From: an uncultured Ruminococcus sp.
GTDB lineage: Bacteria > Bacillota > Clostridia > Oscillospirales > Ruminococcaceae
Direction: 5' to 3'
NCBI GenBank assembly: GCA_902787825.1
Contig: CADAHS010000015.1
Coordinates: 1 to 49,562 of the forward strand
DNA: 49,562 bases
Position numbers and translations under genes: made by a program. The first letter of the stretch is position 1, and every line of letters starts with the position of its first letter. This document shows positions 1 through 49,562 of this stretch, one piece after another. The notes below the pieces were generated by a model that ran no database searches, had not been told where the DNA came from, and saw only the letters and a list, made by a program, of their open reading frames with translations.

Positions 1-1
1 T

Positions 2-664
2 AACGACGACTCCTCCGGCTCAAAGGGCGATTACATTTACAGAGAGACCGACGACAGCGGCAACGAGATAATATCCATTATGTTTGAAATGAAAAACGAG
101 ATGGATCAGACCGAGAAAAAGCATAAGAATTCCGACTTCTTTACAAAGCTTGACAAGGACAGGAAAACAAAGAAATGCGAGTACGCCGTGCTGGTAACTA
201 TGCTTGAAGCAGACAGCGAGCTGTATAACCAAGGCATCGTTGACGTTTCATATCAGTATGAAAAGATGTATGTTATCCGCCCGCAGTTCTTTATCCCGAT
301 GATAACTATCCTGCGAAACACCGCAATGAACTCGCTCGAATATAAACAGGAGCTTGCCAATGTTAGAAATCAGGAGATTGACATAACTGATTTCGAGGAT
401 AAGATAAATGCCTTCAAGGACGGTTTCTCCAAGAATTACGACCTCGCAAACAGACAATTCAATACAGCGATCGACGAGATAGACAAGACAATCGATCATC
501 TGAAAAAAGTCAAGGAAAACCTGACAAAATCGCTGAACAATCTGCGCCTTGCAAACGATAAGGCTCAAAAGCAGCTGACTATAAAATCGCTCACAAAGGA
601 TAACCCTACAATGACAGAAATGTTTGATCAGCTCAACGCCCCCGATGATATCATCAGTCAATGA
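2..664 (+). CDS. DUF2130 domain protein, C-terminal part (5' end outside window)
   Basis: The frame is open from base 2, so this is the C-terminal ~220 residues of a longer protein. The stretch MFEMKNEMD...KKHKNSDFFTKLDKDR, then CEYAVLVTMLEADSELYNQGIVDVS and YVIRPQFFIPMITILRN, is the signature region of DUF2130 (PF09903), a family with long coiled coils and a restriction-endonuclease-like fold. The last ~100 residues (FEDKINAFKDGFSKNYDLANRQF onward) are strongly charged and helical, consistent with a coiled-coil tail. The family role is unsettled; a nuclease-like or structural role has been suggested. The gene ends with TGA at 662-664 and is followed by a clean intrinsic terminator, so it is probably the last gene of its unit. 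Family call is confident, function is not. Confidence 0.85.
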   Translation, partial: NDDSSGSKGDYIYRETDDSGNEIISIMFEMKNEMDQTEKKHKNSDFFTKLDKDRKTKKCEYAVLVTMLEADSELYNQGIVDVSYQYEKMYVIRPQFFIPMITILRNTAMNSLEYKQELANVRNQEIDITDFEDKINAFKDGFSKNYDLANRQFNTAIDEIDKTIDHLKKVKENLTKSLNNLRLANDKAQKQLTIKSLTKDNPTMTEMFDQLNAPDDIISQ

Positions 665-727
665 CCGGGCGTATCCGTGATGAAAGGTTCAGCGAAGCTG
701 TGATCTTTACAAACAACTAAGATACTA

Positions 728-757
728 AGAGACTGTTGGTCGACAGTCTCTTTTTTT
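728..757 (+). terminator. intrinsic terminator of the DUF2130 gene
   Basis: Stem 728-736 (AGAGACTGT) pairs perfectly with 743-751, loop of six, followed by seven T. Confidence 0.9.
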
Positions 758-764
758 ATGCCGC

Positions 765-804
765 AAAAAAAGCAGCAAGGGAAGCGGTGTTCTCCCTGCT
801 GCTT
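765..804 (-). terminator. intrinsic terminator of the arsR/redox operon
   Basis: Read on the minus strand, AGCAGCAGGGA pairs with TCCCTTGCTGCT (one bulge) and is followed by seven T (A-run 765-771 on the plus strand). It faces the plus-strand terminator at 728-757, so the two transcription units converge here. Confidence 0.8.
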
Positions 805-900
805 GGATATTTGAAACTGCCGTGTGAGATCTGGCCCTGAGTCTCACAGGGCATAAGATCAATTCCTTTATTTGGGGTATGGATCTTATCTGAAACCGAG

Positions 901-1338
901 TCATTCATTTATCAGCTTTTCTGCGATAAGCACAGCACTCTCTATCATCTTTGGACACAGCGTTGCAAACAGCCCGTTCGCCCTTGCTTTTGCCTTGCCC
1001 TCATCGGTGGAAATATCGCAGTCAAGCAGCTCACGGCAGATATACGAGCCGTTTTGCTTTGCAAATTCGTCAAGAAAACGAACGGCATAGCTGTTTGCTC
1101 TTTGCTTGCTTTCCAGATCGCCGTCCGCACACATACCGTATTTCAGACCAAGAGCCATAAGCGCACCTGTGCACGCTCCGCAGACCTCAGCCTTGCACAT
1201 ACCGCCGCCGAAGCAAGCTCCGACCTTCAGCGCCTGCTCCCTGCTCATTCCAAACTCCTCGGCAAATGCCGCAAGCACCGCCTGAGAGCAGTAATACCGC
1301 TTTGAGAAAAGCTCGGCTGCTATTTCTGTATGTTTCAT
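901..1338 (-). CDS. C_GCAxxG_C_C family putative redox protein
   Basis: A 145-residue soluble protein. The cysteine pattern YYCSQA (C17), GACFGGGMCKAEVCGACTGA (C42, C48, C53, C56) and C70 is the hallmark of the C_GCAxxG_C_C family (PF09719), thought to be redox-active or metal-binding; members occur in anaerobes, sometimes beside arsenic or metal genes. No signal peptide. The start is set by a GGAGG seven bases before ATG at 1338. It lies 75 bp downstream of the ArsR gene on the same strand, followed by a terminator, so the two probably form one unit and this protein may act in the response to the ligand that ArsR senses. Reaction unknown; family assignment is good. Confidence 0.8.
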   Translation of the reverse strand: MKHTEIAAELFSKRYYCSQAVLAAFAEEFGMSREQALKVGACFGGGMCKAEVCGACTGALMALGLKYGMCADGDLESKQRANSYAVRFLDEFAKQNGSYICRELLDCDISTDEGKAKARANGLFATLCPKMIESAVLIAEKLINE

Positions 1339-1372
1339 AGTTTACCTCCAATAAATATATTTGAATTTATCT

Positions 1373-1393
1373 ATATTTGCTCCAAACAAATAT
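1373..1393. promoter_or_regulatory. candidate ArsR operator between the two genes
   Basis: Inverted repeat ATATTTG-N7-CAAATAT in the AT-rich gap between arsR and the downstream redox gene. ArsR/SmtB proteins bind such AT-rich dyads. No clear promoter hexamers accompany it, so the role is inferred from position. Confidence 0.35.
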
Positions 1394-1413
1394 CCGTGCT
1401 TTCCACGGACGTT

Positions 1414-1725
1414 TTATTTACAGCAGCATTCTCCGCTTTCCGATATATCGACCTTTGTCAGTTCACGCAGAACATTCACAGCTATCTCCGTTCCCTCCGC
1501 AGAAATGGAGTAGTACATCCACTTGCCCTCTTTTCTTCCGACTACAAGACCGCTGTCGCAGAGTATCTTCATATGATGCGAAAGGGTGGGCTGGGTACAC
1601 TGCATAGCCTCAAGCAGCTTGCAGGCGCATTTCTCGCCGTTTTGCAAAAGCCTGATTATCTGCACTCTGTTTTCGTCACAAAGGGCTTTGAAGATAACGG
1701 TTATCTGTTTGTTTGAAAGTTTCAT
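1414..1725 (-). CDS. ArsR/SmtB family metalloregulator
   Basis: A 103-residue winged-helix repressor. KALCDENRVQIIRLLQNGEKCACKLLEAM followed by CTQPTLSHHMKIL (recognition helix) and the wing GRKEGKWMYYSI is classic ArsR. C33 and C35 in KCACKLL sit at the alpha-3 position that binds As(III) in E. coli ArsR (CxC type), and the tail ends in C100-C101-C102-K, a second possible thiol metal site. A longer open frame reaches 1860, but GAGGTGAACATAATG at 1725 places a ribosome site correctly and the promoter lies between 1725 and 1860, so the short form is right. First gene of a two-gene unit with the C_GCAxxG_C_C protein. The inducer is unproven: arsenite, antimonite or a soft metal. Confidence 0.9.
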   Translation of the reverse strand: MKLSNKQITVIFKALCDENRVQIIRLLQNGEKCACKLLEAMQCTQPTLSHHMKILCDSGLVVGRKEGKWMYYSISAEGTEIAVNVLRELTKVDISESGECCCK

Positions 1726-1755
1726 TATGTTCACCTCATATCGAATATTTTCTAT

Positions 1756-1784
1756 ATGATAGCACATACATTGAAATTTGTCAA
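1756..1784 (-). promoter_or_regulatory. sigma-A promoter for arsR
   Basis: Minus strand: TTGACA (1784-1779), 17-bp spacer, TATCAT (1761-1756), ~30 bp before the arsR start. Confidence 0.8.
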
Positions 1785-1893
1785 TATGTTTTTGAGAAAA
1801 TTTTTTCAGGTTTGATAAAAACCCCGGGCTGTCGGGCGAATATCTTTGCGAAAAATGCATTTGTTATCTGCGCAGCCGTGCGGGCGGGGGAGC

Positions 1894-1922
1894 TTGATAT
1901 GAAGCGGAAAGTGTGGTATAAT
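1894..1922 (+). promoter_or_regulatory. sigma-A promoter for the tyrosine phosphatase gene
   Basis: TTGATA, 17-bp spacer ending GTGTGG, TATAAT; 28 bp before the start codon. Confidence 0.85.
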
Positions 1923-1950
1923 AGCAAAAAAGACAACTAAGGAGCGGACG

Positions 1951-2406
1951 ATGACAAGGATAATGTTCATCTGCCACGGCAACATCTGCCGTTCGCCGAT
2001 GGCAGAATTTATAATGAAAGAGCTGGTGCGCAGATCGGGGCTTGATGACAGATTTGAGATAGCCTCCTGTGCGGTAAGCGATGAGGAAACGGGCAACGGC
2101 ATCTATCCGCCTGCAAAGAGCGAGCTGAGACGCAGGGGGATACCGTTTGGCGAACATCGTGCGGTCAGGCTGACACGCTCGGACTGCGGCAGATATGATA
2201 TGTTCATAGTTATGGACACAGGCAATCTCAGGCGGGCGAGGGATATCCTGGGCAAGCAAGGCGAAGGCAAGCTTTACAAGCTGATGCAGTTCGCAGGTTC
2301 GGACGGTGACGTTTCAGACCCGTGGTATTCACGCAGATTCGATATTGCATTTGATGACATAATGCGTGGCTGCGAGGGCTTGCTCAGAGAGCTTGAAAGC
2401 AGATGA
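1951..2406 (+). CDS. low-molecular-weight protein-tyrosine phosphatase
   Basis: A 151-residue cytoplasmic phosphatase of the LMW-PTP family (arsenate-reductase-like fold). The phosphate-binding loop CHGNICRS begins at C8 (nucleophile) and ends with R14; the general-acid loop is SDPWY with D123-P124. Usual family length is ~150, so it is complete. AAGGAG upstream of ATG at 1951 sets the start. Such enzymes remove phosphate from tyrosine kinases and capsule or exopolysaccharide proteins, or from arginine in B. subtilis YwlE; which applies here cannot be told from sequence. It has its own promoter and sits alone between arsR and the HD-GYP gene. Confidence 0.92.
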   Translation: MTRIMFICHGNICRSPMAEFIMKELVRRSGLDDRFEIASCAVSDEETGNGIYPPAKSELRRRGIPFGEHRAVRLTRSDCGRYDMFIVMDTGNLRRARDILGKQGEGKLYKLMQFAGSDGDVSDPWYSRRFDIAFDDIMRGCEGLLRELESR

Positions 2407-2435
2407 GTGTTATTTGAGCCAACTGTGGTAAAAGC

Positions 2436-2464
2436 TTGATTTTTACAGCGAAATGTGGTAAAAT
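2436..2464 (+). promoter_or_regulatory. promoter for the HD-GYP gene, with a repeated TGTGGTAAAA
   Basis: TTGATT, 17-bp spacer, TAAAAT. The ten bases TGTGGTAAAA occur at 2424-2433 and again at 2454-2463 over the -10 element, exactly 30 bp (about three helical turns) apart. Confidence 0.7.
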
Positions 2465-2529
2465 ATAAGTTAACATACGAGTTCTGAAACCATTGTAAAA
2501 CAATGTGTACATAGACGGAGTGATAGACC

Positions 2530-4926
2530 TTGAAATTCTTACAGCAGCATCAGCTTGATCTGATGCTTGTTTTGATAGGTATATGCGCAATACTGCCGGT
2601 GTTTGTGTTCATTTCCAAGACTCTTTCGCCAAGAAGAAAGCACGCTCTTATTCTTATGGAGTGGGGAGCTGCTTTGCTGCTGCTGTTTGACCGGTTTGCC
2701 TATATCTACAAGGGAGACACCAGCACCCTGGGATACTATATGGTGAGAATAAGCAACTATATGGTTTTTGCTCTCATTCTGGTGATAATTTATGCGTTTG
2801 AGCTTTATCTGATAGACCTGTACAAAAACGAAGGTAAATTAGAGGTCATACCCAAGATACTGCGTGTATCGAAGATGATAATACTCCTTGGCGAGCTGCT
2901 GATACTTATTTCGCAGTTCACGGGAATATACTATACCTTTGATGACGGCAACCGTTACCAGCGCTCACCACTGTTCTTTGTGAGCTATGCTATTCCGGTG
3001 CTGCTGATGATGCTCAATGTCATATGCATCATACAGTTTATAAATAATCTCAGCAGGCTTCAGAAGATAAGCCTTTTGCTGTTTTCGATCGTACCTGTGT
3101 TTGCCTCGGTATTGCAGCTGTTTTTGTATGGACTTTCGCTGATAAACATCACGCTGGTCGGGCTTGTTGTGCTGCTGTACATATTCTCGATCATTGATAT
3201 GAACAATGCGGTCGAGCAGGCAAACAGACGAGAGATACAGCTGCTCAAAGATGAGCAAAAGAAGATACAGGTAATGTATGAGCAGACTGCATCGGCGCTT
3301 GCAAGTGCGATAGACGCAAAGGATAAATACACACACGGTCACTCGGCAAGAGTTGCGGAGTATTCACAAAAGATAGCCAGGCTCTCAGGCAAAAGCGATG
3401 AAGAGTGTGAAAGCATATACTTTTCGGCGCTTTTACACGACGTTGGAAAGATAGGCGTGCCGGACAGGGTGCTGAACAAGGAGGGCAGGCTGACAGATGA
3501 GGAGTATGCGATCATAAAGACTCACCCGGTCATCGGTGAGCAGATCCTTTCAAGTATCAGCAATTCGCCGTCGCTGAGCATAGGTGCGCACTATCACCAC
3601 GAAAGATATGACGGAAAGGGCTATCCGGACGGACTGAAGGGTGCGGATATCCCCGATATCGCAAGGATAATCTCGGTTGCGGACGCTTATGATGCGATGA
3701 CCTCAAAGAGAAGTTACAGAGATCCGATGCCGCAGCATATCGTAAGAGAAGAGATCGTCAAGGGCAGCGGAACGCAGTTTGACCCTGAATATGCAAAGGC
3801 GATGCTGCATCTTATAGACCTTGATACGGAATATGAAATGATCGAAAAAGAGGAGAGCACAAAGGTCAGCAACACCAGTGAGCTGATCTGTGAGGAGCCT
3901 CGTTCGACGATCTCGGACGGAGTGCTTGTAAACCAGGCTTTTTCGGAGATCATTTTTACAGCAAAGGTGCTTGATAAGGACAAGTGTTATGAACAGAGCA
4001 TACCGACGCTGGTAATGTATGACTCGCTTGACGGCATAGCGCACGATACGAATTATCTCAAAAAGATCACGAACTATTTTGAATACGGCACGATCAGTGT
4101 CGACGGTCAATATGACTGCCCTGAGGTGAGAAAGATCAAATGCACAGTTACCGAGCTTGATCCGCTTACTCCAAAGGAATACAGGCAGGAGCTGGAAGCC
4201 GGGATAAGATACACTGTTGATGCGGTCAGGTATGAGGATCATGTACTGATAAGGATAGTTACGATGTTCAAAAAGATAGAGCTTGTCATAGCTATGCCTG
4301 ACAGCACAAGGTTCTCCTATATCGCCCTCACCGGCTGCAACTGCGTGATATCGGGAATAAAGATAAACCGTTCGGAAAAGAACATATCGGAGGACTATAT
4401 CGTTCGTATTGCCGAAAAGATAAGCTATATCAACGTGCCGCAGGGAGATATACCCAACGTTCAGATAGACGGCTGGCGTAAAGCGGCAACTGTCGGGATA
4501 CCTGTGCGTGACGGTCTGAGGATAACCTTCCACACGATGAGCCTTCCTACGGCAAGGCTTATCTGGCACTGTCCGTTCATTGATCTTTTCTATTCCGATG
4601 ATAAGATGATAGGCGGTGTGAATTACCGTGAGTTCGCACTGGTAAGGCTTGACGGCGAGAGCTGGGAGACTGATGAAAAAGCTGACAACATTATGATGTA
4701 TTCTCTCACCGGTGAATTCAAGGACTGGGAGGACTGGAAGGCTCGCAACAAACAGGGACTTGAGTGCACGGTAAGCTTTGAAGTGAAGGATAATACCATT
4801 ATAGTTTCGGGAGAACTCGGAGGTATCAATACAAGAAGCACCACTACCATAAACGATGATGTCAGTGTTGTTTACGCCGCTTTGACAGGCGATCAGTGCG
4901 CTCTGACAAACATACGCATACATTGA
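2530..4926 (+). CDS. membrane HD-GYP cyclic-di-GMP phosphodiesterase with duplicated C-terminal domain
   Basis: A 798-residue protein starting at TTG (GGAG eight bases upstream). About seven membrane segments fill residues 10-220, a short coiled linker follows, and an HD-GYP domain spans ~250-430: SALLHDVGKIGVPDRVL near residue 300 has the HD pair, and HHERYDGKGYPDGLKG near 360 is the GYP motif. Such domains hydrolyse c-di-GMP to GMP. Residues ~440-798 are unusual. Two segments end in similar motifs (ALTGCNCVISGIKI near 600, and ALTGDQCALTNIRI at the very C terminus), which points to two copies of a ~170-residue beta-rich domain, perhaps lectin or LamG-like. No second membrane span separates them from the HD-GYP, so this part should be cytoplasmic. 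It neighbours an EAL phosphodiesterase. Confidence 0.92.
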   Translation: MKFLQQHQLDLMLVLIGICAILPVFVFISKTLSPRRKHALILMEWGAALLLLFDRFAYIYKGDTSTLGYYMVRISNYMVFALILVIIYAFELYLIDLYKNEGKLEVIPKILRVSKMIILLGELLILISQFTGIYYTFDDGNRYQRSPLFFVSYAIPVLLMMLNVICIIQFINNLSRLQKISLLLFSIVPVFASVLQLFLYGLSLINITLVGLVVLLYIFSIIDMNNAVEQANRREIQLLKDEQKKIQVMYEQTASALASAIDAKDKYTHGHSARVAEYSQKIARLSGKSDEECESIYFSALLHDVGKIGVPDRVLNKEGRLTDEEYAIIKTHPVIGEQILSSISNSPSLSIGAHYHHERYDGKGYPDGLKGADIPDIARIISVADAYDAMTSKRSYRDPMPQHIVREEIVKGSGTQFDPEYAKAMLHLIDLDTEYEMIEKEESTKVSNTSELICEEPRSTISDGVLVNQAFSEIIFTAKVLDKDKCYEQSIPTLVMYDSLDGIAHDTNYLKKITNYFEYGTISVDGQYDCPEVRKIKCTVTELDPLTPKEYRQELEAGIRYTVDAVRYEDHVLIRIVTMFKKIELVIAMPDSTRFSYIALTGCNCVISGIKINRSEKNISEDYIVRIAEKISYINVPQGDIPNVQIDGWRKAATVGIPVRDGLRITFHTMSLPTARLIWHCPFIDLFYSDDKMIGGVNYREFALVRLDGESWETDEKADNIMMYSLTGEFKDWEDWKARNKQGLECTVSFEVKDNTIIVSGELGGINTRSTTTINDDVSVVYAALTGDQCALTNIRIH

Positions 4927-4936
4927 ACGATGAATG

Positions 4937-4983
4937 AAGCACAATATCCGCAACAGATCGTCTTTTGCGGGTATTGTGCTTTT
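4937..4983 (+). terminator. intrinsic terminator of the HD-GYP gene
   Basis: Long hairpin: 4938-4953 (AGCACAATATCCGCAA) pairs with 4965-4980 with one G-T wobble, then TTT. It lies over a spurious upstream start of the next gene, which argues for the later start at 5093. Confidence 0.8.
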
Positions 4984-5092
4984 GGAAGCTGTTCACAGCG
5001 AGCGATTTAATGATCGTTTAATAAGTTTGTGCTATGATTTCAGACACAACACGATGATCCCACTGACAGACTGCTTTGGGGGAGATGACAAA

Positions 5093-7123
5093 ATGACAAA
5101 TACAAAAACCCAGCGTAAAAAGAATAACGAAAAGCTTTATAAGAAGATCAGAAACACCTCATCGTGGGGCTCTACGGTAGTTTATCTGCTGATGATAATA
5201 CTGTTTATTGCGATGCTCGTAGTTTTAGCAGGCTTTGTGCTTCAATATTTTGTTGAGACAAAATATGCGGAGGGCTATTCAGAGATCGAGCATACCGCAC
5301 GATTGTACGAGATGGGCAGCGATGACAAAAAGGTAATGGAATATATCGAATCGGGCGACAGCGACTTTTATGTGACCGATCAAAACGGAAAGATCATATA
5401 TCGCAAGGGCAAAGATACCCGCACGGACACCAGCGGAAAGGTATCATTTCTTAACGGCGAAGAGAGCTACACGCTGTATGTCGATTCTGAAACGGATTTT
5501 CTGTATGTGGATAACGACAGTAATCTGAGATTAAGCGTAGGTAAATTCATTGAATGGTTTACCGATGTTGCTGACGACGAGGACGCAAAGGTCCCTGTCT
5601 GGGTGAACATAAGTCTCAGCGGCGGAAGAAAGCTCGTCGGAAAGATGTATTTCATCATAACCAAAAGAGATACGATACTTGTCGTTGAGCTGATGAGTGC
5701 ATTTCTGGCGATCGTCATCGTTTTCTGCGTGCTGGCATTTGTGAGGATAATCCGCAGCGTTGTGAATTACAGACGTGTTGTGAGACTTTTTTACTCCGAC
5801 CCGACTACCGGCGGACACAACTGGAACTGGTATGTCCGTTATGGCGACGAACGGATCAACAGCCTGCGAAGAAAAAAAGAAAGCTTTGCCGTGGTCAATA
5901 TCGTGTTCAGAAATTACAGAAACTACTGCCTTTGCCATTCGATGGCCGAGGGTGAAGATCTGCTTGCAGAGATAAACTATCAGCTCTCGCAGGAGCTGGG
6001 CAAGGATGAGATGTGCGCTCATGCGACGATGTCGAACTTTGCAATGCTGCTGAAATACAAAAGCGAGCAGCAGCTCAGAGAACGGCTTGACGGGTTCATT
6101 GAAAAGCTCAGGGGAATAGAGAGCGAGCACAATTTTGACTTTCAGATAGGCGCTGATCTTATCCCGCCGAAGGTGAATGATGGAGGCAAGATCGTAAGGC
6201 GAAAGGGCCGGAGTGTTGAAAATGCGTACAACAACGCCTGTGCTGCAAGAGCAGAGCTGGGAGAAACCGAGGAATCGGGAGTACGCATATTTGACAATGC
6301 TTTGTTTGAGCAGCAGCGTTGGCGTGACATCGTTCAGCAGCACCAGTACAATGCGCTGAAAAACGAGGAATTTGTGGTTTATTATCAGCCTAAATATGAC
6401 CCGAGGACCAATGCGCTGAAAGGTGCGGAGGCTCTTGTCAGGTGGGATTCCCCCGAGTTCGGATTCGTGACGCCGGGCAGGATCATTCCGATATTTGAGA
6501 AAAACGGGTTTATCACCGAGATAGATCACTATATGCTGAAGCACGTTGCACGGGATCAGAAGGCGTGGCTTGATGAAGGGTATGAATGTGTGCCGGTGTC
6601 TGTGAACGTGTCAAGGGCGCATTTTATCGAAACTGATCTTGCACAGCAGATAAGGGATATCGTTGATGCAGCTCAGTGTCCGCACGGGCTGATCGAGATA
6701 GAGCTTACCGAGAGCGCATTTTTTGATGACAAAAAGGCGATGATCGCAACGATCAGAAAGCTGAAGGAATACGGGTTTGCTGTGTCTATGGACGACTTTG
6801 GCGCAGGGTATTCCTCGCTCAACTCGCTGAAGGATATGCCGCTTGACGTACTCAAGCTCGATGCGGATTTCTTCCGGGGAGAAAATGCGGGTCAGCGTGG
6901 CGAGATAGTGGTATCAGAAGCGATAAGACTTGCAAAAAGCCTGGATATGCGCACTGTGGCAGAGGGTATAGAGCAAAAGGATCAGGTCGATTTCCTTGCG
7001 CAGCAGGGCTGCGATATGATACAGGGCTACTACTTTGCAAAGCCGATGCCCAAAAATGAATACACCGAAAAAATGTCACGCAGCGACAGCGCACAAAACG
7101 ATGCGCACACTGAGATGCAATAA
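5093..7123 (+). CDS. membrane EAL-domain c-di-GMP phosphodiesterase with degenerate GGDEF
   Basis: 676 residues. The open frame reaches back to 4934, but that start lies in the preceding terminator; GGGGAG nine bases before ATG at 5093 fixes the start. Membrane segment at ~25-50, a ~140-residue extracellular sensor, a second segment at ~190-215, a degenerate GGDEF domain (~235-395; DPTTGGHN in place of DPLTGLxN and no GGDEF motif) and a complete EAL domain (~410-660). The EAL residues needed for metal binding and catalysis are present: E in GAEALVRW, N in SVNVSR, E in IELTES, DD in SMDDFGAGYSS, K in LKLDADF, E in VAEGIE, Q in DMIQGYYFAKP. It should hydrolyse c-di-GMP to pGpG, gated by the outside sensor. 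The inactive GGDEF may bind GTP or act as a regulator. Confidence 0.93.
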   Translation: MTNTKTQRKKNNEKLYKKIRNTSSWGSTVVYLLMIILFIAMLVVLAGFVLQYFVETKYAEGYSEIEHTARLYEMGSDDKKVMEYIESGDSDFYVTDQNGKIIYRKGKDTRTDTSGKVSFLNGEESYTLYVDSETDFLYVDNDSNLRLSVGKFIEWFTDVADDEDAKVPVWVNISLSGGRKLVGKMYFIITKRDTILVVELMSAFLAIVIVFCVLAFVRIIRSVVNYRRVVRLFYSDPTTGGHNWNWYVRYGDERINSLRRKKESFAVVNIVFRNYRNYCLCHSMAEGEDLLAEINYQLSQELGKDEMCAHATMSNFAMLLKYKSEQQLRERLDGFIEKLRGIESEHNFDFQIGADLIPPKVNDGGKIVRRKGRSVENAYNNACAARAELGETEESGVRIFDNALFEQQRWRDIVQQHQYNALKNEEFVVYYQPKYDPRTNALKGAEALVRWDSPEFGFVTPGRIIPIFEKNGFITEIDHYMLKHVARDQKAWLDEGYECVPVSVNVSRAHFIETDLAQQIRDIVDAAQCPHGLIEIELTESAFFDDKKAMIATIRKLKEYGFAVSMDDFGAGYSSLNSLKDMPLDVLKLDADFFRGENAGQRGEIVVSEAIRLAKSLDMRTVAEGIEQKDQVDFLAQQGCDMIQGYYFAKPMPKNEYTEKMSRSDSAQNDAHTEMQ

Positions 7124-7128
7124 TAAAA

Positions 7129-7155
7129 AAAGTCCTCATTCGTGAGGACTTTTTT
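7129..7155. terminator. bidirectional terminator between the EAL gene and bioA
   Basis: Perfect 10-bp stem (AAAGTCCTCA, 7129-7138, with 7143-7152), TTCG tetraloop, A-run before and T-run after, so it works for both converging genes. Confidence 0.9.
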
Positions 7156-7163
7156 ATGCTCTG

Positions 7164-8366
7164 TCAGCGCCGGAACCAGGCTTTCATTGTGTCAAACACT
7201 CTGACAAGCTCCTGCTCGCTGATGACATATGGCACCATTGTATACATATATTTAAGGAACGTCCGGCTGAAAACTCCATGCTCAAACGCAAACTGCCGGA
7301 AGCCTTCAAGCGTCTTTGAGTCTTTCACCTCGATGCAGACGCAGCCACCCATTATGCGGATCTCTTTTATACGCTCGTCGCCAAAGCCGTTGAATTCTCT
7401 GCGTGAGATCTCCTCGATACGCTTTATTTTTTCAAGGTAGTTTTCGCTCTCGAACAGCTCGATAGAGGCAAGCGCAGCACTGCACGCAAGCGCATTGCCC
7501 ATAAAGGTCGGACCGTGCATCAGAGCATGAGTGGGGTCGTCGCTGTAAAAACCGTCCCAGACTTTTTTGTTTGCCACTGTCACGGCGTGCCCGATATAGC
7601 CGCCGGTGAGCGCCTTGCCAAGAATCTCGATGTCGGGCAGAACAAGGTCAGCGACGAATCGGTTGCCTGTGCGGCCAAAGCCTGTTGCGACCTCGTCAAA
7701 TATCAGAAGGACATCATATTCGCTGCACAGCTGACGGGCACGCTCAAGCAACGAGATGTCATACATTCTCATTCCGCCGGCACCCTGCAAAAGCGGCTCG
7801 ACAATAAAGCAGGTCAGCCTTTCGCCGTAATGAGAGAATGCATCTTCAAGGGCTTGGATACTCGTGGGAATGTGAATGACACCACGTTTTTTCTCGTTTT
7901 TCTTTCCGAATGCAAAGTGATAGTCCTCGTCGTCACCGACCTCCATTGCTTTGAATGTGTCGCCGTGGTAGGCGTGTTCGAGGGCGAGGATAGTGTCACG
8001 ATGCGAACTGCGGTTGGTGTTGAACTGCAAAGCCATTTTCAAAGCGACCTCGACCGCAACGCTTCCGGAGTCGGAGAAAAAGCAATAGTCAAGATCCCCC
8101 GGAAGCATATCCGCAAGCTTATCCGAGAGTCTGAGCACAGGCTCGTGGGTAAGTCCGCCGAGCATAACGTGCGCAAAGTTCCGGAGCTGGTCGTTTATCG
8201 CAGCATTTATCTTTGGGTGATCATAGCCGTGAATGACGCTCCACCACGACGAAACAGAATCTATCAGGTCGTGTCCGTCTGAGGTGAACAAATGCACACC
8301 TTTGGCGTGGTCTATCTTTATCGGGGCATCAAGAGTCTTCATCTGAGCGTATGGATACCAGATCAT
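7164..8366 (-). CDS. bioA: adenosylmethionine-8-amino-7-oxononanoate aminotransferase
   Basis: Converts 7-keto-8-aminopelargonate to 7,8-diaminopelargonate with SAM as amino donor and PLP as cofactor; step before BioD. 400 residues, normal length. WYPYAQMK at the N terminus, SSWWSVIHGYDHP (35-51), FFSDSGSVAVEVALKMA (96-112), IFDEVATGFGRTG (222-234; PLP-contacting D224) and LGKALTGGYIG with the Schiff-base K251 identify BioA rather than a generic class III aminotransferase. The frame extends eight codons upstream, but GGAGG seven bases before ATG at 8366 fixes the start. Last gene of bioYBDA, 14 bp after bioD. Confidence 0.95.
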   Translation of the reverse strand: MIWYPYAQMKTLDAPIKIDHAKGVHLFTSDGHDLIDSVSSWWSVIHGYDHPKINAAINDQLRNFAHVMLGGLTHEPVLRLSDKLADMLPGDLDYCFFSDSGSVAVEVALKMALQFNTNRSSHRDTILALEHAYHGDTFKAMEVGDDEDYHFAFGKKNEKKRGVIHIPTSIQALEDAFSHYGERLTCFIVEPLLQGAGGMRMYDISLLERARQLCSEYDVLLIFDEVATGFGRTGNRFVADLVLPDIEILGKALTGGYIGHAVTVANKKVWDGFYSDDPTHALMHGPTFMGNALACSAALASIELFESENYLEKIKRIEEISRREFNGFGDERIKEIRIMGGCVCIEVKDSKTLEGFRQFAFEHGVFSRTFLKYMYTMVPYVISEQELVRVFDTMKAWFRR

Positions 8367-8380
8367 ATTATTCCTCCTTT

Positions 8381-9064
8381 TCAGCTGCACAGCGAGATCA
8401 GCTGCTGCGCATCAATGTCAATGCTTTGCTCGCCGGCACCCACGCAGGCAAGCACGGGTATATCCGTCAGACAGGCACACATCACCTTGTTGTCCTCGTG
8501 CAGCACATCGCCTTTTTTGAAATTATTCAGAATTATCCCGTACACCCGGATATCTCGTGCTCTGAGGTATTCTACTGTCAGCACGACATGATTTATCGTT
8601 CCCAGTCCTGCGTCGGCGACAACGATGCAGCCAAGCCCGAGCGCTTTCACGATGTCCTCCAGCATAAGCTTTTTGTCATCAAACCTTATCGGGCAGACGA
8701 TGCCGCCGCTGCCCTCTGCGATGACGATATCGTGTTTGCGGTAGACGTTTTTGTAAGCCTGCACAACACACTCAAGCTCGACGGGTGAGCCTTCAAGCCT
8801 CGCAGCGAGATGCGGTGAGACAGCAGTTTCATAGACATACGGACACATCTCGTCAAGCTGCTGAGGAATACCCGAAACGGTCTTAACGTGCAGTGCATCT
8901 CCGGGGACGAGGCTGCCGTCCTCACGCCTTTGATTTCCGCTCATCGCAGCTTTGAAATACGCTGCATCACAGCCGCTTTCGTGGAGCTTTTTGAGCAGCA
9001 GTGCAGTGATGTAGGTCTTGCCGATGTCGGTACCGGTGCCTGTGACAAACAGTCCTTTACTCAT
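8381..9064 (-). CDS. bioD: dethiobiotin synthetase
   Basis: ATP-dependent closure of the ureido ring: 7,8-diaminopelargonate plus CO2 gives dethiobiotin. 227 residues; P-loop GTGTDIGKT at residues 8-16, YFKAAMSG (substrate lysine region), ETAVSPHLAA, and EGSGGIVCPI (Walker-B-like acidic/glycine motif). AAAGGAG nine bases before ATG at 9064 sets the start, which overlaps the end of bioB by 8 bp, implying coupled translation. Third gene of bioYBDA. Confidence 0.95.
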   Translation of the reverse strand: MSKGLFVTGTGTDIGKTYITALLLKKLHESGCDAAYFKAAMSGNQRREDGSLVPGDALHVKTVSGIPQQLDEMCPYVYETAVSPHLAARLEGSPVELECVVQAYKNVYRKHDIVIAEGSGGIVCPIRFDDKKLMLEDIVKALGLGCIVVADAGLGTINHVVLTVEYLRARDIRVYGIILNNFKKGDVLHEDNKVMCACLTDIPVLACVGAGEQSIDIDAQQLISLCS

Positions 9065-10028
9065 TTTTGCAGCTCCTTTCGGTGTCAAATCCGATGCTGT
9101 GCAGCATCTCGATATCCTGCGATATCTTGTTTCCCGAGGTCGTGAGCATATCGCCGGTGATGGTCGAATTTGCCCCTGACAGAAAGGCTTTTTTTCCGCA
9201 ATCGTTCATAAGATCTCTGCCTGCTGCAAGACGAATGTCAGCCTGTGGAACGATAAAGCGGAAGATGGCGACTGTGCGCAGGATATCCTGCTCGCTTATT
9301 CTTTGAAGTTCTTCAAGCGGTGTGCCTTTTATCGGGATAAGCGCATTTATCGGTATCGAGCAAACGCCAAGCTCTGAGAGCGTCAGCGCCATATCTATTC
9401 TGTCCTCCCACGTTTCGCCCATTCCGATTATGCCGCCCGAGCAGACCTCAAGCCCTGCATTTTTGGCACGGCGGATACATTCAAGCTTGTCCTCAAAGGT
9501 GTGCGTTGTGCAGATGTTTGGAAAGTTGCGGCGGGAGGTCTCGATGTTTGAGTGATATCTGCTGACACCTGCTTTTTTGAGCTGAACGAACTGTTCGTGT
9601 GTCAGCAGTCCGTGAGAGGCACACAGCTTCAGGCTGCTTTTTTGTTTCATCAGTCTGTATGCGTCCAGAGCCTTTTCAAAATCAGCACCGGCGAGAGTTC
9701 TGCCGGCAGTGACCAATGAAAATCTGTGTACGCCTTTTTTCTCGTTGTAAAGGCACTCGTCAAGTATCTTACGCTCGTCAAGGAACCCGTACTCTTCAAT
9801 GCCGGTGCAGTGGTGTGCGGACTGCGCACAGAACCTGCAATTCTCCGAGCACTTTCCGCTTCTTGCGTTGATTATGCTGCAAAGGTCGGCGTGGCTGTGG
9901 CAAAAATGCTTTCTGAGCATATCTGCACCTTTGCAAAGATCTTCAAGATCAGCAGTTATCAGAAAACCGAGGCTGTCATTTCTTGTGAGCCTTCGTCCGT
10001 TTATTATCTCATTTGCAAGCTTTATCAT
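9057..10028 (-). CDS. bioB: biotin synthase (radical SAM)
   Basis: Inserts sulfur into dethiobiotin. 323 residues. C60, C64 and C67 in GKCSENCRFCAQS bind the radical-SAM [4Fe-4S] cluster; conserved cysteines in SLKLCASHG and GLEVCSGGIIGMGE plus R in LAAGRD correspond to the auxiliary [2Fe-2S] ligands. YHSNIETSRRNFP and PINALIPIKGTPLE are further BioB motifs. The start ATG overlaps the bioY stop in an ATGA arrangement, and the stop overlaps the bioD start. Second gene of the operon. The enzyme consumes SAM, as does BioA. Confidence 0.96.
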   Translation of the reverse strand: MIKLANEIINGRRLTRNDSLGFLITADLEDLCKGADMLRKHFCHSHADLCSIINARSGKCSENCRFCAQSAHHCTGIEEYGFLDERKILDECLYNEKKGVHRFSLVTAGRTLAGADFEKALDAYRLMKQKSSLKLCASHGLLTHEQFVQLKKAGVSRYHSNIETSRRNFPNICTTHTFEDKLECIRRAKNAGLEVCSGGIIGMGETWEDRIDMALTLSELGVCSIPINALIPIKGTPLEELQRISEQDILRTVAIFRFIVPQADIRLAAGRDLMNDCGKKAFLSGANSTITGDMLTTSGNKISQDIEMLHSIGFDTERSCKNE

Positions 10029-10585
10029 ACTGCTATTGCCTCCCTGCGTTTAAGTATCGGTAAAAGCCGTTTTCCAAGCACGGCTGATAAAATGCACAGC
10101 GCAATATCCCCCGGGACGGCGAGCAGGAAGCAGTACAAAAACAGGCTCCACAGTCCGATAGGTTCGCCCAGCCAGAACCGGCATATCGCCCAGTAGTAAG
10201 CCATTCCCACAGCATACACTATTGCCAGGCCGCAAAAGCAGCCGAGCAAAAGCCGCTTCATCGTAGGCTCCTGCTTGTGGACTATCCTGCCTGTCACGAA
10301 CGCTGCTGCGATAAATCCGATCAGGTAGCCGAAGGTCGGCTGAACAACGTAGCTTATGCCTCCGCCTCCCGTGAACACAGGCACGCCTGCAAGTCCGATG
10401 AGGACGTATACACTCACCGCTATCGCACCCTTTGTGCCGCCCAGCACTATTCCCGCAAGGGTCGTGCAAAGGAACTGAAGCGTAAAGGGACAGACGCTTA
10501 TCGGTATTTTTATATAAGCCCCCACGGTGATAAGCGCTGCAAAAAATGATATCATTATCATATCTTTCGTTTTGATGTCACTCAC
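10025..10585 (-). CDS. bioY: biotin transporter, ECF substrate-binding component
   Basis: A 186-residue integral membrane protein with about six hydrophobic segments. FFAALITVGAYIKIPISVCPFTLQFLCTTLAG and VPVFTGGGGISYVVQPTFGYLIGF are the BioY substrate-binding motifs. It captures biotin at the membrane and normally works with the shared ECF module (EcfA, EcfA', EcfT), which is not in this window. First gene of bioYBDA, so uptake and synthesis are co-regulated. GGAG upstream of ATG at 10585 supports the start. Confidence 0.95.
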   Translation of the reverse strand: MSDIKTKDMIMISFFAALITVGAYIKIPISVCPFTLQFLCTTLAGIVLGGTKGAIAVSVYVLIGLAGVPVFTGGGGISYVVQPTFGYLIGFIAAAFVTGRIVHKQEPTMKRLLLGCFCGLAIVYAVGMAYYWAICRFWLGEPIGLWSLFLYCFLLAVPGDIALCILSAVLGKRLLPILKRREAIAV

Positions 10586-10609
10586 TCCTTTTTTACAGAT
10601 CCGAGTTTG

Positions 10610-10638
10610 ATTATATCACACACAGGTTAGATTGTCAA
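10610..10638 (-). promoter_or_regulatory. sigma-A promoter of bioYBDA
   Basis: Minus strand: TTGACA (10638-10633), 17-bp spacer, TATAAT (10615-10610), 25 bp before the bioY start. The -35 lies within the BirA-type operator. Confidence 0.9.
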
Positions 10639-10664
10639 CCAAATTCTTTTGAATGGTATACAAT
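10631..10664. promoter_or_regulatory. BirA biotin-repressor operator
   Basis: Minus strand TTGTATACC-N14-GGTTGACAA: two 9-base half-sites in dyad with seven of nine positions matching, spaced 14 bp as in known BirA sites (TTGTAAACC-N14/15-GGTTTACAA type). One half covers the -35 hexamer, so biotinoyl-AMP-bound BirA would block transcription. Confidence 0.85.
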
Positions 10665-10701
10665 CAATGCACGACGGCAGATGCAGCATAAGTTTACAAG
10701 C

Positions 10702-10726
10702 AAAAAGCACACCTTTTGGGGTGTGC
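10702..10726 (-). terminator. intrinsic terminator of the 101-aa gene
   Basis: Minus strand GCACACC, seven-base loop, GGTGTGC, then TTTTT; ends six bases past the stop codon. Confidence 0.85.
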
Positions 10727-10731
10727 CTGTT

Positions 10732-11037
10732 TCAGAAGAGGTAGTCGTTCTGCCCGTCTGCAAATTTTGCGTAGCTGACCCGGCGGACATTGTTTCCGCC
10801 GCTTTGATAAGCCATATGGCTCACAGTGCCGCAGAATGCGAGCTGCTTTTCATCAAGCAGGGAAATAATATCCCACGGTTTGCCGAGAAACTCTGTCGGC
10901 CGGTGTTCGCCGAAGCAATAGCCCTCGCTTTCGGCTTTAACAAGGAAGTCATCAAACTCCTGCTGGTCGTTGAAGCGCAGATAGATGTGTCCCTTGTACT
11001 TGTTTCTCAGGTCTTCAAGTGTTCTTTTGTCGTTCAT
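10732..11037 (-). CDS. 101-aa protein of unknown function under SAM riboswitch control
   Basis: I do not recognise this protein. It is 101 residues, soluble, acidic and aromatic, with no signal peptide or membrane segment. YKGHIYLRFNDQQEFDDFLVKAESEGY suggests a small alpha/beta fold; a mid-section FLGKPWDIISLLDEKQLAFCGTVSHMAYQSGG follows. One cysteine in CFGEHRP and one in AFCGTV are the only thiols. GGAGG nine bases before ATG at 11037 makes the start secure, and it has its own promoter, riboswitch, attenuator and 3' terminator, so it is a real monocistronic gene. Its regulation implies a role in methionine, SAM or sulfur metabolism, or in sensing them, which the sequence itself does not reveal. 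Confidence 0.8.
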   Translation of the reverse strand: MNDKRTLEDLRNKYKGHIYLRFNDQQEFDDFLVKAESEGYCFGEHRPTEFLGKPWDIISLLDEKQLAFCGTVSHMAYQSGGNNVRRVSYAKFADGQNDYLF

Positions 11038-11081
11038 GGCAATACCTCCATAAAATAATATTTACACAGGTACATGGGGGT

Positions 11082-11119
11082 AAAAAAAGAACCCATCGTC
11101 ACCGACAGGAACACTTCTT
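11082..11119 (-). terminator. riboswitch-controlled attenuator terminator
   Basis: Minus strand: CCTGTCG (11109-11103), GTGA tetraloop, CGATGGG (11098-11092) with two G-U pairs; outer AAGAA/TTCTT arms; then a seven-T run (11088-11082). It sits between the SAM aptamer and the gene start, as expected for transcriptional OFF control. Confidence 0.8.
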
Positions 11120-11133
11120 ACTGAAAATATGTT

Positions 11134-11218
11134 ACCTATCGGTCAAGCATTAGCACCTTACCTTACGGCAGGTTGCTGTGCGGTCGCAGGGCTTGTCCCT
11201 CACGCACTCTGTATAGGT
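11134..11218 (-). promoter_or_regulatory. SAM-clan riboswitch aptamer (S-box type, apparently lacking P4)
   Basis: Read on the minus strand. P1 is ACCTAT (11218-11213) with ATAGGT (11139-11134). CAGAG-TGCG-TGAGGGA, then GCCC and GCAACC, is the S-box signature. P2 forms from GTGCG/CGCAC and GGG/CCC with a TGA...GA kink-turn-like asymmetry. P3 is ACCT...AGGT enclosing GCC-GTAA-GGT, followed by GGTGCTAAT. The P2 loop CAAGC is exactly complementary to GCTTG just after GCTAAT, the expected pseudoknot. Only four bases then separate the pseudoknot from P1, so the usual P4 hairpin of SAM-I is missing, which recalls the SAM-IV and SAM-I/IV variants. Ligand inferred from these signatures. Confidence 0.88.
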
Positions 11219-11234
11219 GTCTTTGGACAATTTT

Positions 11235-11263
11235 ATGATAACACATATGCGTCGGATCGTCAA
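11235..11263 (-). promoter_or_regulatory. sigma-A promoter of the riboswitch transcript
   Basis: Minus strand TTGACG (11263-11258), 17-bp spacer ending ATGTGT, TATCAT (11240-11235). Transcription would start only about 10 nt before P1 of the aptamer. Confidence 0.85.
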
Positions 11264-11296
11264 GGAAATTTTTTACTTGTTAGTCCAAAAAAAGGG

Positions 11297-11325
11297 CTGA
11301 CAAGCAGAAATTATTATGCTATAAT
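11297..11325 (+). promoter_or_regulatory. sigma-A promoter of the 180-aa membrane protein gene
   Basis: CTGACA, 17-bp spacer, TATAAT; divergent from the riboswitch promoter. Confidence 0.75.
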
Positions 11326-11367
11326 AACAGTGGAAGATAACGACCGAACCGAGTGGGAGGTGTTATT

Positions 11368-11910
11368 ATGGATAAAAAGCCGCCTTATAAAAAGAATACT
11401 TTTCAGAAAAATATGGATGAGGTTGTAAGGTACCGCATCTTTTATGATGGTAAAACGACTGAACAGCTCAGCGACGAGCGTGCGATGAGAAAATGGGAAA
11501 AAGCCGCACAGAAGTCAGCTCGGGGCAGTCAGAAAGAAATGAGCAAAACAGGCAGCATTATTATAATAATTCTTCTTGTGATAAGCATATTTATTATAAT
11601 AGCAAGGATCTCATCTGCTAAGCAGGAGAATGATGGCAGCACGGGCTGCACAACAAGAGCTGCTGCTGCAAAGCATTACGCTGCGGAGTATACAACGAGC
11701 AGAACATACATAACGACGAGCCGCACGGCACGCAGCACTTACTCAACGGCAAAAAAGTCCTCCGTACGCAAAAAGACCACCACAAAAAAGGATAAGTATA
11801 ATGTTTACGATTATTATGATCCGGAGGATTTCTATGATGACAACTACGATGATTTCTGGAACTATGAGGACGCTGAGGACTATTACAGAGAAAAGTGGAA
11901 TCAGCGCTGA
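11368..11910 (+). CDS. single-pass membrane protein with Thr/Ser and Tyr/Asp-rich tail
   Basis: 180 residues, function unknown. An N-terminal basic cytoplasmic part (MDKKPPYKKNTFQKNMDEV...) precedes one strongly hydrophobic segment of isoleucine, leucine and valine at residues ~63-83. The outer part is first rich in Thr, Ser, Arg and Lys, then ends in a very acidic, tyrosine-rich tail (YNVYDYYDPEDFYDDNYDDF). The acidic tail could bind cations or the cell wall, but this is a guess. A GTG in frame at 11353 is less likely than ATG at 11368, which has GGGAGG eight bases upstream. Own promoter and terminator: monocistronic. Confidence 0.75.
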   Translation: MDKKPPYKKNTFQKNMDEVVRYRIFYDGKTTEQLSDERAMRKWEKAAQKSARGSQKEMSKTGSIIIIILLVISIFIIIARISSAKQENDGSTGCTTRAAAAKHYAAEYTTSRTYITTSRTARSTYSTAKKSSVRKKTTTKKDKYNVYDYYDPEDFYDDNYDDFWNYEDAEDYYREKWNQR

Positions 11911-11956
11911 GCACTCAGAGGCGAGGGACTCGGGTGATGGATATAAGATCTTACTG

Positions 11957-11988
11957 ACAGTCGGGCAATGACCCGGCTGTATTTTTTT
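11957..11988 (+). terminator. intrinsic terminator
   Basis: Stem ACAGTCGGG (11957-11965) with CCCGGCTGT (11972-11980), one G-T pair, then seven T. Confidence 0.85.
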
Positions 11989-11995
11989 ATAAACG

Positions 11996-12023
11996 AAAAA
12001 CGCCCGCACTGCTGCACGGACGC
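11996..12023 (-). terminator. intrinsic terminator of the secreted Thr-rich protein gene
   Basis: Minus strand hairpin CGTCCGTGC...GTGCGGGCG with several G-U pairs, followed by TTTTT. Confidence 0.7.
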
Positions 12024-12045
12024 TCATGGTTATTGAATTAAAAAA

Positions 12046-12897
12046 TTACTTGCCGATCGTGAAAACTACGGTTGATCCGTCGCTGTCAGCCCACTCAAGA
12101 CCTGCGTTTGTTCTGGTGATAGTGCCGCAGTGACCGTCGCTGATAAACTCGTTGCCTGTAACGTTGCCGTCCTTATCAAAAGCTGCGATGCTCTTTGCTC
12201 CGCCGTTGTAGTTCACAACATCGTCCTTTGCGATACCGACAAAACCGTGGAGGGTGTAGCTGCCCTTCTTGTTGAGGGCTGAAACTGTGCAGTAGTATGT
12301 GTTTTCAGCAACGGGAACAATATCAAGTGTGATCTTTGCGCCGTTTGCAGCGTTGAAGCTTCCGGTAGGAATGTTGTCTTTTACCTGTGCGTTTGCATCT
12401 TCAGGCTCGTTTTCTGTATAGCCGTAGCCGCACTCGCCGGGGTGCTTGCCATACTTGTTTACAAAAGCTGTATCAGCTGATTTTTCGGTCTTTGTTTCGG
12501 CAGCGGTCTGTGAAACGGTGGTCTGGACCGGCTGCTTAACTTCCTTAACTGAAACTGTTGTCTGTTTAGCGGTCGTTTTAACAGGGGGCTTAACGCTCTT
12601 TGCTGACACAGTGGCCGATGCTGCCGGCTGTGTCTGTACGGGCTTAGTTACCTCACTTACAGTCGTGGTCTGCGGAATAGCCTGTGTTGTAACTGTGGTT
12701 ACGGCTGTTGTCTTTGGTGCGCTGTCTATTTCAGAAGCTGATGCAGAGAATACTGCGATACCTGTTACCATTACTGCTGCGGTGATCGCTGCGCAGACAG
12801 ATGCGGTGAATTTTCTGCTTGCCTTTGTGGTCTTTGCTGTGTTTGTCATTGCTGAGGTCTCCTTTGTTTTTGTTGTGTTGTTTGTTGAATTTGTCAT
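12046..12897 (-). CDS. secreted or surface protein with Thr-rich linker and C-terminal globular domain
   Basis: 283 residues from the first ATG. A hydrophobic signal segment (SVCAAITAAVMVTGIAVFSASAS) spans ~33-55, with likely cleavage after SASASE. Residues ~60-140 are a low-complexity Thr/Val/Lys/Pro/Gln linker of the kind that crosses the Gram-positive wall. Residues ~145-283 form a compact domain containing two cysteines in each part (GECGYG, YYCTV, GHCGTI) and ending SDGSTVVFTIGK; I do not recognise it. Two starts are possible: ATG at 12897 (GAGGAG) and ATG at 12849 (AAAGGAG), the latter giving a normal-length signal peptide. Divergent from a TetR gene that may control it. Confidence 0.75.
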   Translation of the reverse strand: MTNSTNNTTKTKETSAMTNTAKTTKASRKFTASVCAAITAAVMVTGIAVFSASASEIDSAPKTTAVTTVTTQAIPQTTTVSEVTKPVQTQPAASATVSAKSVKPPVKTTAKQTTVSVKEVKQPVQTTVSQTAAETKTEKSADTAFVNKYGKHPGECGYGYTENEPEDANAQVKDNIPTGSFNAANGAKITLDIVPVAENTYYCTVSALNKKGSYTLHGFVGIAKDDVVNYNGGAKSIAAFDKDGNVTGNEFISDGHCGTITRTNAGLEWADSDGSTVVFTIGK

Positions 12898-12937
12898 TTT
12901 GATTTCTCCTCTTTCATTTCTTTTTTGCTATGTCTGT

Positions 12938-12966
12938 ATGATACCACGGTTGAGGGAAATATACAA
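12938..12966 (-). promoter_or_regulatory. sigma-A promoter of the secreted Thr-rich protein gene
   Basis: Minus strand TTGTAT (12966-12961), 17-bp spacer, TATCAT (12943-12938). Confidence 0.7.
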
Positions 12967-12986
12967 CAGACAATGTTTTTGGACAA

Positions 12987-13032
12987 TGTAGTTTAAACAA
13001 CAGCTTCGTGCCGATGTGTAAAATAAACTACA
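12987..13032. promoter_or_regulatory. inverted repeat in the divergent TetR control region
   Basis: TGTAGTTT (12987-12994) and AAACTACA (13025-13032) are perfect inverted copies 30 bp apart; the first overlaps palindrome GTTTAAAC. It lies between the two divergent promoters, so an operator for the TetR protein is possible. Confidence 0.3.
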
Positions 13033-13091
13033 CGCAGCTTGAAATTGTAGCTTTATTTGCTCAGGTGCCGGCAGAATTGTATACAGGCATA

Positions 13092-13120
13092 TTGCAAAAT
13101 TCAAAAGCTTGTGATATAAT
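13092..13120 (+). promoter_or_regulatory. sigma-A promoter of the TetR gene
   Basis: TTGCAA, 17-bp spacer ending TTGTGA, TATAAT. Confidence 0.8.
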
Positions 13121-13159
13121 ATAGAAAACAATTACTTAAAACAAGGTGAGGTAAACGAA

Positions 13160-13723
13160 ATGAGCGAGAAAACACTTGACCGCCGGACAGTAAAGACCAG
13201 AAGGGCTTTGTGTGATGCACTTGCCGAGCTGCTTACAAAAAAGGAGCTGCACAAGGTTACAGTTCAGGAAATAAGCGATTTAGCCAATGTCAACCGTGTA
13301 ACATTTTACAAGCATTATCTCGATGTTTACGATCTGTATGACAAGATCGAGGAGGACACGCTCGTTGAGCTGGGACTGATGGTGCTTCAGCTTGAACAGC
13401 TGCCGGCAAAGGAGTTTTTTTCACACATAATAGAATACATCTCAAACAACCGCTCTGTCTTTAAAATGGTGTTCAGCCCGAATTCCACGGGTCAGCTGAG
13501 AAGCAAGCTCAACAACATCATTGAGGGTGTGTTCCGTCAGGTGGAGATAGAAAAGCAGACATCGGATATGAAGGATAAGGAGCTTGAATATATGAGCTGC
13601 TACCGTGCGCAGGGCTGCATTGCGGTCATATCCAAGTGGGTGCTGGGCGATTTTGCGGAGCCTGCGGATTTCATAGTCGGCATTATTTCCAGGCTTGACA
13701 GCAACACCGAGAAGGTATTTTAG
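13160..13723 (+). CDS. TetR/AcrR family transcriptional regulator
   Basis: 187 residues. The N-terminal helix-turn-helix (RRTVKTRRALCDALAELLTKKELHKVTVQEISDLANVNRVTFYKHYLDVYDLYDKI, residues 8-63) is typical TetR, with TFYKHY as the recognition-helix end. The C-terminal half is helical and resembles the TetR_C_8 ligand-binding type often seen in Firmicutes. AGGTGAGG upstream supports ATG at 13160. It is divergent from the secreted Thr-rich protein and upstream of a convergent symporter gene; control of itself and the divergent gene is the simplest inference. Ligand unknown. Confidence 0.88.
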   Translation: MSEKTLDRRTVKTRRALCDALAELLTKKELHKVTVQEISDLANVNRVTFYKHYLDVYDLYDKIEEDTLVELGLMVLQLEQLPAKEFFSHIIEYISNNRSVFKMVFSPNSTGQLRSKLNNIIEGVFRQVEIEKQTSDMKDKELEYMSCYRAQGCIAVISKWVLGDFAEPADFIVGIISRLDSNTEKVF

Positions 13724-13745
13724 TCTGAAAAACCAACACAATACG

Positions 13746-13790
13746 AAAAAACAGCCATACAAAAAGCTAAATTTTGTATGGCTGTTTATT
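13746..13790. terminator. bidirectional terminator between tetR and putP
   Basis: Perfect 15-bp stem (13750-13764 with 13772-13786), seven-base loop, A-run before and TTT after. Confidence 0.85.
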
Positions 13791-13845
13791 ATGCTATTAT
13801 TTTATAGTATAGCGCAGATCGGGAATGCTGCGATAGAAGTGCGGG

Positions 13846-15402
13846 TCACACGGTTTGTTCCTGCTCGTCGCAGCCGCAGTCGATACCGCTGCAAACGTCA
13901 TCAAATTCCTTGAGCATCTCACTGCTTGGGGCTTTTGTGCACAGGCTTGCGATGATGATAGCCGCAAGGCTTATCGCAAAGCCGATCACCAGCGAGTAAA
14001 GACCGGTAATATCGGCAAGAGTTTTTCCGCCGAACTTTATGTAGTCCCACACGATGACGGTCACTGCACCCGATGTGATGCCTGCAACTGCGCCTGCGAG
14101 GTTGGTGCGTTTCCAGTAAAGCGACGTCAGAACTATCGGTCCGAATGATGCGCCGAGTCCTGCCCACGCATCTGACACCAGACCCATTACACTGCTGTCG
14201 GGGTCAAGTGCGATCAGGTAAGCTGCCACAGCGACCACGATGACTGTTATTCGGCTCAGAAGCAGTACCTTTTTAGGCGAAGCTTTTTTGTTTATTACCG
14301 AGTGGTAGATGTCCTCGGAGACGGAAGATGCGGTGACAAGAAGCTGCGAATCCGCAGTGGACATTATCGCTGCAAGTATTCCGCAGAGGAATATGCCTCC
14401 GATAAAGGCGATGCCGATATCGGTGTTGAACACCTTTTGAATCATTTCGATGAAAACCTTTTCGGTGTTTGTGCCTGAAAGGTTGTCGGGGAAAAGATAT
14501 GCTCTGCCGACTATGCCGATTATGCAGGCAAAAGCAAGCGAAAGCGCACACCAGCTGATGCCGATGACTCTTGACTTTTTTATCTCTTTCTCGTTTTTGA
14601 TAGCCATAAATCTTACAATGATATGCGGCATTCCGAAGTAGCCCAAAGCCCAGCCGAGCTGCGAGATTATATCCACAAACGAATAGCTGTTGCCGTCTGC
14701 GTCGGAGAGAAGATCGAAAAACGAGTTTGAATCAACGCCTGATGCGTTAATGTTGTCCATGACGTTTCCGGCGCCCACGAGCATAAATGCGATGATCGGC
14801 ACGGTGATTACTCCGACCAGCATCAGCAGTCCCTGGATAAAATCGGTCACACAGACTGCCATAAATCCGCCCATGAAGGTATATGACAGGATAACTGCTG
14901 TACCTATCGTCAGGCAGACTTTGTAGTCAAAGCCGAACACCGAGTTGAACAGCTTTCCGCCGGCTGCAAGACCGGAGGCGGTATAAACGAGGAAGAAGAT
15001 CAGTATCGCTATGGACGAGATGAGCAGCAAGATGCGGTGTTTATCGTGAAATCTGTTTTCAAGATATTTTGGAAGCGTCAGCGAGTTGTTCGCCCTTATC
15101 GTGTAGCGTCTGAGGCGTTTTGCAACGAATATCCAGTTCAGAGCTGTTCCGATGAACAAGCCTACGGCTATCCAGATCTGACCGGTCCCGAGGGCGTAGA
15201 CGGCTCCGGGAAGTCCCATGAGCAGCCAGCCGGACATATCCGATGCCTGTGCCGAAAGTGCGGCTACCCAGCCTGAAAGCCCTCTTCCGCCGAGGAAAAA
15301 GTCCTCGGAGTTCTTTGTCCGCTTCATATAGGAAAAGCCGATGAGCAGCATTCCCAGCAGGTAGCAGGCAAAAGCTATGATTATCCAGGTCGTGTTTGAC
15401 AT
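13846..15402 (-). CDS. putP: sodium/proline symporter (SSS family)
   Basis: 518 residues with about 13 membrane segments, matching the length of PutP. Family motifs: EDFFLGGRGLSGWVAALSAQASDMSGWLLMGLPGAVY (33-69), AGGKLF, YTFMGGFMAVCVTDFIQG, GILAAIMSTADSQLLV, and ALDPDSSVMGLVSDAWAGLGASFGP near the C terminus. The serine/aspartate sodium-site region is intact. It imports L-proline with Na+; a related solute cannot be excluded. The tail ends in a short Cys-rich acidic stretch (CSGIDCGCDEQEQ), which is unusual. AAAGGA twelve bases before ATG at 15402 supports the start. Own promoter. Confidence 0.9.
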   Translation of the reverse strand: MSNTTWIIIAFACYLLGMLLIGFSYMKRTKNSEDFFLGGRGLSGWVAALSAQASDMSGWLLMGLPGAVYALGTGQIWIAVGLFIGTALNWIFVAKRLRRYTIRANNSLTLPKYLENRFHDKHRILLLISSIAILIFFLVYTASGLAAGGKLFNSVFGFDYKVCLTIGTAVILSYTFMGGFMAVCVTDFIQGLLMLVGVITVPIIAFMLVGAGNVMDNINASGVDSNSFFDLLSDADGNSYSFVDIISQLGWALGYFGMPHIIVRFMAIKNEKEIKKSRVIGISWCALSLAFACIIGIVGRAYLFPDNLSGTNTEKVFIEMIQKVFNTDIGIAFIGGIFLCGILAAIMSTADSQLLVTASSVSEDIYHSVINKKASPKKVLLLSRITVIVVAVAAYLIALDPDSSVMGLVSDAWAGLGASFGPIVLTSLYWKRTNLAGAVAGITSGAVTVIVWDYIKFGGKTLADITGLYSLVIGFAISLAAIIIASLCTKAPSSEMLKEFDDVCSGIDCGCDEQEQTV

Positions 15403-15469
15403 TTTTCTTCATTCCTTTCTGATAATACGGACAAAAGCTGCATTGCAGCATTTGCAAAAAGATATTACA

Positions 15470-15499
15470 AGTATAGCCTATTTTCATGCATTTTGTCAA
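15470..15499 (-). promoter_or_regulatory. promoter of putP
   Basis: Minus strand TTGACA (15499-15494), 18-bp spacer, TATACT (15475-15470). Confidence 0.75.
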
Positions 15500-15543
15500 G
15501 CAGTGCGCTTCAAAGGTGAAAAAAATCATCACAATGTCAAGGT

Positions 15544-15576
15544 TTTGTGAAAAATGTTTCCCGTGATTTTCACAAA
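15544..15576. promoter_or_regulatory. inverted repeat upstream of htrA, candidate operator
   Basis: TTTGTGAAAA and TTTTCACAAA, perfect 10-base inverted copies separated by 13 bp, ~70 bp before the htrA start. A possible -10 (TATCAT at 15606-15611) lies downstream without a good -35, so activation by a regulator bound here, such as a two-component system, is plausible. Confidence 0.45.
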
Positions 15577-15645
15577 GTTTTAATGTTCCTTTTAAGTTCA
15601 CGAATTATCATTAAAGACAACATAAAACGAAAGGAAAATCAGAAT

Positions 15646-16986
15646 ATGAATGCATATTACAATAATAATGACCTCAGACAGGATAATACCAATACACTTT
15701 ATCAGCCGGCGGCTGTGCAAAAGGCAAAGAAAAAATCCGGAGGAAGGATAGTTGCTATGGCGCTTTGCTTCTCACTTCTCGGAGGCGCAGTCGGCACGGG
15801 CGGAACGTATTTTGCTCTTAAAGGCTCGGATAACAGCGCATCTGCTGTGGTCACCGACTCATCTTCACAGAGTGAAAGCCACAATGCAGTGTTCAACACC
15901 GCACAGGCACCTGCTGTCACACAGACCAACTCATCAAAGTCTAAAATGACCGCAGCTGAGGTGTACAAGGCAAATGTCAATTCGACTGTCGGCATAACCA
16001 CATCAATAAACACGAACTATTTCGGATACAAGACCACAGCTGCGGCTTCAGGCTCGGGCTTCATCATTTCTGATGATGGCTATATCGTTACGAACCATCA
16101 CGTTATAGATTCTGCCAACAAGATAACCGTTACACTTTACGAAGGCAAGACATATGAGGCTGAGCTTATCGGAAGCGATGAGAACAATGATATCGCAGTG
16201 CTGAAGATAGATGCTCAGGGGCTTACACCTGTCAAGCTCGGTTCATCATCATCACTCAGCGTGGGTGACGATGTGGCAGCTATCGGCAACCCTCTGGGAG
16301 AGCTTACGTTCTCTCTCACGACCGGTGTGGTAAGCGCTCTTGAAAGAACGATCACAACACAGAATTCGACCATGCAGCTTATCCAGACAGATGCGGCGAT
16401 CAATTCGGGCAATTCCGGCGGTGCGCTGTTCAATATGTACGGCGAGGTGGTCGGTGTGACGAACGCAAAGTATTCAAGCGCTGGTTCTTCAACGCAGGCA
16501 TCTATCGACAACATCGGCTTTGCTATCCCGATAGACAATGTAAAGACGATCATTCAGAGCCTTATAGACAAGGGCTTTGTTGTCACACCATATATCGGTG
16601 TGGGCGCAGCTGATGTCAGCAGCCAGATGAAAGAGGAAAACAAGCCGGAGGGTGCGGTGATAAAGAAGGTCGATGAGGATTCACCTGCTCAGCAGGCAGG
16701 CTTGAAGGTGGACGATATCATCACCGAGGTAAACGGCAGGAAGATAAAGTCAAGCGGTGAGCTTGTTTCGGCAGTCAGAGCGGCAAGCAAGGGCGACAAG
16801 CTTGTTTTCAAGGTTTACAGAGATGAAAGCTATACACAGCTTAGCGTGACCGTAGACGAAAAAACGCCGGAAAAGTCTGATAAGGACAGTTCAGCGCAGC
16901 AGGGAAGCCGCAGGCAGTCAGGCGGCTCAGACGATCAGTACGGCAACTATGATTTCTTCGGGGATTTTGGTGATCTTCCGTTTTAA
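15646..16986 (+). CDS. htrA: HtrA/DegP-type membrane-anchored serine protease with PDZ domain
   Basis: 446 residues. The frame starts earlier (15547), but AAAGGA upstream of ATG at 15646 marks the likely start. An Asn/Gln-rich cytoplasmic N terminus, one membrane segment (~32-55), a Ser/Thr-rich linker, a trypsin-like domain (~105-320) and one PDZ domain (~325-415). The triad is complete: H152 in TNHHVI, D182 in NNDIAVLKI, S257 in NSGNSGGAL. The PDZ region reads VIKKVDEDSPAQQAGLKVDDIITEVNGRKI. It degrades or refolds misfolded exported proteins at the outer face of the membrane. The last ~35 residues are polar and Gly/Tyr/Asp-rich. Monocistronic. Confidence 0.93.
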   Translation: MNAYYNNNDLRQDNTNTLYQPAAVQKAKKKSGGRIVAMALCFSLLGGAVGTGGTYFALKGSDNSASAVVTDSSSQSESHNAVFNTAQAPAVTQTNSSKSKMTAAEVYKANVNSTVGITTSINTNYFGYKTTAAASGSGFIISDDGYIVTNHHVIDSANKITVTLYEGKTYEAELIGSDENNDIAVLKIDAQGLTPVKLGSSSSLSVGDDVAAIGNPLGELTFSLTTGVVSALERTITTQNSTMQLIQTDAAINSGNSGGALFNMYGEVVGVTNAKYSSAGSSTQASIDNIGFAIPIDNVKTIIQSLIDKGFVVTPYIGVGAADVSSQMKEENKPEGAVIKKVDEDSPAQQAGLKVDDIITEVNGRKIKSSGELVSAVRAASKGDKLVFKVYRDESYTQLSVTVDEKTPEKSDKDSSAQQGSRRQSGGSDDQYGNYDFFGDFGDLPF

Positions 16987-17000
16987 ACAGTAAAAAATAA

Positions 17001-17027
17001 GGCAGTCCGAGGGCTGCCTTTTTTTGT
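17001..17027 (+). terminator. intrinsic terminator of htrA
   Basis: GGCAG...CTGCC with CC/GG inner pairs, then seven T. Confidence 0.85.
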
Positions 17028-17108
17028 GTTTGAAATTTTCAGGGGTGAACTTACAAAAAACCGGACTGCGGATCCGGCGCACGAGGGTCGTTTCGGCGAG
17101 GGCTTAAA

Positions 17109-17693
17109 TCAGAGATCCTGATACATAAGCCCGTGCTTTGTGCAGTACCAGTACAGCCTTCCAAAGCGCAGCACCGGCAGGGTCGCACGCAGCTCCCATT
17201 CGGGGTACTGTCTGAACATCATCATACTTGAATCCCCGACATAAGCTATAAAAGAGATGTGGTGCTGCTTTGTCATTTCGTGATCGCCGGTTATTTGCAG
17301 TTCATCTCCGATCTCCTCGGCTTTCAGCATATCCTCCGGCGCTGCTTTTTTTGCTTCAAGCGCACTGAGCCTGTTTGAGCAGCACACGACAGATGCTTCG
17401 GTCGAGGCAGTTATCATGCTGCCGCAATCGGGGCACACATAAAACCTAAGATCTTTCATATCGTTTCTCACCCCCTTGCTGCTGTCAAGCTCTGCGCAGA
17501 GCAAAGCATTTATATCCGTACCGAAAATGTCTGCAAGCAGCGGAAGAACAGACACATCCGGGCAGCCGCTGCCACGTTCCCATTTTGAAACAGCCTTGTC
17601 GCTGACGCTGAGGTGCTGTGCGAGCTGCTTCTGGGTAAGCCCGAGCCGGGTGCGAAGCTTTCTTATCAATTCACCTGTTTTTATCTGATCCAT
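17109..17693 (-). CDS. XRE regulator fused to a desulfoferrodoxin-like domain
   Basis: 194 residues from ATG at 17693 (GAGGAGG upstream; an in-frame longer start lies in the promoter). Residues 1-70 are an XRE helix-turn-helix (LIRKLRTRLGLTQKQLAQHL, SDKAVSKWERGSGCPD). The rest resembles a full two-centre desulfoferrodoxin. C87-x2-C90...C104-C105 is the desulforedoxin FeS4 pattern. H138 and H144 in GDHEMTKQHHISFI and C184/H187 in YWYCTKHGL match the histidine and cysteine ligands of the superoxide-reductase iron site. The first of the four usual His ligands is not evident, so sensing rather than catalysis seems likely. It diverges from the phosphatase/kinase operon. Confidence 0.82.
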   Translation of the reverse strand: MDQIKTGELIRKLRTRLGLTQKQLAQHLSVSDKAVSKWERGSGCPDVSVLPLLADIFGTDINALLCAELDSSKGVRNDMKDLRFYVCPDCGSMITASTEASVVCCSNRLSALEAKKAAPEDMLKAEEIGDELQITGDHEMTKQHHISFIAYVGDSSMMMFRQYPEWELRATLPVLRFGRLYWYCTKHGLMYQDL

Positions 17694-17728
17694 AATATCG
17701 CCTCCTCTGATATTTACTCTGTGAGCTG

Positions 17729-17757
17729 ATGATACCACATTGCTGACATATCGTCAA
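17729..17757 (-). promoter_or_regulatory. sigma-A promoter of the XRE-Dfx gene
   Basis: Minus strand TTGACG (17757-17752), 17-bp spacer ending ATGTGG, TATCAT (17734-17729). A palindrome, CTACGC-T-GCGTAG (17759-17771), abuts the -35 and may be an operator. Confidence 0.8.
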
Positions 17758-17821
17758 CCTACGCTGCGTAGAGTCACGCACAGCAAATGTGGTCCGGCTG
17801 TTTTTTTGTGCCCTGCTGATG

Positions 17822-17850
17822 TTGACAATGAGTGAATTTATGTGTATAAT
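17822..17850 (+). promoter_or_regulatory. sigma-A promoter of the phosphatase-kinase-ABC operon
   Basis: TTGACA, 17-bp spacer, TATAAT; near-consensus, 37 bp before the PP2C start. Only ~65 bp from the divergent XRE promoter. Confidence 0.9.
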
Positions 17851-17887
17851 TAACTATGTATATGATAATTTCACTATGGAGATAAAA

Positions 17888-18601
17888 ATGAACTATATAT
17901 ACGATTCGTATTCCGATGCGGGCACCCGTGAAAACAACGAGGACAGCCTTGTTGTATGCGAGGGCAAAAACGGCTTTATAGCGGCAGTTGCTGACGGACT
18001 TGGCGGGTACAGAGGCGGAGAGATCGCTTCGGCACTGGTCGTTGAGTCGCTGAGGGAGCAGTTTGAAAATGATCCTGATCCGGATATGGCAAGGCTGCTT
18101 GAAAATGCAAATGAATATCTTTTGCAAAAGCAGGCGGAGCTGGGGCTGAAGATGAAAACTACTGCCGCAGCTGTGATGATAAACAACAGGCAGACTGTTT
18201 TTGCAAACATCGGCGACAGCAGGATATATGCTTTTAAGGATAGCTGCATCGTTTTTCAGAGTACCGATCACAGCGTCGCACAGATGTGTGTTGATGCCGG
18301 TGAGATCACTGCGCAGCAGATACGCACCCATGAGGACAGAAGCGTTCTGACAAGGACCCTTGGCGGAAGGCACGGGGTCAGAGCGGATATTACTGTGTTT
18401 GACGAAATGGCTTATGACAGTCTGCTGATCTGCTCGGACGGTTTCTGGGGCTGTGTGAGCGAGCAGGAGATGTGCAGCACGCTGGAACAGTCCGCAACAC
18501 CGCAGCAGTGGCTGGAGAAAATGAGAAAGCTGCGCAATGAGAACGTTAATCAGGACAACGACAACAACACAGCTGTCGTGATATTTATTAAGGAGGTATG
18601 A
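17888..18601 (+). CDS. PP2C-family Ser/Thr protein phosphatase
   Basis: 237 residues. The metal-binding motifs of PPM/PP2C enzymes are intact: SDAGTRENNEDS near the N terminus, VADGLGGYRGGEIAS (~35-49), NIGDSRIYAF (~105), TRTLGG and SDGFWGCVSEQEM (~183), and a C-terminal NDNNTAVVIF. Binuclear Mn/Mg-dependent removal of phosphate from Ser/Thr is expected. GGAG before ATG at 17888 and the promoter position rule out the longer frame from 17789. It ends four bases before the kinase gene and its last codons hold that gene's AAGGAGG, so translation is coupled; the natural substrate is the kinase next door. Confidence 0.94.
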   Translation: MNYIYDSYSDAGTRENNEDSLVVCEGKNGFIAAVADGLGGYRGGEIASALVVESLREQFENDPDPDMARLLENANEYLLQKQAELGLKMKTTAAAVMINNRQTVFANIGDSRIYAFKDSCIVFQSTDHSVAQMCVDAGEITAQQIRTHEDRSVLTRTLGGRHGVRADITVFDEMAYDSLLICSDGFWGCVSEQEMCSTLEQSATPQQWLEKMRKLRNENVNQDNDNNTAVVIFIKEV

Positions 18602-18604
18602 TCC

Positions 18605-21529
18605 ATGTTATGCAGCTATTGCATGAATGAGATCGCTCAGGAAAGCGAAAAATGTCCGCACTGCGGAAAAAGCACGGCAGTCAGCGTTGCGGCGCATATG
18701 CTCGTTCCGGGAACAATGCTTTGCGCAAGATATACCGTGGGTATCGCAAAGGGCGAGGGCGGATTCGGCATAACATATATAGGCAGGGATAACAAGCTGG
18801 ACAGGATCGTTGCAATAAAAGAGTACTTCCCGTCAGGACTTGTGAACCGCAACAGCGCTGTTTCCCCGAACGTGACCCAGACATCTGAGCAGCAGGGGCA
18901 GGACGCTTTCAGAAAGGGCTGCGAGAGATTCCTTAACGAGGCAAGGACACTGGCAAAGTTCACAGGCGAACCGGGTATTGTCAATATCATCGACTTTTTT
19001 GAGGAAAACAACACCGCATATATCGTTATGGAGTACCTTGACGGTATAAGCCTTGGCGACTATCTCAAAACAAACGGCGTACTTACCGCAGAGCAGACGC
19101 TGACCATTCTTATGCCGGTGATGCTCTCACTTGAAAAGGTACATAAGCAGGGACTTATCCATCGTGATATAAGCCCGTCAAATATAATGATACTCAAAAA
19201 CACGGTCAAGCTCATTGATTTCGGCGCTGCAAGAAATTCCGCAGGCGACGGGAACAGGAGTATGTCGCTGATGCTCAAGCCGGGCTATGCGCCTGAAGAG
19301 CAGTACCGCAGCAAGGGCGTTCAGGGTCCGTGGACAGATGTTTACGCTTTGTGTGCTACTATTTATAAGTGCATTACCGGGATCACGCCTGACGAAGCCA
19401 ATGACAGGCTGCACAGCGATGAGCTGAAAAAGCCCAGCGAGCTTGGCGTGAAGGTGACACCGTCATTTGAAGCGGCGCTTATGAAGGGCCTGAGCGTTTT
19501 GCAGCAAAACAGGTACCAGAGCGTGCAGGAGCTGGTGGGAGATCTTAGCAGCATCTCGATCTCGGACAAGGTCGAGTTTATGGGAGATCCGCAGCCACGG
19601 ACAACAGTTCCGGCTGATGCACAGCCCCAGGAAGATGACAGCACAAGATGCATCGCCCCGGGTGCAGCAGCTGCAATGATGAACAACAATGCTTACAGAG
19701 CCCCGGTTGCTGCGCAGCAGCCGTACTATCAGCAGGCTCAGCAGGCACCGCAGAATGCTCCTTCAGCACAGGTGTACGCTGCACAGCAGATGCCGCAGAA
19801 TATGGCTGTCGGACAGTCTGCTGAAAGCAGTGAGATAGACCGCAGAGTTGCTCAGAAGGTGAGAGCACGAAAGCAGAAAAAGATCATTGTCACGCTGTTT
19901 GTGCTGCTGGTGATCGCAGCGGTAATTTTTTGCGTTGTGCTTGCAATAAAGGGCGCAAGCGAAAGCAGCTCGCAAAACAGCACCGTGGACCCGGCAAGCG
20001 TGGGCTATGTTGTCACCGGAAGCGACAGCGATAGAATGGTGCAGACCGATGCCAGCGGCGGAAGAAAGAACATTGACGAAGGTTCACACTATGCAAGCTT
20101 TTCAAATACAGTAGTCACACCTGAGGATATCAAAGCGGCAAACGCAAAGAATGCTTCGAGCCTGTATTTCAGCAAATGTCAGATACCGCAGGAGACCTTC
20201 GATACACTGACGGTGATGAAGGATTCGCTCAAATTTGTTTCATTTGTGAAATGTGCGGGCTTCACAAAGATAAAGGCACTTGACGATCTGCCAAATCTCA
20301 CAAGCATTGAGTTCCAGGAATGTGACCTCACAAACGAGTGCTTCAGCGAGCTTGATCTGAGCAAGCTGACACAGCTTTATAAGATCCGGCTGCTCGGCAT
20401 TCCCAAGCTCAGCGATATAAGCTTTATTTCAAAGGCAGGCAGCAAGCTTACAAATGTTGAAATAGGCTACTGTGAGCTGAGCGATATCTCGCCGCTTTCA
20501 AAGGTGCAGAACCTGTATACTCTGAAGATCGAGAACTGCAAGGTGAGCGATATATCACCGCTGAAGGACAAGAATATAAGCTCTCTCAGCCTTACGGGCA
20601 ACAAGATAAAGGATATTTCAGCACTAAGCGGCAATAAGAAGATCTATAATCTCGATGTCAGCAGCAATGAGATCGAATCTATTGCACCGATCGCTGACTG
20701 CGGCGAACTGAAGGATCTGAACCTCAACCATAACAAGATAAGATCTATCAGCGAAGCGGAAAAGCTGATAAGACTTGAAAAGTTTGAGTGCAGTGACAAC
20801 GAGATCCCGGATATCAACGGACTCACCAACTGTACTGTGCTCAAATATGTAAACCTCAGCTCAAACAAGATCTCAGATATATCGCTTCTGAGCAAGAGCA
20901 GCGAGACGCTCACGGCTGTGTTCATCGACAACAACCAGATCTCAGATCTTTCAGCTCTGAGCAAAGCGGCAGGACTTAAATGTCTTAGTTTCAACAACAA
21001 CAAGATATCAAGCCTTGACGCAATAAAGGACTGCACAAAGCTTACTGCGATATCGGGTGACAATAACAGCATACAGTCGCTTGAACCTATCTCGAATATG
21101 TCCTCGATGAGCTGTATAAGCTTTGCACATAACAAGATAAGCGATATGAAGCCTATCAGGAAAATGACCGAGGCGATGAAGGACAGTATGTATGTGCTTG
21201 ATCTGAGCAACAACCAGATCAGTGAGATAGAGCTTGCAAGCGGCAAGAAATATGAAAGCGTGCTGTTTTACAGCAACCCCTTGACGACGCTTGATAAAGT
21301 CAAGGATATAAAGGGTATGACTATTGCGATATCCTACTTTGAGGGCATAGATCTCAAGGAGATCAAAAAGGGGTATTTCAGACTGTCTATTGTTGACTGT
21401 CCTCTTGACAAGCAGGTCGCTATCGAGAAGGAAGTCGGAAAATACAGCGTTTCCTTTGTGACCGCAGAGGAGATGGAGAAGGACACCAACTCAAAGAAGG
21501 AAGCTGTGTTCAAGCGTATAAACAGCTGA
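18605..21529 (+). CDS. transmembrane Ser/Thr kinase with zinc ribbon and extracellular leucine-rich repeats
   Basis: 974 residues. A zinc ribbon (C3, C6, C17, C20) comes first, then a Hanks-type kinase (~40-330): GEGGFG glycine loop at 50-55, K72 in AIKEY, H186-R187-D188 in the HRDISPSN catalytic loop, D205-FG, and a PGYAPEEQY activation segment. A Gln/Ala/Pro-rich juxtamembrane stretch (~345-410) leads to one membrane segment (~424-446). The outer part (~510-900) carries SDS22/internalin-type leucine-rich repeats such as LDVSSNEIESIAPIADCGEL and LNLNHNKIRSIS. The kinase is therefore inside and the LRR outside, a receptor-kinase layout with most residues needed for activity present. It sits between its phosphatase and an FHA-ABC protein. 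Confidence 0.93.
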   Translation: MLCSYCMNEIAQESEKCPHCGKSTAVSVAAHMLVPGTMLCARYTVGIAKGEGGFGITYIGRDNKLDRIVAIKEYFPSGLVNRNSAVSPNVTQTSEQQGQDAFRKGCERFLNEARTLAKFTGEPGIVNIIDFFEENNTAYIVMEYLDGISLGDYLKTNGVLTAEQTLTILMPVMLSLEKVHKQGLIHRDISPSNIMILKNTVKLIDFGAARNSAGDGNRSMSLMLKPGYAPEEQYRSKGVQGPWTDVYALCATIYKCITGITPDEANDRLHSDELKKPSELGVKVTPSFEAALMKGLSVLQQNRYQSVQELVGDLSSISISDKVEFMGDPQPRTTVPADAQPQEDDSTRCIAPGAAAAMMNNNAYRAPVAAQQPYYQQAQQAPQNAPSAQVYAAQQMPQNMAVGQSAESSEIDRRVAQKVRARKQKKIIVTLFVLLVIAAVIFCVVLAIKGASESSSQNSTVDPASVGYVVTGSDSDRMVQTDASGGRKNIDEGSHYASFSNTVVTPEDIKAANAKNASSLYFSKCQIPQETFDTLTVMKDSLKFVSFVKCAGFTKIKALDDLPNLTSIEFQECDLTNECFSELDLSKLTQLYKIRLLGIPKLSDISFISKAGSKLTNVEIGYCELSDISPLSKVQNLYTLKIENCKVSDISPLKDKNISSLSLTGNKIKDISALSGNKKIYNLDVSSNEIESIAPIADCGELKDLNLNHNKIRSISEAEKLIRLEKFECSDNEIPDINGLTNCTVLKYVNLSSNKISDISLLSKSSETLTAVFIDNNQISDLSALSKAAGLKCLSFNNNKISSLDAIKDCTKLTAISGDNNSIQSLEPISNMSSMSCISFAHNKISDMKPIRKMTEAMKDSMYVLDLSNNQISEIELASGKKYESVLFYSNPLTTLDKVKDIKGMTIAISYFEGIDLKEIKKGYFRLSIVDCPLDKQVAIEKEVGKYSVSFVTAEEMEKDTNSKKEAVFKRINS

Positions 21530-21551
21530 TTTCCATAAGGAGAATGAACAT

Positions 21552-23033
21552 ATGTCAAATACAGTGTATTATACCGAACGTTTCGCAGGCAGGCAGCTTG
21601 TGGTAGTCAGCGGCGGCGAAATGAAGGCGGTAACTCTGGGCAGCAGTATGACTCTTGGCAGACCAACAAAGGGCAATATCGTTGATATTCCCATTGATTC
21701 GGACTTCGTTTCAAGACACCATGCGACAATAACCTGTACCAATGAGGGCTGCTTTTACATCGACAACGGCAGCATGAACGGAACGTTCTACAACGGTTCT
21801 GCGCTTGCTCCGAATGTCCCCGTGAGGCTGCTCAACGGCGATGTGCTGCACATCTATAACGGCACGCCACAGTCGTGTGCAGATGTGGTGACGCTGATAT
21901 TCATGCTGGATCACCCGGCTGAGTTCAGCGGCGAAACGGTCATGCTCGATGCGATGACCACAGCCATTAATATCGGCAGGAGCGTCGATAAGGATATAAC
22001 CGTGTTTTCGCAGGCGATCTCGGGCGATCACGCATCATTTATGAGGGATAACAACGGCTGGGCGATCGCTGACCACGCAAGCACAAACGGCGTATATCTC
22101 AACAACCGCAGGATAACGGCACCGCTGTATCTGAGGATCGGCGACTGTGTAAGGATAGTGAATATCAATTTTGTGTTCCTTGGCGACAGGATAGTTTATC
22201 AGAACGTTCGTGGTGAACTGCTGGGCGCAAACAAAAGCTCAACACTTGAAATACATATCGTTCAGCGTACTGTCAGAAAGCTGTTCAAGGTGCACGCACT
22301 GCTTCGGGACATCAATGTCACCTTCCGCAGCGGCGAGATGATACTTATTCTCGGAGGTTCGGGCGCAGGAAAGACTACGCTTGTCAATGCGATACTGGGC
22401 TACGAAAAAGCAGAGGGTAAGATCCTTTATGACAATATAGATCTGTATGCAGATGATGAAGCTGTTCAGCAGAAGATCAGCTTTGTTCCGCAGTCGGATC
22501 TTATGAGAGATCATGACAGCGTTTACTATACCCTCAGAAATGCGGCGGAAATGAAGCTGCCAGATGATATCCCCGATGAGGAGATAGAAAAAAAGGTCAT
22601 GCAGACGCTGAAGCTTTTCAACCTTGACAAGATCGAGGACAGCCTTGTGAAAAAGCTTTCGGGCGGCGAGCGAAAAAGGCTCAGCGTTGCCATAGAGTAT
22701 ATCTCTGACCCGGAGGTGTTCTTCCTTGACGAGCCGGACAGCGGCATCGACGGACACTACACCATACAGCTCATGGCGATACTGCGAAAGATAGCTGATG
22801 AGGGCAAGATCATAGTTATAATCTCCCATGGCGCAAACCGTATCGCCAAGAACTTTGACAAGGTGCTCGTGCTGGCTAAAAGCAAGCAGGATATGTGCGG
22901 CTATGTGTCATTCTTCGGCACTGTCGAGGATTCGTATGCGTTTTTTGATACGGATAACCTTGAAGCGATCGTGGGAAAGGTCAACGATCAGCCGGACTAT
23001 TTCATAAGTAAATTCAGAGGACTATACAGGTAG
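21552..23033 (+). CDS. ABC ATPase with two N-terminal FHA domains
   Basis: 493 residues. FHA domain 1 spans ~20-100 (LGRPTKGNIVDIPIDSDFVSRHHATI, NGTFYNG) and FHA domain 2 ~130-205 (NIGRSVDKDITVFSQAISGDHASFM, STNGVYLNNRRI); both keep the G-R, S-H and N-G residues used to bind phosphothreonine. Then an ABCG-like nucleotide-binding domain: Walker A GGSGAGKTTL near 268, Q-loop FVPQSDLM, signature LSGGERKRLS, Walker B VFFLDEPDSGID, and the switch histidine in IISHG. Mycobacterial Rv1747 has the same FHA-FHA-ABC order but with its membrane part fused, and is phosphorylated by PknF. Here the membrane part is the next gene. AAGGAG before ATG at 21552. Confidence 0.94.
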   Translation: MSNTVYYTERFAGRQLVVVSGGEMKAVTLGSSMTLGRPTKGNIVDIPIDSDFVSRHHATITCTNEGCFYIDNGSMNGTFYNGSALAPNVPVRLLNGDVLHIYNGTPQSCADVVTLIFMLDHPAEFSGETVMLDAMTTAINIGRSVDKDITVFSQAISGDHASFMRDNNGWAIADHASTNGVYLNNRRITAPLYLRIGDCVRIVNINFVFLGDRIVYQNVRGELLGANKSSTLEIHIVQRTVRKLFKVHALLRDINVTFRSGEMILILGGSGAGKTTLVNAILGYEKAEGKILYDNIDLYADDEAVQQKISFVPQSDLMRDHDSVYYTLRNAAEMKLPDDIPDEEIEKKVMQTLKLFNLDKIEDSLVKKLSGGERKRLSVAIEYISDPEVFFLDEPDSGIDGHYTIQLMAILRKIADEGKIIVIISHGANRIAKNFDKVLVLAKSKQDMCGYVSFFGTVEDSYAFFDTDNLEAIVGKVNDQPDYFISKFRGLYR

Positions 23034-23047
23034 GGGAGATGGCTGCG

Positions 23048-23845
23048 ATGCGTTCATCAAACAGCGAACAGATAAGGGTTTACTTCGGCAAATGCTGGAG
23101 AATATTCAAAAATGAAAACGGCTGGAAGGTCTTTATCAGCTCTGCGATAATAACATTTCTGATAAGCTGTGTGACAGGCTCGGATATGTTCAGGGAGTAT
23201 CGTGCGACAAGAAACGGAGCATTCGCACTTGTGTGCGCTTGCATCTGGATCGGCATATTCAACTCGATACAGTCAGTGTGCAAGGAAAGGGATATCATCA
23301 AGCGTGAACACCGCTCAGGAATGAGCGTGTTTGCATATGTCAATGCCCATGCGCTGTTCGAGCTGATACAGTGTCTGCTTGAAGCGGTGATCGTCACGCT
23401 GATAACGCTTGTCTTTAACAGTGACAATATCCCAAGCTCGGGCGTTATGCTGCCGGTGGCGATAGAGCTTACAGTGACCTTCTTTGTGATAATATTCTCC
23501 TCGGATATGCTGGGACTGATGATCTCCTGTATCGTAAAGACTCCGCAGACGGCGATGACTGTGATGCCGTTTGTGCTGATATTGCAGCTGATAATGTCGG
23601 GAATGATATTTGAGCTGAAGGGCTTTACCGAGAAGGTATCATATCTTATGATCTCCAAATGGGGACTGAACGCTATTTGTATCACAGCTAACGCCAACAC
23701 GCTGAAAGATGCGGCAAAAAACGACGATTATATTTTTGAAGCTTCAAATATGCTCAAAATGTGGGGACTCCCGCTTGTGTTCGCAGTTGTGTATATAATT
23801 CTGGGAGCATTGTTCCTCTCGCTGGTAGACAGGGACAAACGATAA
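23048..23845 (+). CDS. ABC-2 type permease, partner of the FHA-ABC ATPase
   Basis: 265 residues from the second ATG. The first ATG, at 23039, directly abuts the GGGGAG ribosome site (no spacing), while 23048 has nine bases, so 23048 is preferred. About six membrane segments: VFISSAIITFLISCV, FALVCACIWIGIFNSI, LFELIQCLLEAVIVTLITLVF, ELTVTFFVIIFSSDMLGLMIS, AMTVMPFVLILQLIMSGMIF and PLVFAVVYIILGALFLSLV. This layout and size match ABCG/ABC-2 exporter membrane subunits. With the FHA-ABC subunit it should make a dimeric exporter. Substrate unknown. Follows the ATPase by 14 bp in the same operon. Confidence 0.9.
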   Translation: MRSSNSEQIRVYFGKCWRIFKNENGWKVFISSAIITFLISCVTGSDMFREYRATRNGAFALVCACIWIGIFNSIQSVCKERDIIKREHRSGMSVFAYVNAHALFELIQCLLEAVIVTLITLVFNSDNIPSSGVMLPVAIELTVTFFVIIFSSDMLGLMISCIVKTPQTAMTVMPFVLILQLIMSGMIFELKGFTEKVSYLMISKWGLNAICITANANTLKDAAKNDDYIFEASNMLKMWGLPLVFAVVYIILGALFLSLVDRDKR

Positions 23846-23871
23846 GAAGATCTTTTGATAAAACAAAACCC

Positions 23872-23894
23872 ATAGGGCACTGCCCATTTTTGAA
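23872..23894 (+). terminator. weak terminator after the permease gene
   Basis: Short GC stem GGGC-ACT-GCCC followed by ATTTTT. Only four pairs, so termination may be partial and the GGDEF gene could be read through. Confidence 0.35.
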
Positions 23895-23937
23895 AGGAAT
23901 AACCTGAGTGCTGACTTGAACGGGGGGAGGTCAGAGT

Positions 23938-25686
23938 ATGGCGCAAAATGCTTTGAACACAGATGAACAGACACTGCACAGCGATATCGCCCTTGCCTTT
24001 GCAAGCGCATATGATATAATCTACCTTGTCGATTCAGAGTCGGGGCAGTTTACCCAGTTCAGCACGAGCGAGCGATTTGAAAAGCTTGGGCTGACTGAGA
24101 TGAAAAACGGCGACTTTTTTGACGTTGTGAACCAGGTCGCACAACGGGCTATACATAACGAGGACAGGCAGAAGCTGCTGAGAGTCACAAACAAACAGAC
24201 ACTGATGCAGGAGCTTGAAAAAAACGGCTCGGTAACGCTTACCTACCGACAGGTCATCAACGGAAGGGAAGAGTATATCAATCTGCTCGCACTTGTACCG
24301 GGAAACGATCTTCAGCACTTTGTCGTTGCGATCAGAAATGTCGATGCGCAGGTGAGGCGTGAGCAGGAAAAGGAACAAAAAAGCGCTATCTACAACCGCC
24401 TTGCGTTGTCGCTTGCAGGAAGGTATGAGATAATCTATGATATAGATATCCATACAGGAGAGTATATCCAGTACGATTCCGGAAGCGGCTACGGAGAGCT
24501 TGATATAAACGTTCGTGGCGAGGACTTTTTCACAAATGCCCGTGAGGATATCAAAAGCCTTATCCACCCGGACGATCTCGAAAAGATGCTGCGTGAGATA
24601 GACAGAGATTCGCTGCTTGACAGCATTGATAAAAACGGTTCATTATCACTGACCTACCGACAGCTCATTAACGGCAGCTATCAGTATGTTACGCTGCTTG
24701 CAGTACGCTCCAGAAGCGGTGATGACCACATCATCATCGGTGTTATCAACGTCGATGCGCAGCAAAGGCGTGTGATGAGCATACAGCAAAAGACAATGAC
24801 GCTCAACCGGATAATACAGGCGCTTGCAAGCCACTTTGAGGTCATTTATTGTGTGAACATCTGTACTGATGAGTACGAGCAGTATTCGGCAAGCAAAGGC
24901 TTTTCGGAGTTTAACATAGCTCAGAAGGGCAAGGATTTTTTCAACGAGTCGCTTAACAATATCCGTATATATATCTATGAAGAGGACTATCCGCTGCTTG
25001 CCTCGGCAATGCAAAAGGAGAATTTTCTTGAGTGCCTCGGAAGCAACGGTGCTTTCACCTTGAAATATCGTCTGATGCTTGACGGCAGACCCCAGTTCGT
25101 AACGCTTTTTGCTGTGAGAGCACCGGAGGATCCCGATCATGTCATCATCGCTGTGGTCAATGTCGATACTGTCACCCGCAAGGAGATCGCGATCATCGAA
25201 GCCCGTGACAACGCAATAGATATGATGAACCACGATCCGCTTACAGGACTGTACAGCAAGCACGCCTACGACGATAAGGCTGCTGAGCTTGAAAAGCAGA
25301 TATTCAACGATGCTGCTGAATTCTCGCTTATCATCATTGATGTCAACGATCTCAAAACGGTCAATGACTCTCAGGGTCATTCCGAAGGGGACAGACAGCT
25401 CAGGGCTGTTGGAATGCTTCTCAGCGAGGTGTTCAGGAACTGTCCCGTGTACCGTCTTGGCGGTGACGAGTTTGCCGTGATACTGCAAGGGCAGGATAAC
25501 GAGCATGGCGAAGAGCTTATTGCACAGCTCAGCGAAAAGAACGAACACAACAAGCTCAAAGGAAAGCTCACTCTCGCTGTGGGAATGGCGAGCTATGACC
25601 CACTCAGAGATAACGATCTCGGAGATGTCTTTGAAAGAGCCGACCGTGCAATGTATAAGCAAAAACGCAGATTAAAACAACAATGA
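23938..25686 (+). CDS. cytoplasmic diguanylate cyclase with three PAS-like sensor repeats
   Basis: 582 residues, no membrane segment. Three homologous segments of ~145 residues (1-150, 150-300, 300-440) each read: LAxxYDIIYxVDxxxGxxxQF...GxDFF...LxxxGSxTLTYRQxINGxxxYxxLLA...VxxVDAQxRR. These look like PAS-type sensors. A GGDEF domain (~430-580) follows: HDPLTGLYSKHAYD, IIDVNDLKTVNDSQGHSEGD, and the intact active-site RLGGDEFAV near residue 508, so it should make c-di-GMP from two GTP. The RxxD inhibitory site is absent (FRNCPVY upstream). GGGGGAGG before ATG at 23938. It follows the kinase/ABC operon by 92 bp and may be co-transcribed in part. Confidence 0.9.
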   Translation: MAQNALNTDEQTLHSDIALAFASAYDIIYLVDSESGQFTQFSTSERFEKLGLTEMKNGDFFDVVNQVAQRAIHNEDRQKLLRVTNKQTLMQELEKNGSVTLTYRQVINGREEYINLLALVPGNDLQHFVVAIRNVDAQVRREQEKEQKSAIYNRLALSLAGRYEIIYDIDIHTGEYIQYDSGSGYGELDINVRGEDFFTNAREDIKSLIHPDDLEKMLREIDRDSLLDSIDKNGSLSLTYRQLINGSYQYVTLLAVRSRSGDDHIIIGVINVDAQQRRVMSIQQKTMTLNRIIQALASHFEVIYCVNICTDEYEQYSASKGFSEFNIAQKGKDFFNESLNNIRIYIYEEDYPLLASAMQKENFLECLGSNGAFTLKYRLMLDGRPQFVTLFAVRAPEDPDHVIIAVVNVDTVTRKEIAIIEARDNAIDMMNHDPLTGLYSKHAYDDKAAELEKQIFNDAAEFSLIIIDVNDLKTVNDSQGHSEGDRQLRAVGMLLSEVFRNCPVYRLGGDEFAVILQGQDNEHGEELIAQLSEKNEHNKLKGKLTLAVGMASYDPLRDNDLGDVFERADRAMYKQKRRLKQQ

Positions 25687-25839
25687 TAACTAAGGGCTGT
25701 TGCGTTGGCGATAGCCCTTGAGCATTTGTGGCAAATGCACAAATCCCCAGTTGACGGTTTGTGCAAGTCTACAAACTTGAAAATATTTTGCACACTTTTT
25801 GCACTCCCGATCGTTCTATATAATAGAGGGGGAGTTTTT

Positions 25840-26322
25840 ATGGCAAAATGCACTTTCGTCAGAGCAGTAAGAACAGGTTCGTTAACAATAATAATATGCT
25901 TCCTCGCAGTTTTGCTCGTGCTCGCAGGTGTGGGCTTATACACCGAATACTGCGGCAGTCCGCTTGACTGGAAAGATGCACAGCTAAGCCTCGGGGAGTC
26001 GGAAAGATTTACCGAACAGGAAAGGGCAGAGGCGTTGTCTGCAACGCTGGAGTATATGATGGACAATTTCACAGACTGTAAGCTGCTGAAGCTGTCCTGC
26101 GGCAAATACGATCACCCGAAATATGATGAGGAGCTTGAATATGTCAATGATCTCGGCTCGCATCACGGCAAGCATTATACCAAATGGATAAGGACCTGGG
26201 GCACTGTGGAGCATCTGAAAGATAACGGTGCGGGAAGGCGAAAAGGTGAGCAGTGGGAATACTATTTCTACGTTGCCAGTGAGCAGGACGGCAAGTGGGA
26301 AGTCGTTACATTCGGATATTGA
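25840..26322 (+). CDS. small single-pass membrane protein, unknown function
   Basis: 160 residues from ATG at 25840, chosen for GGGGGAG seven bases upstream; a longer frame to 25705 has no ribosome site. One hydrophobic segment (TIIICFLAVLLVLAGVGLY, ~20-38) anchors it, with a ~120-residue outer domain. Features there: SERFTEQERAEALSATLEYMMDNFTDCKLLKLSCGKYDHP, and a C-terminal GEQWEYYFYVASEQDGKWEVVTFGY that looks like an SH3-like or NTF2-like beta strand pair. A similar ending strand pattern occurs in the third gene of this group. TATAAT at 25819-25824 is a good -10, but a matching -35 is weak. Probably first gene of a three-gene unit. Confidence 0.7.
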   Translation: MAKCTFVRAVRTGSLTIIICFLAVLLVLAGVGLYTEYCGSPLDWKDAQLSLGESERFTEQERAEALSATLEYMMDNFTDCKLLKLSCGKYDHPKYDEELEYVNDLGSHHGKHYTKWIRTWGTVEHLKDNGAGRRKGEQWEYYFYVASEQDGKWEVVTFGY

Positions 26323-26343
26323 TATATTAAGGGGAGAGAGAAT

Positions 26344-27651
26344 ATGAAAAAACTTATCGCATTTATCACAGCACTTACAATGGTATTTATGACCGCCTGC
26401 TCGGGGAGCACTGAGGGCGACAGTTCAAAAACGGCTTTACCCACTGCGGACGACACATCAAGCGTTTCAGAAACAACAACGACAACAACGACTTCGTCAA
26501 TGACAACAACGACCACGCAGACCACGGCTTATCCCCAAACAACGACCTCTGCCGTAACGTCGGATACCTCAGCTGCCGATACCCTGAGTTCCAACTCTGT
26601 AACGGTGAAAAAAAGCGACTATGCAGACCGGCTTTTTGCCGAAAGATCAGGAAATGACCTTATGGATACTCTTGAGCTGTTTAAAAAGTATCTCATAGAG
26701 ATCGTGGAGAAATCGGGCAAACCTGTTACGGATACCGACAAGGACGGGATACCAGACGTTCTTGAAGCACAGGCGCAGACCGACCCCGAAAAAGCTGATA
26801 CCGACGGCGACGGGCTGGACGACCTGGTGGAGCTTGTTTTAACAAGGACCGACCCGACAAACCCGATGACTGACGGCAAGACGAACGATGCCAAGGCGGA
26901 CAGCGACAAGGACGGGCTTTCCAACGAAAGAGAGATCGCACTGAAAATATCTCCTGCAAATCCCGACACGGATTCTGACGGGCTCAATGACGGTGATGAG
27001 GTGAACAAGTATCATACCGACCCTTTGAAAAGCGATACCGACGGCGACACGATCAATGACGGCGACGAGGCTGAGCTGGGCACAGATCCTCTGCACCCTG
27101 TTACCAACGGAATTGCCGATAACAAGCATTACATAAAGCAGACTATCCCCGAGGATTCGGAGGCACTTAGGATGGTGAACAAATTCGGGGAGTCCCCATA
27201 TAAGGTGTCGCTTGAATATGAAGCTGTCGGAAGTGCAAAGCGCTATATACTCGTTTCGACAAGCCGCCATGCTGCGGTTACAAATTATATGAAAGATGTC
27301 GTTGTCGGCAGCGGAGTAGAGATAAGCTCATACGGCGATTTCAAGTCGAAAAACGGTGTGATAAAGTTCAGGATCGACAAGGACTATATAAATAAGAATC
27401 TCAAAGGCAAGAAGCTTGCCAACGGTGCTGACGGGATAAAAAGGCTTGCGATCTATGCAGTCCCGGATTATATCGGGCTTGAACGCATCAAAACGCAGTA
27501 TGACGAGGCGAACGGCATAGTCTATGCACAGATGAACGGCATAACTGATTTTGCGCTTGTCGATGAGTATCTTTACGCAGAAAGGATCGTAAAGTCCGCA
27601 GAGGAATATCAGAAGTATATGGATCAACAGAAGAAAAATACCGTTTCATGA
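26344..27651 (+). CDS. lipoprotein with thrombospondin type 3 calcium-binding repeats
   Basis: 435 residues. Signal peptide ending in lipobox FMTACS (lipidated Cys ~19), then a Ser/Thr-rich linker (~20-90) that would span the wall. Residues ~130-255 hold six to seven acidic repeats of the form DTDKDGIPDVLEA, DTDGDGLDDLVE, DSDKDGLSNERE, DTDSDGLNDGDE, DTDGDTINDGDE: TSP3/EF-hand-like calcium loops. The C-terminal ~170 residues form a domain (SLEYEAVGSAKRYILVSTS... GVIKFRIDKDYIN...LAIYAVPDYIGL) that I do not recognise but is beta-rich. It should sit on the outer membrane face and be stiffened by Ca2+. Starts 21 bp after the upstream gene, overlaps the next by ATGA. Confidence 0.85.
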   Translation: MKKLIAFITALTMVFMTACSGSTEGDSSKTALPTADDTSSVSETTTTTTTSSMTTTTTQTTAYPQTTTSAVTSDTSAADTLSSNSVTVKKSDYADRLFAERSGNDLMDTLELFKKYLIEIVEKSGKPVTDTDKDGIPDVLEAQAQTDPEKADTDGDGLDDLVELVLTRTDPTNPMTDGKTNDAKADSDKDGLSNEREIALKISPANPDTDSDGLNDGDEVNKYHTDPLKSDTDGDTINDGDEAELGTDPLHPVTNGIADNKHYIKQTIPEDSEALRMVNKFGESPYKVSLEYEAVGSAKRYILVSTSRHAAVTNYMKDVVVGSGVEISSYGDFKSKNGVIKFRIDKDYINKNLKGKKLANGADGIKRLAIYAVPDYIGLERIKTQYDEANGIVYAQMNGITDFALVDEYLYAERIVKSAEEYQKYMDQQKKNTVS

Positions 27652-28202
27652 ACAGGAAACAAAACATGAAAAAGAAACTTAATAAGCAATATATCGTTCC
27701 TGCTGTTATCGGTGCGGTGATCGTCTTGGTGCCGCTGACGCTTTTTATAGCATACAAGCTTCGTTTTCAGTATATCAAAAACTGCTTTTATTCAAACGAG
27801 CAGGCTTTTGAAAGGCTTGTCGAGCTTTCGAGAAAGCATCGTCCCGATGGCGGCGGACAGCAGATCATAAGGATAGACGAACAAAGCGGCGGCGATGAGA
27901 TATCACAAATCCTCGGAGATCTGCGGGAGAAATATCAAAAGGACAGCGATCTGTCTGTTTTCTCGCGGATCAGATCATGCTTTGACAAAGACGGGAATAT
28001 GGCTCTGAGCATTACCGTCAGCAGCAAAAGGCTTGCCGGCAGAGATGGTATAAATTCTCCCGATGTACGCTGCGGTGTGCTTGTGTATATCGATGAGGGA
28101 TTTGACTTTGCGTCAACGGACACACTTCACCTTCCGCCGGAAGATGACACGCCCTTTCACGGCAGCTGGCATACATGGTCTTATGATACCTATTCGGGCT
28201 GA
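27648..28202 (+). CDS. single-pass membrane protein, unknown function
   Basis: 184 residues if started at the ATG overlapping the lipoprotein stop (ATGA), or 178 from ATG at 27666, which has AGGA eight bases upstream; both are possible. One hydrophobic segment (YIVPAVIGAVIVLVPLTLFIAYKL, ~15-38) and a ~140-residue outer domain with DLSVFSRIRSCFDKDGNMALSITVSS and a His/Trp-rich end (PFHGSWHTWSYDTYSG). Not recognised. Translational coupling to the lipoprotein suggests they work together at the cell surface. Confidence 0.7.
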   Translation: MNRKQNMKKKLNKQYIVPAVIGAVIVLVPLTLFIAYKLRFQYIKNCFYSNEQAFERLVELSRKHRPDGGGQQIIRIDEQSGGDEISQILGDLREKYQKDSDLSVFSRIRSCFDKDGNMALSITVSSKRLAGRDGINSPDVRCGVLVYIDEGFDFASTDTLHLPPEDDTPFHGSWHTWSYDTYSG

Positions 28203-28218
28203 AAAATTTTTACCCCCC

Positions 28219-28247
28219 TTGACAAATCAAAAAAGCTGTGTTATACT
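28219..28247 (+). promoter_or_regulatory. sigma-A promoter of the ABC-F leader
   Basis: TTGACA, 17-bp spacer ending CTGTGT, TATACT. The transcript then runs ~280 nt before the ABC-F start codon. Confidence 0.9.
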
Positions 28248-28273
28248 ACGCTCAGCAAATACCGCAAAAAGCA

Positions 28274-28300
28274 ATGAGAGGTGTCAGGATGAGAAGATAA
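28274..28300 (+). CDS. ABC-F leader peptide (MRGVRMRR, or MRR)
   Basis: A tiny frame near the 5' end of the leader. From the first ATG it reads MRGVRMRR-stop. The internal ATG at 28289 has AGAGG seven bases upstream and gives MRR-stop. Leader peptides with a basic-X-basic motif such as R-M-R stall macrolide-bound ribosomes in other resistance leaders. Stalling here would change pairing of GAGAGG (28276-28281) and the following stem. Coding status is inferred from position and context. Confidence 0.55.
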   Translation: MRGVRMRR

Positions 28301-28301
28301 T

Positions 28302-28381
28302 CAACTTTTGAAAACATGAAGCGATAACAGCTGCGTATGGGCGTGCTGCGCCTGTACATTATTTCATGTTGCCAAAAGTGG
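28302..28381 (+). promoter_or_regulatory. large leader stem upstream of ABC-F, candidate switch structure
   Basis: Bases 28302-28320 pair with 28363-28381 over 19 positions with three mismatches (CATGAA/TTCATG and CTTTTG/CAAAAG cores). Its 3' arm runs into the first base pairs of the terminator at 28380-28410, so the two structures compete slightly. It begins just after the leader-peptide stop, where a stalled ribosome would disturb it. Confidence 0.6.
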
Positions 28382-28410
28382 ATTATGTTCTTCATAACCT
28401 CTCTTTTTTT
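28380..28410 (+). terminator. attenuator terminator 1 in the ABC-F leader
   Basis: GG-A-TTATG, loop TTCTT, CATAACC, then TCTCTTTTTTT. CCTCTC (28398-28403) can alternatively pair with GAGAGG (28276-28281) at the leader peptide's ribosome site. Confidence 0.7.
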
Positions 28411-28475
28411 GTGCATACATTTTCTTTTTGCGGCTTTTTGCCGATTTCTCCCGATGAGGTTATAGGTGCATATCG

Positions 28476-28501
28476 ACTGTTCGGCAACGGACAGTTTTTT
28501 T
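28476..28501 (+). terminator. attenuator terminator 2 in the ABC-F leader
   Basis: ACTGTTCG, GCAA tetraloop, CGGACAGT (one G-T pair), followed by seven T. It lies 35 bp before the ABC-F start codon. AACTGTCG at 28511-28518 could compete for the 3' arm's partner. Confidence 0.75.
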
Positions 28502-28536
28502 GTTTGCAGAAACTGTCGCAAAGGAGGAATGTATTT

Positions 28537-30060
28537 ATGTCACAGATAAGTGTGAACGCCCTCACTTTTAACTACGAGGGCAGCTTTGATAATATTTTTG
28601 AGAACGTATCGTTCAGCCTGGATACCAACTGGAAGCTTGGATTCATAGGCAGAAACGGCAAGGGCAAGACAACATTTCTGGATCTGCTTATGGGAAAGTA
28701 CGACTACAAAGGCTCTATCAGCACAAGCGCAAGGTTTGAATACTTTCCGTATCGTTTGTCGCAGCAGCAGTACGCTCAGTGCGCCGGGGAGTTTCTGGAC
28801 GAAATAAAGCCGGGCTGTGAGAGCTGGCGGGTGATGAGTGAGCTTGCACAGCTCGGTGAACAGGCGGATATACTGTTCCGCCCGTTTGCAGCGCTTAGTC
28901 CCGGTGAGCAGACAAAGGTGCTGTTAGCGGTGCTTTTTTCGGGGGAAAACGAGTTTCTGCTCATCGACGAGCCGACCAATCACCTTGACAACGATGCAAG
29001 AATGAAGGTCAGGGAGTATCTTTCCGGCAAGAAGGGATTTATCCTTGTTTCGCATGACAGAGATCTTCTTGATGCCTGCACGGATCATGTGCTGGTGCTC
29101 AACCGAAAGAGCATTGAGGTGCAAAGCGGAAGCTTTTCGAGCTGGTGGGAGAATAAGCAGCGTAAGGACTCTTTTGCGCTTGCCGAAAACGAAAAGCACC
29201 GCAGAGAGATCAAAAAGCTGCGGCAGGCTGCATCACGCACTGCAAGCTGGGCAGAAAAAAGCGAAAGCAGCAAGATCGGCTTTGACCCTGTAAAGGAGCA
29301 CGACCGCTGCATCAGCGCACGCTCTTTCATTGGCGCAAAGACCAAAAAGATGCAAAGCCGTGTCAAGCAGATGCAAAAGCGTATCGACAGGGAGATAGAG
29401 CAAAAGGAGGGGCTGCTTTGTGATCTTGAAAAGACTGACGAGCTGAAGCTCACCACTCTTACTCATCACAAGAATACTCTTGTGAATATTCGTGAGCTGT
29501 CCGTAGGATACGAGGGCTTGAATGGCTTTGTGATAAACGGGCTTTCACTTGAAGTTAAAAAAAGTGACCGCATAGCGCTGCACGGCGGAAACGGCTGCGG
29601 AAAATCCACGCTGATAAAAGCGATACTTCAAAGCTGCGGACAGAGCGATTTTCCCGGACTGATAAAGCAGGGAACACTTGAAGCTGCCTGCGGGCTTATC
29701 GTATCCTATATCTCTCAGGACACCTCGCACCTCAGGGGCAGCATAGCGCAGCTTTGCGAACAAAACGGTCTTGAAATGAGCCTGCTTTGCTCGGTGCTGC
29801 GAAGGCTCGGGCTTGAAAGAGTCCAGTTTGAAAAGGACATCAGCGATTATTCTCAGGGTCAGAAAAAGAAGGTGCTGATCGCATCGAGCCTGATAACACC
29901 TGCGCATCTGTACATCTGGGACGAGCCGCTGAACTATATCGACATCTTTTCGAGAATGCAGATAGAAAAGCTTCTGCTTGAATATCAGCCGACAATGCTG
30001 TTCGTTGAGCACGATGCGGTGTTTCGGGAAAAGATAGCGACACAAGTAGTCGGGCTGTAA
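28537..30060 (+). CDS. ABC-F ribosome-protection ATPase (Lsa/Vga-like)
   Basis: 507 residues. The open frame extends upstream, but AAGGAGG ten bases before ATG at 28537 and the leader structures fix this start. Two ATPase domains without membrane segments. First: Walker A GRNGKGKTT, signature LSPGEQTK, Walker B FLLIDEPTNHLD. Second: Walker A GGNGCGKST, signature YSQGQKKKV, Walker B LYIWDEPLNYID. A long charged linker (~185-300, NEKHRREIKKLRQAASRT...) between them is the interdomain arm that reaches the ribosomal P-site and peptidyl-transferase centre. MSQISVNALTFNYEG at the N terminus resembles Lsa-type proteins, giving lincosamide, streptogramin A and pleuromutilin resistance. The attenuator leader supports drug-inducible expression. 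Exact drug range unknown. Confidence 0.88.
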   Translation: MSQISVNALTFNYEGSFDNIFENVSFSLDTNWKLGFIGRNGKGKTTFLDLLMGKYDYKGSISTSARFEYFPYRLSQQQYAQCAGEFLDEIKPGCESWRVMSELAQLGEQADILFRPFAALSPGEQTKVLLAVLFSGENEFLLIDEPTNHLDNDARMKVREYLSGKKGFILVSHDRDLLDACTDHVLVLNRKSIEVQSGSFSSWWENKQRKDSFALAENEKHRREIKKLRQAASRTASWAEKSESSKIGFDPVKEHDRCISARSFIGAKTKKMQSRVKQMQKRIDREIEQKEGLLCDLEKTDELKLTTLTHHKNTLVNIRELSVGYEGLNGFVINGLSLEVKKSDRIALHGGNGCGKSTLIKAILQSCGQSDFPGLIKQGTLEAACGLIVSYISQDTSHLRGSIAQLCEQNGLEMSLLCSVLRRLGLERVQFEKDISDYSQGQKKKVLIASSLITPAHLYIWDEPLNYIDIFSRMQIEKLLLEYQPTMLFVEHDAVFREKIATQVVGL

Positions 30061-30063
30061 AAA

Positions 30064-30100
30064 AGGCGGCATCTGCAATTCTTTTTGCAAATGCCGCTTT
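30064..30100. terminator. bidirectional terminator between ABC-F and XRE genes
   Basis: Stem GCGGCATCTGCAA (30066-30078) with TTGCAAATGCCGC (30085-30097), one mismatch; A-run on one side and TTT on the other. The genes converge here. Confidence 0.8.
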
Positions 30101-30102
30101 AG

Positions 30103-30681
30103 CTATTTAAGTGTGTAAAAACGCTTGAACCTGTTGCTGCCGATGATAAACTTTTTGTCGGTGATCCGGTGCGAAAGCTCTGTGGTGTTGATAAACTCAT
30201 TGGTCACGCAGACAAGATACTGCTTGATGTTTGTTTCAACGAGATAATACGGGTCGTTGCTGTTGATCTGGTCAACAGCTTCAAAAACGCCGAACGACGG
30301 CATTGCTGTCAATTCGAGCAAGCTTTCGAGCTTGGTGTTTTTCCTGCTGCGAATAAGTGCGTATATCTGTACTGCCTGCGGGAATTTTGCCAGCACCGCA
30401 GCGTCTTGTTTTGAGCGAGCCTTGCCTGTCTTTTCAAAGCTTTCAAGGTCTATCGGCTCACGCAGACTGTTTATTGAAAGCTTTTGTCCCTCATCAAGCA
30501 GATGGTCAACAGATACGTTCAATAAGCCGGCGATCGCTTTGAGGTTGTCTATATCCGGCATTCCGCTGCCTGCCTCCCACTTTGCCACCGCACTTCTTGA
30601 AACGCTCAGCTTGTCTGCCAGTTCCTGCTGGGAAAAGCCTGCCTGCTGCCTTGCGCTTTTCAGTTTTTCTGCAAATGTCAT
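30103..30681 (-). CDS. XRE family transcriptional regulator
   Basis: 192 residues. Residues 1-65 are an XRE helix-turn-helix (FAEKLKSARQQAGFSQQELADKL, SRSAVAKWEAGSGMPDIDNLKAIAGLLNVSVDHLL). The remaining ~125 residues (SLREPIDLESFEKTGKARSKQDAAVLAKFPQAVQIYALI..., ending IIGSNRFKRFYTLK) have no membrane segment and are not recognised; they may be a sensor or dimer domain. AAGGAGG nine bases before ATG at 30681. Convergent with the ABC-F gene and not obviously related to it. Target unknown. Confidence 0.85.
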   Translation of the reverse strand: MTFAEKLKSARQQAGFSQQELADKLSVSRSAVAKWEAGSGMPDIDNLKAIAGLLNVSVDHLLDEGQKLSINSLREPIDLESFEKTGKARSKQDAAVLAKFPQAVQIYALIRSRKNTKLESLLELTAMPSFGVFEAVDQINSNDPYYLVETNIKQYLVCVTNEFINTTELSHRITDKKFIIGSNRFKRFYTLK

Positions 30682-30712
30682 AATGCTGACCTCCTTTGCT
30701 TTCTATGTCCTG

Positions 30713-30742
30713 ATTATAGCACACACCGTACAAAGAATGCAA
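30713..30742 (-). promoter_or_regulatory. promoter of the XRE gene
   Basis: Minus strand TTGCAT (30742-30737), 18-bp spacer ending GTGTGC, TATAAT (30718-30713). Confidence 0.7.
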
Positions 30743-30899
30743 GGGAATATCCGAAACATCACTGTTACTTTGCGTAACACTGCGCAGATACGCAGCTTTA
30801 GAGCCTTTATGTTCTAACGCAGCGGCTGCCTGACTTTGTGAAAACTGATGAGATGAGCTGTGCATTGTGCATAAAAATATACAATCATTTACCGCTTTA

Positions 30900-30928
30900 T
30901 TGACAAAAAGGACAAGCTGTATTATAAT
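30900..30928 (+). promoter_or_regulatory. sigma-A promoter of the YegP-like gene
   Basis: TTGACA, 17-bp spacer, TATAAT: full consensus hexamers. Confidence 0.9.
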
Positions 30929-30965
30929 ATATAGTATAATTTATAATGAAAGCGAGGTCATTTCA

Positions 30966-31340
30966 ATGGGAAAATTTGTTGTTAAGAAAACTGCCACAGG
31001 CTATACCTGGTCGCTCAAGGCGAGCAACGGCGAGGTCATCTGCATCGGCGGAGAGGTGTTTACCACGCTTGATTCCGCAAAGAACGGCTGTGCAAGTGTA
31101 GCAAAGAACGCACCTGCTGCAAACATCGAAGATCAGACCACAGAGGGTTTTGAGACCGCCAAGTGCCCTAAATTCGAGATGTATACCGACAAAAAGGGCG
31201 AAACACGCTTCCGCCTTAAAGCAACTAACGGACAGGTCATCGCAGCAAGCGAAGGCTACACCGCAAAGGCATCATGCAAAAACGGCATTGAAAGCGTCAG
31301 AAAGAATGCAGCCGAAGCTCCCGTTGAAGTGCAGGAGTGA
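30966..31340 (+). CDS. YegP-like protein with two DUF1508 repeats
   Basis: 124 residues from ATG at 30966 (GAGG eleven bases upstream; the promoter lies inside the longer frame, ruling that out). Two copies of the ~50-residue DUF1508 (UPF0339) repeat: KFVVKKTATGYTWSLKASNGEVIC...SAKNGCASVAKNA and KFEMYTDKKGETRFRLKATNGQVIA...SCKNGIESVRKNA. Each gives a small beta-sheet plus helix fold. Members such as E. coli YegP are usually duplicated like this one; their role is not established. Soluble, monocistronic with its own terminator and strong promoter. Confidence 0.9.
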   Translation: MGKFVVKKTATGYTWSLKASNGEVICIGGEVFTTLDSAKNGCASVAKNAPAANIEDQTTEGFETAKCPKFEMYTDKKGETRFRLKATNGQVIAASEGYTAKASCKNGIESVRKNAAEAPVEVQE

Positions 31341-31379
31341 CAGTGCGTATCGCAGAAGTCTTTTAAACAGATCAGAAAT

Positions 31380-31410
31380 GGAGAAGCTGTTTGCGGCTTC
31401 TCCGTTTTTT
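31380..31410 (+). terminator. intrinsic terminator of the YegP-like gene
   Basis: GGAGAAGC (31380-31387), eight-base loop, GCTTCTCC (31396-31403), G, six T. Confidence 0.85.
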
Positions 31411-31453
31411 CGGAAAAGCCCACGGCATGATACGATATCATAAAAGGAAACAT

Positions 31454-32269
31454 ATGAGAAAAGCAGATATTGACAAGATAAGAAAATACGGCAGACGAAC
31501 GATCCTTGAAACGGTGCGTGATACCGACGGCGGAAACGATATCCGCTATCAGATAGTTCAGTACACGTTCCCTGTTTTTCACTCGTCTGATGTACTGGCT
31601 ATCGAGTTTGACAATAACGGCTCGTACATTTATTCTGCGGTATACAAAAGCCAAAGACGGCATTTTCAGCCTGTATATCAGGTCTCTCAGCGGCTCATTG
31701 ATGCATATTTTAAAGGGCACGGACCTGAGGGTGCGCTTGTGCTGGGCTGCGCCGGCTGTACGATACCACGTTTTCTGCTGCTGCATTTCAACAGATGCAG
31801 GGTCGTCGGTGTGGAGTATTCACAGCAGTTTGTAGATATCGCTGAGCGTTTCTTTATCAGCGAAGCTATGCGGCCACGCTTTGACCTTGTCTGCGGCGAC
31901 GGGTTTGAGTATGTCGCAAACAGCGTCGGAAAGCAAAAGTTTGACCTCGTGTACACCGATATCTACGTTGCGGATATAATTCACCCCGATGTCTATACAA
32001 ACGATTACATCTCACAGGTCTGTGAGCTGCTCAGAGATGACGGCATCGCAGTGATAAACTCATTCAGAGTGCCGTTTGAAAGGATAAAAAGCTTTGTGAA
32101 CAGCATTCAGGCGCCGTTCGGTGCGCTTTACATAATCGAGCAGTACCGCAAGCATTTCATTGTTCTGTGCCGCACCGCCGACCAACGCAGACTTGCGGAC
32201 TTTGAAAAGCGTCTGCCCGGATATGCACAGATAGATCTGAAAATAATCAAAAATACAGAACGGAGCTGA
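31454..32269 (+). CDS. spermidine-synthase-like SAM-fold protein
   Basis: 271 residues from ATG at 31454 (AAAGGA eight bases upstream). The central Rossmann methyltransferase fold reads VLGCAGCTIPRFLLLHFN (motif I, with C in place of the usual G-G-G), VVGVEYSQQFVDIAERFF (motif II with acidic E), DLVCGDGFEYV and FDLVYTDIYVADIIHPDVYTNDYISQVCELLRDDGIAVINSF. This order matches polyamine-synthase-like proteins, many of which are true methyl- or aminopropyl-transferases and some of unknown role. The altered motif I makes the exact reaction uncertain. No promoter is clear after the upstream terminator. The next gene starts four bases after its stop, so the two are co-transcribed. Confidence 0.75.
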   Translation: MRKADIDKIRKYGRRTILETVRDTDGGNDIRYQIVQYTFPVFHSSDVLAIEFDNNGSYIYSAVYKSQRRHFQPVYQVSQRLIDAYFKGHGPEGALVLGCAGCTIPRFLLLHFNRCRVVGVEYSQQFVDIAERFFISEAMRPRFDLVCGDGFEYVANSVGKQKFDLVYTDIYVADIIHPDVYTNDYISQVCELLRDDGIAVINSFRVPFERIKSFVNSIQAPFGALYIIEQYRKHFIVLCRTADQRRLADFEKRLPGYAQIDLKIIKNTERS

Positions 32270-32273
32270 CACA

Positions 32274-32945
32274 ATGGCATTTACATTAAAAGCGCTTGAA
32301 TTTCTTGACGAGAACTATGTCCGAAATGACAGGCAGTGGTTCAAACAGCATAAGGCAGACTACGAGGAGCTGATACTCAAGCCGTTCACAGAGCTTCTGA
32401 AAACGCTGGAACCGCTGATGGCTGACGTAGACCCCGGGCTTATCTGCACCCCGAAATGTATCTCACGCATCTATCGTGATGCAAGGTACGTCAAGGGCGG
32501 AGCTGTATTCAGGGACTCGCTGTGGATATCCGTAAGACGGCCGCGGGAAGCCTTTGCGCTTGTTCCGGAGTACTATTTTTATATGGGGACGCAGGGCTTT
32601 GGCTACGGCTGCGGCTATTACCGCACAAGCACCGGCGCAATGCAGCAGCTCAGAGATATGGCGCTTGCAGGGGACAAGGTCTTTAAAGCGGCAAAGAAAG
32701 CCTATGAGCAGCAGGACAGATTCTATCTCTCCGGGGAGATGTACAAGAAAAACCATTTCCCGGACGCAAAGCCGGAGCTGTGGGACTGGCTCAACAGAAA
32801 GTCGATCTGTATGTGCTATGATGGGACGGACAGCAGCGAGCTGTTCAGCGAGGGGCTTTTTGAGAAGGTAGCCGCTGATTATCAGCTGCTTACACCCGTT
32901 TACAGACTGTATACCGAAATGGAAGCACGGGCAGCTGCACTGTAA
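32274..32945 (+). CDS. DUF2461 family protein
   Basis: 223 residues. FLDENYVRNDRQWFKQHKADYEELILKPFTELLKTL at the N terminus, then ISRIYRDARYVKGGAVFRDSLWISVRR, EYYFYMGTQGFGYGCGYY and MYKKNHFP, are the signature blocks of DUF2461 (TIGR02453-like). A biochemical role is not established. Soluble. CGGAGC upstream of ATG at 32274 is the ribosome site, overlapping the end of the previous gene by close packing, so the two products may act together. Confidence 0.85.
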   Translation: MAFTLKALEFLDENYVRNDRQWFKQHKADYEELILKPFTELLKTLEPLMADVDPGLICTPKCISRIYRDARYVKGGAVFRDSLWISVRRPREAFALVPEYYFYMGTQGFGYGCGYYRTSTGAMQQLRDMALAGDKVFKAAKKAYEQQDRFYLSGEMYKKNHFPDAKPELWDWLNRKSICMCYDGTDSSELFSEGLFEKVAADYQLLTPVYRLYTEMEARAAAL

Positions 32946-32975
32946 AAAAATATAAAAGAATTTTTTGATAAACTA

Positions 32976-33004
32976 TTGAAAAAAAATATAATATGTGTTA
33001 TACT
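32976..33004 (+). promoter_or_regulatory. promoter of the 1490-aa surface protein gene
   Basis: TTGAAA, 17-bp spacer ending ATGTGT, TATACT; 74-nt leader with a small TCGGG...CCCGA hairpin. Confidence 0.8.
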
Positions 33005-33078
33005 GATTTTGTATATCGGGTGGTGTGCCCGAAAGCGTAATGACAAAGAGAAACATTTTCAAGGAGGAGATCGTTTAA

Positions 33079-36000
33079 ATGAAAAAGAAAATCGTATCAG
33101 CGGTGCTTGCATTGCTGATGGTCGCTTCAGCGATGCCGATGTCCGATTTTGCATCATTTGTCCCGGATACGAGCATAACGGCTGTTGCGGCGGACAAACA
33201 GAGTATCAGTGTAGCCGGCTATGATATCGAGTGCACTTATGTTGATATCGACAAGGAATCTAACACGAGATACCTGAAGCTCGTTGTGCCTCAGCAGGCG
33301 AGATTGTTCGGCAAGACAGCAAATCTGACTATCGACACATCAGTTTTTGAGAACGCTCTCAAAAATGCCGGTATTGCTTATTCCGGCGGCGGCATACAGT
33401 ATGTTGAGCTTAACTATAATATCGGTAATGTAAAAGAAGGTAAAAATAAGTATTATTCGTCACTTGCACACGTTGTGTTCAAGGGAAACAAGAACTTTAA
33501 TTTCAAGATCGGTCCGAATATGTTTGCAGGACTTACCAACCTCCAGACAGCAGATCTCAACGGCGTAGTTTCGTATATCGGAACAAGCGCATTTGCAAAC
33601 TGCACAAACTTTGTCGGAACATCAAACAATACTATGGATTTCACGGGCGTTGCTGAGATCGACAGCTCGGCATTCTCCGGCTGTAAATCACTTGCAGGAC
33701 TCAAACTTGGAACCGTGAGCCTGATCGGCAAAAGCACATTCCAGAACTGCATAAAACTCAAGGAAGTCAAGATCCCTGCAAGCGTGTGGCTGATCGGTGC
33801 AAATGCTTTCTCGGGCAATACAGGTCTTGAAAAGGTCGTTTTTGCAGACAAATCACAGCTCAGAGCAGCAGGCGATTATATTTTCAGCGACTGTACTCTG
33901 CTCAGCAAGGTGTTCTACGGCAACGGTACCGTAAATACACTTCCGCCGAGCCTTATGGGCGACAAGGATAACTACGAGCAGGAGCCTAAGCAGCAGGGCA
34001 GCAACAGATTCGACTGGCTGGGCAAAGGTTTGTTCTGCGGCTGTACAGCACTGCAGACATTCGTTATCCCTAAGGGCTTGCAGTATGTTCCTACGGAAAT
34101 GTTCAAGGAATGTACAACTCTCAGGAAAGTATCATTCGGCGATCTGAATAAGAACGATGAAAACGCATCCTGCCACTTTATAGGTGCTGCTTCGTTCCAG
34201 TCCTGCCCTGCACTTGAAGAGATCAGCCTCCCTAATAACTGTCATGTCATCAACCAGAAGGCTTTCAATGCTTGTGCAAAGCTCAGAAAAGTCATAGTTT
34301 CCGACAAACTCTTTGCACTGGGTGCACTTTGCTACGCAAAGGCTGACGGTGAGGATTCAGACGAAGAGCTTTGTAAATTCCAGTGCGGAACATTTGCAAG
34401 CTGTCCGGTACTTTCGTTTGCACCAAGAAGCAAGGAAAAGGATCTTAAACCAAACCAGATCATTATTCCGGACAAGGTTTCATACATACCTACCATGTGC
34501 TTCTCCGGCTGTACGGGTGTCACAAACGTACAGATGAGCAAGGTAAAGGATATCGGCGACAACGCATTCCAGAAATGCTACGCTCTGCCGAACGTGACAG
34601 TTCCGGATGCAGTGGTAACTATCAGAAACAATGTTTTCCAGGATTGTAAGGCTCTCAAATCAGTGGTTTATTCAAAGAACCTCCAGGAGATCTGGTCAAG
34701 CGCATTCAAGGGCTGTACTGTTCTTGCAAACGCAACACCGAGCGGCACTAAGTCAATGACGAATGCCGTTATTATCCCGGCTTCGTGTATGTCAGTTGAA
34801 AAGAATGCATTTGAGAACTGCTCGACATTCAAGTACCTCAACGTGCTCGGCGGTTCAAAGAGCAAGCTCGCTACACTTGGCGAAAGTGCTTTTGCAAACT
34901 GCACATCGCTCGAAGGCTCGACCCAGAACGGTACATCTAATCAGGAGCTTAACTTCCCTAAGGGCGTTACAGTTATCCATCCAAAGGTATTCACAAAGTG
35001 TACTAACCTTAAAACTATCAGATTCGCCGGCAACGTTACCTCGATAGGTGACTCTGCATTTGAAAAGTGCCCGTCACTGACAAAGGTCACTGTCAACGAT
35101 ACTATCCAGCAGATAGGCCTTAACGCATTCAAGGAGTGCACAAGCCTTAGCTCGCTGCCTGTTACCGCAAAAGGCAAGGTCGCATTCACTCAGCTTGAGG
35201 ATATCAAAAACGGAACTTTCCAGGGCTGTACTTCACTCAAGACAGCAGATATGTCAGGAGCAAAGAACATCTCAGCTATCGGAAACAACGCTTTTGAAAA
35301 GTGCTCGGCACTCACAAAGGTAGTTCTTCCGAACAACGGCAGACTTGAAAGCATCGGCGACTATGCATTCAACTCCTGCTCGGCTCTCGCTCTGGTAACG
35401 GATTCTGCTTCCAACAAGAACAGCAAGATCCCTAACACCGTAAAGTCTATCGGCAGAAATGCTTTCGCAGGTACAGATCTTAGAAATATGACGATCGTTA
35501 AGCCAAAGGATTCGACCGCTTACAATACTATCGGCGACAGCGCATTCTCAAATTGTAAGAAGCTGAAGACCGTTGATTTCTCCGGTTCTAACCTCACTAC
35601 TCTTGAAAAGAATATATTCAGTACCGATACTGAACTTGTAAGTGTTAAGCTGCCGACTACCCTTACAAAGATCAATGACAATGCTTTCGCAGGCTGCGTA
35701 AAGCTCAGCATGATCAACAGCACCAAGAAGGGCGAGGCTATTTTGCCAAGCAAGCTCAAAACTATCGCTAACCAGGCATTCAAGGACTGCCATTGCCTGG
35801 CAAGAATGGTTATCCCTGCTGCTACTGACGATATCGCTCTGAGCGCTTGGAACTTCTCGCTCAAGTATACTCCGGACGATCTCAAAACAGGAAAGATCAA
35901 CCCGCTCAAGGAGATCGTTGTAAACTCAAAGAACGCAAACTATAAGAGCATTGCAGGTGTAATGTACAACAAGAGCGGCACAGAGCTTCTTCTGTACCCT

Positions 36001-37551
36001 GTAATGAAGCCTGATACTTCATTCACCGTTCCTTCAACTGTTACAACTATCACCGACAGCGCATTCTCCTCAAACAACTATATCCAGAACGTTACTATCC
36101 CTGCAAGCGTGAAGAAGATCGAGCAGAACGCATTCAACAAGTGCGAATCTCTCAAAACTGTCAGGTTCGGCAACAACAAGACCGTTTCTTTTAACGCCAA
36201 AGCTTTCACCGGACTTACCGGCAAGCCAATGGTAGCTTTCTATGCTGCAAAGGGATCATCAGCTGAAAAGTATGCAAGAGCCAACAGCAAGGTCATCAAG
36301 TTTATCGACAATAACAAGGTCGCTGCAAAGCTTACTCTTGCTGAGGGCAGCGTTTACTATGCAGGCAAGGGAAGATTCCAGCTCACACCTGTTCTTACAA
36401 CAGCCAAGGGCGAAAAGACCACGGACGTTCTCGAGTGGACATCAAGCGATACAAGCATCGCTACCGTAGATAACGAGGGATTCGTTACCCCGAGAAAGAC
36501 CGGCAAGGCAATTATCACAGTCAAGTCCTCAGGCGGACTCACAACTAAGATCACTGTTAATATCGGTGACGCAGTTGAGCGTATCGCAGGAAGCAGACGT
36601 GAGTATACCGCTACGGCGATCTCAGAGAAGTGCTACACATCTGCTGATACTGTCATCGTTACAACAGGCTATGACTTCCACGATGCGCTTATCTCAGTAC
36701 CTCTTGCAAAGGCTTATAACGCTCCGGTCCTGCTGGTTCATATGAGCCTCCTGCACGACGATGTCAAGAGCGAGATCAAGAGACTCGGTGCAAAGAATAT
36801 CATCGTTGTAAATACGACCGGTACAAAGACTTCTATCAGCTCAAAGCTCATCAAAGAACTCGGAAAACTCGGCAAGGTGACACAGGTCTCTGCAAACAGC
36901 TATCTGAAGACCTCTGAGAAGGTCGCTGAAAAGCTTCGTACACAGATAAAGACAAATACCAACGGTTCGACCAAGGCTCCTTCTGAGGTGTTCTTCGTAA
37001 CAAACGCAGCTTATGCTGATGCACTTTCTGTATCACCTGTAGCTGCTATCAAGGGTGCACCGATAATCTATGTCGATCCTAAGGCTAAGGATCTTGATGC
37101 AACCGTTAAGAGTTACCTCGCTTCTATCAAGAACAGCGTAAAGAAGGTATATATCGTAGGTGGAACAGTTGCTATGCCGACAACCGTTGAGAAGAGCATC
37201 AAGAAGGTTCTGTCAAATGTCCGCAAGAGTAACTTTATCAGATTTGCAGGTGCCCGCAGATATGAGACCTGCATAATGATCAACAAGTATTTCACCAATA
37301 CCGATAAGGTGCTTACAAGCAAATCTCTGTGTGTGGCTAAGGGACTTGACTTCCCGGATGCACTTGCAGGCGGCGTGCTCGCAGCATCTATGAAGGCTCC
37401 TCTGTTCCTTGCAGATCAGGTTGTAAATCCTGACTCAAAGAAGGCGCAGGTCAACTACCTCAAGAGCAAGAAGGCTGACAGGATCATCGTGTTCGGCGGT
37501 AAAGTAGCCGTTCCCGATCAGGTGGTAAACTTTGTGAAGAATACTAAGTAA
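33079..37551 (+). CDS. BspA-like LRR surface protein with CW_binding_2 anchor (1490 aa)
   Basis: Signal peptide (MKKKIVSAVLALLMVASAMPMSDFASF), then ~950 residues of BspA/TpLRR-type leucine-rich repeats with the LxxIxxxAFxxCxxLxxVxxP pattern (for example IGDSAFEKCPSLTKVTV), interrupted by a few longer loops. A Big_2 Ig-like domain follows at ~1085-1165 (VLEWTSSDTSIATVDNEGFVTPRKTGKAIITV). The C terminus (~1165-1490) is three CW_binding_2 repeats (PF04122): RIAGSRREYTATAISEKCY, VILVTTGYDFHDALISVPLA-type and FAGARRYETCIMIN, which hold proteins to the wall non-covalently in Clostridia. Likely an adhesin or substrate-binding surface protein. AAGGAGG before ATG. Paralogue of the next gene. Confidence 0.92.
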   Translation: MKKKIVSAVLALLMVASAMPMSDFASFVPDTSITAVAADKQSISVAGYDIECTYVDIDKESNTRYLKLVVPQQARLFGKTANLTIDTSVFENALKNAGIAYSGGGIQYVELNYNIGNVKEGKNKYYSSLAHVVFKGNKNFNFKIGPNMFAGLTNLQTADLNGVVSYIGTSAFANCTNFVGTSNNTMDFTGVAEIDSSAFSGCKSLAGLKLGTVSLIGKSTFQNCIKLKEVKIPASVWLIGANAFSGNTGLEKVVFADKSQLRAAGDYIFSDCTLLSKVFYGNGTVNTLPPSLMGDKDNYEQEPKQQGSNRFDWLGKGLFCGCTALQTFVIPKGLQYVPTEMFKECTTLRKVSFGDLNKNDENASCHFIGAASFQSCPALEEISLPNNCHVINQKAFNACAKLRKVIVSDKLFALGALCYAKADGEDSDEELCKFQCGTFASCPVLSFAPRSKEKDLKPNQIIIPDKVSYIPTMCFSGCTGVTNVQMSKVKDIGDNAFQKCYALPNVTVPDAVVTIRNNVFQDCKALKSVVYSKNLQEIWSSAFKGCTVLANATPSGTKSMTNAVIIPASCMSVEKNAFENCSTFKYLNVLGGSKSKLATLGESAFANCTSLEGSTQNGTSNQELNFPKGVTVIHPKVFTKCTNLKTIRFAGNVTSIGDSAFEKCPSLTKVTVNDTIQQIGLNAFKECTSLSSLPVTAKGKVAFTQLEDIKNGTFQGCTSLKTADMSGAKNISAIGNNAFEKCSALTKVVLPNNGRLESIGDYAFNSCSALALVTDSASNKNSKIPNTVKSIGRNAFAGTDLRNMTIVKPKDSTAYNTIGDSAFSNCKKLKTVDFSGSNLTTLEKNIFSTDTELVSVKLPTTLTKINDNAFAGCVKLSMINSTKKGEAILPSKLKTIANQAFKDCHCLARMVIPAATDDIALSAWNFSLKYTPDDLKTGKINPLKEIVVNSKNANYKSIAGVMYNKSGTELLLYPVMKPDTSFTVPSTVTTITDSAFSSNNYIQNVTIPASVKKIEQNAFNKCESLKTVRFGNNKTVSFNAKAFTGLTGKPMVAFYAAKGSSAEKYARANSKVIKFIDNNKVAAKLTLAEGSVYYAGKGRFQLTPVLTTAKGEKTTDVLEWTSSDTSIATVDNEGFVTPRKTGKAIITVKSSGGLTTKITVNIGDAVERIAGSRREYTATAISEKCYTSADTVIVTTGYDFHDALISVPLAKAYNAPVLLVHMSLLHDDVKSEIKRLGAKNIIVVNTTGTKTSISSKLIKELGKLGKVTQVSANSYLKTSEKVAEKLRTQIKTNTNGSTKAPSEVFFVTNAAYADALSVSPVAAIKGAPIIYVDPKAKDLDATVKSYLASIKNSVKKVYIVGGTVAMPTTVEKSIKKVLSNVRKSNFIRFAGARRYETCIMINKYFTNTDKVLTSKSLCVAKGLDFPDALAGGVLAASMKAPLFLADQVVNPDSKKAQVNYLKSKKADRIIVFGGKVAVPDQVVNFVKNTK

Positions 37552-37576
37552 TTCTTAACACATAACACTAATATCC

Positions 37577-37610
37577 AGGTCCGTGGGAATTATCTCACGG
37601 ACCTTTTTTT
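37577..37610 (+). terminator. intrinsic terminator, first copy of a duplicated hairpin
   Basis: AGGTCCGTG, ten-base loop, CACGGACCT, seven T. The stem and loop are identical to those at 44420-44447. Confidence 0.95.
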
Positions 37611-37677
37611 GTTTAAAACGTCAAAATCAGGCTGTAAAATTTGTGCATAAATTAGTGCGTGATTCCCTGAATTCTTC

Positions 37678-37706
37678 TTGAAAAAATGTAAATAATATGG
37701 TATACT
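37678..37706 (+). promoter_or_regulatory. promoter of the 2205-aa surface protein gene
   Basis: TTGAAA, 17-bp spacer, TATACT: the same hexamers as the paralogue's promoter. Confidence 0.85.
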
Positions 37707-37782
37707 TAATTTGTATCAAATCTGGAACTAAATCCAAGAAACTTAATAAAATCATTTTACAAAAACGTGAGGAGGAAGAACC

Positions 37783-40700
37783 ATGAAAAAAAGGATCATG
37801 GCAATGGTGATCGCACTGTTGATGGCGGCATCAGCCTTGCCAATGTCAGATATCGCGGAATTTGTCCCGGATATCAGCGTGAAAGCCACGGCAGATGATG
37901 AGACCGAAGTGGGGGTCGGAAAACAAGCAAGTATTATGCTGGATAACGGCAAGTCGGCATATTTTACGGCGACGTTCTATCCCAACAATGTTTTGATCGA
38001 ACCGAAAAATCCTGATAATGATGAGCAAGCAGAATTGTTTTACGATTCAGGAAATATCAAGATCACTTCTGCAAAGATGGAAAAGATCAGAACAGCAGCT
38101 GCTCAGGTCTTAGGTGCACCGCCAAGTGCTATTACGCTTACGAATATCGTTTCTGACGAGAAAAAAAATAGCATGAAAAAGAAGCTTAAAACCAAGATAA
38201 ATAATGTGGACTTATCCGGCGCCTATACAACTGATAAGGACTGTTATATAGCTTATCTGGGCGATGATATCTTTAATGGTTTTACATCACTGCAGACAGT
38301 GAAGCTCAACAGCAATATCCGCAGTATCGGAAAAAATGCTTTCAATGGCTGCAGTATGTTTATCGGTGAAGGTGCCCAGGGTATTGATCTTTCAAATGTT
38401 ATGTCCATTGGCGAGAGTGCATTCAGTGGCTGTCCGATACTTGAAAAGGTCAAGCTCGGCAACGGACTAACAGAGATACCCAGTAAGGCATTCAATAACT
38501 GTAAAAAGCTTGCTGAGATAAATATCCCGTCAGAAGTAACGAGAATAGGTGAAAGTGCATTCGCTGGTGATGTGGCTTTGCGTAAGGTCACTTTTTACAC
38601 CAAGCATTCATTGGTAATATTCAAAAAGGCATTCTCCGGCTGTAGTGCACTTGCTAATATTAATTATGTAGACAATAAAAACGTTACGATCAATAATACG
38701 CTCCCTCCGCTGCTGGCTCAGGCCGGCAATGGCTGCTTTGAGAACTGCAAGAGTCTTAACACGCTGAAGATCGGTTCTATGCTCACTTATCTTCCTCCGA
38801 ATATGTTCAGTGGCTGCAGCGGTCTGAAAACCCTGAAATTTACCGATCTGAACAACAGCTTTCTGGAATGGGTCGGACAAAATGCGTTTAACGGCTGTAC
38901 GGAACTTACAGAGCTTATATTCCCTAAGAGCGAAGATTTCAAGGGCTTTTGCAGCAGTGTTTTCAGCGGCTGCAGCAAGCTCAAAAAAGTAATCGTTCCG
39001 GATAATACCAAGTATCTCGGCGGTAAAGCAGAAATTGACAAAGATGATGAAGATAAAGAAAGGTTTATATACACACCATTTGAACAGTATTATGATCCGG
39101 AAGATCCTGATAAGAAGCTTGACACCGGCGGAAACCTGTTCTATAACTGTAAACAGCTTTCCTTCGCAGGCTGGAGCAACAAGGACGTTCTCAGCGATAA
39201 TCAGGTGCTGATACCGTCAGGTGTAGTCTATATCCCGACATTTACTTTCAGAAATTGCTCGGGGCTAACTCTTATGGATCTTACGGATTATATAGGAGAT
39301 GATATAGGCGACTCCGCTTTTGAGGGCTGTACTTCGCTCAAGAAGGTATCTCTCCCGAATTCTGTAAAAAGGATCAGAACAAAGCTGTTCTATAATTGTT
39401 CATCTCTTGTTGAGGTGATCTATTCAAATGAGCTGGAGGAGATCGAAGATAGTGCTTTTGAAGGCTGCAAGCTGCTGTATAAAGTCTATCCACGCGGACA
39501 AAAGGGGATAGACGGAGCGATCATATTCCCTAAAACACTCGTATCTCTGGGCAAGAACGCATTCAGAAACTGCGAATCCTTCAAGTACCTCAATATTCTT
39601 GGCGGAGATAAAGCAGCACTTACAGCTTTGTCCGGCAACGCTTTTGAAAATTGCAAGAAATTTGAGGGTGCGACCAAGGACGGTACTTCAAGCGAAGAGA
39701 TCTCTTTCCCTGAAGGTATCCATGTTACCGGCGAATATGTTTTCAGGGGCTGCACAAACCTGAAAAAGATCCGTTTCACGGGCGATCTGAACGTTATAAA
39801 TAAGGGCTTGTTCCAGAATTGTACTTCCCTTGAAACAGTGGTCGTTAATCCTACTATCACTCAGATCATGGAGAGTGCATTTGAAAACTGTTCATCACTT
39901 AAAAAAGCACCTGTAACAGAAAAAGGCAAATCAGGTATCAGCCAGCTTACGGTGGTAAACGATAAGGCATTCAATAAGTGCACATCTATCACAGAGATCG
40001 ATATATCTGACTGTAAAGATCTGATGAGCATAGGTAAGAACTCTTTCTCCGGCTGTACTAATCTGGCTGCAGTATATCTCCCGCAGGACGCTTCGCTGGG
40101 AACTATCGGCGACAGTGCGTTCCAGGGCTGTACCAAGCTCAAAGTTATCACAGCAAATAAGAATGACCGCATCAATAGTCTGTTCCCAAATACCATCTGG
40201 GAGATCGGCACATCGGCATTCAGCTCAACAGCACTCAAGAGCATTACTATCGTAAAACCAACAAAGACCGATAACAAAACTACGATCGGAGCTTCAGCCT
40301 TTGCAAGATGTGAAAAGCTCACCTCCGCTGATCTGTCAAAATCTACACTTGTGCATCTTTCAGACAGCACATTCTCAGATGATGCTGAGCTTACAACGCT
40401 TGCTCTGCCTGCAGCTACTCTTAACAGCATCGGTAAGTCAGCACTTTCAGGCTGCACAAAGCTCAGCACTATCAACAGCAAGACCAAGGGCAAAGCTGTG
40501 ATACCTGCCAGCGTTAAATCTATCGGAGATTCTGCATTCAAGGACAACGTGTGCATTTCAAAGTATGTGCTTTCCGAAAATACGGATACTATCTCTTTGT
40601 CAGCATTTGATATATCAAGAATGCCATCTGCTGATGATATTGAAAAGGGTAATGCTGACCCGCTGAAAGAATTTGATGTGGACGAAAACAACCCTAATTT

Positions 40701-43700
40701 CATGAGCATCAACGGAGTCCTCTACGATAAGGACCCTGATGACTACCAGCCCAAAACTCTGCTCATCTATCCGATGATGAAAGAGGACGAGACCCTTGAG
40801 ATCCCCGATACCGTTGAGCAGATAAGATCCAAGGCAGTCAGCAACAACACAAATCTTAAAAATGTCACTATCAACAAAGATCTGGAAAATATCAACGATA
40901 ATGCGTTCTTCAACTGCACCGGACTTACAAAGGTAGAGTTCGGAACGAACAAGAACGTAAAATTTGCAAAGACTGCGTTCTCAGGACTTACAGGTAAGCC
41001 AAAGGTCGGATTCTATGCCGCAAAAGGTTCTACCGCTGAGAAATATGCACAAGCAAACGAAAATACTATCCAGTTCTACGACAACAATATGAAGGCTGCT
41101 ACGATCTCGATAGATCAGGGCGAGTCTGTGGTTTATCCTAAGTCGACAAGATTTGATCTCACAGTCACACTTAAAACTGCATCAGGTCAGAAGACTAACG
41201 ATATGCTCAGCTGGTCCAGCAGTAATATCAATGTTGTAAGCGTTGATAACGAAGGACATTGCACGACTAAGAATATCGACGGTTCATCTACCCTTACAGT
41301 CATCACCGAGGGCGGACTCAAGGCAACGATCGTTGTAAGCGTCGGAAAGAAAACTATCACCGACCAGATGGTAACTCTTTCGCAGACTTCCTTTACATAC
41401 GACGGAAAGGAAAAGAAGCCAACCGTTACCGTTAAGGATGGAACTTCAACCCTCAGATCGGGAACCGATTATACTGTAGCTTATTCCGCTAACACAAACG
41501 TTGGTACTGCAACTGTTACTGTCACCGGTAACGGAGTGTACAGAGGAAGCATCCAGAAGACCTTCAAGATAGCTGCAAAGCCTATAACGAACATGGCTCT
41601 GAGCATTTCTCCTGAAAGCTTTGTTTACAGCGGTGCAGCCAGGAAGCCGGCAGTAACGCTCAAAGACGGTGCAAAGGTGCTCACACTCGGTACAGATTAT
41701 ACCGTCACATATGCAAATAACACAAACGTCGGAACAGCGACCCTGAAAGTAACAGGAAGGGGCAATTACAGTTCGTCTGTATCCAGGACATTTGCGATCA
41801 CCGCTAAGTCCATAGCAGGTGCGACCGTTACCGTTGAACCGAGCAGCTACACCTACGACGGAAAGGCAAAGACACCTAAGGTCACCGTTATGGACGGCAA
41901 AAAAGTGCTTGTGAACGGAACAGATTATACCCTTACCTATAAGAACAACACCGCTGTCGGAACGGCGAGTGTGATAGTTTACGGAAAGGGCAACTACAAC
42001 AAGAATACCTTCGCATCAGCAACATTCAATATCAATAAGATATCTCTGAAAAATGCAGCCGTTACCCTTGCTGCAACATCTTACAGCTACGACGGAACAG
42101 CTAAGAAGCCTGCCGTTACCGTAAAATCAGGCGAACAGATACTGAAAAACGGCGTTGACTATACCGTGACCTATTCCAACAATGTCAACCCCGGAACAGC
42201 AACTGTAACCGTAACAGGAGCAGGAAAGTACGGCGGAAGTGTTTCAAAAACGTTTACCATCGCTGAAACACGAGCAAAGCCTATCAACGCTGCATCTGTC
42301 AGCCTCTCACAGACAGCTTACAGCTACGACGGCACAGCAAAAAGACCTGTTGTAACAGTTAAGGACGCTCAGAAGGTGCTTAAAGCAAACACCGATTATA
42401 CAGTAGTCTACACCAATAATACCAAAGCAGGAACAGCGACCGTGACCGTAACGGGTGCAGGAAAGTACGGCGGAAACGTTGTAAAGAACTTCACTATCAA
42501 AGCAAAGTCTGTCGCCGGTGCAGCCGTAAGCCTTTCACAGACAGCTTACAGCTACGACGGTTCAGCAAAGAAGCCTGTTGTAACTGTCAAGGACGGTTAT
42601 AAGGTGCTCAAAGCAAATACGGATTATACAGTTACCTATACTAATAATACCAACGCAGGAACAGCAACTGTTACCGTTACAGGTAAGGGCAACTACGATC
42701 AGTCTGTGGCAAAGACGTTCACCATCAAGGCAAAGTCGATCACCGGTGCAGCCGTAAGCCTTTCACAGACAGCTTACAGCTACGACGGTTCAGCAAAGAA
42801 GCCTGTTGTAACTGTCAAGGACGGCAAGAAGGTGCTCAAAGCAAATACGGATTATACAGTAGCCTATACCAATAATACCAACGCAGGAACAGCAACTGTT
42901 ACCGTTACAGGTAAGGGCAACTACGCTCAGTCTGTGACAAGATCGTTCACCATCAAGGCAAAGTCGATCACCGGTGCAGCTGTGACCTTCACTCCCGCAT
43001 CAATGGTCTATACAGGCACTGCACTCAGACCGACCGTGACCGTCAGCGACGGCAAGAAGGTGCTCAAAGCAAATACGGATTATACAGTTACCTATACTAA
43101 AAATACCAACGTCGGAACAGCAACATTCACCGTTACCGGCAAGGGCAACTATAATCAGTCTGTAAAGAAGACCTTCAGGATAACCGCAAAGCCGATAGCT
43201 GATCTTAAATTCACTCTTTCCCAGACCAAGTTCAATTACGACGGTAAGGAAAAAACACCTAAGGTAACTATCACCGACGGCAAAAAGCAGCTCAAGGAAG
43301 GTACGGACTATACAATTTCGTATTCAAACAACGTCGAGGGCAGCAAGAAGGCAGCCGTCACCGTAACAGCAAAGGGCAATTACAAGGGAAAAAAGACTCT
43401 GCTGTTCACTATCAACGATAACGAAAAGTCACTTTTCCGCCTGCAGGGAAGCAGACGTGAGTTCACAGCTACCGCGATCTCAGCTAAGTGCTATGATCAG
43501 GCTGATACAGTCATCGTAACCACAGGCTATGACTTCCACGATGCACTTATCTCAGTACCTCTTGCAACAGCTTACGACGCACCTATACTGCTTGTTCATA
43601 TGAATGTTCTGCACGACGATGTCAAGGACGAGATCGTAAGACTCGGTGCAAAGAATATCATCGTTGTAAACACAACAGGTACTCAGTATACTATCAGCAA

Positions 43701-44400
43701 AGCCGTTATCGACCAGCTCAGAGAGCTTGGAAAGGTATCTCAGATCTCTACGGGCAGCTATATCAAGACAGCCGAAAAGGTCGCAGAGAACCTCCGGACG
43801 AGGATCAAGACCAATACCAACGGCAGCACCTCAGCTCCTAAGGAAGTATTCTTTGTAACAAATGCAGCATACGCAGATGCACTTTCCGCATCACCTGTAG
43901 CTGCTATCAAGGGTGCACCGATCATCTATGTCGATCCTAAGGCTAAGGATCTTGATTCAGCAGTCAAGAGCTATCTCAGCACTATCAAGGGCAGCGTTAC
44001 CAAGGCGTACATCATAGGCGGAACAGTAGCTATGCCGACAACTGTTGAGAAAAAGATCCAGCAGGCACTTCCGGGCAGCCGGGTAATAAGATTTGCAGGT
44101 GCCCGCAGATATGAGACCTGCATAATGATCAACGAGTATTTCACCAATACCGATAAGGTCCTCACAAGCAGATCGCTTTGTGTGGCAAAGGGACTTGACT
44201 TCCCTGACGCTCTCGCAGGCGGCGTGTTCGCAGCAGCCAGAAAGGCACCTGTGTTCCTTGTGGATCCTGTCGTAAATCCTGATTCCAAGAAGGCTCAGAT
44301 AGAGTATCTCAAGAAGAAAAAGGCTAACAAGATCATCGTGTTCGGCGGTCCTGTTGCAGTTCCGGATCAGGTAGTGAACTTTGTGAAGAATACAAAGTAA
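37783..44400 (+). CDS. giant LRR surface protein with nine Ig-like repeats and CW_binding_2 anchor (2205 aa)
   Basis: Signal peptide (MKKRIMAMVIALLMAASALPMSDIAEF) clearly related to that of the 1490-aa paralogue. Residues ~140-1090 are BspA-type leucine-rich repeats (IGDSAFQGCTKLKVI and similar). A Big_2-like domain lies at ~1100-1190. Residues ~1195-1880 are nine repeats of ~76 residues: AAVSLSQTAYSYDGSAKKPVVTVKDG...NTDYTVTYTNNTNAGTATVTVTGKGNY, close to MBG/YDG Ig-like modules, which extend a protein away from the cell. The C-terminal ~320 residues are three CW_binding_2 repeats. GAGGAGG before ATG at 37783. Probably a long adhesin or receptor in which the repeats form a stalk and the LRR a ligand-binding head. 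Confidence 0.92.
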   Translation: MKKRIMAMVIALLMAASALPMSDIAEFVPDISVKATADDETEVGVGKQASIMLDNGKSAYFTATFYPNNVLIEPKNPDNDEQAELFYDSGNIKITSAKMEKIRTAAAQVLGAPPSAITLTNIVSDEKKNSMKKKLKTKINNVDLSGAYTTDKDCYIAYLGDDIFNGFTSLQTVKLNSNIRSIGKNAFNGCSMFIGEGAQGIDLSNVMSIGESAFSGCPILEKVKLGNGLTEIPSKAFNNCKKLAEINIPSEVTRIGESAFAGDVALRKVTFYTKHSLVIFKKAFSGCSALANINYVDNKNVTINNTLPPLLAQAGNGCFENCKSLNTLKIGSMLTYLPPNMFSGCSGLKTLKFTDLNNSFLEWVGQNAFNGCTELTELIFPKSEDFKGFCSSVFSGCSKLKKVIVPDNTKYLGGKAEIDKDDEDKERFIYTPFEQYYDPEDPDKKLDTGGNLFYNCKQLSFAGWSNKDVLSDNQVLIPSGVVYIPTFTFRNCSGLTLMDLTDYIGDDIGDSAFEGCTSLKKVSLPNSVKRIRTKLFYNCSSLVEVIYSNELEEIEDSAFEGCKLLYKVYPRGQKGIDGAIIFPKTLVSLGKNAFRNCESFKYLNILGGDKAALTALSGNAFENCKKFEGATKDGTSSEEISFPEGIHVTGEYVFRGCTNLKKIRFTGDLNVINKGLFQNCTSLETVVVNPTITQIMESAFENCSSLKKAPVTEKGKSGISQLTVVNDKAFNKCTSITEIDISDCKDLMSIGKNSFSGCTNLAAVYLPQDASLGTIGDSAFQGCTKLKVITANKNDRINSLFPNTIWEIGTSAFSSTALKSITIVKPTKTDNKTTIGASAFARCEKLTSADLSKSTLVHLSDSTFSDDAELTTLALPAATLNSIGKSALSGCTKLSTINSKTKGKAVIPASVKSIGDSAFKDNVCISKYVLSENTDTISLSAFDISRMPSADDIEKGNADPLKEFDVDENNPNFMSINGVLYDKDPDDYQPKTLLIYPMMKEDETLEIPDTVEQIRSKAVSNNTNLKNVTINKDLENINDNAFFNCTGLTKVEFGTNKNVKFAKTAFSGLTGKPKVGFYAAKGSTAEKYAQANENTIQFYDNNMKAATISIDQGESVVYPKSTRFDLTVTLKTASGQKTNDMLSWSSSNINVVSVDNEGHCTTKNIDGSSTLTVITEGGLKATIVVSVGKKTITDQMVTLSQTSFTYDGKEKKPTVTVKDGTSTLRSGTDYTVAYSANTNVGTATVTVTGNGVYRGSIQKTFKIAAKPITNMALSISPESFVYSGAARKPAVTLKDGAKVLTLGTDYTVTYANNTNVGTATLKVTGRGNYSSSVSRTFAITAKSIAGATVTVEPSSYTYDGKAKTPKVTVMDGKKVLVNGTDYTLTYKNNTAVGTASVIVYGKGNYNKNTFASATFNINKISLKNAAVTLAATSYSYDGTAKKPAVTVKSGEQILKNGVDYTVTYSNNVNPGTATVTVTGAGKYGGSVSKTFTIAETRAKPINAASVSLSQTAYSYDGTAKRPVVTVKDAQKVLKANTDYTVVYTNNTKAGTATVTVTGAGKYGGNVVKNFTIKAKSVAGAAVSLSQTAYSYDGSAKKPVVTVKDGYKVLKANTDYTVTYTNNTNAGTATVTVTGKGNYDQSVAKTFTIKAKSITGAAVSLSQTAYSYDGSAKKPVVTVKDGKKVLKANTDYTVAYTNNTNAGTATVTVTGKGNYAQSVTRSFTIKAKSITGAAVTFTPASMVYTGTALRPTVTVSDGKKVLKANTDYTVTYTKNTNVGTATFTVTGKGNYNQSVKKTFRITAKPIADLKFTLSQTKFNYDGKEKTPKVTITDGKKQLKEGTDYTISYSNNVEGSKKAAVTVTAKGNYKGKKTLLFTINDNEKSLFRLQGSRREFTATAISAKCYDQADTVIVTTGYDFHDALISVPLATAYDAPILLVHMNVLHDDVKDEIVRLGAKNIIVVNTTGTQYTISKAVIDQLRELGKVSQISTGSYIKTAEKVAENLRTRIKTNTNGSTSAPKEVFFVTNAAYADALSASPVAAIKGAPIIYVDPKAKDLDSAVKSYLSTIKGSVTKAYIIGGTVAMPTTVEKKIQQALPGSRVIRFAGARRYETCIMINEYFTNTDKVLTSRSLCVAKGLDFPDALAGGVFAAARKAPVFLVDPVVNPDSKKAQIEYLKKKKANKIIVFGGPVAVPDQVVNFVKNTK
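41362..43420 (+). repeat. nine tandem ~76-codon Ig-like repeats
   Basis: Nine units with the YDG...P.VTV.DG...DY.V.Y..N...GTATVTVTG.G.Y core. Units 6 and 7 (42523-42750 and 42751-42978) are each 228 bp and roughly 95% identical in DNA by eye, a recent duplication; outer units are more diverged. Confidence 0.92.
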
Positions 44401-44418
44401 TACTCTGACAAAATAATT

Positions 44419-44456
44419 CAGGTCCGTGGGAATTATCTCACGGACCTGTTATTTTA
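44419..44456 (+). terminator. intrinsic terminator, second copy of the duplicated hairpin
   Basis: CAGGTCCGTG, ten-base loop, CACGGACCTG; the T-tract is broken (GTTATTTT), so it may be leakier than the first copy at 37577. Confidence 0.8.
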
Positions 44457-44469
44457 TGCACAATAAGGC

Positions 44470-44498
44470 TTGAATTGTTGATAAAGATATGATATAAT
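44470..44498 (+). promoter_or_regulatory. promoter of the algI-like operon
   Basis: TTGAAT, 17-bp spacer, TATAAT; 51 bp before the start codon. Confidence 0.75.
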
Positions 44499-44549
44499 AA
44501 TATGTATTAAATAATTCCTCGTTTATGGGTATTAAATGGAGAGATAATT

Positions 44550-46085
44550 ATGGGATTCACGACAACTTTGTTCCTGTTCGTATTCTTCCCGGTGAGCGTG
44601 CTTTTGTATTATATTTTCAATCTGCTCAGCACCATGGGACCGCTTGCGAACGTGTTTCAGAAATTCAGGGTTTGCGATATAGTCCTGATAATAGTCAGTC
44701 TCGTGTTCTATGCGGCTGCGGGCATCGGCAATATGTGGAAGCTGTGTCTGTACATAGCGCTTGTATACGCTGTCGGCTGGGGAATACAGTTCAAGCGTGA
44801 TTTCAAGAATCGTGGTTTCAATTCAATGTATTCGTATGACGATGATGAAGATGAGACCGACGAGGACGGCAATCCCAAAAAGAAAAAGCGTGACTGGATA
44901 CTGCTTGGCATAATGGTGCTCGGCGTTGTTTTCGTGACGGTAGTGCTCATAGTCTTCAAGTATTCCGACTTCCTGACCGACCTTTTCACCTTCAATTTCA
45001 AAGGCTCGGGAAAGGCATCGCTCATTGCGCCGATCGGAATATCTTTCATTACCTTCTCATCTGTATCATATATCGTGGATATCTACAAGGATAAAGCATC
45101 GAGCATGAACCCGATAGACTGCGCTTTGTATATATGCTTCTTCCCAAAGGTCGTTTCCGGACCTATCGTGCTGTGGAGAGATTTCAAACCACAGTGCGGC
45201 AGCAGAAGTCTTTCTGTGGACACCCTGTTTGACGGTATCCAAAGGCTTATGATCGGTTTTGCAAAGAAGCTCATTATCGCCGATACCTTTGGTGTGTGCA
45301 TCGCAAAGACCGCCGGTGCAGCGATAGATGTCCCAACAGCCTGGGGTGTGAACCTTTTGTTTATGCTGCAGATCTACTTTGATTTCTCGGGCTACTCGGA
45401 TATCGCTATCGGACTTTCAAGGATCTTCGGATTTGAGTTTGAGGAAAACTTCAATTTCCCGTACCTCAGCACGTCTATCACAGATTTCTGGAGGCGCTGG
45501 CATATCTCACTTGGAACATGGTTCAAGGAGTATATATATATCCCCCTCGGCGGAAGCCGCAAGGGTCAGCTCAGAACTATCCTGAACCTCGCTGTTGTAT
45601 TCCTCATCTCGGGACTGTGGCACGGCGCAGGCTGGACGTTCATCATCTGGGGACTGCTCAACGGCTTGTTCAGGATACTTGAAAAGCTTATGGAGAACAG
45701 CAGGTTCTACAATGCTATCCCATCGTTTTTCAAGTGGCTGGTAACAATGGTGATCGTATACTTGTGCTGGATAGTATTCAGATTTACCGATTTCACTCAG
45801 CTCATCGACTGGTTCAAGCTGATGTTTGGTATAAAAACCTATTCAAATGTTCCGTTTACGTTCCTGTATTATTTCGACTGGCAGATCATCGCATTTGCTG
45901 CGATCGCATTGCTGGGTTCAACGATCCTTGGATTTGAAGGCGTTAAGAGCTATTTTGAAAGGGTCAGAGAGTCATCTGCAGGCTTTATGTTCTTCAGACA
46001 GCTGCTGGGGATAGCGCTGTTTGCATTGGCTGTTATGTTTATGGTAAGCTCGACCTACAGCCCGTTCATCTATATGCAGTACTGA
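44550..46085 (+). CDS. MBOAT membrane O-acyltransferase, AlgI-like
   Basis: 511 residues, about ten membrane segments. MBOAT signature: YFDFSGYSDIAIGLSRIFGFEFEENFNFPYLSTSITDFWRRWHISLGTWFKEYIYIPLGGSRKG and FLISGLWHGAGWTFIIWGLLNG. H318 (RRWHIS) and H358 (LWHGAG) are the conserved pair, the latter catalytic. It moves acetyl groups across the membrane to a partner for O-acetylation of an envelope polysaccharide. A cytoplasmic insert of acidic then basic residues (SYDDDEDETDEDGNPKKKKRDW, ~95-116) is not usual in AlgI or DltB. GGAG eight bases before ATG. Upstream of an AlgJ-like gene at 21 bp, forming an acetylation pair. Confidence 0.92.
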   Translation: MGFTTTLFLFVFFPVSVLLYYIFNLLSTMGPLANVFQKFRVCDIVLIIVSLVFYAAAGIGNMWKLCLYIALVYAVGWGIQFKRDFKNRGFNSMYSYDDDEDETDEDGNPKKKKRDWILLGIMVLGVVFVTVVLIVFKYSDFLTDLFTFNFKGSGKASLIAPIGISFITFSSVSYIVDIYKDKASSMNPIDCALYICFFPKVVSGPIVLWRDFKPQCGSRSLSVDTLFDGIQRLMIGFAKKLIIADTFGVCIAKTAGAAIDVPTAWGVNLLFMLQIYFDFSGYSDIAIGLSRIFGFEFEENFNFPYLSTSITDFWRRWHISLGTWFKEYIYIPLGGSRKGQLRTILNLAVVFLISGLWHGAGWTFIIWGLLNGLFRILEKLMENSRFYNAIPSFFKWLVTMVIVYLCWIVFRFTDFTQLIDWFKLMFGIKTYSNVPFTFLYYFDWQIIAFAAIALLGSTILGFEGVKSYFERVRESSAGFMFFRQLLGIALFALAVMFMVSSTYSPFIYMQY

Positions 46086-46106
46086 CGGTGAAAGGAGAGA
46101 AAAGCT

Positions 46107-47492
46107 ATGAAAGGCGTTAAAGTCTTTACAATAATAGTGTTTGCAGCCATACTGATAGTACCGCTGGCTCTGTTCAATTTCAAGCCCGATGCAGTGTCTG
46201 AAATAGACAACAGAAAGCTTGCTGACTCGCCGTTTGGCGCAAATGCAGATAAATCTCAAAGCCTGACGACCCGTATGGAGAATTACGTCAATGACCGTAT
46301 CGGGCTGCGAGACGAGATGATACTTGGTTATACTGTGGTCAATGATGTTGTGTTCAATAAAATGGTGCACCCGTCTTATACCTACGGAAAGGACGGCTAT
46401 GTGTTCGGAGCAGGCATAATGACCAAAAACGATTTTGGTGAGTTTCACACCTCATTTGCGGATATGGTATCTCAGATGCAGGCTTACTGCAACCGAAGGA
46501 AGATCCCGTTCCTGTTTGTGCTCAACCCTTCAAAGCCGGCAATACTCACTAAAAAGCTGCCATCAAGCATTAACTATGATCGCAGCAGCATCACTCAGTT
46601 TGTTGCAGAGCTTAAAAAGCGTGGCGTAAACTATGTCGATAATACCGAGACGCTGCAAAAGCTCAGCGATTCGGGAACAGAGGTGTTCAACAAGAAGTAC
46701 GATGCCAACCACTGGAACGAAACAGGTGCCTATTACGGGACTCTCAATTCGCTGCAAAAGCTCAAAGAGACCTGCCCGAATGTGCATATCAATGAGGAGT
46801 CAGAGTTTGACATCACCACCGAAACCAAGACCTCTCTGCCCGTGTCAAAGTTCCCGATAAACGAGAAAATCCCCGTGTATACACCCAAGATAACCACATG
46901 GAGCAAGCTTGATAAGTATGAGGGACTCCCGTTTGATAAGGACTATCATAACTTTGACTATGTGACCAACAATGTCCGCAAGCAGGAGGGCTGCCCCAGA
47001 GCACTCGTGTTCCAGGGAAGCTATATGAATACCGGCGGACACAAGTTCTATGAGAACGCATTCGGCGAGTGCATACAGATACACAGCTACAACAATGTTA
47101 TAGATTTCCCGTCTTATTTCAACATCTTCCAACCGGACTGTGTAGTTTTTGAGATCACCGATTATGCTATCAAACCGGATTTCTTCAACTTTGATCGAAT
47201 GAAGGGTCTGACCTACAACATTCCGTTCTCTGCGCTGAAGGGAGTCGATCCGCTGCCAAGACCTGTTTCTTACGACAGCTTTGATATCAAAAAGAACGAC
47301 AACTTCACCGTGATAAGCTGGAGGAGCGATGAGAGCTTTGATGATGTATGGCTGAAAATGGATAATGTCTACGATATGGTAAAAACCAAGAACGGCTATA
47401 CCGTTATCGTCCCGACCAAGGAAAAAGACAACTTCACAGGCAAGCTCCAGGTACTGACCTATAAGGACAGACAGCTGTGCAGCTACTCTTAA
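46107..47492 (+). CDS. AlgJ/AlgX-like SGNH acetyltransferase partner (DHHW family)
   Basis: 461 residues. One N-terminal membrane anchor (VFTIIVFAAILIVPLALFNF), then EIDNRKLADSP, YVNDRIGLRDEMI and YGKDGYVFG, typical of AlgJ/AlgX and the DHHW family (PF14286). Catalytic elements: D199 and H202 in YDANHWNETGAYYG, and S305 in LVFQGSYMNTGG as likely nucleophile. It would take acetyl from the MBOAT and place it on polymer hydroxyls outside the membrane. GGAGAG before ATG at 46107. The gene is followed by a terminator. Target polymer unknown; the adjacent giant surface proteins suggest a wall or capsule glycan. Confidence 0.88.
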   Translation: MKGVKVFTIIVFAAILIVPLALFNFKPDAVSEIDNRKLADSPFGANADKSQSLTTRMENYVNDRIGLRDEMILGYTVVNDVVFNKMVHPSYTYGKDGYVFGAGIMTKNDFGEFHTSFADMVSQMQAYCNRRKIPFLFVLNPSKPAILTKKLPSSINYDRSSITQFVAELKKRGVNYVDNTETLQKLSDSGTEVFNKKYDANHWNETGAYYGTLNSLQKLKETCPNVHINEESEFDITTETKTSLPVSKFPINEKIPVYTPKITTWSKLDKYEGLPFDKDYHNFDYVTNNVRKQEGCPRALVFQGSYMNTGGHKFYENAFGECIQIHSYNNVIDFPSYFNIFQPDCVVFEITDYAIKPDFFNFDRMKGLTYNIPFSALKGVDPLPRPVSYDSFDIKKNDNFTVISWRSDESFDDVWLKMDNVYDMVKTKNGYTVIVPTKEKDNFTGKLQVLTYKDRQLCSYS

Positions 47493-47502
47493 CACAAACA
47501 GC

Positions 47503-47536
47503 AAAAGCACCGAGTCATCAGACCCGGTGCTTTTTT
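47503..47536. terminator. terminator shared by the algJ-like and trpB2 genes
   Basis: AAAAGCACCGAGTC, ATCA loop, GACCCGGTGC, then six T; A-run upstream gives four T on the minus strand for the converging trpB2 gene. Confidence 0.85.
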
Positions 47537-47570
47537 GTATCATATTATGAAGGAAATAATTAAGTTTGTA

Positions 47571-48947
47571 TCAATCTACCTTTGGCATACGAGCAACGCT
47601 CTGTGCGATCTCCTCATCTGTGGGAATGTAGTCGGTCATCTTGCCGTCGTTGAATGCCTCATAAGCGTACATATCAAAGTAGCCTGTGCCTGTGAGACCA
47701 AACAGGATAGTCTTTTCCTCGCCTGTCTGCTTGCACTTCAAAGCCTCGTCGATAGCGACCTTGATAGCGTGGCTGCTTTCCGGAGCAGGGAGGATACCCT
47801 CTGTTCTTGCAAACTGCTCAGCAGCTGCGAAAACGCTTGTCTGCTCGACCGAGCGAGCTTCCATAAGACCGTCTGCATAAAGCTGTGACAGTACGCTGCT
47901 CATTCCGTGGTAGCGCAGACCGCCTGCGTGGTTTGGTGAAGGCATAAATGTGCTTCCCAGCGTGTACATCTTGGCGAGCGGGCAAACAGCACCGGTATCG
48001 CAGAAATCGTATCCGTAGGTTCCTCTTGTCAGTGAAGGACACGAAGCAGGCTCAACAGCGATGAACTGGTAGTCAGCCTCGCCCCTGAGCTTTTCACCCA
48101 TGAATGGCGAGATAAGTCCGCCAAGGTTTGAACCGCCGCCTGCACAGCCGATTATCATATCGGGCTTGATGCCGTATTTGTCCATTGCTGCCTTTGATTC
48201 AAGACCTATTACAGACTGGTGCAAAAGTACCTGAGAAAGCACCGAGCCAAGAACATATCTGTAACCTTCCTGTGTGGTCGCAGCCTCAACAGCCTCTGAG
48301 ATCGCACAGCCAAGAGAACCATTTGTGCCCGGGAACTCTGCATTGATCTTTTTGCCGACATTTGTTGTCATTGAAGGCGAAGGGGTAACGTTTGCGCCGT
48401 AGGTACGCATTACCTCACGTCTGAAAGGCTTCTGCTCATAGGATACCTTTACCATATATACCTGACAGTCAAGTCCGAGATATGCGCAAGCCATTGAAAG
48501 AGCCGTGCCCCACTGACCTGCACCTGTTTCTGTTGTAACCCCCTTCAAGCCCTGCTTCTTGGCATAATAAGCCTGTGCGATAGCGCTGTTGAGCTTGTGG
48601 CTTCCGGAGGTGTTGTTTCCCTCAAATTTGTAGTAGATCTTAGCAGGCGTGCCAAGAGTCTTTTCAAGACAGTAAGCTCTTACCAGCGGAGAAGGTCTGT
48701 ACATCTTGTAAAAATCAAGTATCTCCTGCGGAATATCAATGTAAGGTGTTGTGTCATCAAGCTCCTGCTTTGCAAGCTCTGTGCAGAAAACGTGGCTGAG
48801 CTCCTCTATTGTGCACGGCTTGTGTGTTTCAGGGTTGAGAAGCGGAGCAGGCTTGTTTTTCATGTCTGCACGAACATTGTACCATTGCTTTGGCATCTCG
48901 TTCTCATCAAGATAGATCTTGTAGGGTATCTCTTTTTGGTTGCTCAT
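47571..48947 (-). CDS. trpB: tryptophan synthase beta chain, TrpB2 type
   Basis: 458 residues, longer than classical TrpB (~400) and with the TrpB2 N-terminal extension (IYLDENEMPKQWYNVRADM..., PLLNPETHKPCTIEEL). The PLP lysine is K118 in NTSGSHKLNSA; ETGAGQWGTALS and GCAGGGSNLGGL (phosphate-binding glycines) are present, as is SSHAIKVAIDEAL near the C terminus. It joins serine and indole into tryptophan. TrpB2 often acts without TrpA, using free indole, and no trpA is next to it here. AAAGGA before ATG at 48947. Under control of a tryptophan T-box (below), so transcribed when charged tRNA-Trp is low. Confidence 0.93.
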   Translation of the reverse strand: MSNQKEIPYKIYLDENEMPKQWYNVRADMKNKPAPLLNPETHKPCTIEELSHVFCTELAKQELDDTTPYIDIPQEILDFYKMYRPSPLVRAYCLEKTLGTPAKIYYKFEGNNTSGSHKLNSAIAQAYYAKKQGLKGVTTETGAGQWGTALSMACAYLGLDCQVYMVKVSYEQKPFRREVMRTYGANVTPSPSMTTNVGKKINAEFPGTNGSLGCAISEAVEAATTQEGYRYVLGSVLSQVLLHQSVIGLESKAAMDKYGIKPDMIIGCAGGGSNLGGLISPFMGEKLRGEADYQFIAVEPASCPSLTRGTYGYDFCDTGAVCPLAKMYTLGSTFMPSPNHAGGLRYHGMSSVLSQLYADGLMEARSVEQTSVFAAAEQFARTEGILPAPESSHAIKVAIDEALKCKQTGEEKTILFGLTGTGYFDMYAYEAFNDGKMTDYIPTDEEIAQSVARMPKVD

Positions 48948-48984
48948 AATAATTCATCCTTTCTGTTTATCGGGGTAACTCACA

Positions 48985-49236
48985 AAAACAAAAAACCCGC
49001 CCCACTCATAATGGGACAGGATCTGAAATTCCTGCTATGCCACCCAATTTTCAGCTTACGCTGCTGTTAACGTACCATCATACGCCTCACCCTTAACGCA
49101 GGTTCTACGTCTTGCCTAATCGGTCAAAACCCTTTCGGTTCGCCCTCACGAGTCCATTCGCAATATGTCTGACTGCCGTGATCTCACCACCCACAGCTCT
49201 CTTTGAATCAGGTGCATAAAGTTACTTACTCTCGAT
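48985..49236 (-). promoter_or_regulatory. tryptophan T-box riboswitch upstream of trpB2
   Basis: Read on the minus strand. Stem I: CGAG with AGTA loop-E motif near 49230, AGAGAGCTGTG-GGTGGTGAGAT-CACGG distal loops near 49202-49175, then specifier TGG (49156-49154) in GCGAATGGACTCG, closing the stem with CTCG. T-box: TTGGGTGGCATAGC with TGGC (49042-49039), which matches GCCA at the 3' end of a tRNA-Trp with discriminator G. Terminator: CCTGTCCCA / TGGGGCGGG then TTTTTT (49020-48990). All parts agree with tryptophan. Confidence 0.93.
48990..49020 (-). terminator. T-box terminator
   Basis: Nine-pair stem with G-U pairs, loop of seven, six T. Competes with the antiterminator formed around TGGCATAGCAGGA...TCCTG. 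Confidence 0.88.
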
Positions 49237-49267
49237 CATTGGTTTTTGGCTGCTATTTACGTTTATG

Positions 49268-49296
49268 ATAATATCATATTCTCACCGATTTGTCAA
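49268..49296 (-). promoter_or_regulatory. sigma-A promoter of the T-box/trpB2 transcript
   Basis: Minus strand TTGACA (49296-49291), 17-bp spacer, TATTAT (49273-49268). Confidence 0.85.
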
Positions 49297-49357
49297 GTAC
49301 CCTCTCAAAATTTTTCTGCAATAAATCAGAATTTGCCGCAGTGTTCCTGCCGGACAG

Positions 49358-49394
49358 CTGGGGGAAACCCTTTTGGAGAAGGGTTATCCCCCAG
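49358..49394. repeat. CTGGGGG...CCCCCAG intergenic palindrome
   Basis: CTGGGGG-AAACCCTT (49358-49372) pairs with AAGGGTTA-TCCCCCAG (49379-49394) with one extra base. No T-run, no ORF. Looks like a REP-type intergenic element; no further copy was seen in this window. Confidence 0.6.
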
Positions 49395-49418
49395 ACCCCC
49401 TTCCTAAACCTCTTAATG

Positions 49419-49458
49419 ATTTTCACTAATCGGGCATAAAAGCCCGATTAGTGAAAAT
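49419..49458. repeat. perfect 17-bp inverted repeat
   Basis: ATTTTCACTAATCGGGC (49419-49435) and its exact complement (49442-49458) around loop ATAAAA. Ends in AA, not a T-run, on the plus strand. The remaining 100 bases to the window end (49459-49562) hold no recognisable gene. Confidence 0.7.
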
Positions 49459-49562
49459 AACTGAAAGTTCAGAAAAGAGAGTGTGAGAGAAAAGCTTTCT
49501 TCAAGAGAATATCCTCAGTTATTCAACAAGAATACCGCAGTAAGCTCTGATATATATTTAAT

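What the first reader, a model, noticed from the sequence alone, without database searches (positions are those of the whole stretch)
10702..11263. P4-less SAM-clan riboswitch controlling an orphan 101-aa protein
The sequence shows a complete unit: promoter, S-box-like aptamer with a matching CAAGC/GCTTG pseudoknot, attenuator, start codon, gene and terminator. The aptamer lacks the P4 hairpin between pseudoknot and P1, unlike SAM-I and closer to SAM-IV or SAM-I/IV. The gene behind it resembles no methionine, cysteine or transport protein I know. A dedicated riboswitch for an unrecognised small protein suggests an undescribed role in SAM or sulfur balance, and could name a new protein family by its regulation.
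Basis: partly seen in the sequence, partly recalled or inferred. Interest (0 to 1): 0.87.

Follow-up and report, generated by a model that had tools for sequence, protein, structure and literature searches.

The report
Double-locked SAM riboswitch, unnamed protein family
A compact RNA sensor for the metabolite SAM appears to control a small protein of unknown function by two successive locks (stopping the RNA, then hiding the ribosome site), and the same pair recurs in related bacteria and in phages.

Summary
On the minus strand, 11219-11133 is a SAM-I riboswitch (Rfam RF00162, 60.8 bits) with the P2-loop pseudoknot kept and P4 reduced to 1 nt. It lies between a promoter, a terminator and a 101-aa ORF. 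It is not SAM-IV (no match) and scores only 28.9 bits as SAM-I/IV. The protein matches no Pfam, NCBIfam, PADLOC or PDB family convincingly, but it is not a lone orphan. Of 46 homologous loci, 39 carry a full P4-less aptamer upstream, as do a second copy in the same genome, 3 of 3 further genomes and 4 phage or viral loci. P4-less aptamers also precede metK. Its 5' arm can instead pair with the aptamer's own 5' strand. This suggests one aptamer with two OFF locks, transcriptional and then translational. In one phage lineage the gene sits beside DNA methyltransferases and SAM synthetase. The protein's function is inferred only: something needed when SAM is low.

The parts
11235..11263 (-). sigma-70-type promoter, TTGACG - 17 nt - TATCAT, TG before the second hexamer
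11133..11219 (-). P4-less SAM-I riboswitch aptamer
   Evidence: RF00162 60.8 bits; covariation on 58 relatives
11203..11216 (-). aptamer 5' strand CUAUACAGAGUGCG (P1 5', J1/2, P2 5'); inferred anti-sequestor strand that can pair with the 5' arm of the ribosome-site hairpin
   Evidence: duplex -13.2 kcal/mol, 0 of 200 shuffles as good
11191..11195 (-). pseudoknot 5' strand CAAGC in the P2 loop (4 pairs counted; the last C also pairs in P2b)
11144..11148 (-). pseudoknot 3' strand GCUUG; P4 would follow here and is missing
11135..11142 (-). CCGAUAGG, includes the P1 3' strand; 5' strand of the antiterminator
   Evidence: antiterminator permutation test
11102..11109 (-). CCUGUCGG, shared strand: antiterminator 3' strand or terminator 5' arm
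11082..11109 (-). intrinsic terminator CCUGUCG-GUGA-CGAUGGG followed by UUCUUUUUUU (lock 1)
11043..11072 (-). hairpin over the ribosome-binding site (lock 2): 5' arm UACCUGUGUAAAUA, 3' arm UUUUAUGGAGGUA
   Evidence: -11.0 kcal/mol, p=0.035; 8 of 200 shuffles fold as well
11045..11049 (-). Shine-Dalgarno GGAGG
   Evidence: sequence
10732..11037 (-). ORF of 101 aa, member of an unnamed small-protein family
10702..10728 (-). terminator of the gene

Best explanation
A P4-less SAM-I riboswitch turns off a small-protein gene when SAM is plentiful, using two locks read from one aptamer. With SAM, P1 and P2 are held. The P1 3' strand cannot form the antiterminator, so the terminator forms. Transcripts that escape fold a second hairpin over the Shine-Dalgarno site. 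Without SAM, the P1 3' strand pairs with the terminator's 5' arm. The P1 5'/J1-2/P2 5' strand pairs with the 5' arm of the Shine-Dalgarno hairpin, so the gene is read and translated. Shown by sequence comparison: the aptamer, the terminator, and the conservation and co-variation of both switching helices across relatives. Inferred: that SAM is the ligand, the OFF direction, and that both locks act in the cell. The protein is therefore made when SAM runs short. Because the same riboswitch type elsewhere controls metK, and one phage lineage carries the gene beside SAM synthetase and DNA methyltransferases, I think it most likely that the protein restores or spares SAM, for example by acting on a methyltransferase or on MetK. 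This last step is a guess (about 0.3).
For: Aptamer: RF00162 60.8 bits; 12 of 28 pairs with changes on both sides, 0 of 500 shuffles. SAM pocket: A45/A46 equivalents kept in 52 of 56 aptamers (partly by eye). P4-less aptamers precede metK in 4 of the 17 strong matches among 396 family genomes (metK confirmed by phmmer) and in 2 of 35 viral contigs, which carry the same leader. Linkage: 39 of 46 protein loci, 3 of 3 further genomes whose aptamer DNA is in no earlier locus, 4 of 4 phage or viral loci found by protein. Lock 2: aptamer 5'-strand pairing p<=0.05 in 36 of 44 leaders against 1 of 13 metK leaders; ribosome-site hairpin p<=0.05 in 29 of 44 against 1 of 13. Swapping aptamer 5' strands among 22 representative leaders never reached the true total (0 of 2000); likewise for 19 antiterminators. 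Viral set fetched later: 13 and 14 of 19 family leaders. One sub-group has only lock 2 and no terminator (L048, L054, L056, L057, L059, L060).
Against: No binding, termination or translation assay exists. Hairpin p>0.05 in 14 or 15 of 44 leaders and pairing p>0.05 in 4 or 8 of 44, by window choice; L072 and L051 fail both tests in both calls. The chosen 14-nt aptamer window is the best-pairing one in only 9 of 44 leaders and among the best 11 in 37; many better ones overlap it. In the viral set, 6 of 19 family leaders fail pairing and 5 the hairpin, while the one viral metK leader passes pairing. The aptamer 5' strand is itself SD-like (AGAGUG), so part of its complementarity could be a by-product of the hairpin's pairing with the SD. 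The permutation test does not correct fully for relatedness. Five of 46 homologous loci have no aptamer (L044, L046, L047, L052, L058). Four of 56 aptamers alter A45/A46. The 44 leaders include L082 and L035, whose first ORF is not of the family, L078/L079/L081, whose membership is not established, and L041, whose start my script mis-set.
Confidence: 0.72

Rival explanations
1. An ordinary terminator-only SAM-I OFF switch. The hairpin over the ribosome-binding site is incidental or acts constitutively, and the pairing with the aptamer is a by-product of SD complementarity.
For: Transcription attenuation dominates in Firmicutes (PMC2258182, section 9). The hairpin is weak in 14-15 of 44 leaders. 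The aptamer's AGAG resembles an SD.
Against: 36 of 44 against 1 of 13 controls for the pairing. Complementarity extends beyond the SD mimic (11 nt in L002; 14 pairs in L097) and follows changes in the aptamer strand (L030, L036, L128). One sub-group has no terminator at all.
Confidence: 0.2
2. A variant SAM-I aptamer that senses another ligand (such as SAH or a methionine-related compound) and controls an unrelated pathway.
For: Loss of P4. A few members alter pocket bases (L034, L059: A45G; L024: A46G; L028: UU). The target gene is unknown.
Against: The pocket bases A45/A46 are unchanged in 52 of 56. The same subtype precedes metK in bacteria and on two viral contigs.
Confidence: 0.1
3. The protein is a toxin or anti-phage effector kept silent by a double lock and released when SAM falls, as when a phage depletes it.
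For: Patchy distribution (8 of 396 family genomes; 5 of 29 in the genus), no neighbour shared by more than 10 of 50 loci, a tight double lock, phage and viral carriage, decayed copies.
Against: The only PADLOC match is 1 of 33 members, weak. One phage lineage carries it beside its own methyltransferases.
Confidence: 0.15

Closest known systems
SAM-I (S-box) riboswitch, Rfam RF00162
   Same: P1, k-turn P2 with loop pseudoknot, P3, SAM-contact bases, terminator/antiterminator OFF design
   Different: P4 absent; a recurrent subtype of its own (model R1 scores 76-110 bits for it, 30-51 bits for the metK leaders with ordinary aptamers, with four in between at 58-64, one of them with P4); tied mostly to one small-protein family
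SAM-IV (RF00634) and SAM-I/IV (RF01725) riboswitches
   Same: same clan and predicted ligand pocket; SAM-IV also lacks P4
   Different: SAM-IV has PK-2/P5, SAM-I/IV lacks PK-1 and has P4 (PMC6890682, passages); model scores none and 28.9 bits here
Tandem bi-mechanism SAM-II/SAM-V riboswitches (PMC9481103, section 29 read)
   Same: termination first, ribosome-site control second, same metabolite
   Different: there two aptamers, here one aptamer whose two strands each serve one platform
Dual transcription/translation attenuation class of Barrick and Breaker 2007 (PMC2258182, section 9 read)
   Same: one aptamer predicted to act at both levels
   Different: from recall, there one terminator hairpin also covers the ribosome site; [quoted passage not shown] Here two separate hairpins with separate switching strands

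Membership tests
SAM-I riboswitch (RF00162) | covariance-model score over the curated cut-off | tested here: met
   60.8 against 44.4 bits
SAM-I riboswitch (RF00162) | four-way junction with P4 | tested here: not met
   P4 replaced by 1 nt in the window; only 3-4 nt between pseudoknot and GAU in the 50 of 56 parsed by script, the other 6 printed and read as equally short
SAM-I riboswitch (RF00162) | P2-loop pseudoknot | tested here: met
   98.7% of cells paired, 2 of 4 pairs with changes on both sides
SAM-I riboswitch (RF00162) | SAM-contact bases | tested here: met
   A45/A46 kept in 52 of 56; the two top P1 pairs (A-U, U-A) invariant in 57 rows; contact numbering partly from PMC6890682, partly recalled
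SAM-I riboswitch (RF00162) | binds SAM | not testable with these tools
   needs in-line probing or ITC
SAM-IV riboswitch | model score | tested here: not met
   no match at E<=1 in the genome
SAM-I/IV riboswitch | model score over cut-off | tested here: not met
   28.9 against 41.1 bits
Any named protein family (Pfam, NCBIfam, PHROGs, PADLOC, PDB) | significant profile match of the family | tested here: not met
   0 matches for the window protein in the four family libraries; at most 2 of 33 members match any one family, best E 6e-4 for a family matched twice; PDB profile search best E 0.048

The most novel reading that the evidence does not exclude
A mobile, phage-shared cassette: one SAM aptamer uses both of its P1 strands to run two successive OFF locks on a new protein family that adjusts the cell's or phage's SAM economy (sparing SAM from DNA methylation or boosting SAM synthesis) whenever SAM runs short.
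Probability: 0.35. Interest if true: 0.85.

Novelty: new variant of a known kind. Interest (0 to 1): 0.74.

Why it matters
It defines a P4-less SAM-I subtype, gives a testable example of one aptamer driving two different expression platforms, and attaches a physiological signal (SAM shortage) to a protein family with no name. Carriage by phages next to methyltransferases and SAM synthetase suggests that SAM supply is sensed and managed during infection, which can now be tested.

Tried and rejected
SAM-IV and SAM-I/IV membership: rejected by score. Protein function by family search: Pfam, NCBIfam, PHROGs, PADLOC and PDB sequence search gave nothing usable (best PHROG 28738, E 6e-4 in 2 of 33 members, no function given). 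Conserved neighbours: of 50 loci, the largest shared neighbour cluster covers 10 (single-linkage, its longest member low-complexity, most of the ten from the closely related L048 group) and the next 6, a YspA/SLOG-like protein; nothing is general. Pfam of 128 neighbours was mixed. Link to the adjacent bioY/bioB genes: one neighbour of the closest relative L021 is a dihydroorotate dehydrogenase, not bioY, so I treat it as coincidence; this was not checked in all loci. Plasmids: no match to the one member searched, L063. Literature: no paper on a P4-less SAM-I subtype, on this protein family, or on SAM riboswitches in phages appeared in the listings. That library is open-access only, listings were capped at 8-20 rows and the terms were few; the one phage-riboswitch paper listed (PMC9004378, passages) is about glutamine riboswitches.

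Full report
What is there. The minus strand of window 11263-10702 carries one self-contained transcription unit: promoter, SAM-I aptamer, terminator with antiterminator, Shine-Dalgarno hairpin, a 101-aa ORF and a terminator. The aptamer scores 60.8 bits with RF00162, 28.9 bits with SAM-I/IV (below its 41.1 cut-off) and nothing with SAM-IV. The Rfam alignment shows the P2-loop pseudoknot strands intact and P4 reduced to one nucleotide.

The genome. It holds three RF00162 matches. One, with P4, precedes metK (L001). The other two are P4-less, and each precedes a copy of the same small protein: the window copy and G000:C24:27912-28205, 59% identical over residues 4-101.

The protein family. The window protein has no Pfam or NCBIfam match. 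Of the 33 members of alignment A5, at most 1 or 2 match any one PHROG, Pfam, PADLOC or NCBIfam family, weakly, and a profile finds no convincing solved structure (best E 0.048). The shared signature is A(E)xEGFxFG....PTE. The distribution is patchy: 8 of 396 genomes of the family, 5 of 29 of the genus, 5 of 391 of the class. Variants: tandem duplication in L065/L066 and a C-terminal extension in L026/L027.

Linkage of protein and RNA. A scan of the species-genome collection (84,980 species) returned 46 homologous loci. A covariance model R1 built from 11 P4-less aptamers, some of which recur among the 46, finds a full aptamer upstream (76-109 bits) in 39 of the 46. L050 is cut by the contig end (34.7 bits), L038 keeps a decayed remnant (25.2 bits), and L044, L046, L047, L052 and L058 have none. 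In L035 another small ORF stands between aptamer and family gene. Further genomes: G520, G565 and G668, 3 of 3 with aptamers at 91-103 bits, whose aptamer DNA is in no earlier locus. The reverse search over 396 family genomes gave 17 matches of 87 bits or more, then a gap to 64 bits. Of the 17, 8 precede family members (one, L016, without an ATG at the expected start), 4 precede short ORFs (MNIT..., L078-L081; HMM E 0.001 to about 1, so membership is not established; L080 is frameshifted), 4 precede metK (L070, L071, L073, L076) and 1 precedes another ORF (L082). L083 in the metK-bearing genus g80 looks intermediate: the same core with a P4 hairpin.

Is the aptamer under selection? On 58 aptamers (57 distinct rows, fitted to the model's structure, so leaning towards it) 96.3% of cells pair, 12 of 28 pairs change on both sides, and 0 of 500 shuffles reach the pairing, double-change or covariation values, though 291 of 500 reach the number of pair types. 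Sliding the partners destroys the signal. A45/A46 are kept in 52 of 56 aptamers (53 distinct): 43 parsed by script, 9 read by eye from printed sequence; exceptions L034, L059, L024, L028.

Two platforms. The first is the usual S-box one: the P1 3' strand CCGAUAGG pairs with CCUGUCGG (antiterminator, -19.5 kcal/mol for the fold, 0 of 200 shuffles), or CCUGUCG pairs with CGAUGGG as a terminator with a U tract. Across 19 representative leaders with a called terminator, swapping P1 3' strands never reaches the true total (0 of 2000). The second was not in the finding. After the terminator, most leaders fold a hairpin over the Shine-Dalgarno site whose 5' arm (often GCACUCUUU-like) is also complementary to the aptamer's 5' strand (UAAAGAGUGC). 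From 56 aptamers I dropped 2 without a called ORF (L016, L025), 3 with a long gap (L032, L033, L080) and 3 duplicates, leaving 48 leaders: 44 not before metK and 4 before metK. With a post-terminator window, 40 of 44 have pairing p<=0.05 and 30 of 44 hairpin p<=0.05. With a fixed 42-nt window, 36 and 29 of 44 (28 both), against 1 and 1 of 13 metK leaders. The 13 are the 4 P4-less ones, whose window still holds part of the terminator, and 9 others with low R1 scores; P4 was seen in 6 of these 9, L087 gave no gathering-level match and L088 and L091 were not scanned. L092 (masked letters) and L093 (ORF not metK) were left out. The chosen 14-nt aptamer window is the best-pairing one of about 80 in 9 of 44 leaders and among the best 11 in 37; many of the better ones overlap it. 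Of 43 leaders (L041 left out, start mis-set), the SD core is at least 3/5 paired in 39, and the aptamer pairing overlaps the hairpin's 5' arm in 40; these two counts have no shuffle control. Swapping aptamer 5' strands among 22 representatives: -315 against -268 +/- 8.5 kcal/mol, 0 of 2000. Telling cases: L030 (GUAC in both), L036 (GGGAGUGCG/CGCACUCCC), L128 (GAGUAUG/CAUACUC). The L048 sub-group has no terminator, only the ribosome-site hairpin. The window's own leader shows both: pairing -13.2 kcal/mol (0 of 200 shuffles) and hairpin -11.0 (p 0.035).

Phages. The complete Ruminococcus phage NatCom_28274 carries the protein behind a 101-bit aptamer. It is the only match among 50,697 phage records for the one member searched (L063). 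Three IMG/VR contigs found by protein also have aptamers. Two aptamer patterns found 37 IMG/VR stretches, 35 with R1 matches of 76-102 bits (27 distinct aptamers); L108 and L117 had none. Of the 35, 25 precede family members (20 distinct leaders; L121 included), 2 precede metK (L114, L120, the same leader), 8 precede other ORFs. L119 and L139 are the contigs of L099 and L098. Among the 39 viral or phage loci examined, a related cassette of Dcm-type methyltransferase and ParB-type N6/N4 methyltransferase lies near the gene in 10 (four of them, L132, L133, L135 and L142, the same leader), parts of it in L122 and L124, and metK plus ParB-methyltransferase in L114 and L120; most of the others show none. 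The cassettes are homologous, so this is one lineage, not independent cases. In L116 a full SAM synthetase is part of it; L097 has a C-terminal part at the edge of the fetched stretch; L113 and L132 have only an N-terminal-like domain. Viral leaders: of 19 distinct family leaders 13 pass the pairing test and 14 the hairpin test; of 8 others 5 and 5; the one metK leader passes pairing, not the hairpin.

How it most likely works. SAM bound: P1/P2 held, terminator forms; escaping transcripts hide their ribosome site. SAM low: both aptamer strands are freed and open both locks. The protein is thus made at low SAM. Its action is unknown. The metK alternates under the same RNA and the methyltransferase company argue for SAM economy; a toxin or defence role remains open.

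Comparison. Bi-mechanism control by SAM is known with two aptamers in tandem (SAM-II/SAM-V; PMC9481103, passages and section 29), and dual attenuation by one aptamer is a predicted category (PMC2258182, section 9). The use of both sides of one aptamer for two separate hairpins, in a P4-less SAM-I subtype tied to one protein family, was not found in the searches made (see Tried and rejected). I rate it a new variant of a known kind.

Noticed in passing
L114:11495-12756, L120:363-1624: Viral SAM synthetase gene directly behind a P4-less SAM-I aptamer and followed by a ParB-type DNA methyltransferase; the two contigs share the same leader.
   Followed up: partly
L070, L071, L073, L076: In genus g80 a metK of 348 aa is under the P4-less aptamer with a terminator and no clear ribosome-site hairpin; L083 of the same genus keeps P4.
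   Followed up: partly
L016:1407 onward; L080: Copies that look decayed behind intact aptamers: the expected start codon reads ATA in L016, and L080 is frameshifted.
   Followed up: no
L046:1796-2143, L058:789-1169: Family members without aptamer whose open frame runs on upstream close to another conserved ORF; a short stretch resembling the P3 3' strand remains.
   Followed up: no
L024:2696-3181, L029:7521-8042, L057:3233-3694, L059:2416-2835, L062:2418-2837, L099:2816-3307: A YspA/SLOG-like protein recurs near the gene in 6 of 50 loci of several lineages.
   Followed up: no
L028, L034, L059, L024: Aptamers with altered SAM-pocket bases (A45/A46), possible ligand variants or decay.
   Followed up: no
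window 33079-37551 and 37783-44400: Two very large BspA-type leucine-rich-repeat proteins with cell-wall-binding repeats in tandem; also a kinase fused to leucine-rich repeats at 18605-21529.
   Followed up: no
window 10585-9057, minus strand: bioY and bioB follow the unit behind a consensus-perfect promoter TTGACA-17-TATAAT at 10638-10610.
   Followed up: no
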